64,000 nt of DNA, taken from contig NZ_JAQKGU010000001.1 in NCBI RefSeq assembly GCF_028532725.1, positions 124,001 through 188,000 of the forward strand, written 5' to 3'. The translations under genes and the position numbers were made by a program. Source of the stretch: Desulfovibrio sp. Fe33 (GTDB lineage: Bacteria; Desulfobacterota; Desulfovibrionia; Desulfovibrionales; Desulfovibrionaceae). Shown in pieces: positions 1 to 64,000 of the stretch (positions within the stretch are counted from its first letter, which is position 1; each line of letters starts with the position of its first letter). The notes under the pieces are model-generated. The model was not told the origin of the DNA and made no database searches. It saw nothing but the letters and a program-made list of their open reading frames with translations.

Positions 1-562
1 CGACCAAAACCAGCGGCGGGGTGGACCGGGACGAAATCATCGGCATGAAGCGATCCATGAATTCCCTGGAAATGAACCCCTTGCCGTAGTCGGACAGGAT
101 GACCACGGAATATTCCGGGAGGTTCTCTTCCAAGATGATGAACAGTGTGTCGAGCTCATCGGGGGAGAGTGGACCGACCCGTTCCTGATCCACGCGAACC
201 ACCTGCTGGTTGTGCGCGATGATGCGCGTCTTGACCGTGGTGGGACGGCTTCCGTCCTGGATAAGCCTGGTGCTCAATCCGGCCTGGTTGCAGAGGTCTT
301 CAAGTACGGAACCGTTGCCGTCCGTGCCCACGGCTCCGATAAGCAGGGGCTTGCCGCCCAGGTCTGCGATGTTTCTGGCCACGTTGCCCGCGCCGCCCAG
401 AAGGAAGGATTCCTTCTCAACGCGGACCACGGGCACAGGAGCTTCAGGCGAAATGCGCTCGACGCCGCCCATGAGGTAGTGATCCAACATGAGATCACCG
501 ATTATCATGACCTTGTGGCCCTCTAGGGCTTTGACGGCTTTCAGAATCAGTTCATGTGACAT
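1..562 (-). CDS. hldE: D-glycero-beta-D-manno-heptose-7-phosphate kinase domain (HldE/RfaE1), partial
   Basis: This PfkB-family sugar kinase makes the heptose bisphosphate needed for ADP-heptose and the LPS inner core in the cytoplasm. The first 187 residues are visible; the 3' end lies beyond the left edge, so I cannot tell whether an adenylyltransferase domain is fused. Visible kinase features are the N-terminal IIGDLMLDHY strand, the ISPEAPVPVV substrate segment and the GGAGNVARN motif, all typical of RfaE kinases. The start is the ATG at 560-562 (MSHELILKAVK). A UDP-glucuronate-type epimerase 3 kb away fits surface polysaccharide synthesis, but parB, parA and another gene lie between. Confidence 0.88.
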   Translation of the reverse strand, partial: MSHELILKAVKALEGHKVMIIGDLMLDHYLMGGVERISPEAPVPVVRVEKESFLLGGAGNVARNIADLGGKPLLIGAVGTDGNGSVLEDLCNQAGLSTRLIQDGSRPTTVKTRIIAHNQQVVRVDQERVGPLSPDELDTLFIILEENLPEYSVVILSDYGKGFISREFMDRFMPMISSRSTPPLVLV

Positions 563-725
563 ATCGTAAACAACCAATGTTTTCCTGCTGTTGGTATCTT
601 GCCGCGACCTTTCCGGCTCATGCGGCGATCATGGCCTTCGCGGCCGGGGAAAACGGTGTGATCGCGAGAATTTCACGCACCGCTCGCATTACGTTCGATG
701 GAGTCCTTAAAAGGGGCTTTGATCC

Positions 726-1643
726 TTATTGGAACTGGACTCCAAACTTTTCCGCAACCGACCGCAAATCATCTTCAGCCTTGTAACTCACCGTCAACTT
801 ACCTTTTTCCGGAGAGCCGGAGATTTTAACCGTAAGTCCCAACATATCGGAAAGCTCATCCTGCAAAGCCTCCAGACGGGGGTCGATGGGACGAGGTTCG
901 GCTTTGGCGCTTCTAGAGGAGGGCGACGCCCCGACCTCGTCGGCCCCGGGGAGCCGTCCGTTCTGCTTGAAGAAGGACGCCTGAGCCTCGGCCTGCCGCA
1001 CGGTCAGCCCGTTTTCTGCGATACGGCGATGCAGTTCGGCCTGAGGCTCGGGATCGCTCACAGCCATGATCGCACGGCCATGTCCGGCCGACAGCACGTT
1101 TTGCTGAATGTCCGCCTGGACCGATTCAGGCAGGTTGAGCAACCGCAGGGAGTTGGCCACGGCCGAACGGCTTTTGCCCACCTGGCGGGCCAGTTCTTCC
1201 TGGCTCAGGCCGAATTCCTGCTGAAGCCGCTGATACCCAAGTGCCTCTTCGACCGAGTTCAAATCCTCCCGCTGGAGGTTCTCGATCAGGGCGATGGCCA
1301 GGCTTTCCTGGTCGGTCATTTCCCTGACCAGGGAGGGGATTTCCTCCAGTCCCGCTTTTTTGGAGGCGCGCAACCGGCGCTCTCCGGCCACCAGCTCATA
1401 CTTGCCTCCGCCGAGAGGGCGGACCAGGACGGGCTGGAGCACACCGCGTGTCTGAATGGACGCGGTCAGATCGTTGAGCGCCTCTTCGGAAAATTCGCGC
1501 CGGGGCTGGTGCGGGTTGGGTCTGATGGCTCCCACCGGAATGAGGCGCACCTCGGCAGCATCGGAAGTGACTTTCTCGTCCTCGCGCACGCCGCCGAGCA
1601 GCGCGTCGAGTCCACGTCCCAATCCCCTGTTGCTCAATGTCAT
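726..1643 (-). CDS. parB: Chromosome-partitioning protein ParB (Spo0J family)
   Basis: ParB is a CTP-dependent DNA clamp that loads at parS and spreads, giving ParA a substrate for origin segregation. The 305-residue protein begins MTLSNRGLGRGLDALLGG, the usual ParB N-terminus. It then has the nuclease-like region with the GERRLRA CTP-binding box, a helix-turn-helix region (LSQEELARQVGKSRSAVANSLRLL) and a C-terminal dimerisation segment. I chose the ATG at 1643 because a clear AGGAG lies 6 bases upstream; an in-frame ATG ten codons earlier lacks one. parA is on the same strand, separated by an oppositely oriented zinc-ribbon gene, so the usual parAB operon is split here. Confidence 0.96.
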   Translation of the reverse strand: MTLSNRGLGRGLDALLGGVREDEKVTSDAAEVRLIPVGAIRPNPHQPRREFSEEALNDLTASIQTRGVLQPVLVRPLGGGKYELVAGERRLRASKKAGLEEIPSLVREMTDQESLAIALIENLQREDLNSVEEALGYQRLQQEFGLSQEELARQVGKSRSAVANSLRLLNLPESVQADIQQNVLSAGHGRAIMAVSDPEPQAELHRRIAENGLTVRQAEAQASFFKQNGRLPGADEVGASPSSRSAKAEPRPIDPRLEALQDELSDMLGLTVKISGSPEKGKLTVSYKAEDDLRSVAEKFGVQFQ

Positions 1644-1733
1644 ATATGACTCCTGTCTGGCTTGTAATTTCATTCTTGCTCTAAATGACGCTAGTGCCTA
1701 TAACGCTCCGAAAACAGAACACATGGAGCGCAC

Positions 1734-2159
1734 ATGTCCCAGCACATCAATGAACTTTTCGACAAGGACGGCAACCTCGTCGGCGCGCTTTTGACCGCCG
1801 AAGCGTGGACAGCCGTCCGCGATCAGGTCATGGCCGCCCTCGGCGTCAGCGAGACCCCCACGGTCCAGGAAAAGCCGGAGCCTGTCTCCGACTGGGAAGA
1901 ACTCACCCAGTATTGGGACTTCCCGTATCCCGTGGACATGGACGTGACCTGCGATAATTGCGGCAACGAAACGGCCGACTGGTCCGAGGACGAACCTCGC
2001 CGATTCCGTCTCACGAGCGCCAACCTCGCCGGCTTGGTGTCCTTCAAGTGCATGAACTGCCGGGCTAAGGTGGTCAAAAAGCACTTCAAGGACAAAATAT
2101 CCACCGAGTGTACTCCCTATCAGGAGGACAAGATCACCTCCAAGGAAGGGCGGTACTGA
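1734..2159 (+). CDS. Conserved hypothetical protein with zinc-ribbon-like CxxC pairs
   Basis: A 141-residue soluble protein of unknown function. The C-terminal half carries two knuckles, CDNC near residue 78 and CMNC near residue 111, spaced as in a zinc ribbon. Residues 1-40 look helical, and an acidic/proline linker follows. The start is supported by a GGAG about 5 bases before the ATG. The gene sits alone on the plus strand between parB and parA, both on the minus strand, and converges with parA. A DNA- or RNA-binding role is possible from the zinc knuckles but not shown. I do not recognise a named family. Confidence 0.7.
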   Translation: MSQHINELFDKDGNLVGALLTAEAWTAVRDQVMAALGVSETPTVQEKPEPVSDWEELTQYWDFPYPVDMDVTCDNCGNETADWSEDEPRRFRLTSANLAGLVSFKCMNCRAKVVKKHFKDKISTECTPYQEDKITSKEGRY

Positions 2160-2178
2160 TCGCCGCTTGCTCACGTTT

Positions 2179-2205
2179 GCGCCGCCCGATCATCAGGGGC
2201 GGCGC
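2179..2205. terminator. Hairpin between convergent genes
   Basis: A 9-bp perfect stem (GCGCCGCCC / GGGCGGCGC) with a 9-base loop lies between the zinc-ribbon gene and parA, which converge here. There is no strong T run on either side, so this may be a weak or factor-assisted bidirectional terminator. Confidence 0.4.
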
Positions 2206-2223
2206 GGATGGAAAAGAACCTGC

Positions 2224-2997
2224 TTAAGCCCCGGCCGTAGCGCTACGCTCCACTTCCTGAGCCAGGGCCAGATACGCCTCCGCTCCCCGCGACTTGATAT
2301 CATAGTTGATCACGGGCTTACCAAAGCTCGGAGCCTCGGAGAGACGCACGTTCCTTGGAATGATCGTCTCGAACAGGTGTTGAGGGAAAGCCTTCCGCAC
2401 CTCATTCTTCACCTGCCACGAAAGTCTGTTGCGTGAATCGTACATGGTCAGAACCACGCCGAGGATATCCAGCCCCTGGTTGAGTCTTTTGCGTACCAGC
2501 TCATAGGTCATGAGCAACTGAGCGATGCCTTCCAACGCATAGTACTCGCACTGCAAGGGCACAAGCAGTTCCGTCGCCGCGCACAAGGCGTTCACGGTCA
2601 GCAGTCCGAGGGAAGGGGGGCAGTCTATGAGAATGAAGTCATACTCGCCATCCACCTGCTCGATGAGTTCGCGCAGATAGTATTCACGGCCGAACTTGTC
2701 CACCAACTCGATTTCAGCGCCCACCAGGTCCTGAGTCCCCGGCAGGATGTCGAGGAAGGGGACCCCGGTTTCGTAGATTGCCTTATGGATGTTCTTCGGT
2801 TCGAACAACACCGTATAGACATTCTCCCGTTTGTCCCCCGGGTAGAAACCCAGCCCGCTGGACGCATTGCCCTGGGGATCGCAATCCACCAGGAGAACGC
2901 GCTTTTCCATCACGGACAGGGAAGCCGCCAGGTTGATGGCGGTAGTGGTCTTGCCCACCCCGCCTTTCTGGTTCGCAATCACGATTCTTCTCGCCAC
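2224..2997 (-). CDS. parA: Chromosome-partitioning ATPase ParA (Soj family)
   Basis: ParA is a Walker-type ATPase that forms ATP-bound dimers on the nucleoid and moves ParB-parS complexes. The deviant Walker A (KGGVGKTTT) begins near residue 11, the switch region is LLVDCDPQGNASSGLG and Walker B is FILIDCPPSLG. The product is 257 residues from the GTG at 2995-2997, the usual length for chromosomal ParA. The frame stays open about 180 bases further upstream, but that stretch is made of the two parS palindromes read as MFHVK, so the upstream part is not coding. No promoter is obvious; ParB bound at the adjacent parS sites could influence transcription. Confidence 0.95.
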   Translation of the reverse strand: MARRIVIANQKGGVGKTTTAINLAASLSVMEKRVLLVDCDPQGNASSGLGFYPGDKRENVYTVLFEPKNIHKAIYETGVPFLDILPGTQDLVGAEIELVDKFGREYYLRELIEQVDGEYDFILIDCPPSLGLLTVNALCAATELLVPLQCEYYALEGIAQLLMTYELVRKRLNQGLDILGVVLTMYDSRNRLSWQVKNEVRKAFPQHLFETIIPRNVRLSEAPSFGKPVINYDIKSRGAEAYLALAQEVERSATAGA

Positions 2998-3046
2998 AGG
3001 ACCCTCGCTTTCGAGCTGCACTTGATGCGTTCGAGATAAAGTCGTT

Positions 3047-3062
3047 TGTTTCACGTGAAACA
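3047..3062. promoter_or_regulatory. parS site 1
   Basis: The perfect 16-bp palindrome TGTTTCACGTGAAACA matches the canonical bacterial parS sequence bound by ParB. It lies 50 bp upstream of the parA start. Confidence 0.95.
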
Positions 3063-3082
3063 TTCCTTTCCGAAAAACAGCA

Positions 3083-3098
3083 TGTTTCACGTGAAACA
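3083..3098. promoter_or_regulatory. parS site 2
   Basis: A second identical TGTTTCACGTGAAACA lies 36 bp centre to centre from the first, roughly 11 kb from dnaA, consistent with a partition locus close to the origin. Confidence 0.95.
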
Positions 3099-3180
3099 TC
3101 GTCCTCTTGTCGCTTCGAATGTCGTAGGCTGAATAAAAAACAAAGGCAAGAGACGAGGCTTGGAAAAGGAGAAAAGACAC

Positions 3181-3204
3181 AAAAAAGGGCGGCTAAAGCC
3201 GCCC
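3181..3204 (-). terminator. Intrinsic terminator of the epimerase gene
   Basis: The stem GGGCGGC / GCCGCCC with a 4-base loop is followed on the minus strand by six T residues. It lies about 30 bp past the epimerase stop codon and upstream of the parS/parA region, so it insulates parA. Confidence 0.8.
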
Positions 3205-3235
3205 TTGATGATCGTGATGATCGAGGTGATCGCCG

Positions 3236-4243
3236 CTATTTTCCGTAGTATTCGTTGTACCATTCGATGAAATTGCGGATGCCTACCTCAATGGTGGTGT
3301 CGGGCTTGAAACCGACATCATTCTGAAGATCGGAGACGTCGGCCTCGGTGGCGGGGACGTCGCCGGCCTGCATGGGCATGTAGTTGAAAATAGCCTTCTT
3401 GCCGACCACTTCCTCGATGACTTCAATGTAGCGGGAAAGCTCGACCACGGTATTGTTGCCGATGTTGTAGATCTGATAGGGGACAGAGCTGGTGCACGGA
3501 TCGGGCTTGTCGCCATCCCATTTGGGATTGGGCACTGCCGTCCGCTTCATGACCCTGACCACGCCCTCGACGATGTCGTCGATGTAGGTGAAGTCGCGAC
3601 GCATCTTTCCGTAGTTGAAAACGTTGATGGGCTTGCCTTCGATGATGTTCTTGGTGAACAGGAAAAGAGCCATGTCGGGGCGGCCCCACGGTCCATATAC
3701 CGTAAAGAAGCGCAGGCCGGTGGTGGGCATGTTGTAGAGGCTCGAGTAGGAGTGGGCCATCATCTCGTTGGACTTCTTGGTGGCCGCATACAAGCTCATG
3801 GGGTGGTCGACGCCTTCATGGGGATTGAGCGGCATCTTGGTGTTCAGGCCGTACACGGAGGAGCTGGAGGCGTAAACCAGGTGTTCGACGCCGTTGTGGC
3901 GGCAACCTTCCAAAATGTTGAGGAACCCGACGACATTGGAGTCGATGTAGGACCTGGGATTCTCGATGGAGTAGCGGACGCCCGCCTGCGCGGCCAGGTT
4001 GACCACATGGGTGAACTTCTCGGCCTTGAACAACTCGCTCATGGGTTGTTCGTCCTGAAGGTTGATGTTCACGTGCTTGAAAAGAGGGCTTTGCTCAAGA
4101 ATTTTGAGACGGGCCTTTTTCAGGTTCACATCATAGTAGTCATTCAGGTTATCAAGACCGACGACTTCATGTCCCTCGGCGGTCAGTCGTTTGGAGAGAT
4201 GAAAGCCGATGAAGCCTGCGGCTCCGGTCACGAGTATTTTCAT
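3236..4243 (-). CDS. NAD-dependent epimerase, UDP-glucuronate 4-epimerase type
   Basis: A short-chain dehydrogenase/reductase of the extended class that inverts the 4-OH of a UDP-hexuronate, supplying galacturonate-type sugars for surface polysaccharide. At 335 residues it has the usual length. The NAD-binding motif is GAAGFIG at residues 7-13, the catalytic triad region is SSSSVYG and the YAATKKS motif provides Tyr and Lys. The [16 protein letters not shown] segment is typical of the Cap1J/WbnF/LspL uronate epimerases rather than GalE. It is monocistronic, with a terminator just downstream and a long structured intergenic region upstream. Substrate is inferred from family resemblance. Confidence 0.88.
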
Positions 4244-4592
4244 ATGAACGATCCTTATACCTGGTTTTAGCCAGGTGGTTTACTTGCGATGCATGGTGCG
4301 GAAGCGGACAACGCACGCCGCACAAAGCTCATACTCTACTTACAGCCCTAAGGGCAAGTTTTCATAACTTCGCATTGCCGCTTGGGTCGACAAATCACCT
4401 GAAAACCCAAGACAACATAAAAAAGTGGGAAATTACGCATAACATACTGGTATACAAGGGGTTACTTACTTTAGCCACATTTCGGCGGACAGCGATTTTC
4501 CAAGGAAAATCGACCTCACGTCCGCCGCGGACGTTCTCTCGCGTCAAAACGAAAATATGCGCGAATTTCACCCATATGGGCAAAACGGCCGA
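4244..4592. other. Intergenic region with a nested inverted repeat
   Basis: No convincing gene here. It contains a nested fold: outer arms GGCGGAC (4484-4490) and GTCCGCC (4520-4526) enclose a perfect GATTTTCC / GGAAAATC hairpin (4494-4511), and GTCCGCCGCGGAC (4520-4532) is itself palindromic. It lies downstream of the coaBC operon and upstream of the epimerase, so it could be a terminator or a leader structure. No T run is seen. Confidence 0.5.
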
Positions 4593-5342
4593 TCACAGCC
4601 GCATGTTGGCGATATTATCAATGGCCATCTGCTGTTCGTGGGGGAGCATTTCGACAAAACGGGACATGGGCGGCAGCCGATGCACTATGACGTTTTGCAA
4701 AAGATGCGTGACGGACTCGGGATCGGCGTCGGGAAGGATGACCCGGATAGTCTCCGCGCCGAAACAGATGATATGCGGAGTGTGCCACAACTCCCAGCCG
4801 CGCCAGAACATGGAGGCATCGGGTTGGAGCGCGCCGTCGATCAGCGCGGCCATAGGCCAGTAATTGATCGTTCCCGGGGGCCACTTCAGATGAGCCTGGA
4901 GATTCTTGAGCACGGAGCGTCGTCTGGGATCGGCCTGGCCGCCGAGATCAAGTCCCAGCTCCATGTAGGTCATGACCACCTTTGCGCCGGGTTTGGTGAA
5001 GCGCAGGAAGGATGACCAGGGCGCGGGGAAATTCGGCGTCACGCCGGACTGCGTTTGCGCAGCGGGCTGCGGAGCCTGGGTGGAGTGGGAGGGGCGGGAA
5101 ACGGGACGGCCGCTCCCGGGTTGGGCGGCAGGATGCTGCTGCGCGGCCGCCTCCCTTGTCCCCGCGGCCGGACGCGAGGAAGACTGGAGGGGCTGCGAAG
5201 CGGCTGGACGCTCGGAAGGGCGCGCGGATTCGGGCTGCGCCTCAACGGTCAGCCCGCCGGGAGCGTAGACGAACTCAAGCCCGGATTCGAGCCAGGGCCG
5301 GAGCGATTCGCGCACGTTCAGTCGAGAAGAAGGTGATCCCAT
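4593..5342 (-). CDS. Conserved hypothetical protein with Pro/Gln/Ala-rich linker
   Basis: A 249-residue protein whose function I do not recognise. Residues 1-35 form a short N-terminal part. Residues 36-105 are a low-complexity linker rich in Pro, Gln, Ala, Ser and Arg. Residues 106-249 are a compact domain with VVMTYMELGLDLGG, INYWPMA, HIICFGAETIR and VIVHRLPPMSRF segments. The alternating strand/helix look with a late His suggests an alpha/beta fold. The likely start (MGSPSSRL) follows a GGAG and overlaps the end of coaBC by about 25 bases, implying translational coupling. It is the last gene of a probable operon with the lipoprotein gene and coaBC. Confidence 0.65.
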   Translation of the reverse strand: MGSPSSRLNVRESLRPWLESGLEFVYAPGGLTVEAQPESARPSERPAASQPLQSSSRPAAGTREAAAQQHPAAQPGSGRPVSRPSHSTQAPQPAAQTQSGVTPNFPAPWSSFLRFTKPGAKVVMTYMELGLDLGGQADPRRRSVLKNLQAHLKWPPGTINYWPMAALIDGALQPDASMFWRGWELWHTPHIICFGAETIRVILPDADPESVTHLLQNVIVHRLPPMSRFVEMLPHEQQMAIDNIANMRL

Positions 5343-6544
5343 AGTCTCCATGCAACTTCGGTCTTGGGCAGTTGCGGCCACTGTTCCTTACGGCCTTTGG
5401 CGTCCATGACATACATCTCGTTGGTGGCCACGCCGAAGCCGCTGCCTTGGCGGGAGATGTTGTTGGCCGCAATAAGGTCGAGATTCTTGCTTTCGAGCTT
5501 TCTCGCCGCCTCTCCGCGAATGTTGTCCGTCTCGGCGGCGAAGCCGATCAGCTTCTGCCCCTCGCGCTTGGAACCGCCCAGCGTCTTGAGGATGTCCGGG
5601 TTGGTCTCGAACTGGACGGTGATGCCCGCTCCGGCCGAGGTCGCCTTCTTGAACTTGGTATCGCCGAAAGGCACAGGGCGATAATCGGCCACGGCCGCGG
5701 TCAGGCAAGCCATGTCCATATCCGGCCAAAGGTCGGTGCACGCCTCAAACATTTGCAGGGCGGTGGTCACGGGCGTCACGGTCACGCCGCAGGGGAAAAC
5801 GAGGGAAGTCGGCCCGGCCACAACGGTCACGTCCGCGCCCCGCAGGTAGGCGGCCATGGCCACGCACGCGCCCATGGTGCCGCTCGACGGGTTGGACCAG
5901 AAGCGCACGGCGTCCCACGGCTCGCGGGTGGGGCCAAGAGTGACGAGCACCCGCTTGCCCGCCATGTCTTGCGGAGCCAGCGCCTTGAGGGTCGCGACGA
6001 GAATCTCTTCCTGGGGCGCGAGGCGTCCGGTGCCGGTGTCGCCGCAGGCGACCGAACCGTCGTCCGGCGTCACCCGGATGTAGCCGAGCTCGCCGAGCAT
6101 GTCCCAGTTCCGCCTGGTGGCCGGAGCGGCCCACATGCGCGGGTTCATGGCCGGGGCCACGATCCTGGGCCCGGCAAAGGCGAGGGCCTGGCAGGAAAGC
6201 ATATCGTCGGCCAGCCCGAAGGCGAGCTTGGCCATGGTATTCGCCGAGGCGGGGGCGATGAGCAGGGCGTCCGCGGCCTGTCCCGGCTCAAGATGACCGA
6301 AGGCCGTATCCGCTCCGGGAGCTTCGTCGAACATGTCCGTATAGACGGGCGATGCTCCGAGCGCCTCGAAGGAGAGGGGCGTAACGAACCGGGCTGCGGC
6401 CTTGGTCAGGGTGGCCGAGACCATGCAGTCCGCCCGTTGCAGGGCGCGCGCCAGATCCAAGGCCTTGTACGCGGCGATGGAGCCCGTCACACCGAGGTGG
6501 ACGCGCTTGCCCATGAACCCGGCGAATTCATAATGAGGCTGCAT
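5318..6544 (-). CDS. coaBC: Bifunctional phosphopantothenoylcysteine decarboxylase / synthetase (CoaBC)
   Basis: This cytoplasmic flavoprotein joins cysteine to 4'-phosphopantothenate using CTP and then decarboxylates the product, two steps of coenzyme A synthesis. The 408 residues comprise the FMN-binding CoaC half (about 1-190), with GVTGSIAAYK, the AFGHLEP segment carrying the active-site His and the APAMNPRMW substrate clamp. The CoaB half follows, with LVTLGPTREP, AAVADYRP and GFAAETDNIRGEA. The start lies one base past the stop of the upstream lipoprotein gene, so the two are co-transcribed. An in-frame ATG ten codons later is an alternative start. Confidence 0.95.
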   Translation of the reverse strand: MQPHYEFAGFMGKRVHLGVTGSIAAYKALDLARALQRADCMVSATLTKAAARFVTPLSFEALGASPVYTDMFDEAPGADTAFGHLEPGQAADALLIAPASANTMAKLAFGLADDMLSCQALAFAGPRIVAPAMNPRMWAAPATRRNWDMLGELGYIRVTPDDGSVACGDTGTGRLAPQEEILVATLKALAPQDMAGKRVLVTLGPTREPWDAVRFWSNPSSGTMGACVAMAAYLRGADVTVVAGPTSLVFPCGVTVTPVTTALQMFEACTDLWPDMDMACLTAAVADYRPVPFGDTKFKKATSAGAGITVQFETNPDILKTLGGSKREGQKLIGFAAETDNIRGEAARKLESKNLDLIAANNISRQGSGFGVATNEMYVMDAKGRKEQWPQLPKTEVAWRLWDHLLLD

Positions 6545-6545
6545 G

Positions 6546-7007
6546 TTACTTTCTCTTCACGTCGCCCGAGTCCTTCACTTCCACCGCGAAAATGGTAGTG
6601 GTGGCGGAGGCGAAGGAGTCGTCGATCTCGATAACGCAGCTCTTGTTGTACTTCTCGAAGGTCAGGAACTGCACGGAGCTGGCCTTGTTGTTGGAAACCA
6701 GACTCCAGTTGTCCTTGGTCATGTTGTTGATGAAGTATTGCACCAGCTCGGTGATTTCGACCCGGCCCTTGAACTTCATGATCGCAGCGCGAAACTTGGC
6801 GTTGTCGAGCTTGTAGGACCCGTCGTTCACGTAGTCGATTTCCTTGGGGATCATGATGTCGTCGAAATCGAGATAGTAGTCCGGCTCCTGCTGCTGTCCG
6901 GCGGACACCTGGGGCGACCCGGAAGTGGAAGAGCTGGTTCTGGCGGTGCAGGCGGCCAGCGCGCCGACGATCAGCAGTGCCAAAAGAATTTTGGTGAAAG
7001 AGCGCAT
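6546..7007 (-). CDS. Putative lipoprotein
   Basis: A 153-residue predicted lipoprotein. Residues 1-19 form a signal peptide ending in the lipobox LAAC, a Ser/Thr-rich tether follows, and a mature domain begins near residue 40 (DYYLDFDDIMIPKEIDYV). The DNWSLVSNNKASSVQFLTFEK segment suggests a beta-rich fold, but I cannot assign a function. It is probably anchored to the outer or inner membrane facing the periplasm. It lies 40 bp downstream of the MerR-like gene and one base before coaBC, so it belongs to the same transcription unit. Confidence 0.75.
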   Translation of the reverse strand: MRSFTKILLALLIVGALAACTARTSSSTSGSPQVSAGQQQEPDYYLDFDDIMIPKEIDYVNDGSYKLDNAKFRAAIMKFKGRVEITELVQYFINNMTKDNWSLVSNNKASSVQFLTFEKYNKSCVIEIDDSFASATTTIFAVEVKDSGDVKRK

Positions 7008-7047
7008 TATTCTCCCTCCGGGCTGTGCGTGTGGTTCATTCTCTCAA

Positions 7048-7734
7048 TCAGGACGCGGCGTGCCTGAGCCGGTCGATCTTGTCCTGAAGGTATCTTTCCA
7101 TGTCCCGCCGGTCCTTGCGCAACCGGACGAGTTCGCTCTCGAGTATCTGAAGCTTTGCCTTGATATCCGAAGTGTCGAAGGTCAGCTTGAGGGCCATTTC
7201 CTCAATCTCCGCATCCTTCTCCTCTAGCGCCTTGGTCTGCTCGATTATTTCCTCGGGCAATACGGCAGGGCCGGAGGGCAGCTGCTTGATGCGTTTCTGA
7301 CTGCGGGCGAGAAGCACGAAGGCGGTCTTGAGCTTGTGAATGTCTTCCTGCTGCCGCTCAATGGTCGCCTTCTGATCCGCGATGACCTCCATGCACGAGG
7401 TGACGCGGGAAAGGACATCGTTGAAGGTGGCGGCCAGATCGGAGAAACCGTCCATGGACGCAACGGGCTGCCCCGCGCCCGAGGGGCGGGTGTCTACCTC
7501 GATGGTCCGGGGAAACTCGCTGTGCAGCCTGTCGTCGATCTCGCTGGTAACGAGACCGTCGCCGTAGAGTCGGGATATGCGCTCGAAGACGACCACGGAA
7601 TCCTCCGGGTACTTGGTCACGCGTCCGACCTTCCGGCCCCCGAGAAAATCCTTGAACAGAGCGGCGTACCGGCGCGCAGTCGGGGCGGGGATGCGGGTGA
7701 GTTTGGCTATCTCAGCCACGGAAAGCCAATTCAT
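7048..7734 (-). CDS. MerR-like helix-turn-helix protein with long coiled coil
   Basis: A 228-residue protein. Residues 1-60 form a MerR/excisionase-like winged helix (MNWLSVAEIAKLTRIPAPTARRYAALF). Residues 95-225 are almost wholly coiled coil with repeated E/K/R/L heptads (ADQKATIERQQEDIHKL, ALEEKDAEIEEM, LESELVRLRKDRRDM). It lacks an effector-binding domain, so it may be a structural DNA-binding or chromosome-associated protein rather than a classical MerR activator. It is divergent from queA and is the first gene of the lipoprotein-coaBC unit. The protein at 34840-35844 has the same overall plan. Confidence 0.75.
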   Translation of the reverse strand: MNWLSVAEIAKLTRIPAPTARRYAALFKDFLGGRKVGRVTKYPEDSVVVFERISRLYGDGLVTSEIDDRLHSEFPRTIEVDTRPSGAGQPVASMDGFSDLAATFNDVLSRVTSCMEVIADQKATIERQQEDIHKLKTAFVLLARSQKRIKQLPSGPAVLPEEIIEQTKALEEKDAEIEEMALKLTFDTSDIKAKLQILESELVRLRKDRRDMERYLQDKIDRLRHAAS

Positions 7735-7892
7735 GGATATGAAATAACATGAATTCGGCCAAGATCAAGCCCCTGCCGCCGAAAGCTCCCTTTGACCCAT
7801 ATACTGCCGATATCATTGAAAAAGAAAAAGATTCCGTTGAAATTCGAGGTGTTGTACAAAACGAATCGCACAAGGAGATTGGACATATATTT

Positions 7893-8975
7893 ATGGAAAT
7901 ACCCGAAGATTACCGCCTGTCGAGCTACGATTACGACCTGCCCGAGGACCGCATCGCCCAGGAACCGGCCGAACGGCGCGACGGCTCCAGGCTGCTGGTC
8001 CTCAACCGCGAGGACCGCTCGCTGACCCCGACCCGATTCACGGACCTGATCGATTTCCTCCCGGAAGACTGCCTGTTGGTGGCCAACAACTCCCGCGTCA
8101 TCCCGGCGCGCGTCTTCGGCCACAAACCCACCGGCGGCCAGGTGGAATTTCTGCTGCTCACGCCGCTGCCGCTCATGCAGCCGGTGGAGAAGGGCGACTG
8201 GTTCACGGCCGAGGCCGAAGGGCTGCTGCGCGCCTCCAAGGGGCCAAAGCGCGGAACGACCGTGTCGTTTTCCGACGACTTTCATCTTACCGCCGTGAAG
8301 GCGGGCGAATTCGGCCGCTGGAAGGTGGAGCTGCGCTGGAAGGGCGACCTCAAGGCGCTGTTCGACGCCCTCGGCCATCTGCCGCTTCCGCCCTACATCA
8401 AGCGGCCGGACGGCAAGGCTGACCGCGAGCGGTACCAGACCACCTATTCAGACACGTCCAGAACGGGCTCCGTGGCCGCTCCGACGGCCGGACTGCACTT
8501 CACCCCGGAATTGCGCGAACGGATCAGGGCCAGGGGCATCGAGTGGGCCGAAGTGACCCTCTACGTCGGCTACGGAACCTTCAGCCCGGTGCGCTGCCCG
8601 GACATCCGCGACCACCGGATGCACGCCGAATACATCGAGGTTTCCGACGCCACGGCGGAGGCCGTCCGCCGGGCCAAGGCCGAAGGACGCCCCGTCATCG
8701 CGGTGGGCACCACCAGCGCCCGCACGCTGGAAGGGATGCTTCGCGAAGCGGGCTCCATCCGCCCGTTCCACGGAGAAACGGACATTTTCATATCGCCGGG
8801 CTATACTTTCGGAGTGGTCGACGGTATCCTCACGAACTTCCATTTGCCAGAATCGTCGCTCATCATTATGATCTCGGCTCTTGCTGGTAGAAAAACCATT
8901 CTGGATGCATACGCGTTCGCCCTGGAAAACAACTTCCGTTTCTTCTCCTACGGGGATGCGATGCTCATCCTGTAA
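7893..8975 (+). CDS. queA: S-adenosylmethionine:tRNA ribosyltransferase-isomerase (QueA)
   Basis: QueA transfers and isomerises the ribosyl group of SAM onto 7-aminomethyl-7-deazaguanine in tRNA, giving epoxyqueuosine. The product from the ATG at 7893 is 360 residues, close to the family norm. It begins LSSYDYDLPEDRIAQEP and contains NNSRVIPAR, GSVAAPTAGLHFT and VTLYVGYGTFSPV, all diagnostic of QueA, and ends with the LTNFHLPESSLIIMISAL block. The frame is open 48 codons further upstream, but that part is AT-rich and unlike QueA. An AGGAG at 7873 is rather far (15 bases) from the chosen ATG. Confidence 0.95.
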   Translation: MEIPEDYRLSSYDYDLPEDRIAQEPAERRDGSRLLVLNREDRSLTPTRFTDLIDFLPEDCLLVANNSRVIPARVFGHKPTGGQVEFLLLTPLPLMQPVEKGDWFTAEAEGLLRASKGPKRGTTVSFSDDFHLTAVKAGEFGRWKVELRWKGDLKALFDALGHLPLPPYIKRPDGKADRERYQTTYSDTSRTGSVAAPTAGLHFTPELRERIRARGIEWAEVTLYVGYGTFSPVRCPDIRDHRMHAEYIEVSDATAEAVRRAKAEGRPVIAVGTTSARTLEGMLREAGSIRPFHGETDIFISPGYTFGVVDGILTNFHLPESSLIIMISALAGRKTILDAYAFALENNFRFFSYGDAMLIL

Positions 8976-9017
8976 CTACGGCAACATTTTCTCATTATTA
9001 ACAGAACTGGAGTAAAC

Positions 9018-9251
9018 ATGTCTCGAATTGAGGTCCAGGAAGATCGGTGCAAGGGGTGCCTGCTCTGTACCACCGTCTGTCCCGTCGACATCATCGTCCA
9101 GTCTGACCGGTTCAACGTCAGCGGCTACAAGGTCGCCGAGGTGCCCGAGGCCGACAAGGACAAATGTACCGGCTGCGCATCCTGCGCCCAGATCTGCCCC
9201 GACGTGGCGATCAAAGTGTACAGGACCCCAAAGAAAAAAGGGGATAAGTAG
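9018..9251 (+). CDS. 2-oxoacid:ferredoxin oxidoreductase, delta (ferredoxin) subunit
   Basis: A 77-residue 2[4Fe-4S] ferredoxin-type subunit that wires the oxidoreductase to ferredoxin. Two cluster motifs are intact: CKGCLLCTTVCP near residue 10 and CTGCASCAQICP near residue 53. It is the first gene of a tight four-gene operon; the alpha-subunit ATG follows its stop by one base. A good GGAG lies before the ATG. The order delta-alpha-beta-gamma matches Vor/Kor-type enzymes that oxidise branched-chain 2-oxoacids or 2-oxoglutarate to acyl-CoA and CO2. Confidence 0.92.
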   Translation: MSRIEVQEDRCKGCLLCTTVCPVDIIVQSDRFNVSGYKVAEVPEADKDKCTGCASCAQICPDVAIKVYRTPKKKGDK

Positions 9252-9252
9252 C

Positions 9253-10323
9253 ATGAGCAAGACATCAGAACGCATCTTCGTCAAGGGTAACGAAGCCATC
9301 GCACGCGGCGCACTGGCCGCAAAGTGCAAGTGTTTCTTCGGCTACCCCATCACTCCCCAGAACGACATTCCCGAGTTCATGTCCTCGGCCATGATCAAGG
9401 CCGGAGGCGACTTCGTCCAGGCCGAATCCGAAGTGGCCGCGGCCAACATGCTGCTCGGCGCGGGCGCCACCGGCGTCCGGGCCATGACCTCCAGTTCCTC
9501 GCCCGGCATCGCCCTCAAGCAGGAGGCAATCTCCTACATGGCGGGCAGCGAAGTCCCGGCGGTCGTCGTCAACATGACCAGAGGTGGGCCAGGCCTGGGC
9601 GACATCGGTCCTTCCCAGGGCGACTATTACCAGTCCACCCGAGGCGGCGGGCACGGCGACTACCGTCACTTCACCCTCGCTCCCGGCACTGTGCAGGAAG
9701 CCTACGACCTGACCATCCGCGCCTTCGACATCGCCTTCGAACACCGTACACCGGTGCTCATTCTGGGCGACGCCATTCTCGGCCAGATGAAGGAACCCAT
9801 CGTTCCCTGGGAACCCGAGAACGTCGACGAAAACGCGGGCGGCGACTGGGCCATCAACGGACGCACCGGCGGCCGTGAAAAACGGCTCATCAAGTCCCTC
9901 TTCCTCGAAGAAGGCGCCTTGGCCGGACAGAACAAACTGCTCAAGGCCAAATACGACTCCTGGAAGAGCATGACCGAGGCCGAGCAATTCGAGACCGAGG
10001 ATGCCGACCTTATCGTCTGCGCTTACGGCTCCATCGGCCGCATCGCCAAGTCCACGGTGCGCAAGTTCCGCAAGGAAGGCAAAAAGGTCGGCCTGTTCCG
10101 GCCCATCACCCTGTACCCGTTCCCGGAACAGGAACTCAAGGCGCTGGCCGAGCAGGGCAAGCGATTCCTCACCATTGAGCACAACCTGGGACAGATGGTC
10201 GACGATGTCCGCCTGGCCATCAGGACCATCGCGGACTCCGACTTCTACCCCGTCTACCCCGGAAACCTGCCCACCCCGGATGAGCTGGAGGAGCCGATCC
10301 TCAACTGCCTGGAGGGTAAATAA
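9253..10323 (+). CDS. 2-oxoacid:ferredoxin oxidoreductase, alpha subunit (VorB/KorA type)
   Basis: The 356-residue catalytic alpha subunit, with pyruvate:ferredoxin oxidoreductase domains I and II. The N-terminus (GNEAIARGALAAKCKCFFGYPITPQNDIPEF) is the VorB-type signature, including the GYPITP substrate-loop motif. The TSSSSPGIALKQEAISYM and NMTRGGPGLGDIGPSQGDY blocks line the active site, and a C-terminal transketolase-like domain ends in KRFLTIEHNLGQM. It ends with TAA directly followed by the beta-subunit ATG. Whether 2-oxoisovalerate or 2-oxoglutarate is the main substrate cannot be decided from sequence alone; VorB resemblance favours the branched-chain acids. Confidence 0.93.
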   Translation: MSKTSERIFVKGNEAIARGALAAKCKCFFGYPITPQNDIPEFMSSAMIKAGGDFVQAESEVAAANMLLGAGATGVRAMTSSSSPGIALKQEAISYMAGSEVPAVVVNMTRGGPGLGDIGPSQGDYYQSTRGGGHGDYRHFTLAPGTVQEAYDLTIRAFDIAFEHRTPVLILGDAILGQMKEPIVPWEPENVDENAGGDWAINGRTGGREKRLIKSLFLEEGALAGQNKLLKAKYDSWKSMTEAEQFETEDADLIVCAYGSIGRIAKSTVRKFRKEGKKVGLFRPITLYPFPEQELKALAEQGKRFLTIEHNLGQMVDDVRLAIRTIADSDFYPVYPGNLPTPDELEEPILNCLEGK

Positions 10324-11094
10324 ATGACCGAAATGAACGAAAAATTGGTCTTTGAAAGGCCCGAAAGCGTCATCGACCGGCCCACCCATTACTGCCCGGG
10401 CTGCCATCACGGCATCGCCCACCGGCTCATCGGTGAGTTGCTCGACGAAATGAACCTGGCGGAAAACACCCTCCTGGTCACCTCCATCGGCTGCTCCGTC
10501 TTCCTCTACAACTACCTCAACGTGGATGCAGTGGAAGCGCCGCACGGCCGCGCACCGGCAGTGGCCACCGGCGTAAAGCGCTCCCGGCCCGACAAATTCG
10601 TCTTCACCTACCAGGGTGACGGCGACCTCGCCTCCATCGGCATGGCCGAAATCATGCACGCCGCCAACCGCGGTGAAAAGATGTGCGTCGTCTTCGTCAA
10701 CAACACCGTCTACGGCATGACCGGCGGCCAGATGGCCCCGACCACCATGATCGGACAGATCACCACGACCACTCCCGCCGGACGTTGCCAGACGCACGAA
10801 GGCGCGCCCATCCGCATGACCGAAATCATCGCCTCCCTGGGCGGCGTGGCCTTTGCCGCGCGCGGCGCGCTCAACTCCGTGGCCAACATCAAAAAGGCCA
10901 AGAAATACCTGAAAAAGGCGTTCGAGTTCCAGCTCAACAACACCGGATTCGGATTCGTCGAGCTGCTCTCCGGCTGCCCCACCAACTGGAAAATGACCCC
11001 GCTCAAGGCCAACGAGCGAATCGAAAAGGAAATGATCCCATACTTCCCCTTGGGCATCTATAAAGACGTTTCCGAGGAAGGGGGTGTCTGCTGA
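10324..11094 (+). CDS. 2-oxoacid:ferredoxin oxidoreductase, beta (TPP-binding) subunit
   Basis: A 256-residue thiamine-diphosphate-binding subunit. YCPGCHHGIAHRL near residue 20 and ATSIGCS-like segments carry conserved cysteines. The TPP/Mg motif is seen as GDGDLASIGMAEIMHAANR followed by NNTVYGMTGGQMAPTT. It immediately abuts the alpha subunit and overlaps the gamma start by one base (TGATG), so the subunits are translated in step. Acts in the cytoplasm in anaerobic amino-acid or 2-oxoacid oxidation. Confidence 0.94.
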   Translation: MTEMNEKLVFERPESVIDRPTHYCPGCHHGIAHRLIGELLDEMNLAENTLLVTSIGCSVFLYNYLNVDAVEAPHGRAPAVATGVKRSRPDKFVFTYQGDGDLASIGMAEIMHAANRGEKMCVVFVNNTVYGMTGGQMAPTTMIGQITTTTPAGRCQTHEGAPIRMTEIIASLGGVAFAARGALNSVANIKKAKKYLKKAFEFQLNNTGFGFVELLSGCPTNWKMTPLKANERIEKEMIPYFPLGIYKDVSEEGGVC

Positions 11095-11636
11095 TGCGCT
11101 ATATCGATTCCATCATCGCGGGCTTCGGAGGCCAGGGCGTCATGCTCATCGGCAACCTCCTCGCCTACGCGGGCATGAAGGACGGCCTCAACGTCACCTA
11201 TATCCCGGTCTACGGCCCCGAGATGCGCGGCGGAACCGCCAACTGTACCGTGGTGCTCTCCGAAGAGGACATCGGGTCGCCCATCATCCTCCGGCCCAAA
11301 TCCCTCATTGCCATGAACCGGCCGTCCCTGGACAAGTTCCAACAGCGCGTGCAGGACGGCGGCATCCATATCATCAACTCCTCCCTCATCGACATGGAGC
11401 TGGCCGATACGGAACGCCTCAAATGCTATGACGTGCCGTGCAACGAGATCGCCGACGAACTGGGCAACACCCGCATGGCCAACATGGTCGCCATCGGTGC
11501 CTTCGTCCAGGCCTCGGGAATCATCCCCCTGGATGCCCTGATCGGCTCTCTCGAAAACGTCATATCCCCGCGCTACCACAAACTCATCCCGGCCAACGCC
11601 GAAGCCATCAAGGCGGGCGCAAAGCACGTCGCCTAG
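11094..11636 (+). CDS. 2-oxoacid:ferredoxin oxidoreductase, gamma subunit
   Basis: A 180-residue gamma subunit, with the diagnostic GFGGQGVMLIGNLLAYAG near residue 10 and VYGPEMRGGTANCTVVLS in the middle, both standard for Por/Kor/Vor gamma chains. It is the last gene of the operon, starting in the stop codon of the beta gene, and is followed by a strong intrinsic terminator. Confidence 0.94.
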   Translation: MRYIDSIIAGFGGQGVMLIGNLLAYAGMKDGLNVTYIPVYGPEMRGGTANCTVVLSEEDIGSPIILRPKSLIAMNRPSLDKFQQRVQDGGIHIINSSLIDMELADTERLKCYDVPCNEIADELGNTRMANMVAIGAFVQASGIIPLDALIGSLENVISPRYHKLIPANAEAIKAGAKHVA

Positions 11637-11661
11637 ATACGCGGATAGCCATTCACATCAA

Positions 11662-11690
11662 AAAGGCCCTGTCGTTCCGGCAGGGCCTTT
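11662..11690 (+). terminator. Intrinsic terminator of the oxidoreductase operon
   Basis: A perfect 10-bp stem AAAGGCCCTG / CAGGGCCTTT with a 9-base loop and trailing T residues, 25 bp after the gamma-subunit stop. Confidence 0.9.
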
Positions 11691-12010
11691 TTGCGACCTA
11701 GCGGCCAAAGCGCAATTGGGCGAAAAAGCGGCACCTTGCCAAAATAACGCGCATGGCATTGAGCAACATTCAATTATCCGGTATGCCGTTATAGGTGCGT
11801 CTTCTCTGGTCAAGCCTAATCAGGAACGATGACGGCGTTACCGATAGCCGTCCAAAACGGAATGCCGCCTCTATTTGATGCCAGGGCAATAATCCGCACG
11901 GGCTGAGCCGAAACACGGAGTTTCGATTTTTGCGGCCCTCGGGACTCATTGTAGAAGGCGTCGGGGAATTCTCGCACCAACAATATCAATAACAGAAATA
12001 AGGAGCCCCT
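11691..12010. other. Intergenic stretch without a recognised gene
   Basis: About 320 bases between the operon terminator and the next start. I see no coding frame with a credible start or family match. The last 15 bases carry an AAGGAG ribosome site for the following gene, and the stretch presumably holds its promoter. Confidence 0.5.
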
Positions 12011-12457
12011 ATGAGATGCGTTCTGTTTTTTATCGCCGCCATACTGTGCTTCGCACAGGGCGCAATGGCCGAGGACGGACCGATCACCGCTACGGAAATC
12101 GTCCAGCGTGAAAAGAAGATGTGTACGGATTTTAACGATGGGAAATTTCACTCCACCGAGCAAACCATTACACTGTATGACTTCACCGGCGACGGCCGCC
12201 CTGAGACTATTGTGGATGCGTCGCAATTTTCCTGCTCGACATCCCTCACCATGTGGGGCGGCACCGGCGGCACCTTGTTGTGGGTCGTTGTGGACGGAAA
12301 ACCATACGAGTTTCTTGCTCACGGATGGAAGGTCGTGGACATGGACGGAACCAATGTTCTTTTGCTGGCGGTGCATCCTTCGCAGTGCAGCGATAACGTC
12401 GTTCCCTGCTATCGCGCTTATGTCTGGAGCAACGGGGCATTCCATACAACACGCTGA
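12011..12457 (+). CDS. Hypothetical secreted protein
   Basis: A 148-residue protein with an N-terminal signal peptide (MRCVLFFIAAILCFAQGAMA, cleavage after AMA). The mature part has LYDFTGDGRPETIVDA, a calcium-loop-like DxxGDGxxE segment reminiscent of FG-GAP/VCBS repeats, then a Gly-rich WGGTGGTLLWVV strand pair. Four cysteines (TCD, FSCS, SQCS, VPCY) could form periplasmic disulfides. It stands alone with AAGGAG before the ATG and a terminator after it. Function unknown. Confidence 0.65.
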   Translation: MRCVLFFIAAILCFAQGAMAEDGPITATEIVQREKKMCTDFNDGKFHSTEQTITLYDFTGDGRPETIVDASQFSCSTSLTMWGGTGGTLLWVVVDGKPYEFLAHGWKVVDMDGTNVLLLAVHPSQCSDNVVPCYRAYVWSNGAFHTTR

Positions 12458-12574
12458 TTGGGGTGCACTATAGACACACCCCCAAAATTCTCCCGTATGG
12501 GGCTCATCCTTTCCCTTCCGACACTTTTGCAGTCACCTCGCGAAAGAAATAGAAGAATCTTCACCCTCAAACAA

Positions 12575-12602
12575 AAAGGCTGTCCCAAGAGGGACAGCCT
12601 TT
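12575..12602 (+). terminator. Intrinsic terminator
   Basis: A perfect 12-bp stem AAAGGCTGTCCC / GGGACAGCCTTT with a 4-base loop, 118 bp after the hypothetical secreted protein gene. The A/T-symmetric ends allow it to work in both directions. Confidence 0.8.
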
Positions 12603-12614
12603 CCAACTTGCACT

Positions 12615-12707
12615 GTGCGCACCTGCCGAAGGCACACAAAAAGTTTTGGAAGGGGAGTCCAGAGGGGAAACCTCTTTCAAGAGGTTTCCCCTCTGGCCGC
12701 CGGAGGC
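12615..12707 (-). repeat. Family II long-stem repeat, copy 1
   Basis: Starts 8 bp beyond the stop of the DUF39 gene, reading along the minus strand. Order: CGCCGGAGG cap (12697-12707), a perfect 18-bp stem with arms 12659-12676 and 12679-12696, then the tail AAAAGTTTTGGAAGGGG with a small CTGCCGAAGGCAC hairpin. The tail recurs almost exactly in copy 4. Probably acts as a 3' end structure. Confidence 0.8.
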
Positions 12708-12714
12708 ATTCTTA

Positions 12715-13884
12715 TTAATAACTCGGGATATCTTCCTGCTTTTCGGTCAACAGGAATTCGCCCTTGAGTATCCATTCCTTGAGCTTGTCGGCCACTTCCA
12801 GGGACATTGCGTGGGAGGTAACCGGCACGGTAGAGGTCTTCTTTTCATTGACCGTGATTTCACCGCTGCGCAGTTCCTCAAAGGTCACGCGGGTGACCTC
12901 GCGGGGGATGCCGTTGGGATAATCGTAGCCATAGTCCTTGACGGGCATGGATATGTCGGCGTTGGACACGCCGGCGAACCAGGCCATCTCCTCGTTGAGC
13001 ATGGGGATGGGAATACCCACGCCGAGCGCCAGGGAAACGCCGTAGCCGATGATGGACTGGGCGCGCACGTAGCGGGCTTCCATCTTCTTGAAATCGCCCT
13101 TGAGCATGAGAGTACCGGAGCCGCTTTCGGGGATGCCGCGTTCGTTGCGCTTGGGCTTCTGGACGTGCTGTGTGCCCTCGCCGATGACGTAGCCGATGCC
13201 GCCGCCCAGGAAGATTCTCGTGCCCAGGCCGATGGTCTTCAGGTACGGATCGTTGAAAAGCGGGGAGAGCTCGCCGGAGGTGGCGTAGTTCACGTTCGAC
13301 GCGTTCGCCTTGAGGGGGCCCATGTACGTGTAAATGGTCCTGTTGGTGAGGTTCACGGCCGCGTTGTAGTTCTGGTAGCAGTTGCGCGGGTTGAGCATGA
13401 CCGCATTGGGCAGGTCGGCAAGGGTGATATCCTTGTCCAGTTCGCGCCGCGGGTAGCAGTCCGTGCCGTAGGCCTCGGCCCGCAGATGCACGGCCTTACC
13501 GCGCAGCAAATCCTCCATGACGTGCGCTCCGCCATAGGCGAAGCGTCCGGGATGGACCTTGTTCAACGGATCGTCCTCGGCGGACTCTGTGGCCCCGAGA
13601 TACGCGTCCACGGCGGCCAGGCCGCTGTAGCAGGGCACGTTGTTGAGCCACAGCTTGGAAACCTTCATGACCGGCGGCTGCTGGCCTATGTTGAAGATCA
13701 GACCGGAGGAGCACATGGGAGAGAAGGTGCCGGTGGTGACGACGTCCACTTCCTGAGCGGCCTTGACCTTCCCTTCCTTCCTGACGATCTCGACCATCTC
13801 CTCGGCATTGACGACCACGGCCTTGCCCTGGCGAATGCGTTCGTTGATCTCGCTGACCGTCTTGTTCACTTTGAATTCTGCCAT
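12715..13884 (-). CDS. Homocysteine biosynthesis protein, DUF39 (L-aspartate semialdehyde sulfurtransferase type)
   Basis: Members of this family (archaeal MA1821; also implicated in Desulfovibrio) make homocysteine directly from aspartate semialdehyde and a sulfide-derived sulfur, bypassing O-acylhomoserine. The 389-residue product starts MAEFKVNKTVSEINERI and contains SPMCSSGLIFNIG (Cys58), NNVPCYSG (Cys85) and YGTDCYPR (Cys143); two of these presumably match the essential cysteines of the archaeal enzyme. GGGIGYVIGEGTQHV is a further conserved block. I chose the ATG at 13884; 27 upstream in-frame codons look non-coding. The usual NIL-ferredoxin partner is not adjacent. It is divergent from dnaA across the origin region. 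Confidence 0.85.
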   Translation of the reverse strand: MAEFKVNKTVSEINERIRQGKAVVVNAEEMVEIVRKEGKVKAAQEVDVVTTGTFSPMCSSGLIFNIGQQPPVMKVSKLWLNNVPCYSGLAAVDAYLGATESAEDDPLNKVHPGRFAYGGAHVMEDLLRGKAVHLRAEAYGTDCYPRRELDKDITLADLPNAVMLNPRNCYQNYNAAVNLTNRTIYTYMGPLKANASNVNYATSGELSPLFNDPYLKTIGLGTRIFLGGGIGYVIGEGTQHVQKPKRNERGIPESGSGTLMLKGDFKKMEARYVRAQSIIGYGVSLALGVGIPIPMLNEEMAWFAGVSNADISMPVKDYGYDYPNGIPREVTRVTFEELRSGEITVNEKKTSTVPVTSHAMSLEVADKLKEWILKGEFLLTEKQEDIPSY

Positions 13885-14010
13885 TTGTATCCTGCCTTCG
13901 CCCCCTCGCGCGAACAGCGGCCGGGGGTGTTGTTCCGTGCTTGAAGTCAACCTCTTGTAATCCAAATTCGCCGGAAGGAAAACCGACTTGTTGATCTGCC
14001 CGGAAAGCGT

Positions 14011-14067
14011 CTGTTGATAACTCCAAAATAAGAGGAAAACTCCTTGTTTTCCTCATGTTATCAACAG
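14011..14067. other. Inverted DnaA-box-like sites flanking a hairpin (candidate oriC core)
   Basis: Perfect 11-bp inverted arms CTGTTGATAAC (14011-14021) and GTTATCAACAG (14057-14067) contain TTATCAACA, one base off the DnaA box TTATCCACA, in opposite orientations. Inside them is a second perfect hairpin GAGGAAAAC / GTTTTCCTC (14032-14054). The unit sits 190 bp upstream of dnaA, next to AT-rich DNA, as expected for a replication origin. Confidence 0.65.
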
Positions 14068-14159
14068 ATGTTCGAGCAACGGTAGAAAACGGTGTTTCGA
14101 ATACGTCAAATAAGGGAAAAAATGGCGGAAAAGCTTGGCTTCCGGCCCATTTTGGAGTA

Positions 14160-14250
14160 TAGAATCACATTAATTTCGGGAGTTTTTTTAGACTCGTTTT
14201 TTTGTTTTTATAATACTTAAATTTCAACTAGTTACAAAAAACACCATCAC
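14160..14250. other. AT-rich candidate DNA-unwinding region
   Basis: Very AT-rich DNA with several T tracts, in contrast to the GC-rich surroundings, between the DnaA-box hairpin and the dnaA start. Its position and composition fit a duplex-unwinding element. Assignment is by position and composition only. Confidence 0.5.
14187..14214 (+). promoter_or_regulatory. Candidate dnaA promoter
   Basis: A perfect -10 TATAAT (14209-14214) with a weak -35 TTTAGA (14187-14192) at 16-bp spacing lies 40 bp before the dnaA GTG. Confidence 0.4.
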
Positions 14251-14253
14251 ATC

Positions 14254-15552
14254 GTGAAAGATTCACTACGGCAACACTTCCTCCAGACCTGCACGGACGA
14301 GGAATTAAAGCGCTGGTTCGACCCTCTGTCCTTCGACTACTCCGAGGAAAACAAACGGCTCACCATCGGTTTTCCCCATTCTTTTTTCGCCAAGTGGTTC
14401 GAGTCGGACATTCAGGACAAGTTCGAGGCGCAGCTCAATCTGTTCCTGGGAAACGGCTACGTGGTCAGCTACAAGGACAGCGAATCCGCCGACCGCTCAC
14501 GCGGTGTCCAGGTGGCCGACGTGGTCAAACGCATCGACTTTCCCTTCGGCCAGGAATTCACCTTCGACACCTTCCTGATAAACAAGAAGAATTATTTCCC
14601 CATCGCCTCCGCCAAGGAGGTGGCGAAGCAGACGGGCTCCCTGTTCAACCCGTTCATCATTTGCGGGCCGGGCGGGTCCGGCAAGACCCATCTGCTCAAG
14701 TCCGTGGCCAACGAGATCAGCAAGAAGCACGACTATTCGACCATCTTCATGGGTTCCCTGGAGGAACTAAACTCCCTGTACTCAATCCGGTTCAAGGGCG
14801 ACCCGTTCAAGGCGCGCAACCACCTGTTCGAATACAATTTCCTGTTCATCGACGACTTCCACAAGATCAAGGAACATCCCCATTTCCAACAGGAATTGGT
14901 TAATATATTCAATCACTTCTACGACAACAAAAAACAGATGGTCCTAGCCTGCCGGGAGAAAGTCACCAGTTACGACTTCCTGGACGACAACCTCCAGTCG
15001 CGTCTGGGGTGGGGGCTGATCGTCACCCTCAAGGAGCCCGACCTGGAAATTCGGGTCGGCTACATCCAGCGTCAGGCCCGGGCCAAGCGGCTGACTCTGA
15101 CGAAGGAACAGGTGCTTACGCTGGCCCAGCGGTTCACGGACTTCCGTTACCTGCAAGGTATCCTGCTCAAGCTTTTCGCCTTCAAGGAACTGGTCAAGCA
15201 GGACCTCTCGCAGAAGGATTTTGAACACATCCTGGCCAACACCGAGGAAAAGACCACGGACGACCTGACGCCCAAGAAGATACTCAGCGTGGTGGCCGAG
15301 CACTTCAGCGTTCACGTGAAGGACCTTACGGGCACCAAACGGCACCAACATATCGCCCACGCCCGCCAGGTGGCCATGTACCTTTGCCGCCAGATGTTGA
15401 ACACATCCTACCCGGCGCTGGGCAGGGCCTTCGGCGGAAAAGATCACTCGACGGTCCTGTACTCGGTCAAAAAAATCGATCAATTACAGGAAGATGACTT
15501 CGAATTGAAACAACTGTTGAAAACGTTGAAGAATAAATGTCGCATGTCGTGA
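14254..15552 (+). CDS. dnaA: Chromosomal replication initiator DnaA
   Basis: DnaA binds origin boxes, unwinds the AT-rich element and loads helicase. The 432 residues have a short domain I/II (about 1-100) and an AAA+ domain III with Walker A GPGGSGKTH near residue 140 and Walker B FLFIDDFHK near 205. The C-terminal DNA-binding domain carries the signature DLTGTKRHQHIAHARQVAMYL (near 362-382) and GGKDHSTVLYSVKKI. GxxGxGKTH here reads GPGGSGKTH, and the C-terminal signature has TKRHQH in place of the usual SKKRSR. The start is a GTG with no clear Shine-Dalgarno, which would keep synthesis low. The oriC-like region lies directly upstream. Confidence 0.96.
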   Translation: MKDSLRQHFLQTCTDEELKRWFDPLSFDYSEENKRLTIGFPHSFFAKWFESDIQDKFEAQLNLFLGNGYVVSYKDSESADRSRGVQVADVVKRIDFPFGQEFTFDTFLINKKNYFPIASAKEVAKQTGSLFNPFIICGPGGSGKTHLLKSVANEISKKHDYSTIFMGSLEELNSLYSIRFKGDPFKARNHLFEYNFLFIDDFHKIKEHPHFQQELVNIFNHFYDNKKQMVLACREKVTSYDFLDDNLQSRLGWGLIVTLKEPDLEIRVGYIQRQARAKRLTLTKEQVLTLAQRFTDFRYLQGILLKLFAFKELVKQDLSQKDFEHILANTEEKTTDDLTPKKILSVVAEHFSVHVKDLTGTKRHQHIAHARQVAMYLCRQMLNTSYPALGRAFGGKDHSTVLYSVKKIDQLQEDDFELKQLLKTLKNKCRMS

Positions 15553-15699
15553 CAATTGGCGGATTGAACCGATTCACGCACTTTCGGTTCGTAAATGATA
15601 ACAAACAGTGTGCTTAAAAAAATCAATAAAAATAATGACTTGATTCCAAAAGGAACAAAGGAACCGAGGTAATAAATCTCAATCAAGGAGATATTTTTT
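15553..15699. other. dnaA-dnaN intergenic region
   Basis: 147 AT-rich bases. TCAAGGAGATATTTTTT supplies the dnaN ribosome site (AAGGAG, 9 bases before the ATG). I see no exact DnaA box here. Confidence 0.5.
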
Positions 15700-16869
15700 A
15701 TGTTTCTGAAAGTGAACCGAGATGAAATCATCGAAGGACTCCAGAAGTCGGCGAACATCATCCCGGCCAAAACCGGTGCAGCCTTCCTGCGGACCATCTG
15801 GCTCCAGTGCGAAAACGGGAACCTGAACATCATGAGCACCGACTCGAATCTGGAGTTCATGGGATCGTACCCGGCAGCCCTGGAAGGGGAAGGTTTGGCC
15901 GGCGTGCAGGGGCGCGCCTTCTACGACCTGGTGAAGCAGCTCAGATCCGATCAGGGGGAGCTTACCATCCATACGGATGACGCGAATCAGAACGTGCTGG
16001 TTGAGCAGAAGGCCAGAAAGTACAAGTTCCCGGTCAACGATCCCGAGTGGTTCCAGAAGTTCTCCTCCTTTCCCGAGGACGGCACAGTCTACTGGTCCGG
16101 CGATTTCCTTCATGAGATCATAGACAAGATATCCTTCTGCATTTCCGATGAGGACTCCATGGAGGCCATCGCGTGCATCCACATTGTTCCGCGCGAGAAG
16201 GACGGCAACAAGATCGTCGAAGTCTGCGGCCTGAACGGGCATCAGTTCGCCATGCTCGATTTCGTCAACGACGACATTTACGCGATGCTTCCCGAAGAGG
16301 GCGTGCTGATCCAGAAGAAGTATCTGTCCGAACTGAAGAAGTGGCTGACCGCCGATGAGATCGAGTTGGCCATTTCCAACAAGCGGCTCTTCTTCCGCAC
16401 CGGGGACAAGCGGGAAACCTTCACCTTGCCGCTGTCCTATTACCAGTATCCGAACTACAACAACTTCCTGGCCAGGCTGAACGACGACAACGTCTCCACC
16501 CTTGAGGTCAAGCGCCTCGACCTGGTGGACGCCCTGTCCCGTGTGGCCCTGTTCAATACCGACTCCAACCGCTGCGCCTACTTCACGTTCGGCGAGAACG
16601 AAGTAACCGTGTCCGCGCAGGGCCAGGAGACAGGTACGGCCCGGGAGTCCATCGACGCCGTCTTCTCCGGCGACATGGAGCGGATCGCCTTCCCCACGCG
16701 GAACCTGATCGAGATACTCAACCATTTCAATTCCGAGACCGTGAAATTCACGCTCACCGGCACCGAGGCCCCCTGCGGGCTGACCGGAGTCGACGACAAG
16801 GATTACATAGTGATCGTCATGCCCATGATGATCCAGGAAGAGACCTACTATACCGAGGAAAACGCATAA
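15700..16869 (+). CDS. dnaN: DNA polymerase III beta sliding clamp
   Basis: DnaN forms the ring that tethers DNA polymerase to the template. The 389-residue protein shows the three-domain clamp pattern, with N-terminal MFLKVNRDEIIEGLQKSANII and the C-terminal groove segment ending IVMPMMIQEE in place of the common YxxMPMR. It is slightly longer than the usual 366-380 residues, with a 10-residue acidic C-terminal tail (ETYYTEENA). It follows dnaA and ends with TAA immediately before the gyrB ATG, forming the classical dnaA-dnaN-gyr cluster. Confidence 0.96.
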   Translation: MFLKVNRDEIIEGLQKSANIIPAKTGAAFLRTIWLQCENGNLNIMSTDSNLEFMGSYPAALEGEGLAGVQGRAFYDLVKQLRSDQGELTIHTDDANQNVLVEQKARKYKFPVNDPEWFQKFSSFPEDGTVYWSGDFLHEIIDKISFCISDEDSMEAIACIHIVPREKDGNKIVEVCGLNGHQFAMLDFVNDDIYAMLPEEGVLIQKKYLSELKKWLTADEIELAISNKRLFFRTGDKRETFTLPLSYYQYPNYNNFLARLNDDNVSTLEVKRLDLVDALSRVALFNTDSNRCAYFTFGENEVTVSAQGQETGTARESIDAVFSGDMERIAFPTRNLIEILNHFNSETVKFTLTGTEAPCGLTGVDDKDYIVIVMPMMIQEETYYTEENA

Positions 16870-19263
<2,394 letters not shown>

Positions 19264-19359
19264 TCAAGGCTTCGGCGGGAGTCGGGGAGCCGCGAAGAGG
19301 CGGACCCGGCCCTTGTTCAGAGGCTAGGCGAACAGCCGACGGATTTCAGTTTGCGAAAA

Positions 19360-19470
19360 ACCAGCGCCGCCGATGTGTGTCCGGGCGAACCGGCCCGGCG
19401 GCGAGACAAAAGTTTGGGAGATTCCCGGCCCCCTTTGTCAAAGGAGGTCCGGGCAGCCGGAAGCAGCCCC
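19360..19470 (+). repeat. Degenerate Family II-like element between gyrB and gyrA
   Basis: Within the 242-bp gyrB-gyrA gap, an ACAAAAGTTTGGGAG tail is followed by an imperfect stem (CCCGGCCCCCTTTG / CAAAGGAGGTCCGGG around 19424-19453), preceded by a GC-rich hairpin CGCCGCCG...CGGCGGCG. The layout resembles the Family II repeats but has drifted. Confidence 0.45.
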
Positions 19471-19505
19471 TGCCGGGGACCGGCATCCCAGGAGGCAAGT
19501 AAGGA

Positions 19506-21953
19506 ATGAGTGATACAATCACCATCGAAAGCGAACTCAAGAAAAGCTATCTTGAGTATTCCCTGTCCGTCATCATCGGACGCGCCATCCCGGACGTTCG
19601 CGACGGGTTGAAGCCGGTTCACCGGCGCATCCTGTACGCCATGTACGACCTGGGCAACTACCACAACAGGGCCTACAAGAAGTCCGCCCGCGTGGTCGGT
19701 GACGTCATCGGTAAATACCACCCGCACGGCGACTCCGCGGTCTACGACGCGTTGGTGCGTATGGCGCAGGACTTTTCCATGCGCGACATGCTGGTCGACG
19801 GCCAGGGCAACTTCGGTTCCATCGACGGCGACTCCGCGGCCGCCATGCGTTACACCGAAGTCAGAATGGCGAAGCTCTGCTCGGAGTTCCTCGGGGACAT
19901 CGAAAAGAACACCGTCGATTTCTCGCCCAACTACGACAACACCCTTCAGGAGCCTTCCGTCCTGCCCACCAAGGTGCCGAACCTGCTGCTCAACGGCACC
20001 ACCGGCATCGCGGTCGGCATGGCCACGAACATCCCGCCCCACAACCTAGGCGAGCTGATCGACGGTTCCATCCACCTGCTGGACAATCCCGACTGCACCA
20101 TCGAGTCCCTGATGATGCGGGTCAAGGGACCTGACTTCCCCACAGGCGGCACCGTATTCGGGGGCCAGGGACTGATCGACGCCTACACCACGGGCCGAGG
20201 CTCCATCAAGATTCGCGGCGTTGTGGAGATCGAGGAAGCCCGCAAGGGACATAAGGAAGCGATCATCATCAGGGAGATTCCCTACGCGCTCAACAAGTCC
20301 ACCCTGGTGGAAAAGATCGCGGCGCTGGTCCATGAGAAGAAGATTGACGGCGTAGCCGACCTGCGTGACGAGTCCGACCGCAAGGGCATCCGCATCGTTC
20401 TGGACCTCAAGCGCGGGGCCATTCCGGATATCATCATCAATTCGCTCTACAAGTACACGCCGCTGGAAACCAGCTTCGGCATCAACATGATGGCCGTCGT
20501 CGGCAAGCGGCCCATGCTGCTGAACCTGAAAGAGGTTCTGAGGCACTTCCTGGAGCACCGCCGCGAAGTCATCATCCGCCGGACCAAGTTCGATCTCGAC
20601 AAGTGCGAGAAGCGCGTTCACATCCTGGAAGGGTTGCGCATCGCTCTCGACAACATCGACGAAGTCGTCAAGCTGATCCGCGCGTCCAAGTCGCCCGACG
20701 AGGCCCGCGACGCGTTGATGGTCCGGTTCGAGCTCTCCGAGATTCAGGCCCGGGCCATCCTCGACATGCGCTTGCAGAAGCTGACCGGACTGGAACGCGA
20801 CAAGCTTCTGGAAGAATTGGCCGAATTGATGAAGAAGATCGAATACTTCAAGTCCATTCTGTCCAACGAGGACGTGCTCAAGGGCGTCATCCGTGACGAA
20901 CTTTCCGAGATCAAGGAAAACTACGCCACACCGCGCAAATCCGAGCTGCTTCAGGCCGATCTCGACTCCATCGACATCGAAGACCTTATCCCGGACGAGG
21001 ATACGGTCATCACCTTGAGCCGCCGGGGCTACATCAAGCGCACTCCGCTGTCCAACTACACCGCCCAGAAGCGCGGCGGAAAGGGCATTGCGGGCGTGCA
21101 GACCGGCGACGGGGACTTCATCCACACCTTCATGCTGACCACCAACCATCAGCATCTGGTGCTGTTCACCAACTTGGGCAAGATGTTCAAGATCAAGGTC
21201 CACCAGGTGCCGGAAGGGTCGCGCTACGCCAAGGGCGGGCACGTCAACAACCTCCTGCCCCTGGAGAAGGACGAGCATATAGCCACCTGCCTGTCCCTGC
21301 GGGAGTTCGACGACGACAGGTTCTTCCTGTTCGTTACCCGCAAGGGCATGATAAAGCGGTCTTCCATCGGACTGTACGGCAACTGCCGGACCACCGGCAT
21401 CCGGGCCGTGAACCTGCGCGACGGCGATCAGCTCATGACCGTGCGGGAGATCGAGCCGGACGTGGACTGCATCCTGGCCAGCCGGGACGGTTCCGCGATC
21501 CGCTTCAACATCAACGACGCGCGTCCCATGGGACGCGCGACCGCCGGTGTGAAGGGCATGGCGTTGCGGCCCAATGACGAGGTTGTGGCCTGCGTCGTAA
21601 CCGGCGATTCCGAGCGCGATCAGATTCTGACCGTGTCCGAAGGCGGCTACGGCAAGCGTACCTCCATCGATCAGTACCGGGTCCAGACCAGGGGCGGAAA
21701 GGGCATCCTGAACATGCGCTTGACCAACAAGACCGGCAAGGTCGTGGGCGCGCACATGGTCAACGAGTCCGACGACGTGATCCTGCTCACTTCCCAGAAC
21801 AAGGTTATCCGCATGTCGGTCGGCGAAGTCAGCCAGACCCGCGGCCGCGCCACGCAGGGCGTTCGCCTGGTGCGCATGGACGCCGAAAACAAGGTTGTTG
21901 GATTCGACCTTGTCATGGATGACGACGAAGACCTGACCGAGGTCCAGGCCTAG
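19506..21953 (+). CDS. gyrA: DNA gyrase subunit A
   Basis: The DNA cleavage/rejoining subunit of gyrase. The 815 residues hold the winged-helix domain with the catalytic Tyr116 (AAMRYTE). The quinolone-determining region is [16 protein letters not shown], with Ser77 and Asp81 at the positions of E. coli Ser83 and Asp87, i.e. the sensitive-type residues. The C-terminal beta-pinwheel contains the GyrA-box-like QKRGGKG and a second TRGGKG. It is preceded by GGAGGCAAGTAAGG and separated from gyrB by a 242-bp structured gap, and it is followed within 6 bp by a lipoprotein gene. Confidence 0.97.
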
Positions 21954-21959
21954 AGGGCT

Positions 21960-22784
21960 ATGCGAACCATACTCGTGTTGATACTGCTGGCCGCGGCGGC
22001 GTTTGCCGCCGCGGCCTGCTCTTCGTCCTCCACGCCCGGCCGGGAGGACATCGAGCGGGCGCGCGAATCCTATTCCAAGGGGTTCTACCTCGAAGCGGAA
22101 AAGGATTTCGAACGCTATCTTCAGGTGGAGCCCCAGGGCGCGCATCGCAAGGAGGCGTGGGACCGGCTGGCCGAGATTGCGGTGTCCATCAAGGGCGACT
22201 ACGATCGGGCCGTGGTCCTGCTTGAAGCCATGTACCTTGAGCTGGGCGACGACCCGGATACGGCCTGGAAGATCATGTTTCAGTTGGGTGAGGTCTATTC
22301 TGAGCTTGGCAATACGGCAAAGGCTCTTGAATCATTTGAAAAATGTTTGAATCACGCCCAGGACAACCCCGATCATGTCTACAGGACCCAACTGCGTATG
22401 GCGCGGCTGTACAGGTCCATGGGCAGTTACGACCTGGTGGCCGCAACCCTTGAGAACTGCGCGGATTCCGCTGCGGACGATGAGGCCAAGGCCAAGTGCA
22501 TGTATGAGCTGGCCCAGAGCTACACCTTCATTTCCAGTTGGTCCCAGGCGTCCAAGACCTTGAACGCGCTGCTCAGGCTCGGGAAAATATCCGACGAGAC
22601 ACGGGCGCTCGCGATCTTTCTTCAGGCCGACATAGCCGAGAACGACCGGGATTACGCCAAGGCCCGGGAGCTGCTTGAATCCATTCTGGAGACCTATCCC
22701 AACCCCAAGGTTGTGGAGACCCGGCTGGCTCATTTGCCGGTTGTGGAACCGGAGCCGCTGCCCCTGTTGCCGCCCCGGCAGTAG
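21960..22784 (+). CDS. TPR-repeat lipoprotein
   Basis: A 274-residue predicted lipoprotein. The signal peptide ends in the lipobox AAAC at about residue 20, followed by a serine tether. The rest is helical with tetratricopeptide-like repeats (ARESYSKGFYLEAEKDFERYLQ, FQLGEVYSELGNTAKALESFEKCL, YELAQSYTFISSWSQASKTL, ADIAENDRDYAKARELLESILE). It resembles the BamD/YbgF class of periplasmic scaffolds but has no specific match I can defend. The start lies 6 bases after the gyrA stop, so it is co-transcribed with gyrA. The C-terminus is Pro/Leu-rich. Confidence 0.8.
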   Translation: MRTILVLILLAAAAFAAAACSSSSTPGREDIERARESYSKGFYLEAEKDFERYLQVEPQGAHRKEAWDRLAEIAVSIKGDYDRAVVLLEAMYLELGDDPDTAWKIMFQLGEVYSELGNTAKALESFEKCLNHAQDNPDHVYRTQLRMARLYRSMGSYDLVAATLENCADSAADDEAKAKCMYELAQSYTFISSWSQASKTLNALLRLGKISDETRALAIFLQADIAENDRDYAKARELLESILETYPNPKVVETRLAHLPVVEPEPLPLLPPRQ

Positions 22785-22846
22785 GCCGGTCGCGGGGGCA
22801 GTTGGTGTGCGTTGACGGCGTTTCGCTGAAAATTTGAGAGTGACCC

Positions 22847-23956
22847 GTGAAGATCGCCTTGTGCACCCCGTTCAAACCTTTGGACAACGCGTCGGTTTCC
22901 GGCGACGTGACCATCGCCCGCGATCTGCGTGATACGTTGTCCGGGCTTGGCCATGAAGTGGTCTCCGTGCCGTTTTTCCCCGCCAAGGAGATATGGAAGC
23001 ATCCTTTCAGTTGGCCCGGCGCGTACCGGGCCATGGGGAGGATGACCGAGGCCGCCCGGGGATGCGGGGCATGGCTGACCTACGGCACTTACTACAAGGC
23101 GCCGGACGTGTTCGGTCCTGCTTGCGCCGCCAGGCTGGGGATTCCCTACGCGCTTTTCCAGGCCAGTTACGCCGAGAACCGGGGCCGAAAGGCGGCAACA
23201 TGGCCGGGCTTCCGCCTCAACAGACGGGCCATGCTCCGTGCCGATCATATCTTTTGCAATCGTTTCAATGATCTGAAAGGGTGCGCCAAGTTGTTGCCCC
23301 CAGACCGCTATACCCATGTCCGGCCCGGTCTGCCTGAGGGCCTGCTTGCCCGCGACGGGGCTGCCGGAGCCGCGCTGCGCCGGGAGTGGGGGGCGGAGAA
23401 CGCACGCGTGGTGGTCACTGCGGCCATGATGCGCGCCGGGGTCAAGGCCGAGGGCGTGCGGTGGGTCTTCAAGACTTGCGCCGATCTCGTGCGGCAGGGG
23501 AGGAATATCGTCCTCGCCGTGGCTGGAGACGGTCCGCGCAGGCCGAAACTGGAGTCCGAGGCGCAGGCCCTGCTCGGGGAGCGGGTGCGCTTTGTGGGGC
23601 TGGTGGACCGCGAGCGGCTCGGCGGCTTTTTCGCCGCCGGCGACCTGTTCGCCTTTCCGGGGCTCAAGGAGAGCGTCGGCATGGTCTATCTGGAGGCGCA
23701 GCAGTGCGGTCTGCCCGTGGTGGCCACGGACGACGAGGGCGCGCCCCATGTGGTGGCCCACGGCCGGACCGGGATCATCACCCCGGCGGCCTTGGAACAT
23801 TTCACCCGGGGCGTGGATGAGCTAATCCGCGACCCGGAGCGGTGCGCGGCGCTGGCCGACAACGCGCCGCGATACGTAAGCGAAGAACACAACGCGCGGC
23901 GCAACTACGGCCATGTAGCCGAGGTTCTGCGCCGATTGGCCGAAGCGAGGGCCTGA
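22847..23956 (+). CDS. Glycosyltransferase, GT4 family (GT-B fold)
   Basis: A 369-residue retaining glycosyltransferase. The N-terminal Rossmann half has SGDVTIARDLRDTLSGLGHEV, with the acceptor-side glycine loop. The C-terminal nucleotide-sugar half has VAGDGPRRPKLE, VRFVGLV, and the EX7E-type FPGLKESVGMVYLEAQQCGLPVVAT that marks GT4 enzymes. It starts with GTG (22847) behind GAGAGTGACC, a modest ribosome site. It is followed 5 bp later by a phosphatase gene and then a second glycosyltransferase-like gene, so the three likely act together on a glycan. Sugar specificity is unknown. Confidence 0.85.
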   Translation: MKIALCTPFKPLDNASVSGDVTIARDLRDTLSGLGHEVVSVPFFPAKEIWKHPFSWPGAYRAMGRMTEAARGCGAWLTYGTYYKAPDVFGPACAARLGIPYALFQASYAENRGRKAATWPGFRLNRRAMLRADHIFCNRFNDLKGCAKLLPPDRYTHVRPGLPEGLLARDGAAGAALRREWGAENARVVVTAAMMRAGVKAEGVRWVFKTCADLVRQGRNIVLAVAGDGPRRPKLESEAQALLGERVRFVGLVDRERLGGFFAAGDLFAFPGLKESVGMVYLEAQQCGLPVVATDDEGAPHVVAHGRTGIITPAALEHFTRGVDELIRDPERCAALADNAPRYVSEEHNARRNYGHVAEVLRRLAEARA

Positions 23957-23961
23957 ACGAC

Positions 23962-24555
23962 ATGACCACCTATTTCTGTATGCGCCACGGGTTGACCGAA
24001 TGGAACCGGCAATGCCGCATTCAGGGCAACACCGATGTCCCGCTTTGCGATGAAGGTCGAGAAATGGCCCGCAAGTGGGGGGAAGCCCTGGCCGGGGAGG
24101 GGCTGGATTGCATCCTGACTGGGACCCTTTCCAGGGCCAGGGAAACGGCCGATATCATCAACGAGGCCTTGGGTCTACCCGTGTTCGAGGACGAACGGCT
24201 CGGGGAACAGGATTGGGGCCGGTGGACCGGCCTGACCAAGGAAGAGTTGAAGGAGATGCGCAAGGAGGTCCGCAGGCAGGAATACCAGGGATTCGGCTTT
24301 CGCCCGGACGGCGGGGAGAGCCGCGACGAGGTCCTTTTCCGCGCCTGCGACGCGCTCATCGATTTCTCTGAAACACATTCAGGCGAGTCCGTGCTGGTTA
24401 TTACCCACAACGGGGTCCTCAAATGCCTCGCCCACGCCCTGTCCGGCTCGGACTTCATGCCCGACGATGCGGTGGAATACCTGCCGTACCGCCTGCACCG
24501 CATAGAATGCGTTGAAAACGAACTCGCCCTGGGCGAGCTGAATATGGAGCTGTAA
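23962..24555 (+). CDS. Histidine phosphatase family protein (phosphoglycerate mutase-like)
   Basis: A 197-residue protein of the branch-2 histidine phosphatase type. The catalytic motif FCMRHGLTEWN is at residues 5-15, the second acidic/His block is ITHNGVLKCLAHAL near 145, and DERLGEQDWGRWTGLTKEEL is the middle acidic region. These enzymes act on phosphosugars, GDP-heptose precursors or cobalamin intermediates; the flanking glycosyltransferases suggest a sugar phosphate. Its stop overlaps the next ATG by one base (TAATG). The frame is open upstream into the glycosyltransferase, but the family start is the ATG at 23962. Confidence 0.88.
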   Translation: MTTYFCMRHGLTEWNRQCRIQGNTDVPLCDEGREMARKWGEALAGEGLDCILTGTLSRARETADIINEALGLPVFEDERLGEQDWGRWTGLTKEELKEMRKEVRRQEYQGFGFRPDGGESRDEVLFRACDALIDFSETHSGESVLVITHNGVLKCLAHALSGSDFMPDDAVEYLPYRLHRIECVENELALGELNMEL

Positions 24556-25715
24556 TGCGCATCGTCTTCTACTGCCAGCACGTGCTCGGCGTCGGCCACA
24601 TGTTCCGGTCCCTGGAAATCGTCAAGGCCCTGAAGGATCACGAGGTTGTCCTGGTTACGGGCGGGGCCGAGGTGGATTTCGATCCGCCGGCCAACATGAC
24701 CAGAGTCCAGCTTCCCGGATTGATGATGGACGCCAAGTTCACCCGCTTCATTCCCCTGGAAGAGGGGGCCGAGGTGGACGAGGTCTTGGTGCGCCGCCTG
24801 CGTCTGTTCAAACAGATCATGGCGGAGCAGCAGCCCGATATTTTCATGGTCGAGCTCTTTCCCTTCGGGCGCAAGAAATTCCGCTTCGAGCTGTTGCCCA
24901 TCCTCAAGAAGGTCCGGAAGGGCGAGTACGGCAAGTGCCGGTCGGTCTGCTCCGTGCGGGACATCCTGGTGGAGAAGAACGACATGAAGCGGCAGGTGGA
25001 GCGCGTCCACGGCTACCTCAATCCCAATTTCGACCACGTCCTGGTGCATTCGGACCCCAACCTCGTCAGGCTCGACGAGACCTTTCCCGGCGTGGACGGC
25101 ATCGTTCCCGAAGTCCATTACACCGGCTATGTGGCCCGCAAGCCCGATCCGGCCGAGACCGAGCGGCTCGCCGCCGAACTCGATCTCGGCGATACGCCCC
25201 TGGTGGTCGTTTCCGTGGGCGGCGGACATATCGGCCGCGACCTGTTGCGCGGGGCCATGGCCGCTTCGCCCATCCTTCAGCGGACCCACCCGCACAAACT
25301 GGCCATGTTCACCGGTCCCTATGTCGAGGAGGACGAGTTCGCGCGTCTTCAGGCCCAGGCCGAAGCCTTTCCGCACATCACCGTGAAACGCTTCACCAAG
25401 CGGTTCCTGGCCTATCTCGATCTGGCCAGGCTGTCCGTTTCCCTGGGCGGCTACAACACGACCATGAATCTGCTGGCGACCAACACCTTCGGGCTCATGT
25501 ACCCCTTTCTTCAGAACCGCGAGCAGAACATGCGCGCCCGGCGCATCGAGGAAAAAGGCGGCCTCAAGGTCATCACCGAGGATGATCTCGGCGCGGAGCG
25601 TCTGGCTTCGCTCATGCGGGAGAGTCTGGACAGGAAGGCCGCGCCCCTCAATCTCAACCTCGACGGAGCCGCCAATTCGGCCCGCATCCTGGAAGCGGTG
25701 TACGCGGCCATGTAG
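24555..25715 (+). CDS. Predicted glycosyltransferase, GT28/MurG-like
   Basis: A 386-residue GT-B-fold protein. The N-terminus has YCQHVLGVGHMFRSLEIVKAL, with the GxGH loop common to MurG-type enzymes. The C-terminal half has VVVSVGGGHIGRDLL (donor-binding glycine loop) and SLGGYNTTMNLLATNTFGLMYPF, with the conserved acceptor/donor-side GGYNT block. It belongs to the poorly characterised COG4671-like predicted glycosyltransferases. It starts within the stop of the phosphatase gene, so the three genes form one translational unit. Function inferred from fold motifs and neighbours. Confidence 0.75.
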   Translation: MRIVFYCQHVLGVGHMFRSLEIVKALKDHEVVLVTGGAEVDFDPPANMTRVQLPGLMMDAKFTRFIPLEEGAEVDEVLVRRLRLFKQIMAEQQPDIFMVELFPFGRKKFRFELLPILKKVRKGEYGKCRSVCSVRDILVEKNDMKRQVERVHGYLNPNFDHVLVHSDPNLVRLDETFPGVDGIVPEVHYTGYVARKPDPAETERLAAELDLGDTPLVVVSVGGGHIGRDLLRGAMAASPILQRTHPHKLAMFTGPYVEEDEFARLQAQAEAFPHITVKRFTKRFLAYLDLARLSVSLGGYNTTMNLLATNTFGLMYPFLQNREQNMRARRIEEKGGLKVITEDDLGAERLASLMRESLDRKAAPLNLNLDGAANSARILEAVYAAM

Positions 25716-25790
25716 CTCCCCGTCCGGGTCAATTTATCCTCGCCAGAAACCGCGGGCAGGGGTACCATGCCGACAAGCAAAGGAGACTAC

Positions 25791-26555
25791 ATGCTGCTCA
25801 AGGATAAAAAGGCTCTCATTTTCGGTGTGGTCAACGATCGTTCCATCGCCTACGGCATAGCCCGGCAAATGAAGGAACACGGCGCCCGCCTCGCCTTCAG
25901 CTACGCCGCAGACCCCATCGAACGCCGATTGGCTCCCATCTGCGAGGAGCTCGGCGGGGAATTCATGTACAAGTGCGACGTCACTTCGGATGAGGAGATC
26001 GCGTCCGGCGCGGAACTTGTGCGCGAGAAGTGGGGCGGCGTGGATATTCTCGTTCACTCCATCGCCTACGCCAACCGCGAAGACCTCAAAGGCCGGTTCA
26101 TCGATACCAGCCGCGAAGGCTACAAGATAGCCCTGGACGTGTCCTCGTATTCCCTGGTCGCCTTGTGCCGCGCCTTCGAGCCGCTTTTCCCCGTGGGCGG
26201 GTCCGTCCTGACCATGAGCTACTACGGCTCCGGCAAGGTAGTGGCCAACTATAACGCCATGGGCGTGGCCAAAGCCGCCCTGGAAGCCTGCGTGCGCTAT
26301 CTGGCCGTGGACCTGGGCGAAAAGGGCGTGCGCATCAACGCCATCTCGGCCGGGCCGGTCAAGACCATGGCCGCATCGGGCATCTCCGGCTTCAAGTCCA
26401 TCCTCGGACGCATCGAGGAAAAAGCTCCCCTGCACCGAAACATTTCCATCGAAGACGTGGGAAAATGCGCCCTCTACCTCGCCTCCGACCTCTCGTCCGG
26501 CACCACCGGCGACGTCGTTTTCGTGGATTCCGGCTATAATATTATGGGCGTTTAG
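25791..26555 (+). CDS. fabI: Enoyl-[acyl-carrier-protein] reductase (FabI)
   Basis: FabI reduces trans-2-enoyl-ACP with NAD(P)H in the last step of each fatty-acid elongation cycle. The 254-residue SDR has the divergent cofactor loop GVVNDRSIAYGIA and the AYANREDLKG substrate lid. The catalytic motif Y-x6-Y-x6-K is present as YYGSGKVVANYNAMGVAKAALE. The start (MLLKDKKALIF) is preceded by AAAGGAG with ideal spacing; an in-frame ATG eight codons earlier lacks one. FabI is the target of triclosan-type inhibitors. It is followed immediately by a Family II repeat. Confidence 0.96.
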   Translation: MLLKDKKALIFGVVNDRSIAYGIARQMKEHGARLAFSYAADPIERRLAPICEELGGEFMYKCDVTSDEEIASGAELVREKWGGVDILVHSIAYANREDLKGRFIDTSREGYKIALDVSSYSLVALCRAFEPLFPVGGSVLTMSYYGSGKVVANYNAMGVAKAALEACVRYLAVDLGEKGVRINAISAGPVKTMAASGISGFKSILGRIEEKAPLHRNISIEDVGKCALYLASDLSSGTTGDVVFVDSGYNIMGV

Positions 26556-26650
26556 AGCCGGGGCGTTGCCCCGGACCCCGCCAGGGAACCTTTTGAAAAA
26601 GGTTCCCTGGACCCTCCAAAACTTCTTATCGCGCCTTTGGCGAAGGGGCG
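26556..26650 (+). repeat. Family II long-stem repeat, copy 2
   Basis: Begins at the fabI stop with CCGGGGCGTTGCCCCGG, followed by the stem CCAGGGAACCTTTT / AAAAGGTTCCCTGG (26581-26610), then CCTCCAAAACTTCTT (the reverse of the AAGTTTTGGAGG tail) and a small hairpin CGCGCCTTTGGCG. Read from fabI it has the same order as the other copies. Confidence 0.75.
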
Positions 26651-26714
26651 AGTTGAGGGGGAAGCCATGGGTTGCCTACAAATATGTAGGCAACTAATGT
26701 ATAAAATTGTTTAG

Positions 26715-26835
26715 TGTTTCCGCGAAGCGGCAGAAAAAGTTTAGGAAGGAAGAGGGGATGGGGGTCCGGGGGAAGGGGAGAAGGAAAGCCCTTTTCAAAG
26801 GGTTTCCTTCTCCCCTTCCCCCGGCCGCCGGAGGC
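26715..26835 (-). repeat. Family II long-stem repeat, copy 3
   Basis: On the minus strand it starts with GCCTCCGGCGGCCGGGGG and continues with a G/A-rich stem (GGGGAGAAGGAAAGCCC...GGGTTTCCTTCTCCCC, about 26775-26820), then GGGTCCGGGG-type bases and the AAAAAGTTTAGGAAGG tail. It lies 3' of the small minus-strand gene at 26984-27160 and mirrors copy 2. Confidence 0.8.
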
Positions 26836-26866
26836 CGCCCTATAAGCACTAGGCCACAAAAAGCCG

Positions 26867-26913
26867 CGGCCGGACAGCGGATTTCCGTGACTTGCGTCTC
26901 CGCTGTCCGGCCG
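26867..26913 (-). terminator. Long-stem terminator of the small membrane-protein gene
   Basis: A perfect 15-bp stem CGGCCGGACAGCGGA / TCCGCTGTCCGGCCG with a 17-base loop; the minus strand then runs into CGCGGCTTTTTG. It lies about 70 bp after the stop of the 58-residue gene. Confidence 0.75.
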
Positions 26914-26983
26914 TTGCCGGAGAGGACCTTATCAGGTCTGATACGGAAGCGAGCAGGTGATTCGCTTCCGCTGAAAAAAGAGA

Positions 26984-27160
26984 TTAGACGAGTTGGCTGA
27001 TGGCCACGCTCAGGGCCATGGACACGCCGGTCCAGAAGAGGAGCTTGATAAGACCGAGAGGGCCGTTGGCGGCGCGGCACAGCTCGTTGCTCCAGGGCTC
27101 GCCCGTGGAATCTTCGGGCTTGAACAGATAAACAAGCGGGTTCATGTTGGACTTCTTCAT
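26984..27160 (-). CDS. Small membrane protein (58 aa), hypothetical
   Basis: A 58-residue protein starting MKKSNMNPLVYLFKPEDS, with an acidic soluble N-terminal half and one C-terminal transmembrane helix (about residues 37-57, LIKLLFWTGVSMALSVAI). AGAGG lies nine bases before the ATG, a strong terminator follows and it is divergent from a LysR gene, so it is probably expressed and controlled by that regulator. No homologue is recognised. The gene is too short to be found by length cut-offs of 60 codons. Confidence 0.6.
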   Translation of the reverse strand: MKKSNMNPLVYLFKPEDSTGEPWSNELCRAANGPLGLIKLLFWTGVSMALSVAISQLV

Positions 27161-27261
27161 CTTTTCGACCTCTTTGAGTATCCCGTTGCAAGTTGACCAA
27201 CTTGCTTTTCGTCCTATGCGCTAATGGGTGATCTGGTCCAATAACGATGCGTGAGCATATG

Positions 27262-27278
27262 CATAAGGATTCCTTATG
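27262..27278. promoter_or_regulatory. Candidate LysR operator (T-N11-A palindrome)
   Basis: The perfect palindrome CATAAGGATTCCTTATG contains TAAGGATTCCTTA, a textbook T-N11-A LysR motif, 89 bp before the LysR start in the divergent region. A second dyad, GCAAGTTGACCAACTTGC, lies at 27187-27204, nearer the small membrane-protein gene. Confidence 0.55.
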
Positions 27279-27366
27279 GACAGCCGGAAAGGTCGGGCGG
27301 ACGGGATGATATCGGGTCCGAGCGATAGCGATTGCCCCTTTTGGGGCGGGCGGGTATGAAGAGCCC

Positions 27367-28248
27367 ATGGAACTCTACCAGCTTAGAACGTTCGTGGCAG
27401 TGGCGGAGGAAGGCAATTTTACCCGTGCGGGCAGGCGGGTACACGCCACCCAGCCTGCGGTAAGCGCGCATATCAAGGCCCTTGAGGAAGAGCTTGGCGT
27501 GCGGCTTTTCGACAGGGTGCCGCGAGGCGTCGAGTTGACCCAGGCCGGGGCCGAACTGGTGCACGACGCCATCGAAGTGCTGGCCGCAGCCAACGCGCTC
27601 AAGGCGCGGGCCGTGACCCTGGGCGGCGAGGTGGCGGGCCAGGTCGCGCTCGGGCTGTGCACCGATCCGGCCTTTCTCAAGGCCACCAGCCTTATCGACC
27701 TCATGAGCGAGCGTTTTCCCAAGCTCAGCCTGAAGCTCATCCAGTCGCCGTCAGGCGTGATATTGAGCGGTATCCGGGCACGTACACTGGACGCGGGGTT
27801 CGTCTTTTCCGGCAATCCCTATCATGATCTGGAAAGCATCAAGCTGGCCGAGCCGAGATATTCCATCCTGGGCGCGGCGCGGTGGCGCGACGAACTGGCT
27901 GTGGCCGATGCCGAAGCGTTGTCCGCATTCACCTGGGTCATGCCTGCCAGTCACAGCCCGTTTCGAGAGCTGCAACTTGAAATATTCAATAAGTACGGGA
28001 TCGTTCCGGCGCGAACCATCGGTGCGGACTCCGAAGAGGTCATCCGCGCCCTGGTGGCGGACGGCAAGGGGTTGGCCCTGGTGCGCGAGGACGAGATGAA
28101 GGCCATGCTTGATAACGGGCAGGCCGCCGAGTGCGTCCTGGTGGGGCGGCATCCGGTTGAGGTGAATTTCGTGTTCCGCAAGGGAGAGGACAGCCTGCCT
28201 TCCCTGGCCGCCATCATCGAGCTGGTGCGGCGGACCTGGGAGCGTTGA
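27367..28248 (+). CDS. LysR-family transcriptional regulator (paralogue 1)
   Basis: A 293-residue LysR-type regulator with an N-terminal winged helix (MELYQLRTFVAVAEEGNFTRAGRRVHATQPAVSAHIKALEEEL) and the linker helix. Residues 90-290 form a periplasmic-binding-protein-like effector domain. It is divergent from the 58-residue membrane-protein gene and convergent with a second LysR gene. Over the first 61 residues the two regulators share 41 identical positions by my count, so they arose by duplication. Ligand unknown. It probably regulates itself and the divergent gene through the T-N11-A site between them. Confidence 0.9.
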   Translation: MELYQLRTFVAVAEEGNFTRAGRRVHATQPAVSAHIKALEEELGVRLFDRVPRGVELTQAGAELVHDAIEVLAAANALKARAVTLGGEVAGQVALGLCTDPAFLKATSLIDLMSERFPKLSLKLIQSPSGVILSGIRARTLDAGFVFSGNPYHDLESIKLAEPRYSILGAARWRDELAVADAEALSAFTWVMPASHSPFRELQLEIFNKYGIVPARTIGADSEEVIRALVADGKGLALVREDEMKAMLDNGQAAECVLVGRHPVEVNFVFRKGEDSLPSLAAIIELVRRTWER

Positions 28249-28295
28249 CGAGACCGGCCCGGCCTACGGGTGCCCACGCGGTTTGTTTTCTTGAG

Positions 28296-28312
28296 GCGTC
28301 CGGAGCGGACGC
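28296..28312. terminator. Short hairpin between the convergent LysR genes
   Basis: GCGTCCG / CGGACGC with a 3-base loop, between the stops of the two convergent LysR genes. A weak bidirectional terminator is plausible; there is no T run. Confidence 0.35.
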
Positions 28313-28320
28313 GGCTATTC

Positions 28321-29202
28321 CTAGACCAATTCCCAACACCGTTTGACGCGGTCGATGACCGCGCGCATGACCGGGTCTTCGTCGTGCCGCCTGAGGTAGA
28401 CGAAGTTCGCCTGGATGGACAGCTCCTCGAAAGACAAGGTGTGCACGGGCCTGCCGATGCGGTTGGCCGCCTGGATTTCGTTCTTCCTGAGGAACGAGAT
28501 GCCCTTGCCTGCGGCCACGAGTACCCGGATGACTTCGTCGCCGTCCACTTCCAACTGGATTGAGGGCTTGATGTCGTGCGCCTTGAAAAAGGGGTCGATG
28601 AGCTGCTGCAACGGGTTGTCGGAGGGGTCCATGATCCACGGCAGATCGGACAGCCCGGACAGCCCCAGGCTCATGCGGTCCTTCCATATGTCGGGCACGG
28701 CCACGAAAAAGCGGGTCTTCTCAAGGGGAATGGCGCAGAGTTCGGGATACCTCGGCTCGCCGAAGATGAACCCGCAGTCGAGCTGCCCGTCGCGGATGGC
28801 GCCCTGCACGGAGGTGGACGCGCGCTGCTGAATCTGAAGGACGATCCTGGGGTGGTCTTCCCCCAGGGATGTCAGCAGGGGGACGATGCGCAGGTATTCG
28901 GCGTCCGTGTTCAGGCCTAGGGACAGATCGCCCACCAGTTCGTCGCCCATGCTCCGGGCCTCCAGCTTCAGCTCCCGGGCGGCCTTGAGCACGTTCTCGG
29001 CCCGGTGCTTGAGCCGTTCCCCGGCCTCGGTCAGGCGCATTCCCTTTGGCGTCCGGATAAACAGCTTGGTTTCAAGCTCTTCTTCCAAGGATTTGATGTG
29101 CGCGCTCACAGAAGGCTGGCTGGTATGGAGCCGGACCGAGGCGCGTGTCAGATGGCCTTCCTCGGCCACCACCACAAAAGTCTTGAGTTGGTAAAGTTCC
29201 AT
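28321..29202 (-). CDS. LysR-family transcriptional regulator (paralogue 2)
   Basis: A 293-residue LysR-type regulator, with the HTH MELYQLKTFVVVAEEGHLTRASVRLHTSQPSVSAHIKSLEEEL and an effector-binding domain containing LSLGLNTDAEYLRIVPLL and LDCGFIFGEPRYPEL. I took the MELYQL start, which aligns with paralogue 1; a Met two codons earlier is possible. It is divergent from the 53-residue small-protein gene. The pair makes a mirror-image locus (small protein, LysR, LysR, small protein). Confidence 0.9.
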   Translation of the reverse strand: MELYQLKTFVVVAEEGHLTRASVRLHTSQPSVSAHIKSLEEELETKLFIRTPKGMRLTEAGERLKHRAENVLKAARELKLEARSMGDELVGDLSLGLNTDAEYLRIVPLLTSLGEDHPRIVLQIQQRASTSVQGAIRDGQLDCGFIFGEPRYPELCAIPLEKTRFFVAVPDIWKDRMSLGLSGLSDLPWIMDPSDNPLQQLIDPFFKAHDIKPSIQLEVDGDEVIRVLVAAGKGISFLRKNEIQAANRIGRPVHTLSFEELSIQANFVYLRRHDEDPVMRAVIDRVKRCWELV

Positions 29203-29234
29203 CTGCAATCAGCCTCCTTGATGTGCTTCATAAT

Positions 29235-29258
29235 CATATCCGATCAAGATCAGATATG
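29235..29258. promoter_or_regulatory. Candidate LysR operator dyad
   Basis: An interrupted dyad CATATC-N-GATC-N2-GATC-N-GATATG in the gap between LysR paralogue 2 and the 53-residue gene. It is near-perfect over 24 bp. Assignment as the LysR site is inferred from location. Confidence 0.4.
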
Positions 29259-29377
29259 CCATCAGAAAATCCGAATGACTGCATCAAACAAAACAATTGG
29301 ATTGATTTCGACAACATCCGTAGATGTGCAGACATGGAAGACCGCCTGACAGGTGGCGTCAATCAAGGAGCAAAGCT

Positions 29378-29539
29378 ATGAGCATGGACAACGATACCCG
29401 ACTGGCCATGATGCATATGCGCAACGAGGCGCACCGTTACGAGGAAATCCGTCCCCGCCGCAACAACAGCAGGCGCGTGCGCACGGTCACTTCGGCTGTG
29501 GCCGCCTTTGCGCTGCTGCTGTTCACCCGGGGCTTCTAG
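29378..29539 (+). CDS. Small protein with C-terminal hydrophobic helix (53 aa), hypothetical
   Basis: A 53-residue protein, MSMDNDTRLAMMHM..., with a charged Arg-rich middle (RPRRNNSRRVR) and a C-terminal hydrophobic segment (VTSAVAAFALLLF). A perfect AAGGAG sits 7 bases before the ATG, and a strong intrinsic terminator follows the stop. It is divergent from LysR paralogue 2. It has no clear similarity to the 58-residue protein beyond size and topology. Confidence 0.6.
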   Translation: MSMDNDTRLAMMHMRNEAHRYEEIRPRRNNSRRVRTVTSAVAAFALLLFTRGF

Positions 29540-29580
29540 ATCTTTCCGGGAGCGTTCCGCTCCCGCATACTCAGCGGGTT

Positions 29581-29640
29581 AGAGCCGCTCTTGTCTGGGG
29601 TTTGTTCATCCTTTCCTCTCAGACAAGAGCGGCTCTTTTA
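29581..29640 (+). terminator. Strong intrinsic terminator
   Basis: A perfect 17-bp stem AGAGCCGCTCTTGTCTG / CAGACAAGAGCGGCTCT with a 22-base loop and TTTTA, 42 bp after the small-protein stop. The remaining stretch to 29868 shows no gene I trust. Confidence 0.9.
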
Positions 29641-29868
29641 TGGTGCGCTGAGCAATGTATTCCTATCGGCAATCAAATCCATGAGGAAATGGGGGATTGG
29701 TCTTCGGCGCGCTTCGGGCCGCGAGGCCGTGATGGCGCGTGGAGGCCGGTCCGTCTTGTTTTGCGTCCACTCCGGCGGTCGCGCGGAAAGCGGGCACCTT
29801 CGGCGTTGTCGTCTGAAAGAGGGCGCGGGACAAGGTGCGGCGGTTGATGGCCGAAGCGGATTGCTGCG

Positions 29869-30744
29869 TTATTTCACGGCCACCCAACTGGACAGGACGG
29901 ACACGAGAGTCACGGCCCCGCCGAGGATGAGAAGCTGGTCCATGGGGAGGAACTGGAGTTGGATGAGGAAGGGCGGGAAGTTGAGGGCGTCAGCCATGGC
30001 CGAGTGGGTCGCGGCGAGCAGTCCCAGGCCGAGCCCCGCGCCGAGGATGCCCTGAATCAGGCCTCCGATGAGCAGGGGCCAGCGGATGTAGGAAGGGCTG
30101 GCTCCGACCAGGGCGAGAATTTCCACCTCGTCCATGCGGGTGAGCAGGGAGAGTTTTATGGTGTTGTGGACCACCAGGGCGACCACCAGGCCGAGGAAGC
30201 CCAGGACCGGCCATATCACCGTGCGGGTCAGGGTGCGCCATCCCTGGGCCAGGTCGGCCTGGAACGGGGTGTAGTTGACCTTGTCCACGCCGGGCATGTC
30301 CTTGAGCGTGGAGAGCAGGTCGGCGGCCCATCCTTCGCGCTGTGCCTCGGGCGGTACGGCAAAGGCGGCCAGGCCGGAATAGGGCAGGGGGTTGTCGTCG
30401 GCCAGGCCGGAGAAGTCGCTTGTCTTGCCCAACGAAGCCGCAAGCTCGGCCAGCGCGTTCGCGGGGGTGAAGGTCTTGAAGGCGGCCAGATGGTCCATGG
30501 CGCGGATGGTGTCCCATTCCTCGTTTACCTGGGCCGGGTCTGCGCTGTTTTTCCAGTATATCTGAAATTCCACCCGTCCCCTGGATTTGAGCAGCTCCTG
30601 GTCGAGGTTGTGCACGCCGAGCAGGATGAGGCCTGTGAGCAGCGTGACCATGGCCACGGCCAGAAGGGTGAGCAACTGGGCGAAGGGGTGGAGGCGCAGG
30701 TCGGTGACGCCGCGCAGCGTCAGGCGGAGGAACGGTCCGATCAC
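29869..30744 (-). CDS. ftsX: Cell-division permease FtsX
   Basis: FtsX is the membrane partner of FtsE; the complex activates septal peptidoglycan hydrolases. The 291-residue protein has one N-terminal TM helix (about residues 20-42, LLTLLAVAMVTLLTGLILLG), a periplasmic domain (about 45-165) and three further TM helices (VLGFLGLVVALVVH, LIGGLIQGILGAGLGLGLL, LILGGAVTLVSVLSSW). The NTIKLSLLTRMDEVEILALVGAS loop before the third TM is typical. It starts with GTG overlapping the FtsE stop by 4 bases, so translation is coupled. Confidence 0.9.
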   Translation of the reverse strand: MIGPFLRLTLRGVTDLRLHPFAQLLTLLAVAMVTLLTGLILLGVHNLDQELLKSRGRVEFQIYWKNSADPAQVNEEWDTIRAMDHLAAFKTFTPANALAELAASLGKTSDFSGLADDNPLPYSGLAAFAVPPEAQREGWAADLLSTLKDMPGVDKVNYTPFQADLAQGWRTLTRTVIWPVLGFLGLVVALVVHNTIKLSLLTRMDEVEILALVGASPSYIRWPLLIGGLIQGILGAGLGLGLLAATHSAMADALNFPPFLIQLQFLPMDQLLILGGAVTLVSVLSSWVAVK

Positions 30745-31466
30745 AGCTCCTCCCCGTCGAAATCGTCTTCGAAATTCTCGTCGAACGGCCTGTCGTCGAC
30801 AGGCTCCCCTTCTATGGTGATGCGTCCGTCCTGGAGATGGAGGATGCGCGCGTTCGGCACGCATTCGAGAACCTCGGTGGAGTGGGTGGCCATGATGACG
30901 GACGTTCCGTAGGTGTGGAACTGCTTGAAGATTTCCATGAGATGCATGGTCAGGTCGACGTCGAGGTTGCCGGTGGGTTCGTCGGCCAGGATCAGTTCGG
31001 GATTGGCGACCATGGACCGGGCAATGGCCACGCGCTGCTGTTCGCCGCCCGACAGCCGTTCGCACAGGGAATAGCTCCTGGTCTCAAGGCCCAGCGCGCG
31101 GATGATGGCGCGCACGCGGCGTTCCAGGTGCGTGCGCGGCATACCCCGCACTTCGAGCGCCATGGCCACGTTGTCGAAGACCGTGCGTTCGGGCAGGATC
31201 TTGAAGTCCTGAAAAACCACGCCCACTTTGCGGCGCAGCTTCGGGATGTCGCGCTTCCGAAGATGGTTGAGCTGGAAACCGGCCACCGAGGCGCGGCCTC
31301 GGGATACGGGCAGGGCTCCATAGAGCAGGCGCAGGAGGGTGGTCTTTCCCGCTCCGGAGTGCCCGGTGAGGAAGAGAAATTCGCCTTTCTCCAAGGTGAA
31401 GGAGATGTCCTTGAGAGCCCAGTAGGACCCGAAATTGTAGGACAGGCGTTCCACATTGACCATCAT
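30741..31466 (-). CDS. ftsE: Cell-division ATP-binding protein FtsE
   Basis: An ABC ATPase of 241 residues that drives FtsX. Walker A is GHSGAGKTT near residue 36, the signature [16 protein letters not shown] is near 139 and Walker [13 protein letters not shown] is near 161; the switch His is in MATHS. Usual FtsE is about 220 residues; this one has a 20-residue acidic tail ([18 protein letters not shown]). It is the first gene of the ftsE-ftsX pair. A start one codon later (MVNVERL) is possible. Confidence 0.93.
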
Positions 31467-31518
31467 GTTGCTTTATGTACCCGTCTCACCCGCGTTTGTA
31501 CAGGACCGGAAATGGAAA

Positions 31519-31551
31519 CGCCGCCCCGTTCCTGACGGGAACGGGGCGGCG
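31519..31551 (-). terminator. Intrinsic terminator of the rubrerythrin gene
   Basis: A GC-rich 14-bp stem (CGCCGCCCCGTTCC and its complement) with a 4-base loop, 26 bp past the rubrerythrin stop and before ftsE. The minus strand continues with GTTTCCATTT. Confidence 0.75.
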
Positions 31552-31576
31552 TATGAACATCGCGTCGGTGGAAGGG

Positions 31577-32074
31577 TTAGCCTTCGACCTTGACGTAGGC
31601 CTTCACGGCCGCACCGCAGATGGGACATTTGTCGGTGGGCTCGCCGTCCATGGTATGGCCGCAGACGGAGCAGATGTAGAACTCGGCGTCGGCGAACTTT
31701 TCCGGGTCTTCCAGGGCCTCGGAGTACAGTTCGGCATGGATTTTCTCGGCCTCGTTGGCAAATCCGAAATAGCGCAGAACAGCGTTCTCGCCCTCGGCCT
31801 TGGCGTCTTCCATCATCTCCGGGTACATCTTTTCAAATTCGTAGGTCTCGCCGGAAATGGCGGCCTTGAGGTTCTCCTCGGTGGAGCCGATGCCCTTCAT
31901 CAGGCGCAGGTGGGCGTGGGCGTGGATGGTTTCGGCGGCGGCAGCGGCGCGGAACAGCTTGGCGACGCCGGGTTTGCCTTCGGCCTCGGCCTTGTCGGCA
32001 AAAGCGAGATACTTGCGGTTGGCCTGGGACTCACCGGCGAAAGCGGCTTTCAGATTTTCCATGGTCTTGGTCAT
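31577..32074 (-). CDS. rbr: Rubrerythrin
   Basis: A non-heme di-iron peroxidase that reduces hydrogen peroxide in the cytoplasm of anaerobes. The 165 residues have a four-helix erythrin domain with two ExxH-type iron-binding motifs (AETIHAHAHL and NEAEKIHAELY) and preceding Glu residues (GESQANRKY, GETYEFEKM). A C-terminal rubredoxin domain binds one Fe with CSVCGHTM and CPICGA. Length is slightly shorter than the 191-residue D. vulgaris Rbr. A PerR-like box lies 59 bp upstream of the start, suggesting peroxide control. Confidence 0.93.
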   Translation of the reverse strand: MTKTMENLKAAFAGESQANRKYLAFADKAEAEGKPGVAKLFRAAAAAETIHAHAHLRLMKGIGSTEENLKAAISGETYEFEKMYPEMMEDAKAEGENAVLRYFGFANEAEKIHAELYSEALEDPEKFADAEFYICSVCGHTMDGEPTDKCPICGAAVKAYVKVEG

Positions 32075-32132
32075 TTGTTTCTCCTGTATGGTTTTGTTTC
32101 GGTTCTCGGACCGATTGAATGCGTGGAAAAAG

Positions 32133-32147
32133 TAGTAATGATTCCTA
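32133..32147. promoter_or_regulatory. Candidate PerR/Fur box upstream of rubrerythrin
   Basis: TAGTAATGATTCCTA is a 7-1-7 inverted repeat with one mismatch, resembling the PerR consensus (ATAATnATTAT-like). It lies 59 bp upstream of the rubrerythrin ATG. Confidence 0.5.
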
Positions 32148-32230
32148 TTTCAAAATGCAAGCAAAAAAAGCATTTGATTGAAGGCCGATGACCGCCGCTG
32201 ATATTTCCGCATCGTAACGGCCGCGCGGAG

Positions 32231-33001
32231 CTATTCCGATGCGTTCAGCACCAGGGCGGAAACCTTGTCGCAGGCCTTGTCGTCGGGCACGAATGCGGTT
32301 TCACCTATGGCGACCACCGGGCGCATTCCTATGAGGGAGTTGAGCAGGTAGGCGTGGCGGTACGAGTCGAGGGAGAGCATGGGGAGGCGTGCGGGCTGTA
32401 TGTCCAGGGCGTCCGTGGCGAGTTCGAGGGTGATGGAGCGCAGGCGGTACTGGGAGTCCGGGCAGACGAATCGACCGTTTTTTTCAAGCACGATCGCGCC
32501 GGTGGCGGATTCAAGGAGGTTGTCGCCGAAGTCGAACAGGGCGACGTCGTCGAAGCCGCGCGCCCTGGCCCGGCGCAGGGCCAGATGGAAGAACATGTAG
32601 CTGGTGGTTTTCTGGCCGTTGAGGGTGGAGACGTGGCGGTCATCGCAGATGCATAGCCGGTAGGCCTTGTATGGTTTGGCCTCGTAGGGCACGGCCATGA
32701 TGACGGGCGAGGCGTTCTCGCTTTCGATGGGATAGAAGATATTGACCCGGGCGGTCCGGCCCGGGAGGCCGTTGCGCTCCAGCACCTCGCCGATGACCTG
32801 TTCGAAATCCACGGCGGCGTAAGGGATGCCGTAGTCGCGCAGGGAGGAGAGGATGCGGTCAAGGTGTCGGCCGAGGTGGCAGATTTCCCGGCCGTTGTAG
32901 TAGAGGGTTTCGAAGAAGCCCGCGCCGTAGCGGAAGGCCGGGGAAGCGGGGTCCTGCCGGACGCCTTCCTTGGAGTAGTCGCCGTTGTGATAAAATATCA
33001 T
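32231..33001 (-). CDS. pabC: Aminodeoxychorismate lyase-like class IV aminotransferase (PabC)
   Basis: PabC releases pyruvate from 4-amino-4-deoxychorismate to give p-aminobenzoate for folate. The 256-residue fold-type IV PLP protein has the PLP-lysine block GQKTTSYMFFHLALRRARARGFDDVALFD near residue 135 and the N-terminal RYGAGFFETLYYNG. Because branched-chain and D-amino-acid aminotransferases share the fold, the assignment rests on the operon: its start overlaps the pabB stop (ATGA). The ATG at 33001 is chosen. Confidence 0.85.
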   Translation of the reverse strand: MIFYHNGDYSKEGVRQDPASPAFRYGAGFFETLYYNGREICHLGRHLDRILSSLRDYGIPYAAVDFEQVIGEVLERNGLPGRTARVNIFYPIESENASPVIMAVPYEAKPYKAYRLCICDDRHVSTLNGQKTTSYMFFHLALRRARARGFDDVALFDFGDNLLESATGAIVLEKNGRFVCPDSQYRLRSITLELATDALDIQPARLPMLSLDSYRHAYLLNSLIGMRPVVAIGETAFVPDDKACDKVSALVLNASE

Positions 33002-34272
33002 GGTTTTCCCGGTGAAAGAAATTTTTCGGCTTTTGCCAGTGTCTCCAGATACTCTTTGGCCGGATCGGAGTCCACCACGATGCCGCTGCCTGCGTAAAAG
33101 TCCAGGCGTTCCGTTTGTCCGTCGAAGACCGCCGTGCGGATGGCGATGGAGGAATCCATGTTTCTTCTGTCCCGGATGACCGCCATGGAGCCGCAGTACA
33201 CGCCCCGGACGTGCGGCTCCAGTTCCTCGATGATCTCCATGGACCGCTTCTTGGGGCAGCCCGTGATCGAGCCGCCCGGAAACGCGTCGAAGAAGAGGTC
33301 CAGGCAATCCCTGTCGGCCCGAAGCGTTCCGCGTACGTCCGAGTACATCTGCAACAGGTTGTCCACCGCGAAGACGGATTTGTGGTTCTCCACCCGGACC
33401 GAGCCGTATTCGCTGTTCGCGGAGATGTCGTTGCGGATCAGGTCGACGATCATGGACAGCTCGGCGGACTCCTTGTCCGAACTCTTCAGCAGGTGTTCGG
33501 CAACTTTCCGGTCGCCTTCCAGGCGGGCAGTGCCCTTGATGGGCTGGGACAGGATTCGGCCGTCTTCCACACGCAGGAACCGCTCCGGCGAGGTGGACAG
33601 TATCCGTCCGGAGCCATAGGGAAACCATGCGTAGAAAGGCGCGGGATGGTGGAGGCGCAGGGCCAGCAGCAACGCCAGGGGATCGAGTCCCGGACAGCGT
33701 CTGGTGAAGCGGGTGGTCAGGTTGAGCTGATAGGTGTGGCCGGACAGGATGCGCTCCAGGGTCTCGCGGACGCCCGATTCATATCCGGCCCGATCCAGCG
33801 AAATTTCGAGAGGCGATTCCGGGAGTGCGGGCATGACCGGCGCGGGGGCGCAATCGGGAGTTCGTTCCAGGCGCGCGGCAAGGTCACGGACCAGGTTGGC
33901 GGAACGGCCCTGGATTCGGACATGGCCGTCATCAAATTCCATGGCCGCCGCGTATTTTCTGAGGTGCCCCAGGGGGCCGCTGCGCTCCTTGTCCGACGCT
34001 ACGCCGCGCAAAAGCATTCCGTATTCGTAGCCGATAAAACCGAAGGCTGGACCGGGGGTGCCGAAGCAGAACGACTTGGCGTCGTCAGGCGTGGTTTCGC
34101 CGGTGAAAATCAGTTCGTCCGTGGGCTCAACGCCGATAAAGGACTCTGTCCGCGCGGGGAAGCCGTCCGAGGAGAGGAGCATGTCGGTGCCCTGCGAGCG
34201 GGCCAGCTCCCCGGCTAGATGGTCGAACCGCTTTCGGCTAGCGGAGACCGAGATGGTCGAGAGCGAAGTCAA
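32998..34272 (-). CDS. pabB: Aminodeoxychorismate synthase component I (PabB)
   Basis: PabB aminates chorismate with ammonia from PabA. The 424-residue chorismate-binding enzyme carries PIKGTARLEGD near residue 248, whose Lys is the PabB hallmark (TrpE has PIAGT), and DLIRNDI, LQMYSDVRGTL and PGGSITGCPKKRSMEIIEELEP. It overlaps the upstream pabA gene by about 35 bases and the downstream pabC by 4, so the three are co-translated. Confidence 0.92.
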   Translation of the reverse strand: MTSLSTISVSASRKRFDHLAGELARSQGTDMLLSSDGFPARTESFIGVEPTDELIFTGETTPDDAKSFCFGTPGPAFGFIGYEYGMLLRGVASDKERSGPLGHLRKYAAAMEFDDGHVRIQGRSANLVRDLAARLERTPDCAPAPVMPALPESPLEISLDRAGYESGVRETLERILSGHTYQLNLTTRFTRRCPGLDPLALLLALRLHHPAPFYAWFPYGSGRILSTSPERFLRVEDGRILSQPIKGTARLEGDRKVAEHLLKSSDKESAELSMIVDLIRNDISANSEYGSVRVENHKSVFAVDNLLQMYSDVRGTLRADRDCLDLFFDAFPGGSITGCPKKRSMEIIEELEPHVRGVYCGSMAVIRDRRNMDSSIAIRTAVFDGQTERLDFYAGSGIVVDSDPAKEYLETLAKAEKFLSPGKP

Positions 34273-34777
34273 TGAACCAGCCTCCGTCGCGGGAGAGAAA
34301 GGATTCGGGATGGAATTGGCAGCCGATGACCCGGCGCGTCCTGCTGCCCAGGCACATGATGATTCCGTCCCTGTTGGTCGCCAGGACGTCCAGCCCCGCG
34401 CCGGGGGCCGTCACATGCAGTGAATGATATCGGGCCACCACGTGTTCCGCGCCGTCCACGGACACGACGTCGGTCTTGCCGTGCACGCAGCCGCGAAGCC
34501 TGCCCGTGCTTCCGCCGAACCGTTCGTTGATGATCTGCATACCCAGGCATATCCCGAGGATGGGCTTTCCGGCGGAGAACACCCGGTCGTAGCCGCGGTA
34601 TTCGGCGGGCGCGCCGGGGCCGGGCGAGATGACGAGCAGGTCGCGGCCGTCAAGATCGGCGTCCGCCAAACGGGCGTATGGCGTCACTTCGACCGCAGCG
34701 CCCGGCACGGCGTCCGCGAGCAGGTGCTCCAGGTTCCTGGTGAAGCTGTCCTCGTTGTCGATGAGCAGGATGTTCAT
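34238..34777 (-). CDS. pabA: Aminodeoxychorismate/anthranilate synthase glutamine amidotransferase (PabA)
   Basis: A class I glutamine amidotransferase of 179 residues that supplies ammonia to PabB. The catalytic Cys is in GICLGMQ near residue 76 and the His-Glu pair in QFHPESFLS near 158; ISPGPGAP is the oxyanion-loop motif. PabA and TrpG cannot be told apart by sequence; the neighbouring pabB and pabC favour folate synthesis. It is the first gene of the trio. Confidence 0.9.
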   Translation of the reverse strand: MNILLIDNEDSFTRNLEHLLADAVPGAAVEVTPYARLADADLDGRDLLVISPGPGAPAEYRGYDRVFSAGKPILGICLGMQIINERFGGSTGRLRGCVHGKTDVVSVDGAEHVVARYHSLHVTAPGAGLDVLATNRDGIIMCLGSRTRRVIGCQFHPESFLSRDGGWFIDFALDHLGLR

Positions 34778-34839
34778 GGCGTGCGGTCTGCCCGATTCGT
34801 CCGCGTGCGCGGGCGGGACGGAAGCCCCGGTTGCGGGGC

Positions 34840-35844
34840 TCAGGCCTTGTCCTTCACCTGGCGGAAGAATTCCTGGAGAAATTCCGGGCTGGTCCGCGTG
34901 TGATTCACGTCCAGCCGGTCCAGCAGGATCACGAGATTGCCGCGCGGCGTGGTTGTGGAGGTGAAATGAAGCGCGTGGGTGTCGCCGTCTGACGCGGTAA
35001 CGGTGAATATCCAGGTGTTTTCCTTCCGGGTCCAGTTGGCGTCGGCCCCGTCGGTCTCGTCGACCAGGATGGACAGGAATCCGGCCAGGGGGAGCCTGCC
35101 GGGCACGCCGAGGAATTCGCCCTGATCGTTGCGGATGACGATGGGCGTGCCCAGAAAGGCGTCGGACGGGCGCTCGGGGGAGGGCTGTTCGTCCTGCTCC
35201 AGGGCGTAGGAGTCCACGTCGCCCTCGGGGCCGCGCACGTTGACGATTTTGCGAGCCCGCATTTTCGGTTCCGGGGAAGGTTGGGCTGTGGCGGCGGTTG
35301 CGGGCATGGCATCGGATGCGGCGTCGGAGGCGGAGGCCGCCTGTGCCGGGGCGGTCCGTTCGAGTATGCGGGAGAAGAAGGCCTTGTTTTCGGCTTCGAT
35401 CTCAAGGAGCTTTTCCAGGGCGGTCTCGACCTTGCGCAGCCGGTGTTCGGCCTTGGCCTGGGCCGTGGCCAATCCGGCCATGCCCTGCATCATCTGTCCG
35501 GCTGTGGCGAAAAAACGCTCAAGGTATTCCTGCGAGACTCCGGCCGAGACGGCGTCGGCCTGGTCCGGGGCGGTTTCGTCGTTCCGGGCGCGGCGTTGCC
35601 GGGCAGGGCGGTCTTCCTTGAAGTGTTCCTTGAGGACCTTGTAGGTCTCGTTGACGGACATGCCCTTGCCGAAGCAGTCGCGGATCATGAGGCAGACCTC
35701 GCCCGCCTCGGGCTTGAAGCGGATGGGCTTGCCGCGGGTCAGCACCGGGATGAAGCCGGGGAACTTGCGCCGGTAGCTCTTGATGGTGGTCTCGGAGACG
35801 CCGCAGAGCGCGGCCAGATCCTTATGCGTATAAATATCTGCCAT
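34840..35844 (-). CDS. MerR-like helix-turn-helix protein with coiled coil and C-terminal domain
   Basis: A 334-residue protein with a MerR-type winged helix at residues 1-75 (YTHKDLAALCGVSETTIKSYRRKFPG), a coiled-coil stretch (about 100-165, EHRLRKVETALEKLLEIEAENKAF) and an Ala/Pro/Ser-rich linker (about 165-195). The C-terminal domain of about 130 residues contains DSYALEQDEQP, TPIVIRNDQGEFLGVPGRLPLAGFLSILVDET and NHTRTSPEFLQEFFRQV. The C-terminal domain is not one I recognise. It shares the HTH-plus-coiled-coil plan of the 7048-7734 protein. It lies 60 bp upstream of pabA on the same strand. Confidence 0.7.
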   Translation of the reverse strand: MADIYTHKDLAALCGVSETTIKSYRRKFPGFIPVLTRGKPIRFKPEAGEVCLMIRDCFGKGMSVNETYKVLKEHFKEDRPARQRRARNDETAPDQADAVSAGVSQEYLERFFATAGQMMQGMAGLATAQAKAEHRLRKVETALEKLLEIEAENKAFFSRILERTAPAQAASASDAASDAMPATAATAQPSPEPKMRARKIVNVRGPEGDVDSYALEQDEQPSPERPSDAFLGTPIVIRNDQGEFLGVPGRLPLAGFLSILVDETDGADANWTRKENTWIFTVTASDGDTHALHFTSTTTPRGNLVILLDRLDVNHTRTSPEFLQEFFRQVKDKA

Positions 35845-36207
35845 GATAGCTGTTCATCCTCGGGTTTATGAGGGCGGTGTCTCTGGTGGCCAGGGCGAGA
35901 CGCCGGGGCCGGCTGCGGAACCGGGCGTCCCAGACACAGGAAACCGTCTTCGGGCGTATGTTTTCGGTATGAGTGAGCGTGTGCGTTTCGCCAAGCCTGA
36001 CAACCACTTTTCGGGGCGCGGAACCAAATGCGAGTCTGATCACCTGTCCTCCTTGTGTGGAAATCGTCACCAATCGTCACCCTTGTAAACAAAGGAAAAT
36101 CAAGGAACGAAACTTACCGGTTTACTATCTGGAAAAATTCTAGACGTCAAGAAGAGCACGCGGTGCGGACCGCTCATCGACACAGCGCGTCCGAGCCGCG
36201 GACACGG
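35845..36207. other. Intergenic region with tandem 10-bp repeat
   Basis: No gene I can defend. Two adjacent copies of AATCGTCACC (36062-36071 and 36072-36081) lie about 220 bp upstream of the MerR-like start and could be an operator. On the minus strand an AAGGAGG is followed by an in-frame GTG at 36040 and a 72-codon frame to 35822, overlapping the MerR-like start; its composition is not convincing. Confidence 0.4.
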
Positions 36208-36738
36208 TTACTTGGTGCTGAAGGAAATGTTGGCCACCTCGCTCTTCTTCACTTCGGTCAGCGTCCGGTCGTACCGGTCGTCCAGGACGAAGAAGGAGTA
36301 GGCGTCGTGCTTGTCGGTGCCCAGGTAGAGGTTGGCGTCCTCGAAGACCCACTCCTTGCCCCGTTTGTTGGTGATGGTGAAGTTGTGCGGGTCCTTGAAG
36401 ACGATGGACTGCCAGTTCATGAGGTCCCGGAAGCGGGTCAGGCTGACGACCGTGGAGGAGCGGCCGTTGAGCTTGCCGGTGAGGTAGATCCAATAGTTGC
36501 CCATTTTTTCCAGGCCGTCGATTTCAAGGGTGGAGCCGTTGGTCAGTTGCATCCGGCCGACCGGACCGTCCGGGATCGTTTCCTTGATGGTAATCGAAGA
36601 AATGGGCTGTCCGTCGGCCGGGGCGGCGGATTCTGCGGCGGTGGCCTCGTCGGGAACGGGAAGTTGCGCGGCCTCGTCTTTCGAGGAGCAGGCCGCCAGG
36701 GCCAACGCGAGCATCAGGGCAAGCAGCAGGGTTCGCAT
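36208..36738 (-). CDS. Putative lipoprotein
   Basis: A 176-residue predicted lipoprotein. The signal peptide MRTLLLALMLALALAACSS ends in the lipobox LAAC, an Ala/Glu/Pro-rich tether follows, and a beta-rich domain (about residues 60-176) has MQLTNGSTLEIDGLEKMGNYWIYL and SLTRFRDLMNWQSIVFKD. It may bind a membrane or a small ligand, but no family is recognised. A GGAGG lies 4 bases before the ATG; upstream in-frame codons lack signal-peptide character. Confidence 0.7.
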   Translation of the reverse strand: MRTLLLALMLALALAACSSKDEAAQLPVPDEATAAESAAPADGQPISSITIKETIPDGPVGRMQLTNGSTLEIDGLEKMGNYWIYLTGKLNGRSSTVVSLTRFRDLMNWQSIVFKDPHNFTITNKRGKEWVFEDANLYLGTDKHDAYSFFVLDDRYDRTLTEVKKSEVANISFSTK

Positions 36739-36905
36739 GTGTCCTCCATGGGTGTTTTGCCCTTTGGTTTTAGCAGGGAATGAATCGGGAATCCAGGCTT
36801 GTATGCGTGCCCGTCCCGTCGGGGCGCGAGGCGTGGAACGGTGTCGGGACGTGGGAGGGACGGGGGGGCTGTTGCTGCATGGAGTCCTGTGGTATTCATC
36901 GCGCC

Positions 36906-37871
36906 ATGAGAGTAGGAAGGAATGTCCGGGAAATCGTTTTCTTTGCCATGTTGCTTGTCGGGGGCACATGGCTGCTCATTCGCGTGGACGCCTATGAGGC
37001 TCTGCACGACTGGAGCCGTGCGCTGGAACGATGGGAGCTGGATGAACTGGTCCTGACCCTGTTCGGCGTCCTGGTCTGCCTGGCTTTTTTCGCTTTCAAC
37101 AGGGTCCGGGAATTGAAGAAGCGGGCCGCGCTTCTGGAGGAGTCTCGCCGGGATCTGACCAAGGCCCACGAAGAGCTGCGCTCCCTGTATCAATCCCGTG
37201 AGACCTTCCTGACCACTGCCTGCCACGAGCTCAAGAGCCCTCTTGTGGGCATCGTCAACGCCCTGGAGCTCATGTAACTGTCCGGCGACGACGACGAGCG
37301 CCGTGAACTGGTCGGGTTGGCCGGAATCTCGGCGAGGAAGCTTGGGCTTCTGGTGGACGGGGTGCTCGAATTCTCGCGGCAGGAATCCCGGTCTCCGGCC
37401 AAGGTTGTTTTTTCCCCGTTCGAACTGGTTGAGTCCGTTCGGGACATGTCCCGTCTTCAGGCCATGAGCGAAGGGCTTTTCCTGACTGCCCGGGTGGTCT
37501 CGGGAACCCCTTCCCTGGTACACGGCAGCGAGGCGGTCCTGCGGCTGGTGGCCCTGAATCTGGTGGGCAATGCCGTGCGCTACACCAAGGAAGGCGGCGT
37601 CCATCTGGAGCTCGGCTACGACCGTGAATCCGGCGGCGAGCTGGTTCTGACAGTGTCGGACACGGGCCAGGGGATTCCCGCCGAAGAATTGGAAACCATT
37701 TTCAACCCCTATGAGACAGGCTCGGGAGGCGGAGCCGGGTTCGGCCTGGGGCTGTCCATCGTCAAGCGCAGCGTGGAGCGTCTCAGGGGGGCCATCTCCG
37801 TGGACAGCGCTCCGGGCGAGGGGTCGCGGTTCACGGTCAGGCTTCCGGCAATGGAAGCCGAACATTCCTGA
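36906..37871 (+). pseudogene. Sensor histidine kinase interrupted by an in-frame TAA
   Basis: One frame encodes a membrane histidine kinase, but a TAA at 37275-37277 splits it. Before it are two TM helices (residues about 8-24 and 46-64), a coiled coil and the H-box FLTTACHELKSPLVGIVNALELM. After it, in the same frame, are a dimerisation helix, the N-box LVGNAVRYTKEGG, the G1 box VSDTGQGIPAEEL and the G2 box GFGLGLSIVKRSV. All catalytic motifs are otherwise intact, so the stop is recent, a sequencing error or bypassed. No receiver gene is adjacent. The start at 36906 is a best guess. Confidence 0.8.
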
Positions 37872-37900
37872 CCGCCCGGTACGGTCCGCCGGAGAAAATG

Positions 37901-37940
37901 CAATCGGCCCCCGCGCGACCATTCGCGCGGGGGCCGATTG
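37901..37940. terminator. Bidirectional terminator
   Basis: A perfect 17-bp stem CAATCGGCCCCCGCGCG / CGCGCGGGGGCCGATTG with a 6-base loop, between the kinase gene and the chemotaxis receptor, which converge. Confidence 0.8.
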
Positions 37941-37955
37941 TGTATTGGGAGGGTG

Positions 37956-39872
37956 TCAGTAACGTTTCAGGCCGTCTTCCTCGCCCAGGTTGAAGCGGCC
38001 GATGGCCTCGTGCAGGGATCGGGAGCCGTCGGACAGGCTTGCGGCGGTGGCCGCGACCTCTTCGGCCGTGGAGGCGTTTTGCTGTACCACGGACTCCGAC
38101 TCCTGGATGGCCTTGGAGACCTGCGCGATGCCCTGGCTCTGTTCGTTGGCGGCGGCGGAGATTTCCTGGATCAGCTCGGCCGTGTGCTGAATGTCCGGGA
38201 CCATGCGTTTGAGCAGCTCTCCGGCTTCCTCGGCCACGGCCACGCTGCTGGACGACAGCTCGCTGATGCCCGCCGCGGCCGAGCCGCTGCGTTCGGCCAG
38301 CTTGCGCACTTCGGCCGCCACCACGGCGAATCCCTTGCCGGCCTCGCCTGCCCGCGCCGCTTCGATGGCGGCGTTGAGGGCCAGGAGATTGGTCTGGCGC
38401 GCGATTTCCTCGATGATGCCGATTTCGTCGGCGATCTTGCGCATGGCAGACACAGTGCGGGCCACGGCCTCGCCGCCGGTTTCGGCGTCCGTCGAGGCCT
38501 TGGAGGCGGTGACTTCGGTCCTGCGGGCTATGTCGGCGGTTTGCTGAACGCTGCCGGACATTTCCTCCAGGCTGGCGGCGATCTCCTGGATGCCTGCGGC
38601 CTGCTGGTTGGCCCCCTTGGAAAGGCTGTCGCTGGCCAGGGAGAGCTCCGAACATCCCTCGGCCACCTCGCCGGAAATGTCCCGGATGTCGTGGATGGTG
38701 TTTGCGAGGGTAGCATTCATCTCGCACATGGCCGACAGGATGATGCCCATTTCGTCGCTGCGCATCTCGCAGGTCTGGCTTCGCAGGTCGCCCCGGGCGA
38801 TGTCCGAGGCCAGATTGGCGCATTGGATGATGGGCCGTTTCACGGATCGCTCCACGACCCAGAAGATGATGACGATGGGCACGACCACGACGATGAGCAG
38901 GCCCACCCCGACGAGCCACGCCACGGCGGACATCATGGCCTGCTGGTCCGTGATGTCCATGGACAGGAGGATGACGCCGATGGCGTCGCCCCGGTAGTCC
39001 TTGACCGGAAACACGGCCACTCCGTCATGCCCTTCCACTTCGACCTGGGCGGCCTGCATACCGCGCCCCAGGAGGGAAGAGTCCGCCAGCTCCTGGGCCG
39101 CCGCGTTCTTCTGGCCGTAGATGAGCACGAACTTGCCGTCCTTGACCGGGTTTTTCGCCGGGTCCCGCAGCCTGGTGGTCACCGGGAGCAGTTTGGCGTC
39201 CATGTAGAGGAGGGCCTTGACGGCTCCGGCTCCTTCCATGGTCTTGAGGATGTTGTCGAATCCGAGCAATACCTCCACGGAGCCGAGATGAGCCCCGTCC
39301 TGCCCTGTGACGGGGGCGAGGCCGCGGATGGTGAAACCGCCCCGGCCCGGTTCGATGCCCAGGACCGGCTTGCGGGTTTTGTTCACGTCGATGACCGTAT
39401 TGCGGAATCCTGACAGGTCGTCGGAAATGTCGACCCACTCGTCGCCCTTCTTGGCCTGCTTTTCGCGCCAGGCGCGCAACAGGCTGCGGGCCGTGGGCAG
39501 ATGGAAATGGAGCTGGAAGCTCTGGCCGATGTTCTCCTTGTATCCCGCGAGCACGGGCGCAAGGGACGCGCGCAGCCGCTCCCTGGCTTCCTGGAGCACG
39601 GGATCGGTCTCATCGTCCATGTTCCCCCGGTTGGCCAGGGCGTATGCGTCGACCACTTCGGGCATTCGGCTGAACAGGGCGGCCTGTTGCAGCGCGCTTT
39701 CCGAAATTTGCGTGATGGACTGGCGGACATCCTCGATTTTGCCTCGCAGGATCAGGGTCACAAAGGAGTTCTCCAGGTCGGCGAACTGTGATTTGAGGAC
39801 CAGATACCCGCCTACGAGCATAACCAGGGCCATGCCCAGCAGGGGCAGAAAAAGTTTGGCGCGGATACCCAT
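37956..39872 (-). CDS. Methyl-accepting chemotaxis protein
   Basis: A 638-residue transmembrane chemoreceptor. TM1 is about residues 7-24 and TM2 about 316-340, enclosing a 290-residue double-Cache-like periplasmic sensor ([34 protein letters not shown] and MDITDQQ). A HAMP domain (about 341-395) and a signalling domain with the hairpin tip ([32 protein letters not shown]) follow. No C-terminal CheR/CheB-docking pentapeptide is seen. The ligand is unknown. No chemotaxis gene neighbours it. Confidence 0.92.
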
Positions 39873-40134
39873 CGGAGCTCCTTGGTGAATCGTTTAAGCG
39901 TGTAGGCCTCGTTCATTTTTGGTGCACCGCAATACAATGGGCAATTATTTTTCCGAAGGCCGCGCCGGTGCGGCCGATCGCTTCGAGCGAAGGCTGGCGG
40001 GGGCCGGGAGCTGTCGGAGGCTGCCAAAAGATGAATAATATCGGAGGATGGTCCGTTTATTTATTTTCACTTGTGGGAATAAAATCGCATATGCTATAAA
40101 TTTATCATTCGGCAATTATAAATGCGAGGTGTGC

Positions 40135-42216
40135 ATGAAACGATTCATAACGAAGTTATTGGCGTGTTGTGCTCTTTGCGCCTTGGCTGCGTGCGGCAGC
40201 GCCCAGTCGGAAGAGGGGGAAGAGATGAAACATTTCGATGCCAAGGGAAAGATGCCCTCGGCTTTCACCGTGGCCAGCCAGGAGGAGTTGCGGAAGACGC
40301 TGCCTTTCGATGACGCGCGCGACTTCGAAGAGGCCAAGAAAGGTTTTATCGCCGAGCCGGACTACAAACAGATCATGGCGGAAGACGGCCACGTGGCCTG
40401 GGACATGGGCAGTTACGCGTGGCTGTTGAAGGATGTGGAATACGATTCGATCCATCCTTCGCTGCAAAGGCAGGCGATTCTCAACATGGCCTACGGCCTG
40501 TTCGAGGTCGTGCCAGGCAAGATATATCAGGTGCGCGGGTTCGATCTCGCCAATATCAGCTTCATCAGAGGCGATACCGGCTGGATCGTCTTCGACCCGC
40601 TGACCTGCAAGGAAACCGCGAAGGCGGCGCTCGACTTCATCAACGAGAAGGTCGAAAAGCTGCCCGTGGTGGCGGTGATTTATTCGCATTCGCACGCCGA
40701 TCACTTCGGCGGCGTGCGCGGAGTGGTGGAAGAGGCGGGCGTGCTCGGCGGCAAGGTGCCCGTCATCGCGCCGGTGGGATTCCTGGAGCACGCCTGCGCG
40801 GAGAACGTCTACGCGGGCAACGCCATGAACCGCAGGATGTACTTTCAGTACGGGGTGCTGCTCCCGCACAGCCCCTTCGGCCATGTCGATCAGTCCATCG
40901 GCAAGAACACGGCTTCCGGGACCACCGGCCTGATAGCGCCCACCCGTTACATCAGGAAGGACTTCGAGGAGCTGACCGTGGACGGCGTGCGCATGGAGTT
41001 CCAGAACACGCCCGGCACCGAGGCTCCCGCTGAAATGAACACCTGGTTCCCCGACCTCAAGACGTTCTGGGCCGCGGAGAACATCACGGGCACCGTTCAC
41101 AATATCTACACCCTGCGGGGCGCCCTGGTGCGCGATGCGCTGTTGTGGTCGAAGCACATCAACGTCGCCCTCTATCGGTACGGCCAGGATGCCCAGGTCA
41201 TGTTCTCGGCGCACTCCTGGCCGCGCTGGGGCAATGACCGCATCCAGGAAGTGATGCGCGCCCAGAGGGATGTCTACGCCCACCTGAACAACGAGGTTCT
41301 GCATCAGGCGAATCTCGGCGTCACCATCAACGAAATCCACAACGTCTACACTCTTCCGGATTCCCTCAAGAGGCAATGGGCGGCGCACAGCTACCACGGC
41401 TCCGAGGAGCACAACAGCCGCGCCGTCATGAATCGCTATCTGGGCTACTGGGATGCCAACCCGGCCACGCTCATGCCGTTGTCGCCGGAAGATTCCGCTC
41501 CGCTGTACGTCGAGATGATGGGCGGCGCAAAGCCGATCATGGAAAAGGGAAGGGAGCTCTTCGGGCAGGGCAAGTATTTCCTGGCGCAGGAGATACTGAA
41601 CAAGCTGGTCTATGCGGAACCGGACAACGCCGAAGCCAAGGACCTGCTTGCCGACGTTTTCGAGCAGATCGGCTATCAGAAGGAAAGCCCGAGCGTCCGC
41701 AACAGCTTCCTGGCCGCGGCCTTCGAATTGCGCAACGGTATGCCCTCCGGAACGCCGCCGTCCACCACCGGCCCGGACATGATCAGAGGTATGTCCACCG
41801 AACTTTGGCTGAACTCCCTCGCCATCAGCATGGACAGCACCAAGGTCGCGGGCAAGGATTTCGTCATCAACCTGGTCACGCCGGACAATGACGAAACCTA
41901 CGCCATCGAGCTCAGCAACTCGGTGCTGACCAACATCAGGGGAGAGTTGTCCCAAAATCCCGACCTGACCATCACCGTCAACAGGGCAGACCTGGAAATG
42001 GTCATGGGCGGAGCCTCCACGTTCGACGAACTCATCAAGGAAGGCAAAGCGGAATTCAAGGGAGACAGAACGCCGTTCGATCTCCTCCGTGGCTCCATGG
42101 TGAAATTCACGCCGGACTTTGAACTGATGCCCGGAACCTTGCCCGAAGGCAGGGAAAAGCCGGACAACAAGCACCCCATGCAGATGCCTGAACTCGGCAA
42201 CACGGCGGGAGGTTAA
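40135..42216 (+). CDS. Alkyl sulfatase-type metallo-beta-lactamase-fold hydrolase, predicted lipoprotein
   Basis: Linear alkylsulfatases (SdsA1/BDS1/YjcS) hydrolyse primary alkyl sulfates such as SDS to alcohol and sulfate. The 693-residue protein has a signal peptide with lipobox LAAC (about residue 18-21), so it would be membrane-anchored and outward-facing. The di-zinc motif HSHADH is at residues 185-190 in YSHSHADHFGG, and further metal or substrate blocks are EAPAEMNTWFPD, SAHSWPRWG and HGSEEHNSRA. The all-helical dimerisation domain and a C-terminal SCP2-like domain complete the family pattern. The start at 40135 follows GAGGTGTGC; an earlier in-frame ATG would precede the lipoprotein signal. 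A terminator follows. Confidence 0.88.
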   Translation: MKRFITKLLACCALCALAACGSAQSEEGEEMKHFDAKGKMPSAFTVASQEELRKTLPFDDARDFEEAKKGFIAEPDYKQIMAEDGHVAWDMGSYAWLLKDVEYDSIHPSLQRQAILNMAYGLFEVVPGKIYQVRGFDLANISFIRGDTGWIVFDPLTCKETAKAALDFINEKVEKLPVVAVIYSHSHADHFGGVRGVVEEAGVLGGKVPVIAPVGFLEHACAENVYAGNAMNRRMYFQYGVLLPHSPFGHVDQSIGKNTASGTTGLIAPTRYIRKDFEELTVDGVRMEFQNTPGTEAPAEMNTWFPDLKTFWAAENITGTVHNIYTLRGALVRDALLWSKHINVALYRYGQDAQVMFSAHSWPRWGNDRIQEVMRAQRDVYAHLNNEVLHQANLGVTINEIHNVYTLPDSLKRQWAAHSYHGSEEHNSRAVMNRYLGYWDANPATLMPLSPEDSAPLYVEMMGGAKPIMEKGRELFGQGKYFLAQEILNKLVYAEPDNAEAKDLLADVFEQIGYQKESPSVRNSFLAAAFELRNGMPSGTPPSTTGPDMIRGMSTELWLNSLAISMDSTKVAGKDFVINLVTPDNDETYAIELSNSVLTNIRGELSQNPDLTITVNRADLEMVMGGASTFDELIKEGKAEFKGDRTPFDLLRGSMVKFTPDFELMPGTLPEGREKPDNKHPMQMPELGNTAGG

Positions 42217-42302
42217 ACCGAACGGGCGGTGTCCACCCGTGAAAGGATGGCGGTTCCGGCCTGCCGAAGCAGGCTCCGCCATCCGGCCCCTTCATTCACA
42301 TC

Positions 42303-42337
42303 AGGACCGGCACGGCTTTTCGTCGTGCCGGTTTTTC
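42303..42337 (+). terminator. Intrinsic terminator of the alkyl sulfatase gene
   Basis: ACCGGCACGGC / GTCGTGCCGG stem with a short TTTTC loop, ending in TTTTT, 87 bp after the stop. Confidence 0.85.
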
Positions 42338-42349
42338 AACCCCAGATCC

Positions 42350-42411
42350 TGCGCCGCCCTCATGGGCATCGATACCTTCAAGGTCCGCTCCGCAGCCGAT
42401 TTTTCCCGCTT
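42350..42411 (+). pseudogene. Decayed copy of the comM 5' end
   Basis: A 61-base block matches codons near the start of the intact comM gene at 43820-43881; by hand count 52 of 61 positions agree. It would encode CAALMGIDTFKV...ADFSR, against CAALMGIDAFKV...VDFSR in ComM. The start codon and everything after about 20 codons are lost. It lies directly after the alkyl sulfatase terminator and upstream of marR, so the marR/flavin-reductase pair is bracketed by direct repeats. Confidence 0.8.
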
Positions 42412-42437
42412 CTTGACAAAAGAGCCCCGGTTTTTTT

Positions 42438-42453
42438 ATTTGTATATACAAAT
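42438..42453. promoter_or_regulatory. MarR operator overlapping the marR start codon
   Basis: A perfect 16-bp palindrome ATTTGTATATACAAAT whose last two bases are the A and T of the marR ATG. Its core recurs before the flavin reductase gene. Confidence 0.75.
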
Positions 42454-42895
42454 GAAGTGTGACCCAACTCTCTCCACCTACTTGAACAATTGTCTGTATT
42501 TTACGGCCAACTCCTTGGCGCGCACCGTTGGGCGCATGGCTGAAGAGGCGTTTGGGGATACCGGAATATCTCCGGCCCATGCCTTTTTGATGATGTTGGT
42601 GAACGAGCGCCCCGGCCTTACGCAGAAGGAGTTGACCCAAGTCTTGCAATTGGCCCCGTCCACGGTCACGCGATTTGTGGACAGCCTTCAGCGAAAAGGG
42701 CTTGTGGTGCGGGAATTGGAAGGCAAGCTCTCCAGGGTTTCGCCCACCGATGCCGGGCTGCAATTGAAAGGCCCCATCGCCAAGGCTTGGAAATCTCTCT
42801 ATCGCCGCTACAGTGAGATTCTCGGGGAGGAGGAAGGCAAGCACCTCACCGCTATGGTGAGTAAGGCGAACCGCACATTGGAGGAAGGCGGTTGA
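42452..42895 (+). CDS. MarR-family transcriptional regulator
   Basis: A 147-residue winged-helix repressor. N-terminal dimerisation helices precede the HTH (LTQKELTQVLQLAPSTVTRFVDSL) and the wing (KGLVVRELEGKLSRVSPTDAG). The start is placed at MKCDPTLSTYL because the operator palindrome runs into this ATG; upstream codons are the comM remnant. It most likely represses itself and the flavin reductase through the two matching palindromes. There are no redox-Cys-rich features, so the effector is unknown. Confidence 0.88.
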   Translation: MKCDPTLSTYLNNCLYFTANSLARTVGRMAEEAFGDTGISPAHAFLMMLVNERPGLTQKELTQVLQLAPSTVTRFVDSLQRKGLVVRELEGKLSRVSPTDAGLQLKGPIAKAWKSLYRRYSEILGEEEGKHLTAMVSKANRTLEEGG

Positions 42896-42925
42896 GTCTG
42901 ACGTTTTTTCCAGGGTTAATTCCCT

Positions 42926-43083
42926 GAAGACGACAATCAGGCGTTGAAAGCCGCTTTGCGGCGATAGTCGGGTGATTTCGCCTCCGGCGGGCAAGGGTTC
43001 GCACCCTTGCATCCCCGGTATGCGCCTCCGGCGCGGTTTTTTTCCCGCTATGCGGCTTCCTGCGGCAAAAGCGGGGAGTTAAA
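42926..43083 (+). repeat. Family I multi-hairpin repeat, copy A
   Basis: Starts 30 bp after the marR stop. It contains CCGCTTTGCGG, GCAAGGGTTCGCACCCTTGC (8-bp stem) and GCGCCTCCGGCGC hairpins, then GGTTTTTTT, so it can terminate marR transcription. Nearly identical to copy D. Confidence 0.85.
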
Positions 43084-43107
43084 CATATAAGTTTTTTTAG
43101 GTTGTCA

Positions 43108-43121
43108 TTTGTATGTACAAA
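43108..43121. promoter_or_regulatory. MarR operator upstream of the flavin reductase gene
   Basis: TTTGTATGTACAAA, flanked by GTTGT / ACAAC arms, differs from the marR-proximal site at one central position. It is 15 bp before the flavin reductase ATG. Confidence 0.7.
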
Positions 43122-43135
43122 CAACGGGGTGCAGC

Positions 43136-43717
43136 ATGACGAAAATCAACATCGGCGACAACGCGTTCATTTTGCCTGAACCGCTGGGCATCGTGGGAAC
43201 GCATTACGAGGGGCGGCCCAACTTCATGGCGTTGGCCTGGATGACTCGGGTAAACTATCAGCCATGTCTGATGGCCATCGCGGTCAATAAAAACCACGCC
43301 ACCAGTCTGGGGATTGCCGAGACCGGTGAATACTCCATCAACATTCCTCACGAGGGAATGCATCGTGAGACCGATGTCATGGGGCTTCTGTCGGGAAAGC
43401 AGGTGGACAAATCCACGTTCTTCGACATTCACTACGGCGAACTAGAAAATGCGCCCCTCATCAAGGAATGTCCTTTGTCCATGGAGTTCAAGGTGGTGAA
43501 GACCGTGGAAATGGATACCAACACGATCTTCATCGGTGAATTGCGGGGAGCCTGGACCGAAGAGCGTTTTCTCACAGACGGGTTTCCCGACATAGAGAAA
43601 GTTAAACCGATCATGCTCTCCATGCCGGACAATCACTATTGGGCGGTGGGCCGTAAGATCGGCCGCGCCTGGCATGACGGCAAGGAGCTCAAGGACCGCG
43701 TAAAAACGGGCAGGTAG
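43136..43717 (+). CDS. Flavin reductase-like / flavoredoxin family protein
   Basis: A 193-residue FMN-binding split-barrel protein. The flavin-site segments are LPEPLGIVGTHYEGRPNFMALAWMTRVNYQPCLMAIAVNKNHATS and TGEYSINIPHEGM. Flavoredoxins of Desulfovibrio belong to this family and pass electrons in sulfur and redox metabolism. A single Cys (YQPC) lies near the isoalloxazine loop and another in KECPLS. Preceded by a MarR operator, it is likely derepressed by a MarR effector. The start is MTKINIGDNAF with GGGGTG upstream. Confidence 0.85.
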   Translation: MTKINIGDNAFILPEPLGIVGTHYEGRPNFMALAWMTRVNYQPCLMAIAVNKNHATSLGIAETGEYSINIPHEGMHRETDVMGLLSGKQVDKSTFFDIHYGELENAPLIKECPLSMEFKVVKTVEMDTNTIFIGELRGAWTEERFLTDGFPDIEKVKPIMLSMPDNHYWAVGRKIGRAWHDGKELKDRVKTGR

Positions 43718-43802
43718 CGATTGGGTGTTTACAGGGTCGCAAATATCTGAGACGTATGCAAGTATTTGGAACTCGAATACGCATATCCCATTGGAACTCC
43801 GC

Positions 43803-45338
43803 ATGATCGCCACCATCTCCTGTGCCGCCCTCATGGGCATCGATGCCTTCAAGGTCCAGCTCGAAGTCGACTTTTCCCGCTCCGGTATGCCCTGTTTCAC
43901 CATGGTCGGCCTGGCCGAAGGGGCCGTACGCGAGGCCAAGGAACGAGTTTTCTCCGCGTTGAAGAACTGCGGCTTCAAGGTGCCGCCCGCCCGAATCGTC
44001 GTGAACCTGGCTCCGGCGGACGTGCGCAAGGAGGGCAGCGGCTACGACCTGCCCCTGGCCGTGGGCATTCTCTGCGCCATGGGCGTTATCGACCGGCAGG
44101 CCGTGGACGGCTGGTTCATGGCCGGGGAATTGTCCCTGAGCGGAGAGCTCAAGTCCGTGCCGGGCGTCCTGCCCCTGGCCCTTGCCGCGCGCAAGGAGGG
44201 CGGACGCGGCATCATCGTGCCCGAGGCCAACGGCCGCGAAGGCGCGGTGGCGGGGGATTTACTGGTACTCGGAGCCTCGGACCTGGGCCAGGTGGTGCGA
44301 ATGCTTCTGGGCGAGGAGACCATCAAGCCCGCCGAGGTGGACATCGACACGCTCTGGAACGAGCGGTCCCGCCATTTGAACGATTTCGGCGAGGTCAAGG
44401 GCCAGGAGCACGCCAAGCGGGCCATCGAGATTGCCGCGGCGGGCGGGCACAATATGCTTTTCATCGGTCCTCCCGGTTCGGGCAAGACCATGCTCGCCAA
44501 GCGCATTCCCACGGTGCTTCCGCCCCTCGGTTTTGAAGAGGCCCTGGAGGTCACCAAGATATACTCCGTGGCAGGGCTGCTTCCGGCGGACCGGGCGCTC
44601 ATGGTCACCCGGCCCTTCCGCACCCCGCACCATACCATTTCGGATGTGGGCCTTGTGGGCGGGGGCCGCTACCCCCAGCCCGGCGAGACCTCCCTTGCGC
44701 ACCGGGGCGTCCTCTTCCTCGACGAGATGCCCGAGTTCAAGAAATCCGTGCTCGAAGTTCTGCGCCAACCGCTGGAGGACGGCGAAGTTTCCATCTCCCG
44801 TTCCCTCATGACGCTCAAATACCCGGCCGACGTCATGCTCGTCGCCGCCATGAACCCCTGTCCGTGCGGCTATCTGTCGGACGAAATGCACCCGTGCACC
44901 TGCACGCCCCTGGCCGTGCAACGCTACCGGAGCAGAATCTCCGGCCCGCTGCTCGACCGCATCGACCTTCATGTGTCCGTGCCCGCCGTCCCCTACGAGA
45001 ATCTCCGGCAGGCCCGTTCCGAAGTGGACTCCGCCACCATGCGCGGCCATATTCTCTCGGCACGGCGCATCCAGGCGGAACGATACGAAGGCCGACACTT
45101 CAGCCTCAACGCCGAGCTGGACGGCGCGGCCCTGGAAGAGTTCTGCGCCCTGAGCGAGGCTGAACACCGTTTCCTGCGGCAGGCCGTGGAAAGCCTGGGC
45201 CTCTCGGCCCGCGCCTATACCCGCGTCTTGCGCATATCCCGCACCATCGCCGACCTCGCCGGAGACGACACCATCCGCGCCGATCACCTGGCCGAGGCCA
45301 TCAATTATCGAAGCATGGACCGCGAAGGCACCGCTTGA
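43803..45338 (+). CDS. comM: Mg-chelatase-like AAA+ ATPase ComM (YifB)
   Basis: ComM is a branch-migration helicase that promotes integration of DNA taken up by natural transformation. The 511 residues have an N-terminal Lon-like domain (MIATISCAALMGIDAFKVQLEVDFSRSG, then FTMVGLAEGAVREAKERV) and an AAA+ domain with Walker A GPPGSGKTMLAKR near residue 218 and Walker B GVLFLDEMPEF near 300. NPCPCGYLSDEMHPCTCTP, a Cys-rich insertion, and LLDRIDLHV follow. The start is the ATG at 43803, matching the usual MIA-type N-terminus. A truncated copy of its first codons lies 1.4 kb upstream. Confidence 0.93.
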   Translation: MIATISCAALMGIDAFKVQLEVDFSRSGMPCFTMVGLAEGAVREAKERVFSALKNCGFKVPPARIVVNLAPADVRKEGSGYDLPLAVGILCAMGVIDRQAVDGWFMAGELSLSGELKSVPGVLPLALAARKEGGRGIIVPEANGREGAVAGDLLVLGASDLGQVVRMLLGEETIKPAEVDIDTLWNERSRHLNDFGEVKGQEHAKRAIEIAAAGGHNMLFIGPPGSGKTMLAKRIPTVLPPLGFEEALEVTKIYSVAGLLPADRALMVTRPFRTPHHTISDVGLVGGGRYPQPGETSLAHRGVLFLDEMPEFKKSVLEVLRQPLEDGEVSISRSLMTLKYPADVMLVAAMNPCPCGYLSDEMHPCTCTPLAVQRYRSRISGPLLDRIDLHVSVPAVPYENLRQARSEVDSATMRGHILSARRIQAERYEGRHFSLNAELDGAALEEFCALSEAEHRFLRQAVESLGLSARAYTRVLRISRTIADLAGDDTIRADHLAEAINYRSMDREGTA

Positions 45339-45342
45339 GGGT

Positions 45343-45465
45343 GCCTCCGGCGGCTGGGGGAAGGGAGGGAAAAACCCTTTGAAAAGGGTTATTTCCCTCC
45401 CTTCCCCCAGACCCCCATCCCTCCCTTTTCCCAAACTTTTTGTGTGCCTTCGGCAGGCGCGCACT
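45343..45465 (+). repeat. Family II long-stem repeat, copy 4
   Basis: Starts 4 bp past the comM stop as GCCTCCGGCGGC, then a long G/A : C/T stem (GGGGGAAGGGAGGGAAAAACCC...CCCTCCCTTCCCCC, about 45355-45408), then CCAAACTTTTTGTGTGCCTTCGGCAG, the reverse of the tail seen in copy 1. Confidence 0.85.
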
Positions 45466-45474
45466 AGCACGGCT

Positions 45475-45508
45475 AAACTAAACTGACCCAACAGGTTCAG
45501 TTTAGTTT
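45475..45508. terminator. Hairpin between the two Family II copies
   Basis: A 12-bp stem AAACTAAACTGA / TCAGTTTAGTTT with a 10-base loop, between Family II copies 4 and 5 after comM. Confidence 0.5.
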
Positions 45509-45549
45509 CTGCTTGTTTTTCATTGGATGCCTTGAAAACGTGAAATAGT

Positions 45550-45675
45550 GTTTCTCCGCGAAGCGGCGATAAAAAGTTTAGGAAGGGAGAGGAGATAGTG
45601 GGTCCGGGGGGAAGAGGAGAGGGAAAGCCCTTTTCAAAGGGTTTCCCTCTCCTCTTCCCCCCGGCCGCCGGAGGC
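45550..45675 (-). repeat. Family II long-stem repeat, copy 5
   Basis: Read on the minus strand it starts GCCTCCGGCGGCCGGGGGG and forms a G/A : C/T stem around AAGCCCTTTTCAAAGGGTTT, then the AAAAAGTTTAGGAAGGG tail and CCGCGAAGCGG hairpin. It closely resembles copy 3 and mirrors copy 4 across the comM/ORP-operon 3' ends. Confidence 0.85.
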
Positions 45676-45677
45676 AA

Positions 45678-45711
45678 AAAAAGTCCCCGCACTGTTGTGC
45701 GGGGACTTTTT
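45678..45711 (-). terminator. Intrinsic terminator of the ORP-type operon
   Basis: A perfect 15-bp stem AAAAAGTCCCCGCAC / GTGCGGGGACTTTTT with loop TGTT, 22 bp after the last gene's stop. Confidence 0.9.
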
Positions 45712-45732
45712 CATTCGATCATCCGTCGGGGG

Positions 45733-46092
45733 CTAGACACCGGACAGGCGGTTGGCGAGTTCGGTGCCGTCCTGGGCGGCGGGGTTGGCGGGCAGGGGCA
45801 TGAGGACGCCGTATCCTTCGGCCGCCTCGTGGAAATCCTCTTCGCTCATGGTGGTGATGACGGCGGTGAGGGTCATGGCCGAGACCATGAGGATTTCGCG
45901 GACCAGGTCGAGGGGCTTGTGGTCGGGCAGGTTCTCGTCGATGACCACGAGCGCCGGGGACTTGGCGGACACCCATTCCAGGGCAGCGGCTCCGGAGGAA
46001 GCCACGTCCACGTCCTGTCCGGTCTTGTCGGCCAGGGCCTTGGAAAAGGCAGCCAGCTCGTCCGGGCGGGTGGTTGCCAGCACAATGGACAT
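45733..46092 (-). CDS. Degenerate receiver-like protein
   Basis: A 119-residue protein with the length and beta-alpha layout of a response-regulator receiver. LVVIDENLPD places an Asp at residue 52 where phosphorylation would occur, and AVITTMSEEDF matches the T-loop. However, the N-terminal acidic pair is missing (VLATTRPDE) and the usual conserved Lys region reads MPLPANP. It may therefore be a pseudo-receiver used as a protein-interaction module. It starts one base after the stop of the NifX-like gene and ends the five-gene ORP-type operon. Confidence 0.65.
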   Translation of the reverse strand: MSIVLATTRPDELAAFSKALADKTGQDVDVASSGAAALEWVSAKSPALVVIDENLPDHKPLDLVREILMVSAMTLTAVITTMSEEDFHEAAEGYGVLMPLPANPAAQDGTELANRLSGV

Positions 46093-46093
46093 G

Positions 46094-46468
46094 TTAGTGT
46101 CCGCCGCCGCAGGTCTGCTCCACGGTGAAGACCGGCAGGGAGTCATGCAGGAACGCCTCGATGGCGGCGTGCACGGTGGGTGCGCCGGAGCCGTGGTAGA
46201 CCTGGATGCCGACCTGGTTGAAGCCCATGAGCGGGCGCATACCCATGCCGCCGGAGATGAGGGCCTGGACCTTGTTGTCGGCCAGGTAGTTCACCGGGGC
46301 CATGCAGCCGCCCTGAACGTGGGGGCAGCTCGGGACCACGGAGACCTCTTTCACTGCGCCGTCTTCGATGTCGACCAGGGTGTACATGGCGCAATGGCCG
46401 AAGTGGGCATCGATGGAGGCGTCCATGCCGCCGGGAGCGGCGGACGGAATTGCAATACGCGTATTCAC
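46094..46468 (-). CDS. NifX/NifB-family iron-molybdenum cluster-binding protein (ORP-like)
   Basis: A 124-residue protein of the dinitrogenase Fe-Mo cofactor-binding family, which includes the Desulfovibrio orange protein that carries a Mo-Cu sulfide cluster. Typical blocks are IAIPSA, DASIDAHFGHCAMYTLVDI, VVPSCPHVQGGC and ISGGMGMRPLMGFNQVGIQVY. The cysteines in HFGHC, SCPH and GGC are possible metal ligands. A near-equal NifX domain (124 residues) forms the end of the fusion protein at 48224-49168, so the operon has two copies. Flanking P-loop ATPases with ferredoxin domains resemble the ORP complex genes. Confidence 0.82.
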   Translation of the reverse strand: MNTRIAIPSAAPGGMDASIDAHFGHCAMYTLVDIEDGAVKEVSVVPSCPHVQGGCMAPVNYLADNKVQALISGGMGMRPLMGFNQVGIQVYHGSGAPTVHAAIEAFLHDSLPVFTVEQTCGGGH

Positions 46469-46491
46469 TGTAAAAACTCCTTACAAATAAG

Positions 46492-47370
46492 TTAATTGCA
46501 TGTATCCAAAAGGGCCAGGACCCCGGCCCAGGACGTCTTGAGGGTTTCGGAAAGCTCCGGGTTGTCGGTCTCGGTGAGGACCTTTCGTTCGAGCATGGCG
46601 TCGACCACGGCGCGGTCGTGCGGGAACCGTCCGGCCAGGGTATAGCCCTTGCCGACGCTCCACTTTTCGATTTCTTCGGTCATGTCCGGGTTGATGTCCC
46701 ATTTGTTGACCAGCACGGCGACCTTGGTACGGAAGCGGTCGCAGAGTTCGGCCACGCGCTTGAGGTCGTGCAGTCCGGACGGGGTCGGCTCGGTGACGAT
46801 GACGGCCAGGTCGGTTCCGGCCATGGAGCTTATCACCGGGCAGCCGATGCCGGGAGTGCCGTCGCAGAGCACGAGGTTGAGTCCCTGTTCTTCGGCGATG
46901 GCCCTGGCCTGCTGCTTGAGCAGGGTGACCAGGCGGCCGGAGTTTTCCTCGCCGGGGAAGAGCTGGGCGTGGACCATGGGGCCGAACCGGGTGTCGGAGA
47001 CGTACCATTGTCCGCAGTGCTTTTCCGGGAAGTCGATGGCCTTTTCCGGGCAGAGAGCGACACAGACCTTGCATCCTTCGCAGGCCAGGGAATCGACCTG
47101 GTAAACGTCGCCCGCTTCGCGCACGGCGTCGAACCGGCACAGCTCGGCGCACTGGCCGCAGCCGATGCAGCGATCCGGGTCGATAACCGCCTCGTGGCCG
47201 GAGTTGAAGGCTTTTTCCGACTTGAGCTGCGGGTCGAGGAGCAGATGCAGGTCCGGGGCGTCCACGTCGAGATCGCAGAGAATGGCGTTGTCCGCGAGAT
47301 GGGCGAACGCCCCGGCGATGGAGGTCTTGCCCGCGCCGCCCTTGCCGCTGATGACTACTATTTCGCGCAT
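46492..47370 (-). CDS. MinD/Mrp-type P-loop ATPase with inserted 2[4Fe-4S] domain (1)
   Basis: A 292-residue ATPase with the deviant Walker A GKGGAGKTS at residues 9-17 and LCDLDVDAPDLHLLL. A ferredoxin-like insertion has two clusters: CIGCGQCAELC near residue 68 and CEGCKVCVALCP near 95. The ATPase half resumes with LVLCDGTPGIGCPVISS and VTEPTPSGLHDLKR. Paired ATPases of this type accompany the orange protein in Desulfovibrio and are tied to the ORP complex, reported to affect septum placement. It overlaps the 5' neighbour by 13 bases. Confidence 0.88.
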   Translation of the reverse strand: MREIVVISGKGGAGKTSIAGAFAHLADNAILCDLDVDAPDLHLLLDPQLKSEKAFNSGHEAVIDPDRCIGCGQCAELCRFDAVREAGDVYQVDSLACEGCKVCVALCPEKAIDFPEKHCGQWYVSDTRFGPMVHAQLFPGEENSGRLVTLLKQQARAIAEEQGLNLVLCDGTPGIGCPVISSMAGTDLAVIVTEPTPSGLHDLKRVAELCDRFRTKVAVLVNKWDINPDMTEEIEKWSVGKGYTLAGRFPHDRAVVDAMLERKVLTETDNPELSETLKTSWAGVLALLDTCN

Positions 47371-48227
47371 GATTCGCCTCCCTTTGCCGCCGCGGCGCGC
47401 ATGTGTCCGCGCAGATCGACGAAGGTTTGCTCCAGTTCGGTGAGCGCGTCCGCGACGACCTCGCCTCTGGAGTAGGCTTCGGCGATGTCGCGGGAGTAGG
47501 GGATTTCGGCCCAGACCGGGATGTTGTTCTCGCGGCAGAAGTCGCGCACGGCGGTATCGCCGAGGTCGGACCTGTTGATGACCGCGCCCATGGGCTTGTT
47601 CAGCGGGGTGAAGGCTTCCCAGGCGAGCTTGAAGTCATGGAATCCGAAGGGGGTGGGCTCGGTGACGAGGACGATGCAGTCCGCGTCGGTCACGGCCGCG
47701 ATGGCCGGGCAGCTCACGCCGGGAGGGGCGTCGATGATGATGTCGCCCCGTTTTTTCAGTTCGGGGAAGAGGTGGCGGATCTGGCGCATGAGCGGCGGGC
47801 TCATGGCCTCGCCAACGCGCAGCCGCCCCATGACGAAGTCGTGCCGCCCGGCGGTGCCCTTGCAGATTTCGCCCAGTTCGCGTCGGCCCGGGAAGAGCGC
47901 GCCCTCGGGGCAGACGGCCAGGCAGCCGCCGCATCCGTGGCACATTTCCGGGAAGACGAGCAGGGTGTCGGCCATGACCGTGATGGCCTTGAACTGGCAC
48001 AACTCGGCGCAGGCCCGGCATCGGGTGCACTTGGACTCGTCGGCCTCGGGAACCTCGATCCATGCCTTGGCGACGTCGGTCAGCTCGGGCTTGAGGAAGA
48101 GGTGGAGGTTGGGTTCCTCCACATCGAGGTCCACGAGGGTGGCGGGTCCGTCCCAAAGGGCGGCCAGGGATGAAGACACAGTGGTCTTGCCCGTGCCGCC
48201 CTTGCCGCTTGCGACGGCGTAGATCAC
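47358..48227 (-). CDS. MinD/Mrp-type P-loop ATPase with inserted 2[4Fe-4S] domain (2)
   Basis: A 289-residue paralogue of the downstream ATPase. The Walker A is GKGGTGKTT at residues 8-16 and the switch region is LVDLDVEEPNLHLFL. The ferredoxin insertion has CTRCRACAELCQ and CHGCGGCLAVCP, then the DIIIDAPPGVSCPAIAA and VTEPTPFGFHDFKL blocks. The two ATPases probably form a heterodimer that couples ATP turnover to cluster or electron transfer. It starts inside the stop of the fusion gene (ATGA), so translation is coupled. Confidence 0.88.
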   Translation of the reverse strand: MIYAVASGKGGTGKTTVSSSLAALWDGPATLVDLDVEEPNLHLFLKPELTDVAKAWIEVPEADESKCTRCRACAELCQFKAITVMADTLLVFPEMCHGCGGCLAVCPEGALFPGRRELGEICKGTAGRHDFVMGRLRVGEAMSPPLMRQIRHLFPELKKRGDIIIDAPPGVSCPAIAAVTDADCIVLVTEPTPFGFHDFKLAWEAFTPLNKPMGAVINRSDLGDTAVRDFCRENNIPVWAEIPYSRDIAEAYSRGEVVADALTELEQTFVDLRGHMRAAAAKGGESCAK

Positions 48228-49168
48228 TTGTTGCCTCCGGCCTGCGCATTGGGGGCGTCGGCCATGTTGACCTGGCCCGCCATGTATTTCTCGACCGCTT
48301 CGCGAACGGTCATGTTGTCCACGTCCTGGCCGATGCTGATGCCCGCGGCCTGAAGGGCGGTGAACGCCTTGGGGCCGACGTAGCCGGTCAGCAGCACCTT
48401 GGCTCCGGCGTTGGCCACGTTTTCGGCGGCCTGGATGCCCGCGCCCTGGGCCATGGCCTGGGAACCGCCGTTGTCCACGTACTGGACCACGGTCATGGTT
48501 TTCGGGTCCACGATGGCGAAGCCGCCCGCCCGTCCGAAACGGGGATCAACGCGGTCGTCCAGGGTGGGGCCTTCGGTGGTTACTGCTATTCTGCTCATGG
48601 TTGCGTCCTTGATTTGCTGTTGTGTTCCGGAACCTGCGGCGGCTCCGCGGCCCTGGCCCATTCCTGCGCCTTGGCTCATTCCTGCGCCCTGACCGCCCAT
48701 TCCGCGGCCCTGGCCCATACCCATTCCGCGACCCATTCCACGGCCGCGGCCGCCCATGCACCGTCCGCCGCCGCCTGCGCCGCGCGGTCCGGTTCCGTCC
48801 ATTCCTGGCATACTGTCATCTCCAAGTGTTTGGGACGATTCGCCCCGTGACTTTTTGGGGCATTCCCAGGCGTCACCGGCAAGGGTGTAGTGGCCGCCAT
48901 CGATACGGATGGCGTGCCCCTCGGCCAGCGCCGTGGCAACAATGTGCCGCGCCGAGCCGAGAACCCTGCCGAAAGTGGCCCTGGATACGCCCATGGCCTG
49001 TGCGCCCTCCTCCTGGGTAAGCCCCTGCGCGTCGGCCAGCCGAAGCGCTTCCAGCTCTTCCAGGGTCAGGGTCGCGGTCTGCAACTCGTGCATGGGGATG
49101 CCCTGCGGCTTGTAATGCGTCGCACCGGGTTCCTGCTGCACGGTCCGCCTGATCTTTCGTCTTCCCAT
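48224..49168 (-). CDS. DUF134 - Gly/Met-rich linker - NifX fusion protein
   Basis: One uninterrupted 314-codon frame with three parts. Residues 1-100 are DUF134, a putative HTH DNA-binding domain (MGRRKIRRTVQ, LTQEEGAQAMGVSRATFGRVL). Residues 120-190 are a DUF5320-like Gly/Met/Arg/Gln-rich segment (MPGMDGTGPRGAGGGG). Residues 191-314 are a NifX-like domain (MSRIAVTTEG, DDRVDPRFGRAGGFAIV). ATGs at both inner borders have Shine-Dalgarno-like sequences: GGAG 8 bases before 48811 and AAGGA 7 bases before 48598. Shorter products from the same frame are therefore possible. It is the first gene of the ORP-type operon, followed by the two ATPases. Confidence 0.85.
   Translation of the reverse strand: MGRRKIRRTVQQEPGATHYKPQGIPMHELQTATLTLEELEALRLADAQGLTQEEGAQAMGVSRATFGRVLGSARHIVATALAEGHAIRIDGGHYTLAGDAWECPKKSRGESSQTLGDDSMPGMDGTGPRGAGGGGRCMGGRGRGMGRGMGMGQGRGMGGQGAGMSQGAGMGQGRGAAAGSGTQQQIKDATMSRIAVTTEGPTLDDRVDPRFGRAGGFAIVDPKTMTVVQYVDNGGSQAMAQGAGIQAAENVANAGAKVLLTGYVGPKAFTALQAAGISIGQDVDNMTVREAVEKYMAGQVNMADAPNAQAGGNK
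48598..48604 (-). promoter_or_regulatory. Internal ribosome-site candidate before the NifX domain
   Basis: On the minus strand AAGGA lies 7 bases upstream of an in-frame ATG at 48596-48598 (MSRIAVTTEG), which begins a 124-residue NifX-like domain matching the length of the neighbouring NifX protein. Confidence 0.4.
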
Positions 49169-49201
49169 TGGCCCTCACTCGTATGAACAGTTACACAAAT
49201 G

Positions 49202-49229
49202 AAGATACGCTCGGATGTTGAGGAGTCAA
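49202..49229 (-). promoter_or_regulatory. Sigma-70-type promoter of the ORP-type operon
   Basis: On the minus strand TTGACT (49224-49229) and TATCTT (49202-49207) are spaced by 16 bases, 34 bases upstream of the DUF134-fusion start. A GCATATGC palindrome lies just upstream (about 49241-49248). I saw no sigma-54 pattern here. Confidence 0.5.
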
Positions 49230-49404
49230 GAGCAAAAATGAGCATATGCCCAAAAAAATATTCGGCGGCAGCGAACGGGGAAGGGAAGGGGGGAGGCTGG
49301 GCGGAGTGCGGGTAGAGGTAAGCGGCGGCCCGAGTTGCCATTATCAGGCCTGGGCCGGGCGTTCGCATGGACAAGCGGTTCGAGCGGGTGTATTCACCTG
49401 GGCC

Positions 49405-49848
49405 ATGCGAACTCCTGCGGATAGGCTCCGCCATACCATACTCTTCGAGGTCATCGGCCTCGTCACCTGTACGCCCCTGGCCTCCTGGGCGCTCGGCCGC
49501 GATTTTTTTCGCGTGGGCGTCATGACCATGATAATTTCTCTTACAGCCATGGTCTGCAACTACTTGTTCAACCTGGCTTTCGATCACGTGCTTGAAAGCT
49601 TGGGCCATCCGGTGAATGTGCGTCCGCCCTGGCTGCGCGCCGTGCACGCCGTGCTTTTCGAGGCGAGCCTCATGCTGCTGACCGTGCCCTTCGTGGCCTG
49701 GTGGCTTGATCTTTCCCTGTGGGCCGGGTTCCTCACGGAAGTAGGTTTCGCCGTCTTTTTCCTGGTTTACGCTTATATATACAACTGGGCATACGACGCG
49801 TATTTTCCCATGCCCGTCGCATCCACGGTCAAAACGACAGGAGACTAG
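49405..49848 (+). CDS. PACE-family multidrug/chlorhexidine efflux transporter
   Basis: A 147-residue inner-membrane protein with four predicted TM helices. Two tandem bacterial transmembrane-pair units begin RLRHTILFEVIGLVTCTPLASWALG and LRAVHAVLFEASLMLLTVPFVAWWLDLS, as in AceI-type PACE exporters, each with the Glu in the first helix (FEV, FEA). The start at MRTPADRLRH is chosen because it fits the family length; the frame is open 53 codons upstream through low-quality sequence. It is 2 bp upstream of a LysE-family gene and divergent from the ORP-type operon. Confidence 0.82.
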   Translation: MRTPADRLRHTILFEVIGLVTCTPLASWALGRDFFRVGVMTMIISLTAMVCNYLFNLAFDHVLESLGHPVNVRPPWLRAVHAVLFEASLMLLTVPFVAWWLDLSLWAGFLTEVGFAVFFLVYAYIYNWAYDAYFPMPVASTVKTTGD

Positions 49849-49850
49849 CC

Positions 49851-50489
49851 ATGTTCGGCGTCCATGACTTCCTTCTTTTCGTCCTTTCCGGTCTGCTCTT
49901 GAACATCACTCCGGGCCAGGATGTCTTTTATGTCGTCAGCAGGGGCGCTTCCCATGGCTGGAAGATGGGTTCCGTGGCCGCCTTCGGTGTGTGCACGGGC
50001 TGTTTCGTTCACGTTTTCGCCGCCGCGCTGGGGTTGTCCGCCATTCTCGCCACCTCGGCTATGGCCTTTACCGTAGTCAAGTACGTGGGCGCTGCCTATC
50101 TTATCTGGGTGGGCATCTCCATGTGGCGCAAGAACGGCAACGGCGGCGGCGAGGAGAATGATGAATTCTTCCGGGTGAAGGCGAGCAAGGTCTACGCCCA
50201 GGGATTTTGGACCAACGCCCTCAACCCCAAGGTGGCCCTGTTCTTCATGGCTTTCCTTCCCCAGTTCGTGTCCGTGGACGCCCCCAACAAGCCGCTCGCC
50301 TTCCTTCTGCTGGGCATGGTCTTCACCTGCACCGGCACCCTGGTCAATCTCGCCTATGCCTGGTCGGCCGCACGCGTTTCCGCCAAGCTCGGCAAGAACG
50401 GCTCTTTTGGCACCTGGGCCAAGCGCGCCGCAGGCACACTGTTCGTCGGCCTGGGCATTCGGCTGGCCATGTCCGATTCCGTAAGCTAG
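49851..50489 (+). CDS. LysE/RhtB-family amino-acid exporter
   Basis: A 212-residue six-TM exporter, starting MFGVHDFLLFVLSGLLLNITPGQDVFYVVSRGASHG, with the TPGP/Q motif of the LysE/RhtB superfamily. Later segments include VKYVGAAYLIWVGISMW and FWTNALNPKVALFFMAFLPQFV. It probably exports a small neutral amino acid or amino-acid-like solute; the specificity is unknown. The gene starts 2 bp after the PACE stop, so the two exporters form one operon. A terminator follows. Confidence 0.88.
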   Translation: MFGVHDFLLFVLSGLLLNITPGQDVFYVVSRGASHGWKMGSVAAFGVCTGCFVHVFAAALGLSAILATSAMAFTVVKYVGAAYLIWVGISMWRKNGNGGGEENDEFFRVKASKVYAQGFWTNALNPKVALFFMAFLPQFVSVDAPNKPLAFLLLGMVFTCTGTLVNLAYAWSAARVSAKLGKNGSFGTWAKRAAGTLFVGLGIRLAMSDSVS

Positions 50490-50516
50490 TTCTGTTTTTC
50501 CGTTTCTCGTTCGATA

Positions 50517-50551
50517 ACCGCCGCCCTCACTTGAGGCCCGGCGGTTTTTTT
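50517..50551 (+). terminator. Intrinsic terminator of the PACE/LysE operon
   Basis: CCGCCG / CGGCGG stem within AACCGCCGCCC...GGCGGTTTTTTT, 28 bp after the LysE-type stop. Confidence 0.75.
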
Positions 50552-50572
50552 CGAGTCCAGAATTCACCCCTT

Positions 50573-50719
50573 CACTCGCGGCGGCCCACCACAGAACGAA
50601 ACGCCGCGCCGAAGGCGCATATATGGGATGCAAGGGTGCGAGCCCTTGCCCGCCGGAGGCGAAATCATCCGATCATCGCCGCGAAGCGGCTTCCAACGCC
50701 TAATTCTGTCTTCAGGAAA
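50573..50719 (-). repeat. Family I multi-hairpin repeat, copy B
   Basis: Reverse-orientation copy sharing GGGATGCAAGGGTGCGAGCC and the CGGAGGCGAAATCATCC region with copies A, C and D. It retains the TCTTCAGG end that matches copy A's GAAGAC end. Copy C follows 182 bp away in the same orientation. Confidence 0.85.
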
Positions 50720-50754
50720 TCAAAAGAGCGGGAGCCGCTTTGATCCCGCCTCCG

Positions 50755-50877
50755 CACTCGCGGCGGACCACCACAGAACGAAACGCCGCGCCGAAGGCGC
50801 ATACATGGGATGCAAGGGTGCGAGCCCTTGCCCGCCGGAGGCGAAATTACCCGATCATCGCCGCGAAGCGGCTTCCA
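50755..50877 (-). repeat. Family I multi-hairpin repeat, copy C
   Basis: Second tandem reverse copy, nearly identical to copy B over about 120 bp but with a different outer end. Both point away from the minus-strand winged-helix gene at 51026-51196, i.e. lie 3' of it in its sense. Confidence 0.85.
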
Positions 50878-50948
50878 CCCCTGTATTTTTCCCCTCCTTC
50901 CATGAACAACAGCCAGGCCGGGAGGAATGCGCAGCCTCCGGAAACGGG

Positions 50949-50981
50949 AAGCCCCGGTCTCGGGGGAAGAGACCGGGGCTT
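50949..50981. terminator. Bidirectional terminator
   Basis: A perfect 13-bp stem AAGCCCCGGTCTC / GAGACCGGGGCTT with a 7-base loop, 45 bp after the stop of the winged-helix gene. Confidence 0.8.
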
Positions 50982-51025
50982 CATCATCAAGAGGAGGTAA
51001 GGCAGAGGGTGTGACTATCGGTTAT

Positions 51026-51196
51026 CTAGGCAGGTTCGTAGTAGCACCGCTTGGGTGAAACCACGCTCCCTTCTTCCTTGAGGGTCTTTATGGCCTTGGA
51101 AACTTCTTTGCCGTCCACATCGAGAACTTTGGCGATGTCGCCGGGACGAACCGGCTTTCCGGCTTCCCGCATGGCTTTCAGAACTTTATCTTTCAT
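51026..51196 (-). CDS. Small winged-helix DNA-binding protein (56 aa)
   Basis: A 56-residue protein, MKDKVLKAMREAGKPVRPGDIAKVL..., whose whole length forms one winged helix: helix 1, helix-turn-helix (PGDIAKVLDVDGKEVSKAIKTL) and wing (SVVSPKRCYYEPA). It could be a tiny transcription regulator or an RNA-polymerase-associated factor. The start at 51196 has GGAG 9 bases upstream; a longer in-frame start at 51226 is less likely. Its 3' side is crowded with a terminator and two Family I repeats. Confidence 0.7.
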   Translation of the reverse strand: MKDKVLKAMREAGKPVRPGDIAKVLDVDGKEVSKAIKTLKEEGSVVSPKRCYYEPA

Positions 51197-51475
51197 TGAA
51201 ATGCTCCCTTGCTCATTTGATATCAAGAATCATTCCTGATTTGAAAGGAGTTGTCAACAGGAAATCGGCGTTGTTGCCACGGCACGGGCAAAAAGGTAGA
51301 AAAGAAGACAGTCCCAGGCTTTTGTCCGTTGTTTCCGATCCTCCAGCCAAGGAGCCCCATGATCGAATCAGCCACCATGTCAGGAAGGGGAATCCGCCAC
51401 GGAATCTACTGGCCGCATAGGCGGTTGGAGCCGGAGGCGTTGTCCCGCGCAGCCGTCCGCGGAGGGCAGAAAGAC

Positions 51476-52912
51476 GTGTCGAGCCGGTTCCGGGCGGTGA
51501 TCTTCGGGTGCATGGCGTGCCTTGCGCTGGCGGGGTGGGCCGTTCCGGCATGGAGCGCCGAGCCGAGGAAGCCTGTCGGGGAACGGGTGCAGATGGCGTG
51601 GAAGGGGGACCTTCCGCAGCTCATTGAGAAGCGCCGTCCAATCCGGGTGCTGGTGGTCTACAACCGGACCAACTTCTTCATGAAGGAAGGCGAGATGCGG
51701 GGCCTTGAAGCGGACAATATGCACGCCTACGCCGACTATCTGGGCAAATCCCACGGGAAGGATAAGGTTCGGGTTGTTTTCGTGCCGGTGCCCTTCAATG
51801 AGTTGTTTTCGGCTCTGCGGGAGGGGCGGGGAGATATCGCGGCGGCCGCCCTGACCGTGACCGCCGAGAGGGAAAAGGAGGCGGCTTTTTCCGAGCCGTA
51901 CCGCACCGGGATTCGGGAGATCGTTGTCGGCGGCCCCGGGAGCCGGGAACCGGCATCGGCTGAGGCGTTGTCGGGCCTCAAGGTGACGGTGTTGAGGGGA
52001 TCGAGCTATGCCGAACACCTGGCGGCCCTGAATGCGGCCCTGAAGAAGCAGGGGAAAGCGGCGGTGCGCGTCAGGGAGGCCGACGCCTACCTGGCCACCG
52101 AGGACCTGCTGGAGATGGTCGCCAGGGGGATGCTTCCCTACACCGTGGCCGACGAGTTTTTGGCCAGGCAGTGGGAAAAGGTCTATCCCGATTTGCGATT
52201 GTATCCTGACGCGTTTGTCCATTCCGGCGGCGCGCTCGCCTGGGCCGTGCGAAAGGACTGTCCCGAACTGCGCAGGAGTCTTTCCGAATTCGCCGCCACC
52301 GTGCGCCAGGGGACCCTGCTCGGCAACATGCTCTTTAAGCGTTACTACGAGGGGGACGGCGGCTTCATCGGGGACCCGACCGCTCCGGTGGAGATCGGCA
52401 AGCTTCGGCCCATGGCCGACCTGTTCCGCAAGTATGCGGAGATGTACGATTTCGATTGGCTCAAGATCGCGGCCCTGGCCTACAGGGAGTCGCGTTTCGA
52501 CATGAGCCTGAAAAGCCGGGCCGGGGCGGTGGGCGTCATGCAGATCAAGCCGTCGACCGCCGCCTGGTCGGAGGTGGGCATTCCGGATGTGTCCACCCTG
52601 GAGAACAATATCCACGCCGGGGTCAAGTATCTGCGCTACCTGACGGACAACTATTTCGCGGACGCGGCTCCGGACGCGAGGATGGATTTCGCCCTGGCCG
52701 CGTACAACGCCGGTCCCAACCGGATATCCCAGGTGCGGAGGCGGGCGGAGGAGATGGGGCTTGATCCCAACCTCTGGTTCGGCAACTCGGAGTGGGCCGC
52801 CTACGACCTCATCGGCCGGGAGACCACGGCTTATGTGGCCCAGGTTTTGATGTGCTACGCGGCCTACAAGGGGGCGGAGGACGTCCTGAGCAAGCGGCGC
52901 GAAGCCCGGTGA
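51476..52912 (+). CDS. MltF-like membrane-bound lytic transglycosylase with solute-binding domain
   Basis: Domain order matches MltF: an SBP_bac_3 (solute-binding) region (about residues 50-280, RVLVVYNRTNFFMKEGEMRG, DIAAAALTVTAEREKEAAFSEPY) and a C-terminal soluble lytic transglycosylase domain. The catalytic Glu is in ALAYRESRFD, followed by GAVGVMQIKPSTA and AYNAGPNRI. From GTG 51476 (GGAGG 10 bases upstream) the protein is 478 residues with a clean signal peptide ending VPAWSA. An ATG at 51359 would add 39 residues before it and also has AAGGAG, so the exact start is open. It remodels periplasmic peptidoglycan. Confidence 0.85.
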   Translation: MSSRFRAVIFGCMACLALAGWAVPAWSAEPRKPVGERVQMAWKGDLPQLIEKRRPIRVLVVYNRTNFFMKEGEMRGLEADNMHAYADYLGKSHGKDKVRVVFVPVPFNELFSALREGRGDIAAAALTVTAEREKEAAFSEPYRTGIREIVVGGPGSREPASAEALSGLKVTVLRGSSYAEHLAALNAALKKQGKAAVRVREADAYLATEDLLEMVARGMLPYTVADEFLARQWEKVYPDLRLYPDAFVHSGGALAWAVRKDCPELRRSLSEFAATVRQGTLLGNMLFKRYYEGDGGFIGDPTAPVEIGKLRPMADLFRKYAEMYDFDWLKIAALAYRESRFDMSLKSRAGAVGVMQIKPSTAAWSEVGIPDVSTLENNIHAGVKYLRYLTDNYFADAAPDARMDFALAAYNAGPNRISQVRRRAEEMGLDPNLWFGNSEWAAYDLIGRETTAYVAQVLMCYAAYKGAEDVLSKRREAR

Positions 52913-53015
52913 CGGGGCGCGCGGCGCGAGTCCGGGCGCGGGGATCGCGTCCGGGCGCATGACCAGACCCCGGGCGGCGGGCCGTCCGGGAGCGGCGAGC
53001 TGTATCCGAACCGGG

Positions 53016-53276
53016 TCAGGACCTGGGGCGGGGGGCGCGCGGTTTGGCTTCGTTGACCTTCAGGGGGCGTCCGGACATCTGATAGCCGTCCAGGGCCTCG
53101 ATGGCCGCGGCAGCGTCCGCGTCCGCCATCTCCACGAATCCGAAACCGCGGAAGCGGCCGGTTTCGTGATCCTGAATAAGTTTTACGGAAGAGACGGTGC
53201 CGTGGGACGCGAACAGGTCGCGCACGTCGTTCTCGGTTGCGCCGAAGGGAATGTTGCCGACATAAATGCTTTTCAT
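53016..53276 (-). CDS. RRM-type RNA-binding protein
   Basis: An 86-residue single RNA-recognition-motif protein, with RNP2 IYVGNI at residues 4-9 and RNP1 RGFGFVEM near 41-48, followed by a basic Pro/Arg-rich tail (KPRAPRPRS). Such proteins are glycine-rich-tail RNA chaperones in cyanobacteria and deltaproteobacteria, often cold-regulated. The start MKSIYVGNIPFG matches the family; about 40 upstream in-frame codons do not. It is divergent from purD across a 340-bp gap. Confidence 0.9.
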   Translation of the reverse strand: MKSIYVGNIPFGATENDVRDLFASHGTVSSVKLIQDHETGRFRGFGFVEMADADAAAAIEALDGYQMSGRPLKVNEAKPRAPRPRS

Positions 53277-53616
53277 GACGATGAGGCTCCAACAAAAGTA
53301 ATCCAGCGAACGGGGAAGGTTGCCGATCTTGGGTCTTCGTGCCGAGGGCTCGAAGGCTGTTCTTCCCCGCACCATTTCCGCGTCCCGGCCCCTCACGGTT
53401 TCGCCGCAGGGAGTGCGGGATTACCTTAGCCATTACGACGAGTTGCATTTTTCGTCAACAGGGTGGAGCGTTTTTTGCCGGTCCGACCCCGTTCCTTTCC
53501 CGGAAAGCTAATGGGGGCGCGGCATGGCGGGCAGGAACCCGTCGTCCATAATCCTTGAAAAATGGCGCGATTTTCCTTACACCGTGAACATCCCGAAAAC
53601 AGACTGGAGGGGAACG
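53277..53616. other. Divergent intergenic region between the RRM gene and purD
   Basis: 340 bases with promoters for both flanking genes presumed. GGAGGGGAACG just before 53617 is the purD ribosome site. The purD frame is open from 53524, but those codons are atypical. No riboswitch fold was recognised by eye. Confidence 0.4.
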
Positions 53617-54894
53617 ATGAAGATTTTGGTTGTCGGTTCCGGAGGCCGTGAGCACGCCCTGTGCTGGAAGCTGGCTCAGAACCCTAAAGTGGAGACCGTC
53701 CTTTGCGCCCCGGGCAACGGCGGCACCGCCCAGGTGGGCGAGAATATAGACGTCAAGGACGACGACATTCCGGCCCTGGTGGCCCTGGCCAGGGACGAGG
53801 AAGTCGACCTCGTGGTGGCCGGACCCGAGCTGCCGCTGGTGCTCGGCCTTGAAAACGCGCTCAGGCAGGAGGGCATCCCCTGCTTCGGCCCCAACGCTTT
53901 TGCCGCCAATTTGGAAGGCTCCAAGGCGTTCTCCAAGAACGTCATGGCCGAGGCGGGCGTACCCACCGCGCCTTTCCGCGTGTTCGACGAATACGAGGAC
54001 GCCGTCGCCTTCATCAGGGAGAAGGGCGCGCCCATCGTGGTCAAGGCCGACGGCCTGGCCGCGGGCAAGGGCGTTGTCGTGGCTTCCACCGAGGAAGAGG
54101 CGCTGGAGGCCCTGGATCAGATGATGGTCAAGAAGGTCTTCGGCGCCGCCGGGGAACGCGTGGTCATCGAGGAGACCCTCAAGGGCGAGGAAGCCTCCTT
54201 CCTTTGCTTCTGCGACGGCGTGAACTACGCCATGCTCCCGTCCAGCCAGGACCACAAGGCCGCCTTTGACGGCGACACCGGCCCCAACACCGGCGGCATG
54301 GGCGCCTATTCCCCGGCCCCCATCCTGCCCAAGGAAAAATACGCCGAGACCGCCGAATTGTGCATCAGGCCCATCCTGCGTCACCTGGCCGCCAAGGGCG
54401 AGCCGTTCAAGGGCGTGCTCTACGCCGGACTGATGTACACCGAGAACGGCCCCAGCGTGCTCGAATACAACGTCCGTTTCGGCGACCCCGAATGCCAGCC
54501 CCTGCTCATGCGCCTGGAGACCGACCTGCTTGAGATCATGTTCGCCTGCATCGACGGCAAGCTCGACCAGGTCGAGGTTCGGTCCACCCCGCAGACCGCC
54601 TGCGGCGTCGTCATGGCCGCCGAGGGGTATCCCGGCTCCTATCCCAAGGGCATGGAGATCACCGGCATCGACGAGGCCGACGCCATGGAAGGAGTCAAGG
54701 TCTTCCAGGCGGGCACCCGGCTGGAGAACGGGAAGATCGTCACTTCCGGCGGGCGCGTGCTCTGCGTCACCGCCCTGGGCGACGATCTGGCCGCCGCACG
54801 GGAACGGGCCTATGAGGCCGTGGCCAAGGTCCGCTTCGACAAGAGTTTTTATCGCCGCGACATAGCCGCCAAAGGCTTGAAACGCGCCAAATAA
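53617..54894 (+). CDS. purD: Phosphoribosylamine-glycine ligase (PurD)
   Basis: PurD condenses 5-phosphoribosylamine with glycine using ATP, the second step of purine synthesis. The 425-residue ATP-grasp enzyme starts MKILVVGSGGREHALCWKL, with the diagnostic GxGGREHAL motif. It contains VKADGLAAGKGVVVA, SSQDHKAAFDGDTGPNTGGMGAYSPAP (phosphate/ATP-grasp loop) and EYNVRFGDPECQPLL. A Family II-like element follows the stop and purE lies 310 bp downstream. Confidence 0.96.
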   Translation: MKILVVGSGGREHALCWKLAQNPKVETVLCAPGNGGTAQVGENIDVKDDDIPALVALARDEEVDLVVAGPELPLVLGLENALRQEGIPCFGPNAFAANLEGSKAFSKNVMAEAGVPTAPFRVFDEYEDAVAFIREKGAPIVVKADGLAAGKGVVVASTEEEALEALDQMMVKKVFGAAGERVVIEETLKGEEASFLCFCDGVNYAMLPSSQDHKAAFDGDTGPNTGGMGAYSPAPILPKEKYAETAELCIRPILRHLAAKGEPFKGVLYAGLMYTENGPSVLEYNVRFGDPECQPLLMRLETDLLEIMFACIDGKLDQVEVRSTPQTACGVVMAAEGYPGSYPKGMEITGIDEADAMEGVKVFQAGTRLENGKIVTSGGRVLCVTALGDDLAAARERAYEAVAKVRFDKSFYRRDIAAKGLKRAK

Positions 54895-54897
54895 TCT

Positions 54898-54977
54898 GGA
54901 AGAAAGGCAAGGGGGAAACTTTTTCGGAAGTTTCCCCCTTGCGCTCCCCCTCGGAATTTTCGGCGTTGCGCCGACGG
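54898..54977 (+). repeat. Family II long-stem repeat, copy 6 (variant)
   Basis: Begins 4 bp after the purD stop, with the stem GCAAGGGGGAAACTTT / AAGTTTCCCCCTTGC around TTCGG and the small hairpin CGGCGTTGCGCCG. It differs in the cap but keeps the layout and position. Confidence 0.65.
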
Positions 54978-55094
54978 AAGGGGGGGGGCCGGGAGCGGAT
55001 GCCCGGCCGGATTGCGCAGGGGCGCGAGCCCCGGGATTTCGTAATTATAACAGGACACCTTCCGGCACGCCCTTCATGGAGCGACCCCGAAAAC

Positions 55095-55187
55095 GCCTGG
55101 CGGGGGAGAAGGGATGAGGTCGGTGGAAGTGGAGAGGGAGCCCCGCGACAAGGGTTTCCCTCTCCGCTTCCTCCGGCCGCCGGAGGC
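55095..55187 (-). repeat. Family II long-stem repeat, copy 7
   Basis: A G/A-rich stem (GGAAGTGGAGAGGGAGCCC...GGGTTTCCCTCTCCGCTTCC, imperfect) capped by CCGGCCGCCGGAGGC, ending 4 bp before the purE ribosome site AAGGAG (55192-55197). It mirrors copy 6. Confidence 0.75.
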
Positions 55188-55204
55188 GTTGAAGGAGCAT
55201 GAAG

Positions 55205-55687
55205 ATGCCGCAGGTTGTTATTTTCATGGGGTCGATCTCGGACGAGGAAAAGATGCGTCCGTGTTCGGACCTTCTCAAGGAGCTTGGCGTGGACCATGTG
55301 TTCACGGTTTCGTCGGCTCACCGCACGCCGGAGCGCACCGCCAGGCTGGTGGAGGAATTCGAGGCCGACGGGGCGCAGGTGTTCATCTGTGCGGCGGGCC
55401 TGGCCGCGCACCTGGCAGGCGCGGTCGCGGCAAAGACCACCCGGCCGGTGCTGGGCGTGCCGCTGTCGGCCTCGGCGCTGGGCGGCATGGACGCGCTGCT
55501 GGCCACTGTGCAGATGCCTCCGGGATTCCCGGTGGGCACCCTGGCCCTGGACAAGGTGGGCGCGAAGAACGCGGCCTGGCTGGCGGCGCAGATTCTGGCC
55601 CTGCACGACGAGGAACTGGCCGCAAAGATCAGGGCCGCCCGCGACGGGTTCAGGGAATCCGTGGAAAAGGCGGCGGCGTCCCTGTAG
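55205..55687 (+). CDS. purE: 5-(carboxyamino)imidazole ribonucleotide mutase (PurE)
   Basis: PurE rearranges N5-CAIR to CAIR in purine synthesis. The 160-residue product starts [27 protein letters not shown]. It has the SSAHRTPER and [13 protein letters not shown] active-site blocks and ends VEKAAASL. The usual MGSxSD motif reads [10 protein letters not shown] place the start at 55205, where AAGGAG is 7 bases upstream; the ATG at 55199 is only one base from it. Confidence 0.95.
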
Positions 55688-55841
55688 CCGGTTTCCTGGA
55701 ACCTTTCGCCGGAGCGGCAATGCGGCGCGCCGGACAAACCCTGCGGCCCGGCCGTGCGGTTCGTCCGGCGTCCGCGCGTTTGAAGTCGGCGGGCGTCTTG
55801 CCCGGCACAGGGCTTTCACGTAATGATCCGGGACAGGCATC

Positions 55842-56366
55842 ATGACGACATCCACGAAGCAGCAAAGCGCCGGTGGGGCGCCGGAATACAGGGCGGGCAA
55901 GGCCTCCAGACGGTTTCTCAGGAACCTGGTCTGGGTGCTGGTCATCGGCGGCCTGTTCCTCGGCGGCCAGGGCGTGCGCTATTACCTGCACTACGCCCAG
56001 CTTGAGCGGATTCGCGAGGAGACCGACAAGCTGTACAGGTCCGTGCTCGGACCGGATATCGGCGGCTCTCCCTTCGGTCGGCTGCAATTCGAACACGGCA
56101 AGCTGCTGGCGTCCCGGCGCATAGGCCTGGACCCGTTGGCCGTGCTGGCGGGCCTGAGCCTGCCCGAGAGCCAGGGGGTCCGTGTGGACATGGTGGATCT
56201 GACCGGCTCCCGTGGACGGGTGCGGGGCTTTTTCAGCGGCGACGAGGCCGGATTCCTGCGGTACGCGGAGAAGCTGTCCGACGACGACCGATACCTTTTT
56301 TCCGTTTACAAGATAGTCGAGCTGGGCGGTGGCGTATCCTTCAGCCTGAACGTGGAGCCCAAGTAG
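55842..56366 (+). CDS. GspL C-terminal-like membrane protein
   Basis: A 174-residue inner-membrane protein with a single TM helix (residues about 29-47, LVWVLVIGGLFLGGQGVRYY) and a periplasmic ferredoxin-like domain typical of GspL/PilN-class components (LERIREETDKLYRSVLGPD, FGRLQFEHGKLL, LDPLAVLAGLSL). The cytoplasmic actin-like half of GspL is absent. It is followed after one base by a GspM-like gene and then a GspN-like gene, so it belongs to a partial type II secretion module. Confidence 0.65.
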   Translation: MTTSTKQQSAGGAPEYRAGKASRRFLRNLVWVLVIGGLFLGGQGVRYYLHYAQLERIREETDKLYRSVLGPDIGGSPFGRLQFEHGKLLASRRIGLDPLAVLAGLSLPESQGVRVDMVDLTGSRGRVRGFFSGDEAGFLRYAEKLSDDDRYLFSVYKIVELGGGVSFSLNVEPK

Positions 56367-56367
56367 C

Positions 56368-56865
56368 ATGGCCCGGAAACGCGCAACATATCCCTGGAGC
56401 GGCTGGCCTCCTGCCTCGCAGGAGCGGCTGTTCAAGTACGTTCTGTTCATGGCGGCCGGGGCGTTCTTTGCGGTCTTCGTGGGCGCGAATCTGTTCACCG
56501 GCTCGCTCGGCCAGCAGATCAAGGAGCAGAAGGCGCAGTACGGGCTGGTGGTCCCGCTGGTGCAGGAGATCCACACCCTTCGGGCCGAGCAGGGGGATTT
56601 GGTCCAGTTGTCCCCCGAGGACGCGGTCCGGCGCATTTTGGACGACCGGTCCCTGAACGATTACGTGCGATCCATTTACGCCACGCGTCCGGCGGAGAAT
56701 CAGGAAGGGGTGCGGGTGGCCCTGGAAGGTCTTACCGTCATAATGCTCGCGGATTTTTTGCAGGACGTGCGCGACAGGGCCGGTCTTCAGACGCCCGAGT
56801 TCAAGTTGACCCGCAACCTTGAGGAGCCCCGCCTGGCCGACCTGCTCCTCGTGTTGGCGAGGTAG
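56368..56865 (+). CDS. GspM-like membrane protein
   Basis: A 165-residue bitopic protein, with a short basic N-terminus, one TM helix (residues about 26-46, VLFMAAGAFFAVFVGANLF), a coiled coil (GQQIKEQKAQYGLVVPLVQEIHTL) and a C-terminal ferredoxin-like domain with GVRVALEGLTVIMLADFLQDV. The fold layout is that of GspM/PilO. It lies between the GspL-like and GspN-like genes, with only 1 bp to the former and 3 bp to the latter. Confidence 0.65.
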   Translation: MARKRATYPWSGWPPASQERLFKYVLFMAAGAFFAVFVGANLFTGSLGQQIKEQKAQYGLVVPLVQEIHTLRAEQGDLVQLSPEDAVRRILDDRSLNDYVRSIYATRPAENQEGVRVALEGLTVIMLADFLQDVRDRAGLQTPEFKLTRNLEEPRLADLLLVLAR

Positions 56866-56868
56866 TCC

Positions 56869-57615
56869 ATGGCCGCGCCCAATTCGAAACACTCGTCACT
56901 TCCCGGCCGCATTCTGGCCCGTTTGGTGCTGATGAGCCTCGGGTTCGCCCTGGGAGTGGCGTTGTTCACGCCTTGGGGCAAGGTATGGGCGTCGGCCCTG
57001 ACCCGTCTGGATGCGAACATGCCCGCGGTGGGGCTGACCTGGAGCTCCATCGACCGCGACGGGCCGTTCGGCTTCCGGGTTCGCGATTTCAAGATTTCAG
57101 CGGCCCAGACCCCCGGCAGGCTTCATTTCGAACACGCCTATGTGACGGTGGGCTTGTCGCCCTTGGCCAGGGTCAGGCTCGACACCGGCGGCGCGCAGTG
57201 CCTCCTGGAGCTGTTTTCCAACGGGGTGTTCGATTTCGAGGGAGACATGGACCTGACTTACCTGCTCGGCAACAGCGACCTGAAAGGGGTGGTGCACGCC
57301 TCGGGCAGCCTGTTCCTGCCCGAAGGGGCGCGGCTGCCCAGGAAAGGCTGGATGGACGTGCGTTCGGCGCAACTGGTGCTGCCCGGCGGCAAGGTTATCG
57401 AGGACCTCGCGTTCACCTCTGAAATCGAGAACGTGAACATGAACGTGCGCGATTTTTCCATGCGCCTGCCCCTGAACTACAAATCCTCGGGAACGGCCGT
57501 CATTGATCCGGACGATTTCTTCCGGACGCGGTTCGATCTCAAGGGGGACATGACCGTGGGCAGAGAGACTTTCCCCTACGAGATGCGCGGAACCCTGGGC
57601 GAAGCCATCTGGTAG
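56869..57615 (+). CDS. GspN-like membrane protein
   Basis: A 248-residue protein with one N-terminal TM helix (residues about 16-38, LARLVLMSLGFALGVALFTPWG) and a beta-rich periplasmic domain (TWSSIDRDGPFGFRVRDFKIS, HFEHAYVTVGLSPLARVRLDTGG, YLLGNSDLKGVVHASGSLFLPEG) that matches the GspN/T2SSN pattern. It closes the GspLMN-like trio. No GspC, D, E, F or pseudopilin gene is in the window. Confidence 0.7.
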   Translation: MAAPNSKHSSLPGRILARLVLMSLGFALGVALFTPWGKVWASALTRLDANMPAVGLTWSSIDRDGPFGFRVRDFKISAAQTPGRLHFEHAYVTVGLSPLARVRLDTGGAQCLLELFSNGVFDFEGDMDLTYLLGNSDLKGVVHASGSLFLPEGARLPRKGWMDVRSAQLVLPGGKVIEDLAFTSEIENVNMNVRDFSMRLPLNYKSSGTAVIDPDDFFRTRFDLKGDMTVGRETFPYEMRGTLGEAIW

Positions 57616-57657
57616 GTCCCTGTTTTCAAAACGCAAATCGTCTGTTACAGCAATCCC

Positions 57658-58257
57658 ATGAAGATCGCCGTCATCCATGAAGACGCCGAGGTCCTGCTGG
57701 CCGGTTGCGGTTCGCTGCTGTCGTCCATGGTTTCCCTCGGGCATGAGGTCAACGCCGTGGCTCCGGCCGGGGGGCCGGACGTCGCCGACGGTTTCGAGTC
57801 CCTGGGCGCGGAATACGCCATGTATCCCCTCGCGCCGGGCGGACTGACGCCGGTGAGCGACATCGGCACGCTGCTTCATCTCAAGCAGGTCCTGTTCCGC
57901 ATCCGGCCCGATCTGGTCCTGTCCGCGGGCCTCAAGCCGATGGTTTACGGCTCCCTGGCCGCGCGCATGGCCTGGGTGGGCGAGGAGAAGAAGGTCTTCG
58001 CGTTGGCGGACGGGCCGGGGACCGCCTTTGCCGACGGCGGGCTCAAGGGGCGGCTGTTCTCCGCTCTGGCCAAACCCATGCTCCGGGCCGGGTTTCGTTC
58101 CTGCGACGGAATATGCTTCCGCTCCGGCCGGGCCGAGTCCTTTTACCGCGATCTCGGCGTGCTCCAGCCGGACGCGCGGACCGTGGTCGTCGATGGCGAC
58201 GGACCGGAAAGGGACCCCGCCGTGCTCGCCTTCATGGGCCTGACATCGATCGATTGA
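57658..58257 (+). CDS. Glycosyltransferase GT4-like N-terminal domain protein
   Basis: A 199-residue protein resembling only the acceptor half of a GT4 glycosyltransferase: VIHEDAEVLLAGCGSLLSSMVSLGHEVNAVAPAGG, LLHLKQVLFRIRPDLVLSAGLKPMVYGSLAARMAW and LPMLRAGFRSCDGICFRSGRAESFYRDLG-type segments. It lacks the C-terminal donor-binding domain with the EX7E motif, so it probably has no transferase activity alone; it could be a partner subunit or a remnant. It follows the GspN-like gene by about 40 bp. Confidence 0.6.
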   Translation: MKIAVIHEDAEVLLAGCGSLLSSMVSLGHEVNAVAPAGGPDVADGFESLGAEYAMYPLAPGGLTPVSDIGTLLHLKQVLFRIRPDLVLSAGLKPMVYGSLAARMAWVGEEKKVFALADGPGTAFADGGLKGRLFSALAKPMLRAGFRSCDGICFRSGRAESFYRDLGVLQPDARTVVVDGDGPERDPAVLAFMGLTSID

Positions 58258-58358
58258 TTGTACAATCGTGTTGGCAGCGCCTGGCTCCATGGTGTAGCCT
58301 TGGGTCGCGTGCTTCATTGAAGGCGCGCCCTGAACGCCAAATGCAAAGGAGCGGACTC

Positions 58359-58778
58359 ATGAACATTTCCCGAATTCTTCTTCCGGTCGACGGTTCGCGG
58401 CTGTCCGATGCGGCCGCCGACATGGCCATCGAGCTGGCCGGGAGCGGGGGGACCGTCATCCTGCTCAACGTGCGCCGGACCGTGCCCACGGCCCTGGGGC
58501 AGCCCAACGCCAACGAACTGCTCGAATACCTGAACCGGAACGCCGAGGACATCATGGCCCATTACCGCGCCAGGCTGTCCAACGCCAAGGTGGATTTCCA
58601 GGAGCTGGTCGTGGGCGGGGACGTGGCCGACGTCATCGCCAACGTGGCCGACAATGAGCGTTGCGACGTCATCGTCATGGGCTCCAAGGGCAAGTCCGAC
58701 CTGGAAGGCCTGTTCCTCGGCTCCGTCACCCACAAGGTGCTCCAGATCACGTCCAAGCCCGTGCTGGTGGTGAAGTAG
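58359..58778 (+). CDS. Universal stress protein UspA family
   Basis: A 139-residue USP-fold protein. It begins MNISRILLPVDGSRLSDAAADMAIELA and has the ATP-binding G-2x-G-9x-G(S/T) pattern near its end (VMGSKGKSDLEGLFLGSVTHKVLQITSKPVLVVK). AAAGGAG lies 8 bases before the ATG. Such proteins bind ATP and modulate stress responses; a specific partner is unknown. Upstream in-frame codons belong to the preceding gene region and are excluded. Confidence 0.93.
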   Translation: MNISRILLPVDGSRLSDAAADMAIELAGSGGTVILLNVRRTVPTALGQPNANELLEYLNRNAEDIMAHYRARLSNAKVDFQELVVGGDVADVIANVADNERCDVIVMGSKGKSDLEGLFLGSVTHKVLQITSKPVLVVK

Positions 58779-58811
58779 TCCTGCGGGCTTTCCCGCGCAG
58801 GCTCGAAGGAT

Positions 58812-59627
58812 ATGCCGACAATGGATGGGAAATTCAGCCTTCGGGGGCGTTGCCTGGTCTGCCTTTTGGCCTGTTGCCTGTTTGCTCCGATCTTGTGGCC
58901 GCGTCCGGCGGCCGGATTGGAGCGTGTGGTGGCGGTTTCGGATAGCTGGATGCCCTACACCGGTGAGCCTAATTCCAACCGGGAGGGCTACGCCGTTGAG
59001 GTCCTGCGTTCCGTGCTCGAAGAGCGGGGATTCAACGTGGAGTACCGCGAGCTGCCCTGGAAGCGGGCGATGCATGAGGTGTTGTCGGGCCGGGCGGACA
59101 TTCTCGTCTGCGCGACCCGGGACAATCTTCCCGAACTCGTGTTTCCCGGGACCCCTTTGGGGCGGGCCGACCTGTGCTTCTTCACATTGGATCGGGATTG
59201 GCGGTTCGCCGGTCCCGATTCCCTGGCCGAAGTGGTCACCGGATTCGTCCAGGGCTACGATTATCCGCAGTGGTTCGAGGATGACTTGGGCCGCCACCCC
59301 GGCCGGTTCCACGCCCTGCACGGCGGGGACGCCTTTGCCCGAATGCTGGCCATGCTCGCAGAGGGCCGCGTCCAGACCATTCCCGGTTGCAGCGCCGTGG
59401 TCGATTATTACGCCCGGCTGGCCGGTCTCGAAGGCAAGGTATACATGGCCGGGTGCAGCCGGGACGGCTGCCATGAGCTGTATTTCGGCCTGTCTCCGGC
59501 CAACCGTCCACGGTCTGTGCTCCTGGCGGGCATACTGGACGAGGGAATGCATATTATGCGCACCACCGGCCAGCTCGATCATCTGCTCCTCAAGTACGGC
59601 CTCAAGGATAGGGTCGAGGTCCGCTGA
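58812..59627 (+). CDS. Periplasmic solute-binding protein (SBP_bac_3 family)
   Basis: A 271-residue secreted protein with a signal peptide (residues about 12-35, ending AAG) and a family 3 solute-binding fold: VAVSDSWMPYTGEP, GYAVEVLRSVLEERGFNVEYRELPWKRAMHEVLSGRADILVC and a second lobe around QGYDYPQWFEDDLGR. It lacks neighbouring transporter subunits, so it may serve as a sensor or orphan binding protein. Two starts, at 58812 and 58821, are possible. A Family I repeat follows the stop by 8 bp. Confidence 0.8.
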   Translation: MPTMDGKFSLRGRCLVCLLACCLFAPILWPRPAAGLERVVAVSDSWMPYTGEPNSNREGYAVEVLRSVLEERGFNVEYRELPWKRAMHEVLSGRADILVCATRDNLPELVFPGTPLGRADLCFFTLDRDWRFAGPDSLAEVVTGFVQGYDYPQWFEDDLGRHPGRFHALHGGDAFARMLAMLAEGRVQTIPGCSAVVDYYARLAGLEGKVYMAGCSRDGCHELYFGLSPANRPRSVLLAGILDEGMHIMRTTGQLDHLLLKYGLKDRVEVR

Positions 59628-59635
59628 CCGGCCGC

Positions 59636-59793
59636 GAAGACGAAAGTCAGGCGTTGAAAGCCGCTTTGCTGCGATAGCCGGGTGATTTCGCCTCCGGCGG
59701 GCAAGGGCTCGCACCCTTGCATCCCATATATGCGCCTTCGGCGCGGTTTTTTTCCCTCTTGGGGGCGGCCTGCCGTGAAAGCGGGGAGGTAAA
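59636..59793 (+). repeat. Family I multi-hairpin repeat, copy D
   Basis: Nearly identical to copy A over about 150 bp: hairpins CCGCTTTGCTGC (degenerate), GCAAGGGCTCGCACCCTTGC and GCGCCTTCGGCGC, followed by GGTTTTTTT. It lies 8 bp 3' of the solute-binding protein gene in sense. Confidence 0.88.
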
Positions 59794-59810
59794 ATGATAG
59801 TCCATAAAAA

Positions 59811-59836
59811 AACCCCGCATCCGAAGATGCGGGGTT
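59811..59836 (-). terminator. Intrinsic terminator of the PEP-CTERM gene
   Basis: A perfect 11-bp stem AACCCCGCATC / GATGCGGGGTT with loop CGAA, followed by a T run on the minus strand, 22 bp past the stop. Confidence 0.9.
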
Positions 59837-59858
59837 GTAGTTGGCAGTCCGGTTGGCG

Positions 59859-60737
59859 TTACTGGCGCATACGGCGGCTCACAAAGGCCAGGCCGACGAG
59901 GCCGAGGCCGAGGATGGCAAAGGTGGACGGTTCCGGAGTGGGAACCGGGCCGTTGGAGACAACGGTCAGCGCGGAGCCGGCGTAGGTGGTCGCGTCTTCC
60001 ACGGTGGTCCAGCCAAAGAGGTTGAACTCCGGATCGGCGACCCATCCGTTCTCAAAGGCCCACCATAGGAAATTCCGATAAGTCACTTCCCCATAGCCCA
60101 TGTCTTCAAGGGTTTGCAGCACGGTAGAGCCGTTGTAATCCATTCCCGCCAGGCTCTCCATGTCGAGCAGGCCGAGGCCGCTCGTGAAAGCGAAGGTGTA
60201 ATTATACCCCATGTAGGTAAAGTCCTCAACAGAGGCTTCGGGGTTGACCAGGACAAACACATCGTTGTTGCGCGCAGGGTTGAAGGGGTGGCTGTTGTCG
60301 GTTTCAAAGAACATGAATTCGAGAACAGTGTTGAAGGAGGCCTCGGAACCCGTGACCGGGTCGATCCCCTGCAACGTCAGGTTGGCGGCCATCATGCCGC
60401 CTTGGAGGAAGTAGTCTCCGCGAATGGACCTGTTGTCGTGATACATGTGGTTTTCGATTTCGGCGGTGGCGCCGGTGTTCAACGTGCCGGTCTTGGTGAT
60501 GAAGCCGATGGAGCTTTGGCCCTCATCGCCCCAGCTCAAGGAGTTCACGACTTCTCCCGATCCGTTGGTAAAGCTGCTGGAAGTGAGGCCGTCCTGAGTG
60601 CCTTCCTGGTTCCAGTAATCATAGAATTCGTAGGAAATCGTGTATTCCCACTGGGTGATCTGAGCGGCGGAAGCCGGGTTTGCACAAAGTATGGCCAGGC
60701 ATAAAGCCATGAAAATCTTGAAGGGGGCGGATGTCAT
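59859..60737 (-). CDS. PEP-CTERM sorting-domain protein (THxN-like)
   Basis: A 292-residue exported protein with a signal peptide (MTSAPFKIFMALCLAILCANPASA) and a C-terminal PEP-CTERM signal: PTPEPSTFAIL, a TM helix (LGLGLVGLAFV) and a basic tail (SRRMRQ), the substrate form for exosortase. The mature part has a LSWGDEGQSSIGF block and a later MYHDNRSI H-x-N motif, resembling THxN-family PEP-CTERM proteins. AGGAG lies 7 bases before the ATG. It is the only such protein in the window and no exosortase gene is seen here. Confidence 0.8.
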   Translation of the reverse strand: MTSAPFKIFMALCLAILCANPASAAQITQWEYTISYEFYDYWNQEGTQDGLTSSSFTNGSGEVVNSLSWGDEGQSSIGFITKTGTLNTGATAEIENHMYHDNRSIRGDYFLQGGMMAANLTLQGIDPVTGSEASFNTVLEFMFFETDNSHPFNPARNNDVFVLVNPEASVEDFTYMGYNYTFAFTSGLGLLDMESLAGMDYNGSTVLQTLEDMGYGEVTYRNFLWWAFENGWVADPEFNLFGWTTVEDATTYAGSALTVVSNGPVPTPEPSTFAILGLGLVGLAFVSRRMRQ

Positions 60738-61142
60738 TGCGAGTTCTCCTGCATGTTTTTGCACGGCCATTAGCATAAGACATGCCAGAAGATAACACCT
60801 TGAAATAGAAAGCTTTATTATAAAACAAAAGCTTGGCAAATTTATTTTGTGTAAATATTATCGACAAGTTGCGTCTTTTTTTAACACTTTTCACCCAACG
60901 CAAGGGAGCGCCCAGGCCCACCGTATTCCCCGCACTCCCTGTCGCGCGGTTTTTGCGGCCCGGCCCGGCCTTTCCGCGCCGGAAACGATTTTCGGGACAT
61001 TTCTGTTGATGCCGCACCGAAAAAATGGGTAAACATCTATCCATATCATTGTGCAAAGCACCGGCATTGCCCGTTTCGGCCGACGGCCGCGCACAGCGGG
61101 GCGAACGGCCTGTTGCTCCAACATTCAAACCGGAGGAGTCTT
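60738..61142. other. Divergent intergenic region before glnA
   Basis: 405 bases between the PEP-CTERM gene and glnA, which are divergent. The last part has AACCGGAGGAGTCTT, the glnA ribosome site. I looked for a sigma-54 GG/GC promoter and did not find one I trust. No coding frame is convincing. Confidence 0.4.
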
Positions 61143-62486
61143 ATGAGTATCCCTGTTTTCAATTGCAAAAACGCGGACGACGTGATGAAGGCGGTCAAGG
61201 ATTACAACGTCAGCTTCATCCAGTACTGGTTCGTGGATATCCTCGGCACCCTCAAGAGCTTCCAGATCACTCCCAACGAGCTTGAAGCCTCCTTCGAGGA
61301 AGGCATGGGCTTCGACGGTTCGTCCATCCTCGGCTTCTGCCGCATCGACGAATCCGACATGGTGGCCATGCCCGATCCGACCACGTTCCAGATCTGCTCC
61401 TGGCGGCCCGCCGAGAAACCCGTGGCCCGCATGTTCTGCGACGTGGTCAATCCCGACGGCACGCCGTTCGAGGCCGACTCCCGGTTCGTCCTCAAGAAGG
61501 TCATGGCCCAGGCGGCCGAGAAGGGCTACACCTTCTACGTCGGGCCTGAGCTCGAATTCTTCCTCTTCGCCGACGACCAGGACACCGAGACCCTGGATTC
61601 GGGCGGATACTTCGACGCGCCGCCGCTCGACCTCGGCAACAACATCCGTCGCGACATCATTTTCGCCCTGGACGCCATGGGCATTCAGGTCGAGTACTCC
61701 CACCACGAGGTGGCCCCGTCCCAGCACGAGATCGACCTGCGCTACCAGGAAGGCATGAAAATGGCCGACACGGCCATGACCTATCGCGTGGTGGTCAAGG
61801 AGACCGCCCGCAAGTTCGGCTGCTACGCCACCTTCATGCCCAAGCCGATCTTCGGCGAGAACGGCTCCGGGATGCACGTCCACCAGTCGCTTTTCAAGAA
61901 CGGCCGCAACGTCTTCTACGACGCCAACGACGAATACCATCTGTCCGCCGAAGGCAAGTCCTACATCGCGGGCATTCTCAAGCACGCCCCTGAATTCGTC
62001 TGCGTGACCAACCAGTGGGTCAACTCCTACAAGCGGCTGGTCCCCGGCTACGAGGCCCCGGTCTACATCGCCTGGGCGCGGCGCAACCGTTCGGCCCTGG
62101 TCCGCGTGCCCATGTACAAGCCCGGCAAGGAGAACGCCACCCGCATGGAGCTGCGCTGCCCGGATCCGGCCGCCAATCCGTATCTCTGCTTCGCCGTCCA
62201 GTTGGCCTCCGGCCTCAAGGGCATCGAGGAAAACTACGTTCTGGCGGACCCGGTTGAAGAGGACATCTTCGCCATGAACGACCGCCAGCTCAAGCGCAAC
62301 CGGATCAAGGCGCTGCCCGGCTCCCTCTACGAGGCTGCCATGAACCTTCAGAGGTCCACGCTGATGAAGGAAATCCTCGGCGAGCACCTGCATTCCGCCC
62401 TGGTCGAGAACAAGCTGGCCGAGTGGGACGAATACCGCACCCAGGTCACCGAGTACGAACTCGACAAGTACCTGCCCATTCTGTAG
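61143..62486 (+). CDS. glnA: Glutamine synthetase, type I-alpha-like
   Basis: Glutamine synthetase makes glutamine from glutamate, ammonia and ATP in the cytoplasm. The 447-residue subunit starts MSIPVFNCKNADDVM and has MGFDGSSILGF (beta-grasp latch), GPELEFFLFADD, YSHHEVAPSQHEIDL, GSGMHVHQSLFKNG and the substrate block RLVPGYEAPVYIAWARRNRSALVRVP. At 447 residues it lacks the adenylylation-site loop of GSI-beta enzymes (a KRNRIKALPGSLYEA segment stands there), so it is probably regulated by feedback or nitrogen-level transcription rather than AMP addition. A terminator follows. Confidence 0.95.
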   Translation: MSIPVFNCKNADDVMKAVKDYNVSFIQYWFVDILGTLKSFQITPNELEASFEEGMGFDGSSILGFCRIDESDMVAMPDPTTFQICSWRPAEKPVARMFCDVVNPDGTPFEADSRFVLKKVMAQAAEKGYTFYVGPELEFFLFADDQDTETLDSGGYFDAPPLDLGNNIRRDIIFALDAMGIQVEYSHHEVAPSQHEIDLRYQEGMKMADTAMTYRVVVKETARKFGCYATFMPKPIFGENGSGMHVHQSLFKNGRNVFYDANDEYHLSAEGKSYIAGILKHAPEFVCVTNQWVNSYKRLVPGYEAPVYIAWARRNRSALVRVPMYKPGKENATRMELRCPDPAANPYLCFAVQLASGLKGIEENYVLADPVEEDIFAMNDRQLKRNRIKALPGSLYEAAMNLQRSTLMKEILGEHLHSALVENKLAEWDEYRTQVTEYELDKYLPIL

Positions 62487-62506
62487 GCGGCCTCCAGCGA
62501 TAATTG

Positions 62507-62540
62507 AAAACCCCCGTGAGCGCAGGCTCACGGGGGTTTT
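62507..62540 (+). terminator. Intrinsic terminator of glnA
   Basis: A perfect 15-bp stem AAAACCCCCGTGAGC / GCTCACGGGGGTTTT with a 4-base loop, 21 bp after the glnA stop. Confidence 0.92.
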
Positions 62541-62581
62541 TCATTTGAGCGGCCGGGAAATGGGCCGCAAACGGCTTGGCG

Positions 62582-62812
62582 CTATTCCAGCCAGCCGAGG
62601 ACTTCTTTCTTGGACGGGGCCTTGCCCACCACCTTGACCTGGCCGTCGATGACCACGGCAGGAGTGGAGAAAATGCCGTATTTGGCGATCTCCTGGAAGT
62701 CCTTTACTTTTTCGATGTCGGCGGCGACGCCCGCTTCGGCAACGGCTTCGCGCACGGTTTTTTCGGCCTGTTCACACTTGGGGCAGCCGGGCCCCATGAC
62801 CAGAATCTTCAT
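62582..62812 (-). CDS. Small thioredoxin-like redox protein
   Basis: A 76-residue thioredoxin-fold protein with CPKC near residue 10 (MGPGCPKCEQAE), a cis-Pro loop FSTPAVVIDGQV and the C-terminal GWLE. This is the 'redox-active disulfide protein 2' family, frequently next to UPF0718 permeases. It lies 22 bp downstream of the permease gene on the same strand, so the two are likely one operon. It probably reduces a disulfide or carries a metalloid-bound thiol on the cytoplasmic side; that role is inferred. Confidence 0.88.
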   Translation of the reverse strand: MKILVMGPGCPKCEQAEKTVREAVAEAGVAADIEKVKDFQEIAKYGIFSTPAVVIDGQVKVVGKAPSKKEVLGWLE

Positions 62813-62834
62813 ATTTTTGCTCCTATGGAATCGG

Positions 62835-63938
62835 TTAAATAACGGTGTTGAAGAGATAGCCCACGATCAGGATGCCGCAGCCCACCACGGCGATGAAGGC
62901 CGCGATGAGGCGAGGCTTCAGGACCTTGCGCAGAATGACCATCTCCGGGAAGGAGAGGGCGATGACGGACATCATGAAGGCGAGGGTGGTGCCGAGGGCG
63001 GCTCCCTTGCCGAGCAGGGCTTCCACCACCGGGATGATTCCGGCGGCGTTGGTGTACATGGGGATGCCCAGCAGCACGGAGAGAGGCACGGACCACCAGG
63101 ATTCGCTGCCCATGATCGAGGCGAGCCATGCCTCGGGCACGTATCCGTGGATCAGCGCGCCCGCCGCGATGCCCAGCACCACGAACTTCCAGACCCGGCC
63201 CACGATGTCGCGCACCGAGTCCAGGGCGTAGGCGAAGCGCTGTTTCCAGGTCATGGGCGGAGTGTCGGCGGCCTCGCCTGCGCGGATTTCCCGGACCCAG
63301 TCCTCAACGTAGGATTCCAGGCGCATACGGCCCATGATCCAGCCCGCGATCACGGCGATGGTGATGCCGGTGACGAAGTACAGGGCCGCGACCTTCCAGC
63401 CGAGCAGGCCGTAAAGCAGGACCAGGGCGATTTCATTGACCATGGGCGCGGCGATGAGGAAGGAGAACGTCACGCCAAGCGGTATCCCGGCCGTCATGAA
63501 CCCGATGAACAGGGGAACGGCGGAGCAGGAGCAGAAGGGCGTGACCACGCCGAGCAGCGCGGCCAGGACGTTGCCTGCGGATTCACGCTTTCCGGCCAGG
63601 AAGGAACGGGTCCAGTTGACCGTGACGAACGAGCGCAGGATGCCCACGCCGTAGACCACCAGCAGCAGGAGCATCAGCACCTTGGGCGTGTCGTAGACGA
63701 AGAACTGCAAGGCCGCCCCGAGATGGCTGGCCGGGTCGAGCCCCAGCAGGGAATAGGCGAACCACTCGGAGAAGGGCAGCAGTTGCCGATAAAGGACGTA
63801 CCAGGCGGCCAGGGCCGCGACTTGCAGGAGCAGGACGCGGACAAGACCGCCTTGGTCTTTGGGCGATTCGGCCTCGGCCTTGGGCTTGCCGCACCCGCAG
63901 GCGCAGGGAATGTTGTTCAATTGTTTCGACATCGTCAC
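62835..63938 (-). CDS. UPF0718/ArsP-like permease
   Basis: A 367-residue inner-membrane permease with about eight to ten TM helices. The family signature is VVTPFCSCSAVPLFIGFMTAGIPLGVTFSFLIAAPMVNEIA, with two functionally important cysteines (CSCS) as in ArsP methylarsenite exporters. A second half repeats the pattern around LLGIPMYTNAAGIIPVVEALLGKGAALGTTLAFMMS. The N-terminus has an extra CACGCGKP metal-like motif before TM1. The start is the ATG at 63938; TTGGCTAAATCGCCAA at 63945-63960 could be an ArsR-type operator. Confidence 0.85.
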   Translation of the reverse strand: MTMSKQLNNIPCACGCGKPKAEAESPKDQGGLVRVLLLQVAALAAWYVLYRQLLPFSEWFAYSLLGLDPASHLGAALQFFVYDTPKVLMLLLLVVYGVGILRSFVTVNWTRSFLAGKRESAGNVLAALLGVVTPFCSCSAVPLFIGFMTAGIPLGVTFSFLIAAPMVNEIALVLLYGLLGWKVAALYFVTGITIAVIAGWIMGRMRLESYVEDWVREIRAGEAADTPPMTWKQRFAYALDSVRDIVGRVWKFVVLGIAAGALIHGYVPEAWLASIMGSESWWSVPLSVLLGIPMYTNAAGIIPVVEALLGKGAALGTTLAFMMSVIALSFPEMVILRKVLKPRLIAAFIAVVGCGILIVGYLFNTVI

Positions 63939-63944
63939 CTTCTC

Positions 63945-63960
63945 TTGGCTAAATCGCCAA
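63945..63960. promoter_or_regulatory. Dyad upstream of the permease gene
   Basis: TTGGC-N6-GCCAA lies 6 bp upstream of the permease start, a position and form compatible with a repressor site. The regulator gene is not in the window. Confidence 0.35.
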
Positions 63961-64000
63961 ATGTTGTTTCAAAAAAAATATCACCCGCCCCGATGGCTGG

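What the first reader, a model, noticed from the sequence alone, without database searches (positions are those of the whole stretch)
48224..49168. Three normally separate domains in one frame, each with its own start signal
A single 314-codon frame joins DUF134 (DNA-binding), a Gly/Met-rich DUF5320-like segment and a NifX cluster-binding domain. At both inner borders an in-frame ATG follows a plausible ribosome site: GGAG 8 bases before 48811 (MPGMDG) and AAGGA 7 bases before 48598 (MSRIAV). Either this is a true fusion that could couple cluster status to DNA binding, or it is a recently fused trio that still makes separate products. The C-terminal product would be 124 residues, the size of the neighbouring NifX protein. 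A nested-product switch of this kind is not something I know from the ORP literature.
Basis: partly seen in the sequence, partly recalled or inferred. Interest (0 to 1): 0.75.

Follow-up and report, generated by a model that had tools for sequence, protein, structure and literature searches.

The report
Regulator gene hiding the orange protein
One sulfate-reducer gene appears to make both a long DNA-binding protein and, from conserved start signals inside it, the small metal-carrying "orange protein" on its own, an arrangement kept across many relatives and matching the orange protein known from Desulfovibrio gigas.

Summary
The 314-codon frame (48224-49168, minus strand) joins DUF134, a disordered Gly/Met/Arg-rich linker and an ORP-type (PF02579) domain; two inner ATGs carry Shine-Dalgarno (SD) sequences. 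SD strength in this one sequence is unremarkable; relatives decide. Of 96 non-redundant subfamily-A DUF134-ORP fusions, 91 keep both a start codon and an SD at the ORP border, 5 have neither, none has one alone. The SD occurs in different codon registers with different amino acids, and the mRNA there is unusually open. MrpORP, another fusion ending in this domain family, mostly lacks the pattern (5 of 30), as does a divergent DUF134 subfamily B (6 of 18). The upper start is ATG in 21 of 21 linker-type rows. In a genome identified as Desulfovibrio gigas, the crystallised orange protein (2wfb) equals the last 117 residues of such a frame, downstream of CAGGAG. So the fusion is old, not recent, and most likely makes a long regulator-like protein plus short ORP. 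A conserved promoter palindrome suggests autoregulation. I had no protein or ribosome data for the window's species.

The parts
48224..49168 (-). fused frame DUF134 - Gly/Met/Arg-rich linker - ORP domain; long product 314 aa, 32.1 kDa
48884..49165 (-). DUF134 domain (aa 2-95), helix-turn-helix resembling sigma-70 region 4
   Evidence: PF02001 72.8 bits; folded in the model; weak sigma region-4 matches
48820..48823 (-). Shine-Dalgarno GGAG of the first inner start
   Evidence: GGA codon 20 of 20 Gly-bearing rows
48599..48811 (-). linker opening with the first inner ATG (aa 120-190, MPGMDG...), disordered, pI 11.9; start of the 195-aa product
   Evidence: no Pfam match
48606..48610 (-). Shine-Dalgarno AAGGA of the second inner start
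48227..48598 (-). ORP domain and 124-aa short product from the second inner ATG (MSRIAV)
   Evidence: 2wfb match aa 190-307, 148.3 bits; Foldseek 2wfb E 5.7e-18, TM 0.93 by target
49238..49253 (.). palindrome ATGAGCATATGCCCAA, predicted operator
   Evidence: 2 mismatches to ATGAGCATATGCTCAT, only match in the window, 0.11 expected; conserved in the genus
49202..49229 (-). sigma70-like promoter TTGACT-16-TATCTT; a degenerate operator copy overlaps the -10
   Evidence: sequence, alignment of upstream regions
47358..48227 (-). MinD/ParA-type ATPase with 4Fe-4S motifs; its GTG start overlaps the TGA stop of the fusion
46492..47370 (-). second MinD/ParA-type ATPase with 4Fe-4S motifs
46094..46468 (-). 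stand-alone NifX-like protein, 124 aa
   Evidence: PF02579 70.5 bits

Best explanation
The gene is a gene-within-a-gene. Translation from the first ATG gives a DUF134-linker-ORP protein. Translation from conserved inner start sites gives ORP alone and, in this genus, also linker-ORP. The short ORP is a metal-sulfide carrier that works with the two neighbouring Fe-S ATPases. The long form is a DNA-binding version that most likely represses its own promoter through TGARCATATGYTCA sites, with its ORP domain reading cluster supply. Shown here at sequence level: conservation of the fusion, of the inner starts, of their SDs and of open mRNA; and identity of the D. gigas ORP structure with the C-terminal part of such a frame. 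Inferred: that both products are made in this species, operator binding, and cluster sensing.
For: 91 of 96 non-redundant subfamily-A fusions have start codon plus SD at the ORP border, 5 neither, 0 one alone; start loss needs 3 changes on the tree. SD energy is stronger than the mean of synonymous recodings in 17/17, 19/19 and 27/27 loci, controls 175/407 and 196/448. SD core in three codon phases, 69/18/3, one unassigned. mRNA folding at the inner starts -2.95, -4.39, -4.72 kcal against -11.2 at 609 other in-frame ATGs, like 34 DUF134 starts at -4.27. MrpORP control 5 of 30. D. gigas: 2wfb identical over 117 of 117 residues from Met to the end of a fused frame with CAGGAG before that ATG; chromosome length matches D. 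gigas. Invariant DUF134 residues in a 32-row alignment and in-frame linkers of varying length speak for the long product. Conserved palindrome upstream of DUF134 in 24 of 26 genus loci.
Against: No protein or ribosome data seen for any of these genes; the native-protein paper was not held. In the window the second SD is weak (-4.6 kcal) and ranks 10th of 22; over 47 fused genes the border start ranks first in 11 only. Single-locus synonymous p-values are modest (medians 0.15, 0.15, 0.26). Statistics are not corrected for relatedness, and the -4.5 threshold was set after seeing the window's value. 5 of 96 subfamily-A fusions and most of subfamily B (12 of 18) lack the start-plus-SD pair, so the short product is not universally needed. 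Some relatives have separate genes.
Confidence: 0.82

Rival explanations
1. Only the long protein is made; inner Met codons and SD-like codons are by-products of the protein sequence or relics of once separate genes.
For: SD strength is ordinary by rank; about a third of other in-frame ATG/GTG (565 of 1620) pass the same SD threshold; K-D/E before the Met could be an amino-acid preference.
Against: Synonymous-recoding excess at all 63 tested sites, change of codon register and residues with the SD kept, co-loss of start and SD in 5 of 96, open mRNA, and fusion too widespread for relics to persist.
Confidence: 0.08
2. Short ORP exists but is cut from the long protein by a protease in the disordered linker.
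For: Residues 101-190 are predicted disordered; linker-ORP junctions are exposed.
Against: Proteolysis does not explain conserved start codons, SDs and low mRNA structure at the border.
Confidence: 0.07
3. Only the short products matter; the DUF134 part is translated merely to couple translation and has no DNA-binding role.
For: Separate-gene relatives place the next SD at or just past the DUF134 stop, as in coupled genes.
Against: DUF134 residues are strongly conserved, linkers stay in frame despite length change, and a palindrome is conserved at the promoter.
Confidence: 0.15

Closest known systems
Desulfovibrio gigas orange protein (ORP, PDB 2wfb)
   Same: 75 of 117 aligned residues identical to the window's C-terminal product; same gene order with two Fe-S ATPases and a NifX-like gene; its own frame is also a DUF134 fusion with an inner SD and ATG
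   Different: D. gigas fusion is compact (no Gly/Met linker, no second inner start); whether the window's ORP binds a Mo-Cu cluster is untested
Genes-within-genes: Rpn RpnL/RpnS (PMC10327210, abstract and introduction), Cas8b/Cas11b (PMC11899642, abstract), CTP1L endolysin (PMC4777826, abstract)
   Same: in-frame inner start makes the C-terminal domain as a separate product
   Different: none pairs a DNA-binding fusion with a metal-cluster carrier; here conservation is shown by sequence only
MrpORP (NF041136; PMC6345978, passages)
   Same: fusion ending in a PF02579-type domain, linked to ORP proteins
   Different: N-terminal P-loop NTPase instead of DUF134; inner start plus SD in only 5 of 30 loci
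IssA thioferrate protein (PMC5524996, outline and section 12)
   Same: NifX-family domain with a cationic, Gly-rich unstructured tail; the 195-aa product here resembles this
   Different: IssA's tail is C-terminal and aromatic-rich; here it is N-terminal and Met/Arg/Gln-rich
D. vulgaris orp operons (PMC3897727 and PMC6345978, passages)
   Same: Fe-S ATPases Orp3/Orp4 with a NifX-family protein
   Different: there Orp8 is described as one-domain and the operons are sigma54/DVU2106-controlled; here a sigma70-like promoter with a palindrome and the regulator domain inside the ORP gene

Membership tests
ORP / PF02579 Nitro_FeMo-Co | score above Pfam cut-off | tested here: met
   63.9 bits, cut-off 26.3
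ORP / PF02579 Nitro_FeMo-Co | ORP fold | tested here: met
   Foldseek 2wfb, TM 0.93 by target length
ORP (D. gigas type) | bound Mo-Cu sulfide cluster | not testable with these tools
   cluster known from literature passages only
DUF134 (PF02001) | score above Pfam cut-off | tested here: met
   72.8 bits, cut-off 27
DUF134 (PF02001) | DNA binding | not testable with these tools
   helix-turn-helix similarity and conserved palindrome only
DUF5320 | Pfam match of the middle segment | tested here: not met
   0 families at E <= 10 for the 71-aa segment
gene-within-gene (inner in-frame start) | conserved inner start codon with SD | tested here: met
   91 of 96; 21 of 21 rows ATG for the upper start
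gene-within-gene (inner in-frame start) | both products seen in cells | not testable with these tools
   D. gigas ORP is described in titles as isolated from the organism; full-length form not documented in what I saw
MrpORP (NF041136) | score above curated cut-off (450 bits) | tested here: not met
   25 bits

The most novel reading that the evidence does not exclude
One gene makes a metal-cluster carrier and its own sensor-regulator in a ratio set by internal translation: the long DUF134-ORP form is loaded with cluster only when the short ORP pool is satisfied, and then represses the operon at the TGARCATATGYTCA sites, a built-in supply-and-demand circuit for the Mo-Cu (or related) sulfide cluster.
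Probability: 0.3. Interest if true: 0.88.

Novelty: new variant of a known kind. Interest (0 to 1): 0.78.

Why it matters
The function of the D. gigas orange protein is called unknown in a 2019 review (passage). Finding that its gene is the inner half of a DNA-binding fusion gives it a regulatory context, a predicted operator and a direct test, and shows a deeply conserved inner start that one-gene-one-protein annotation would miss.

Tried and rejected
SD strength as a stand-alone argument was rejected: many coding stretches score as well or better. 'Recently fused' was rejected by distribution and tree. The DUF5320 label was not borne out by Pfam. A first MrpORP control mapped the domain border poorly and mixed in off-target frames (46 rows, 2 positive); it was replaced (30 loci, 5 positive). 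A wider regulon for the palindrome was sought in the own genome and not found: besides the own site, one place with two mismatches. Upstream of the 115 non-redundant fused genes the strict palindrome pattern is found in 12 and a CATATG-centred pattern in 20, of which only three are compact or subfamily-B genes; the strict pattern is found in 0 of 115 gene starts. So the operator is a feature of this genus clade, not of all fusions. A plasmid search to confirm the D. gigas identity gave no D. gigas record; identification rests on exact chromosome length and 117/117 identity to 2wfb.

Rows dropped: 144 fused frames were reduced to 115 at 97% identity; 96 are subfamily A, 18 subfamily B, 1 an alphaproteobacterial MAG. 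One search used the loci then at hand (19 non-redundant linker-type, 2 of them without a second start; 27 compact ones, the alphaproteobacterial one included). The set comes from search hits, so fused-versus-separate proportions are no census; 12 separate loci went into the tree, while one search lists 21 rows including duplicates. The SD threshold of -4.5 kcal was chosen after seeing the window's -4.6.

Full report
1. What is there. The minus-strand frame 48224-49168 has 314 codons, with DUF134 at residues 2-95 and a Nitro_FeMo-Co (PF02579) domain at 204-296, both well above Pfam cut-offs. The 71-residue middle segment matches no Pfam family. The inner ATGs are at residues 120 (48811) and 191 (48598) and would give 195- and 124-residue products. 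An AlphaFold model (32-row alignment, mean pLDDT 70.8, pTM 0.40) shows two folded ends and low confidence from 101 to 190; the first strand of the ORP domain starts at 193, two residues after the inner Met. The C-terminal part matches PDB 2wfb, the D. gigas orange protein.

2. Alone, the SDs are not persuasive. In this gene the second inner start ranks 10th of 22 in-frame start codons by SD energy, and over 47 fused genes the ORP-border start ranks first in only 11. What does stand out within the single sequence is mRNA structure: of 25 in-frame ATG/GTG codons the three least structured are residue 1, residue 191 and residue 120.

3. Relatives in the genus. 36 of 36 genomes have some match to the query protein. 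21 fused rows with the linker were aligned (some near-identical; 19 after removing two). Start 1 is ATG in 21 of 21; the Gly codon four codons before it is GGA in the 20 rows that have Gly there, although GGA is 292 of 1154 Gly codons in these genes, and the remaining row (L066) has GAGGAG instead. By codon uniformity that Gly column is third of 195 tested; the Lys and Asp columns of the second SD are only 41st and 63rd. Start 2 is ATG or GTG in 19 of 21, every Val there being GTG; the two rows with ATT (L004, L058) also lack an SD.

4. Wider family. Elsewhere in the family, order and phylum the fusion is compact, without the Gly/Met linker. Of 144 fused frames, 115 are non-redundant: 96 in subfamily A (19 with linker, 77 compact), 18 in a divergent subfamily B, and one from an alphaproteobacterial MAG, which also has an SD and ATG (AAGGAA). 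In A, 91 have start codon (84 ATG, 7 GTG) and SD (energy <= -4.5 kcal), 5 have neither, 0 have one alone. The threshold was set after seeing the window's -4.6; other in-frame ATG/GTG codons of these genes pass it in 565 of 1620 cases, and at -7 the contrast is 66 of 91 against 124 of 1620. In B, 6 of 18 have both, 6 have a start codon without SD (five of them GTG) and 6 neither.

5. Not a by-product of the protein. Against 1000 synonymous recodings per site, observed SD energy is stronger than the mean in 17/17 (linker type, ORP start), 19/19 (MPGMDG start) and 27/27 (compact) loci; control sites 175/407 and 196/448. Single-locus p-values are modest (medians 0.15, 0.15, 0.26), so the force lies in consistency. 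The SD core lies in all three codon phases (69, 18 and 3 rows, one unassigned), encoding different residues. Around the inner starts third-position GC is 0.44 (linker type, n 17), 0.63 (compact, n 74) and 0.31 (MPGMDG, n 17) against 0.75 at 609 other ATGs, and folding energy is -2.95, -4.39 and -4.72 against -11.2 kcal; 34 DUF134 starts give -4.27. Relatedness is not corrected for in these comparisons.

6. Control fusion. MrpORP joins a P-loop NTPase to the same domain family. In the 30 loci above the family cut-off (149 genomes searched), 24 have an ATG/GTG near the border but only 5 have an SD as well, three of them from one genus.

7. History. On a quick tree of 108 rows, the linker-type and separate-gene rows form one group of 31 (SH-aLRT 100); fused/separate needs 3 changes and start loss 3 changes. 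Record titles of named contigs fetched with the same query are Pseudodesulfovibrio and Halodesulfovibrio for the members of this group; the window's own genome carries no name. In L007 a single TAA separates DUF134 from a linker-ORP frame that has the MPGMNG start. The fusion is thus old, not recent.

8. The D. gigas link. Genome G015 has a chromosome of 3,693,899 bp, the published length for D. gigas (PMC4287179, passage). Its fusion (L072, L223) contains the ORP sequence of 2wfb from Met to the end, 117 of 117 identical, with CAGGAG CAAAAT before the ATG; computed mass 11.8 kDa. 2wfb is the apo form of D. [quoted passage not shown] I recall, from no call, that native ORP is reported at about 11.8 kDa. 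So the short product has very probably been in hand for two decades; whether it arises by inner initiation was not tested in anything I saw. A find in the D. gigas genome paper gave no hit for 'orange protein', ORP or DUF134. Gene order after the fusion is as in the window: two Fe-S ATPases and a NifX-like gene.

9. Regulation. Upstream of a sigma70-like promoter (TTGACT-16-TATCTT) lies ATGAGCATATGCCCAA, two mismatches from the palindrome ATGAGCATATGCTCAT and the only such match in the window (0.11 expected). A CATATG-centred palindrome lies upstream of DUF134 in 24 of 26 genus loci of this group (L069, a compact fusion, left out; in L003 and L063 it lies over the -10 instead), and a degenerate second copy over the -10 is visible in the alignment. 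Compact fusions mostly lack it. Autorepression by the long form is the natural reading, inferred only. The neighbouring ATPases resemble the Orp3/Orp4 partners described for D. vulgaris (PMC6345978, passages).

10. Verdict. Nested products are the best explanation (0.82). The kind (inner in-frame start) is known. A DNA-binding/metal-carrier pair with deep conservation, with the founding orange protein as its short product, was not found in eight library searches, which cover open-licence PMC papers only and of which I saw listings and passages.

Noticed in passing
42978-43011, 50629-50662, 50811-50844, 59688-59721: An interspersed repeat (core TGCAAGGGTGCGAGCCCTTGCCCGCCGG) occurs 4 times in the window and at 107 places in the own genome with up to 2 mismatches, often in tandem about 180-230 bases apart; its nature is unknown to me.
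   Followed up: partly
45733-46146: A receiver-domain protein (PF00072, 33.1 bits, cut-off 30.2) overlaps the end of the NifX-like gene; a similar-looking sequence follows the NifX-like gene in D. gigas (by eye).
   Followed up: no
L223:4691-5298: In D. gigas a stand-alone DUF134-like frame and a Gly/Gln/Arg-rich frame lie just upstream of the DUF134-ORP fusion, a possible source of the linker seen in the window's genus.
   Followed up: no
L143, L145, L163, L205 against L146, L207, L208, L212: Within the divergent subfamily B some members have an inner ATG with SD and others do not: a natural comparison for what the short product does.
   Followed up: no
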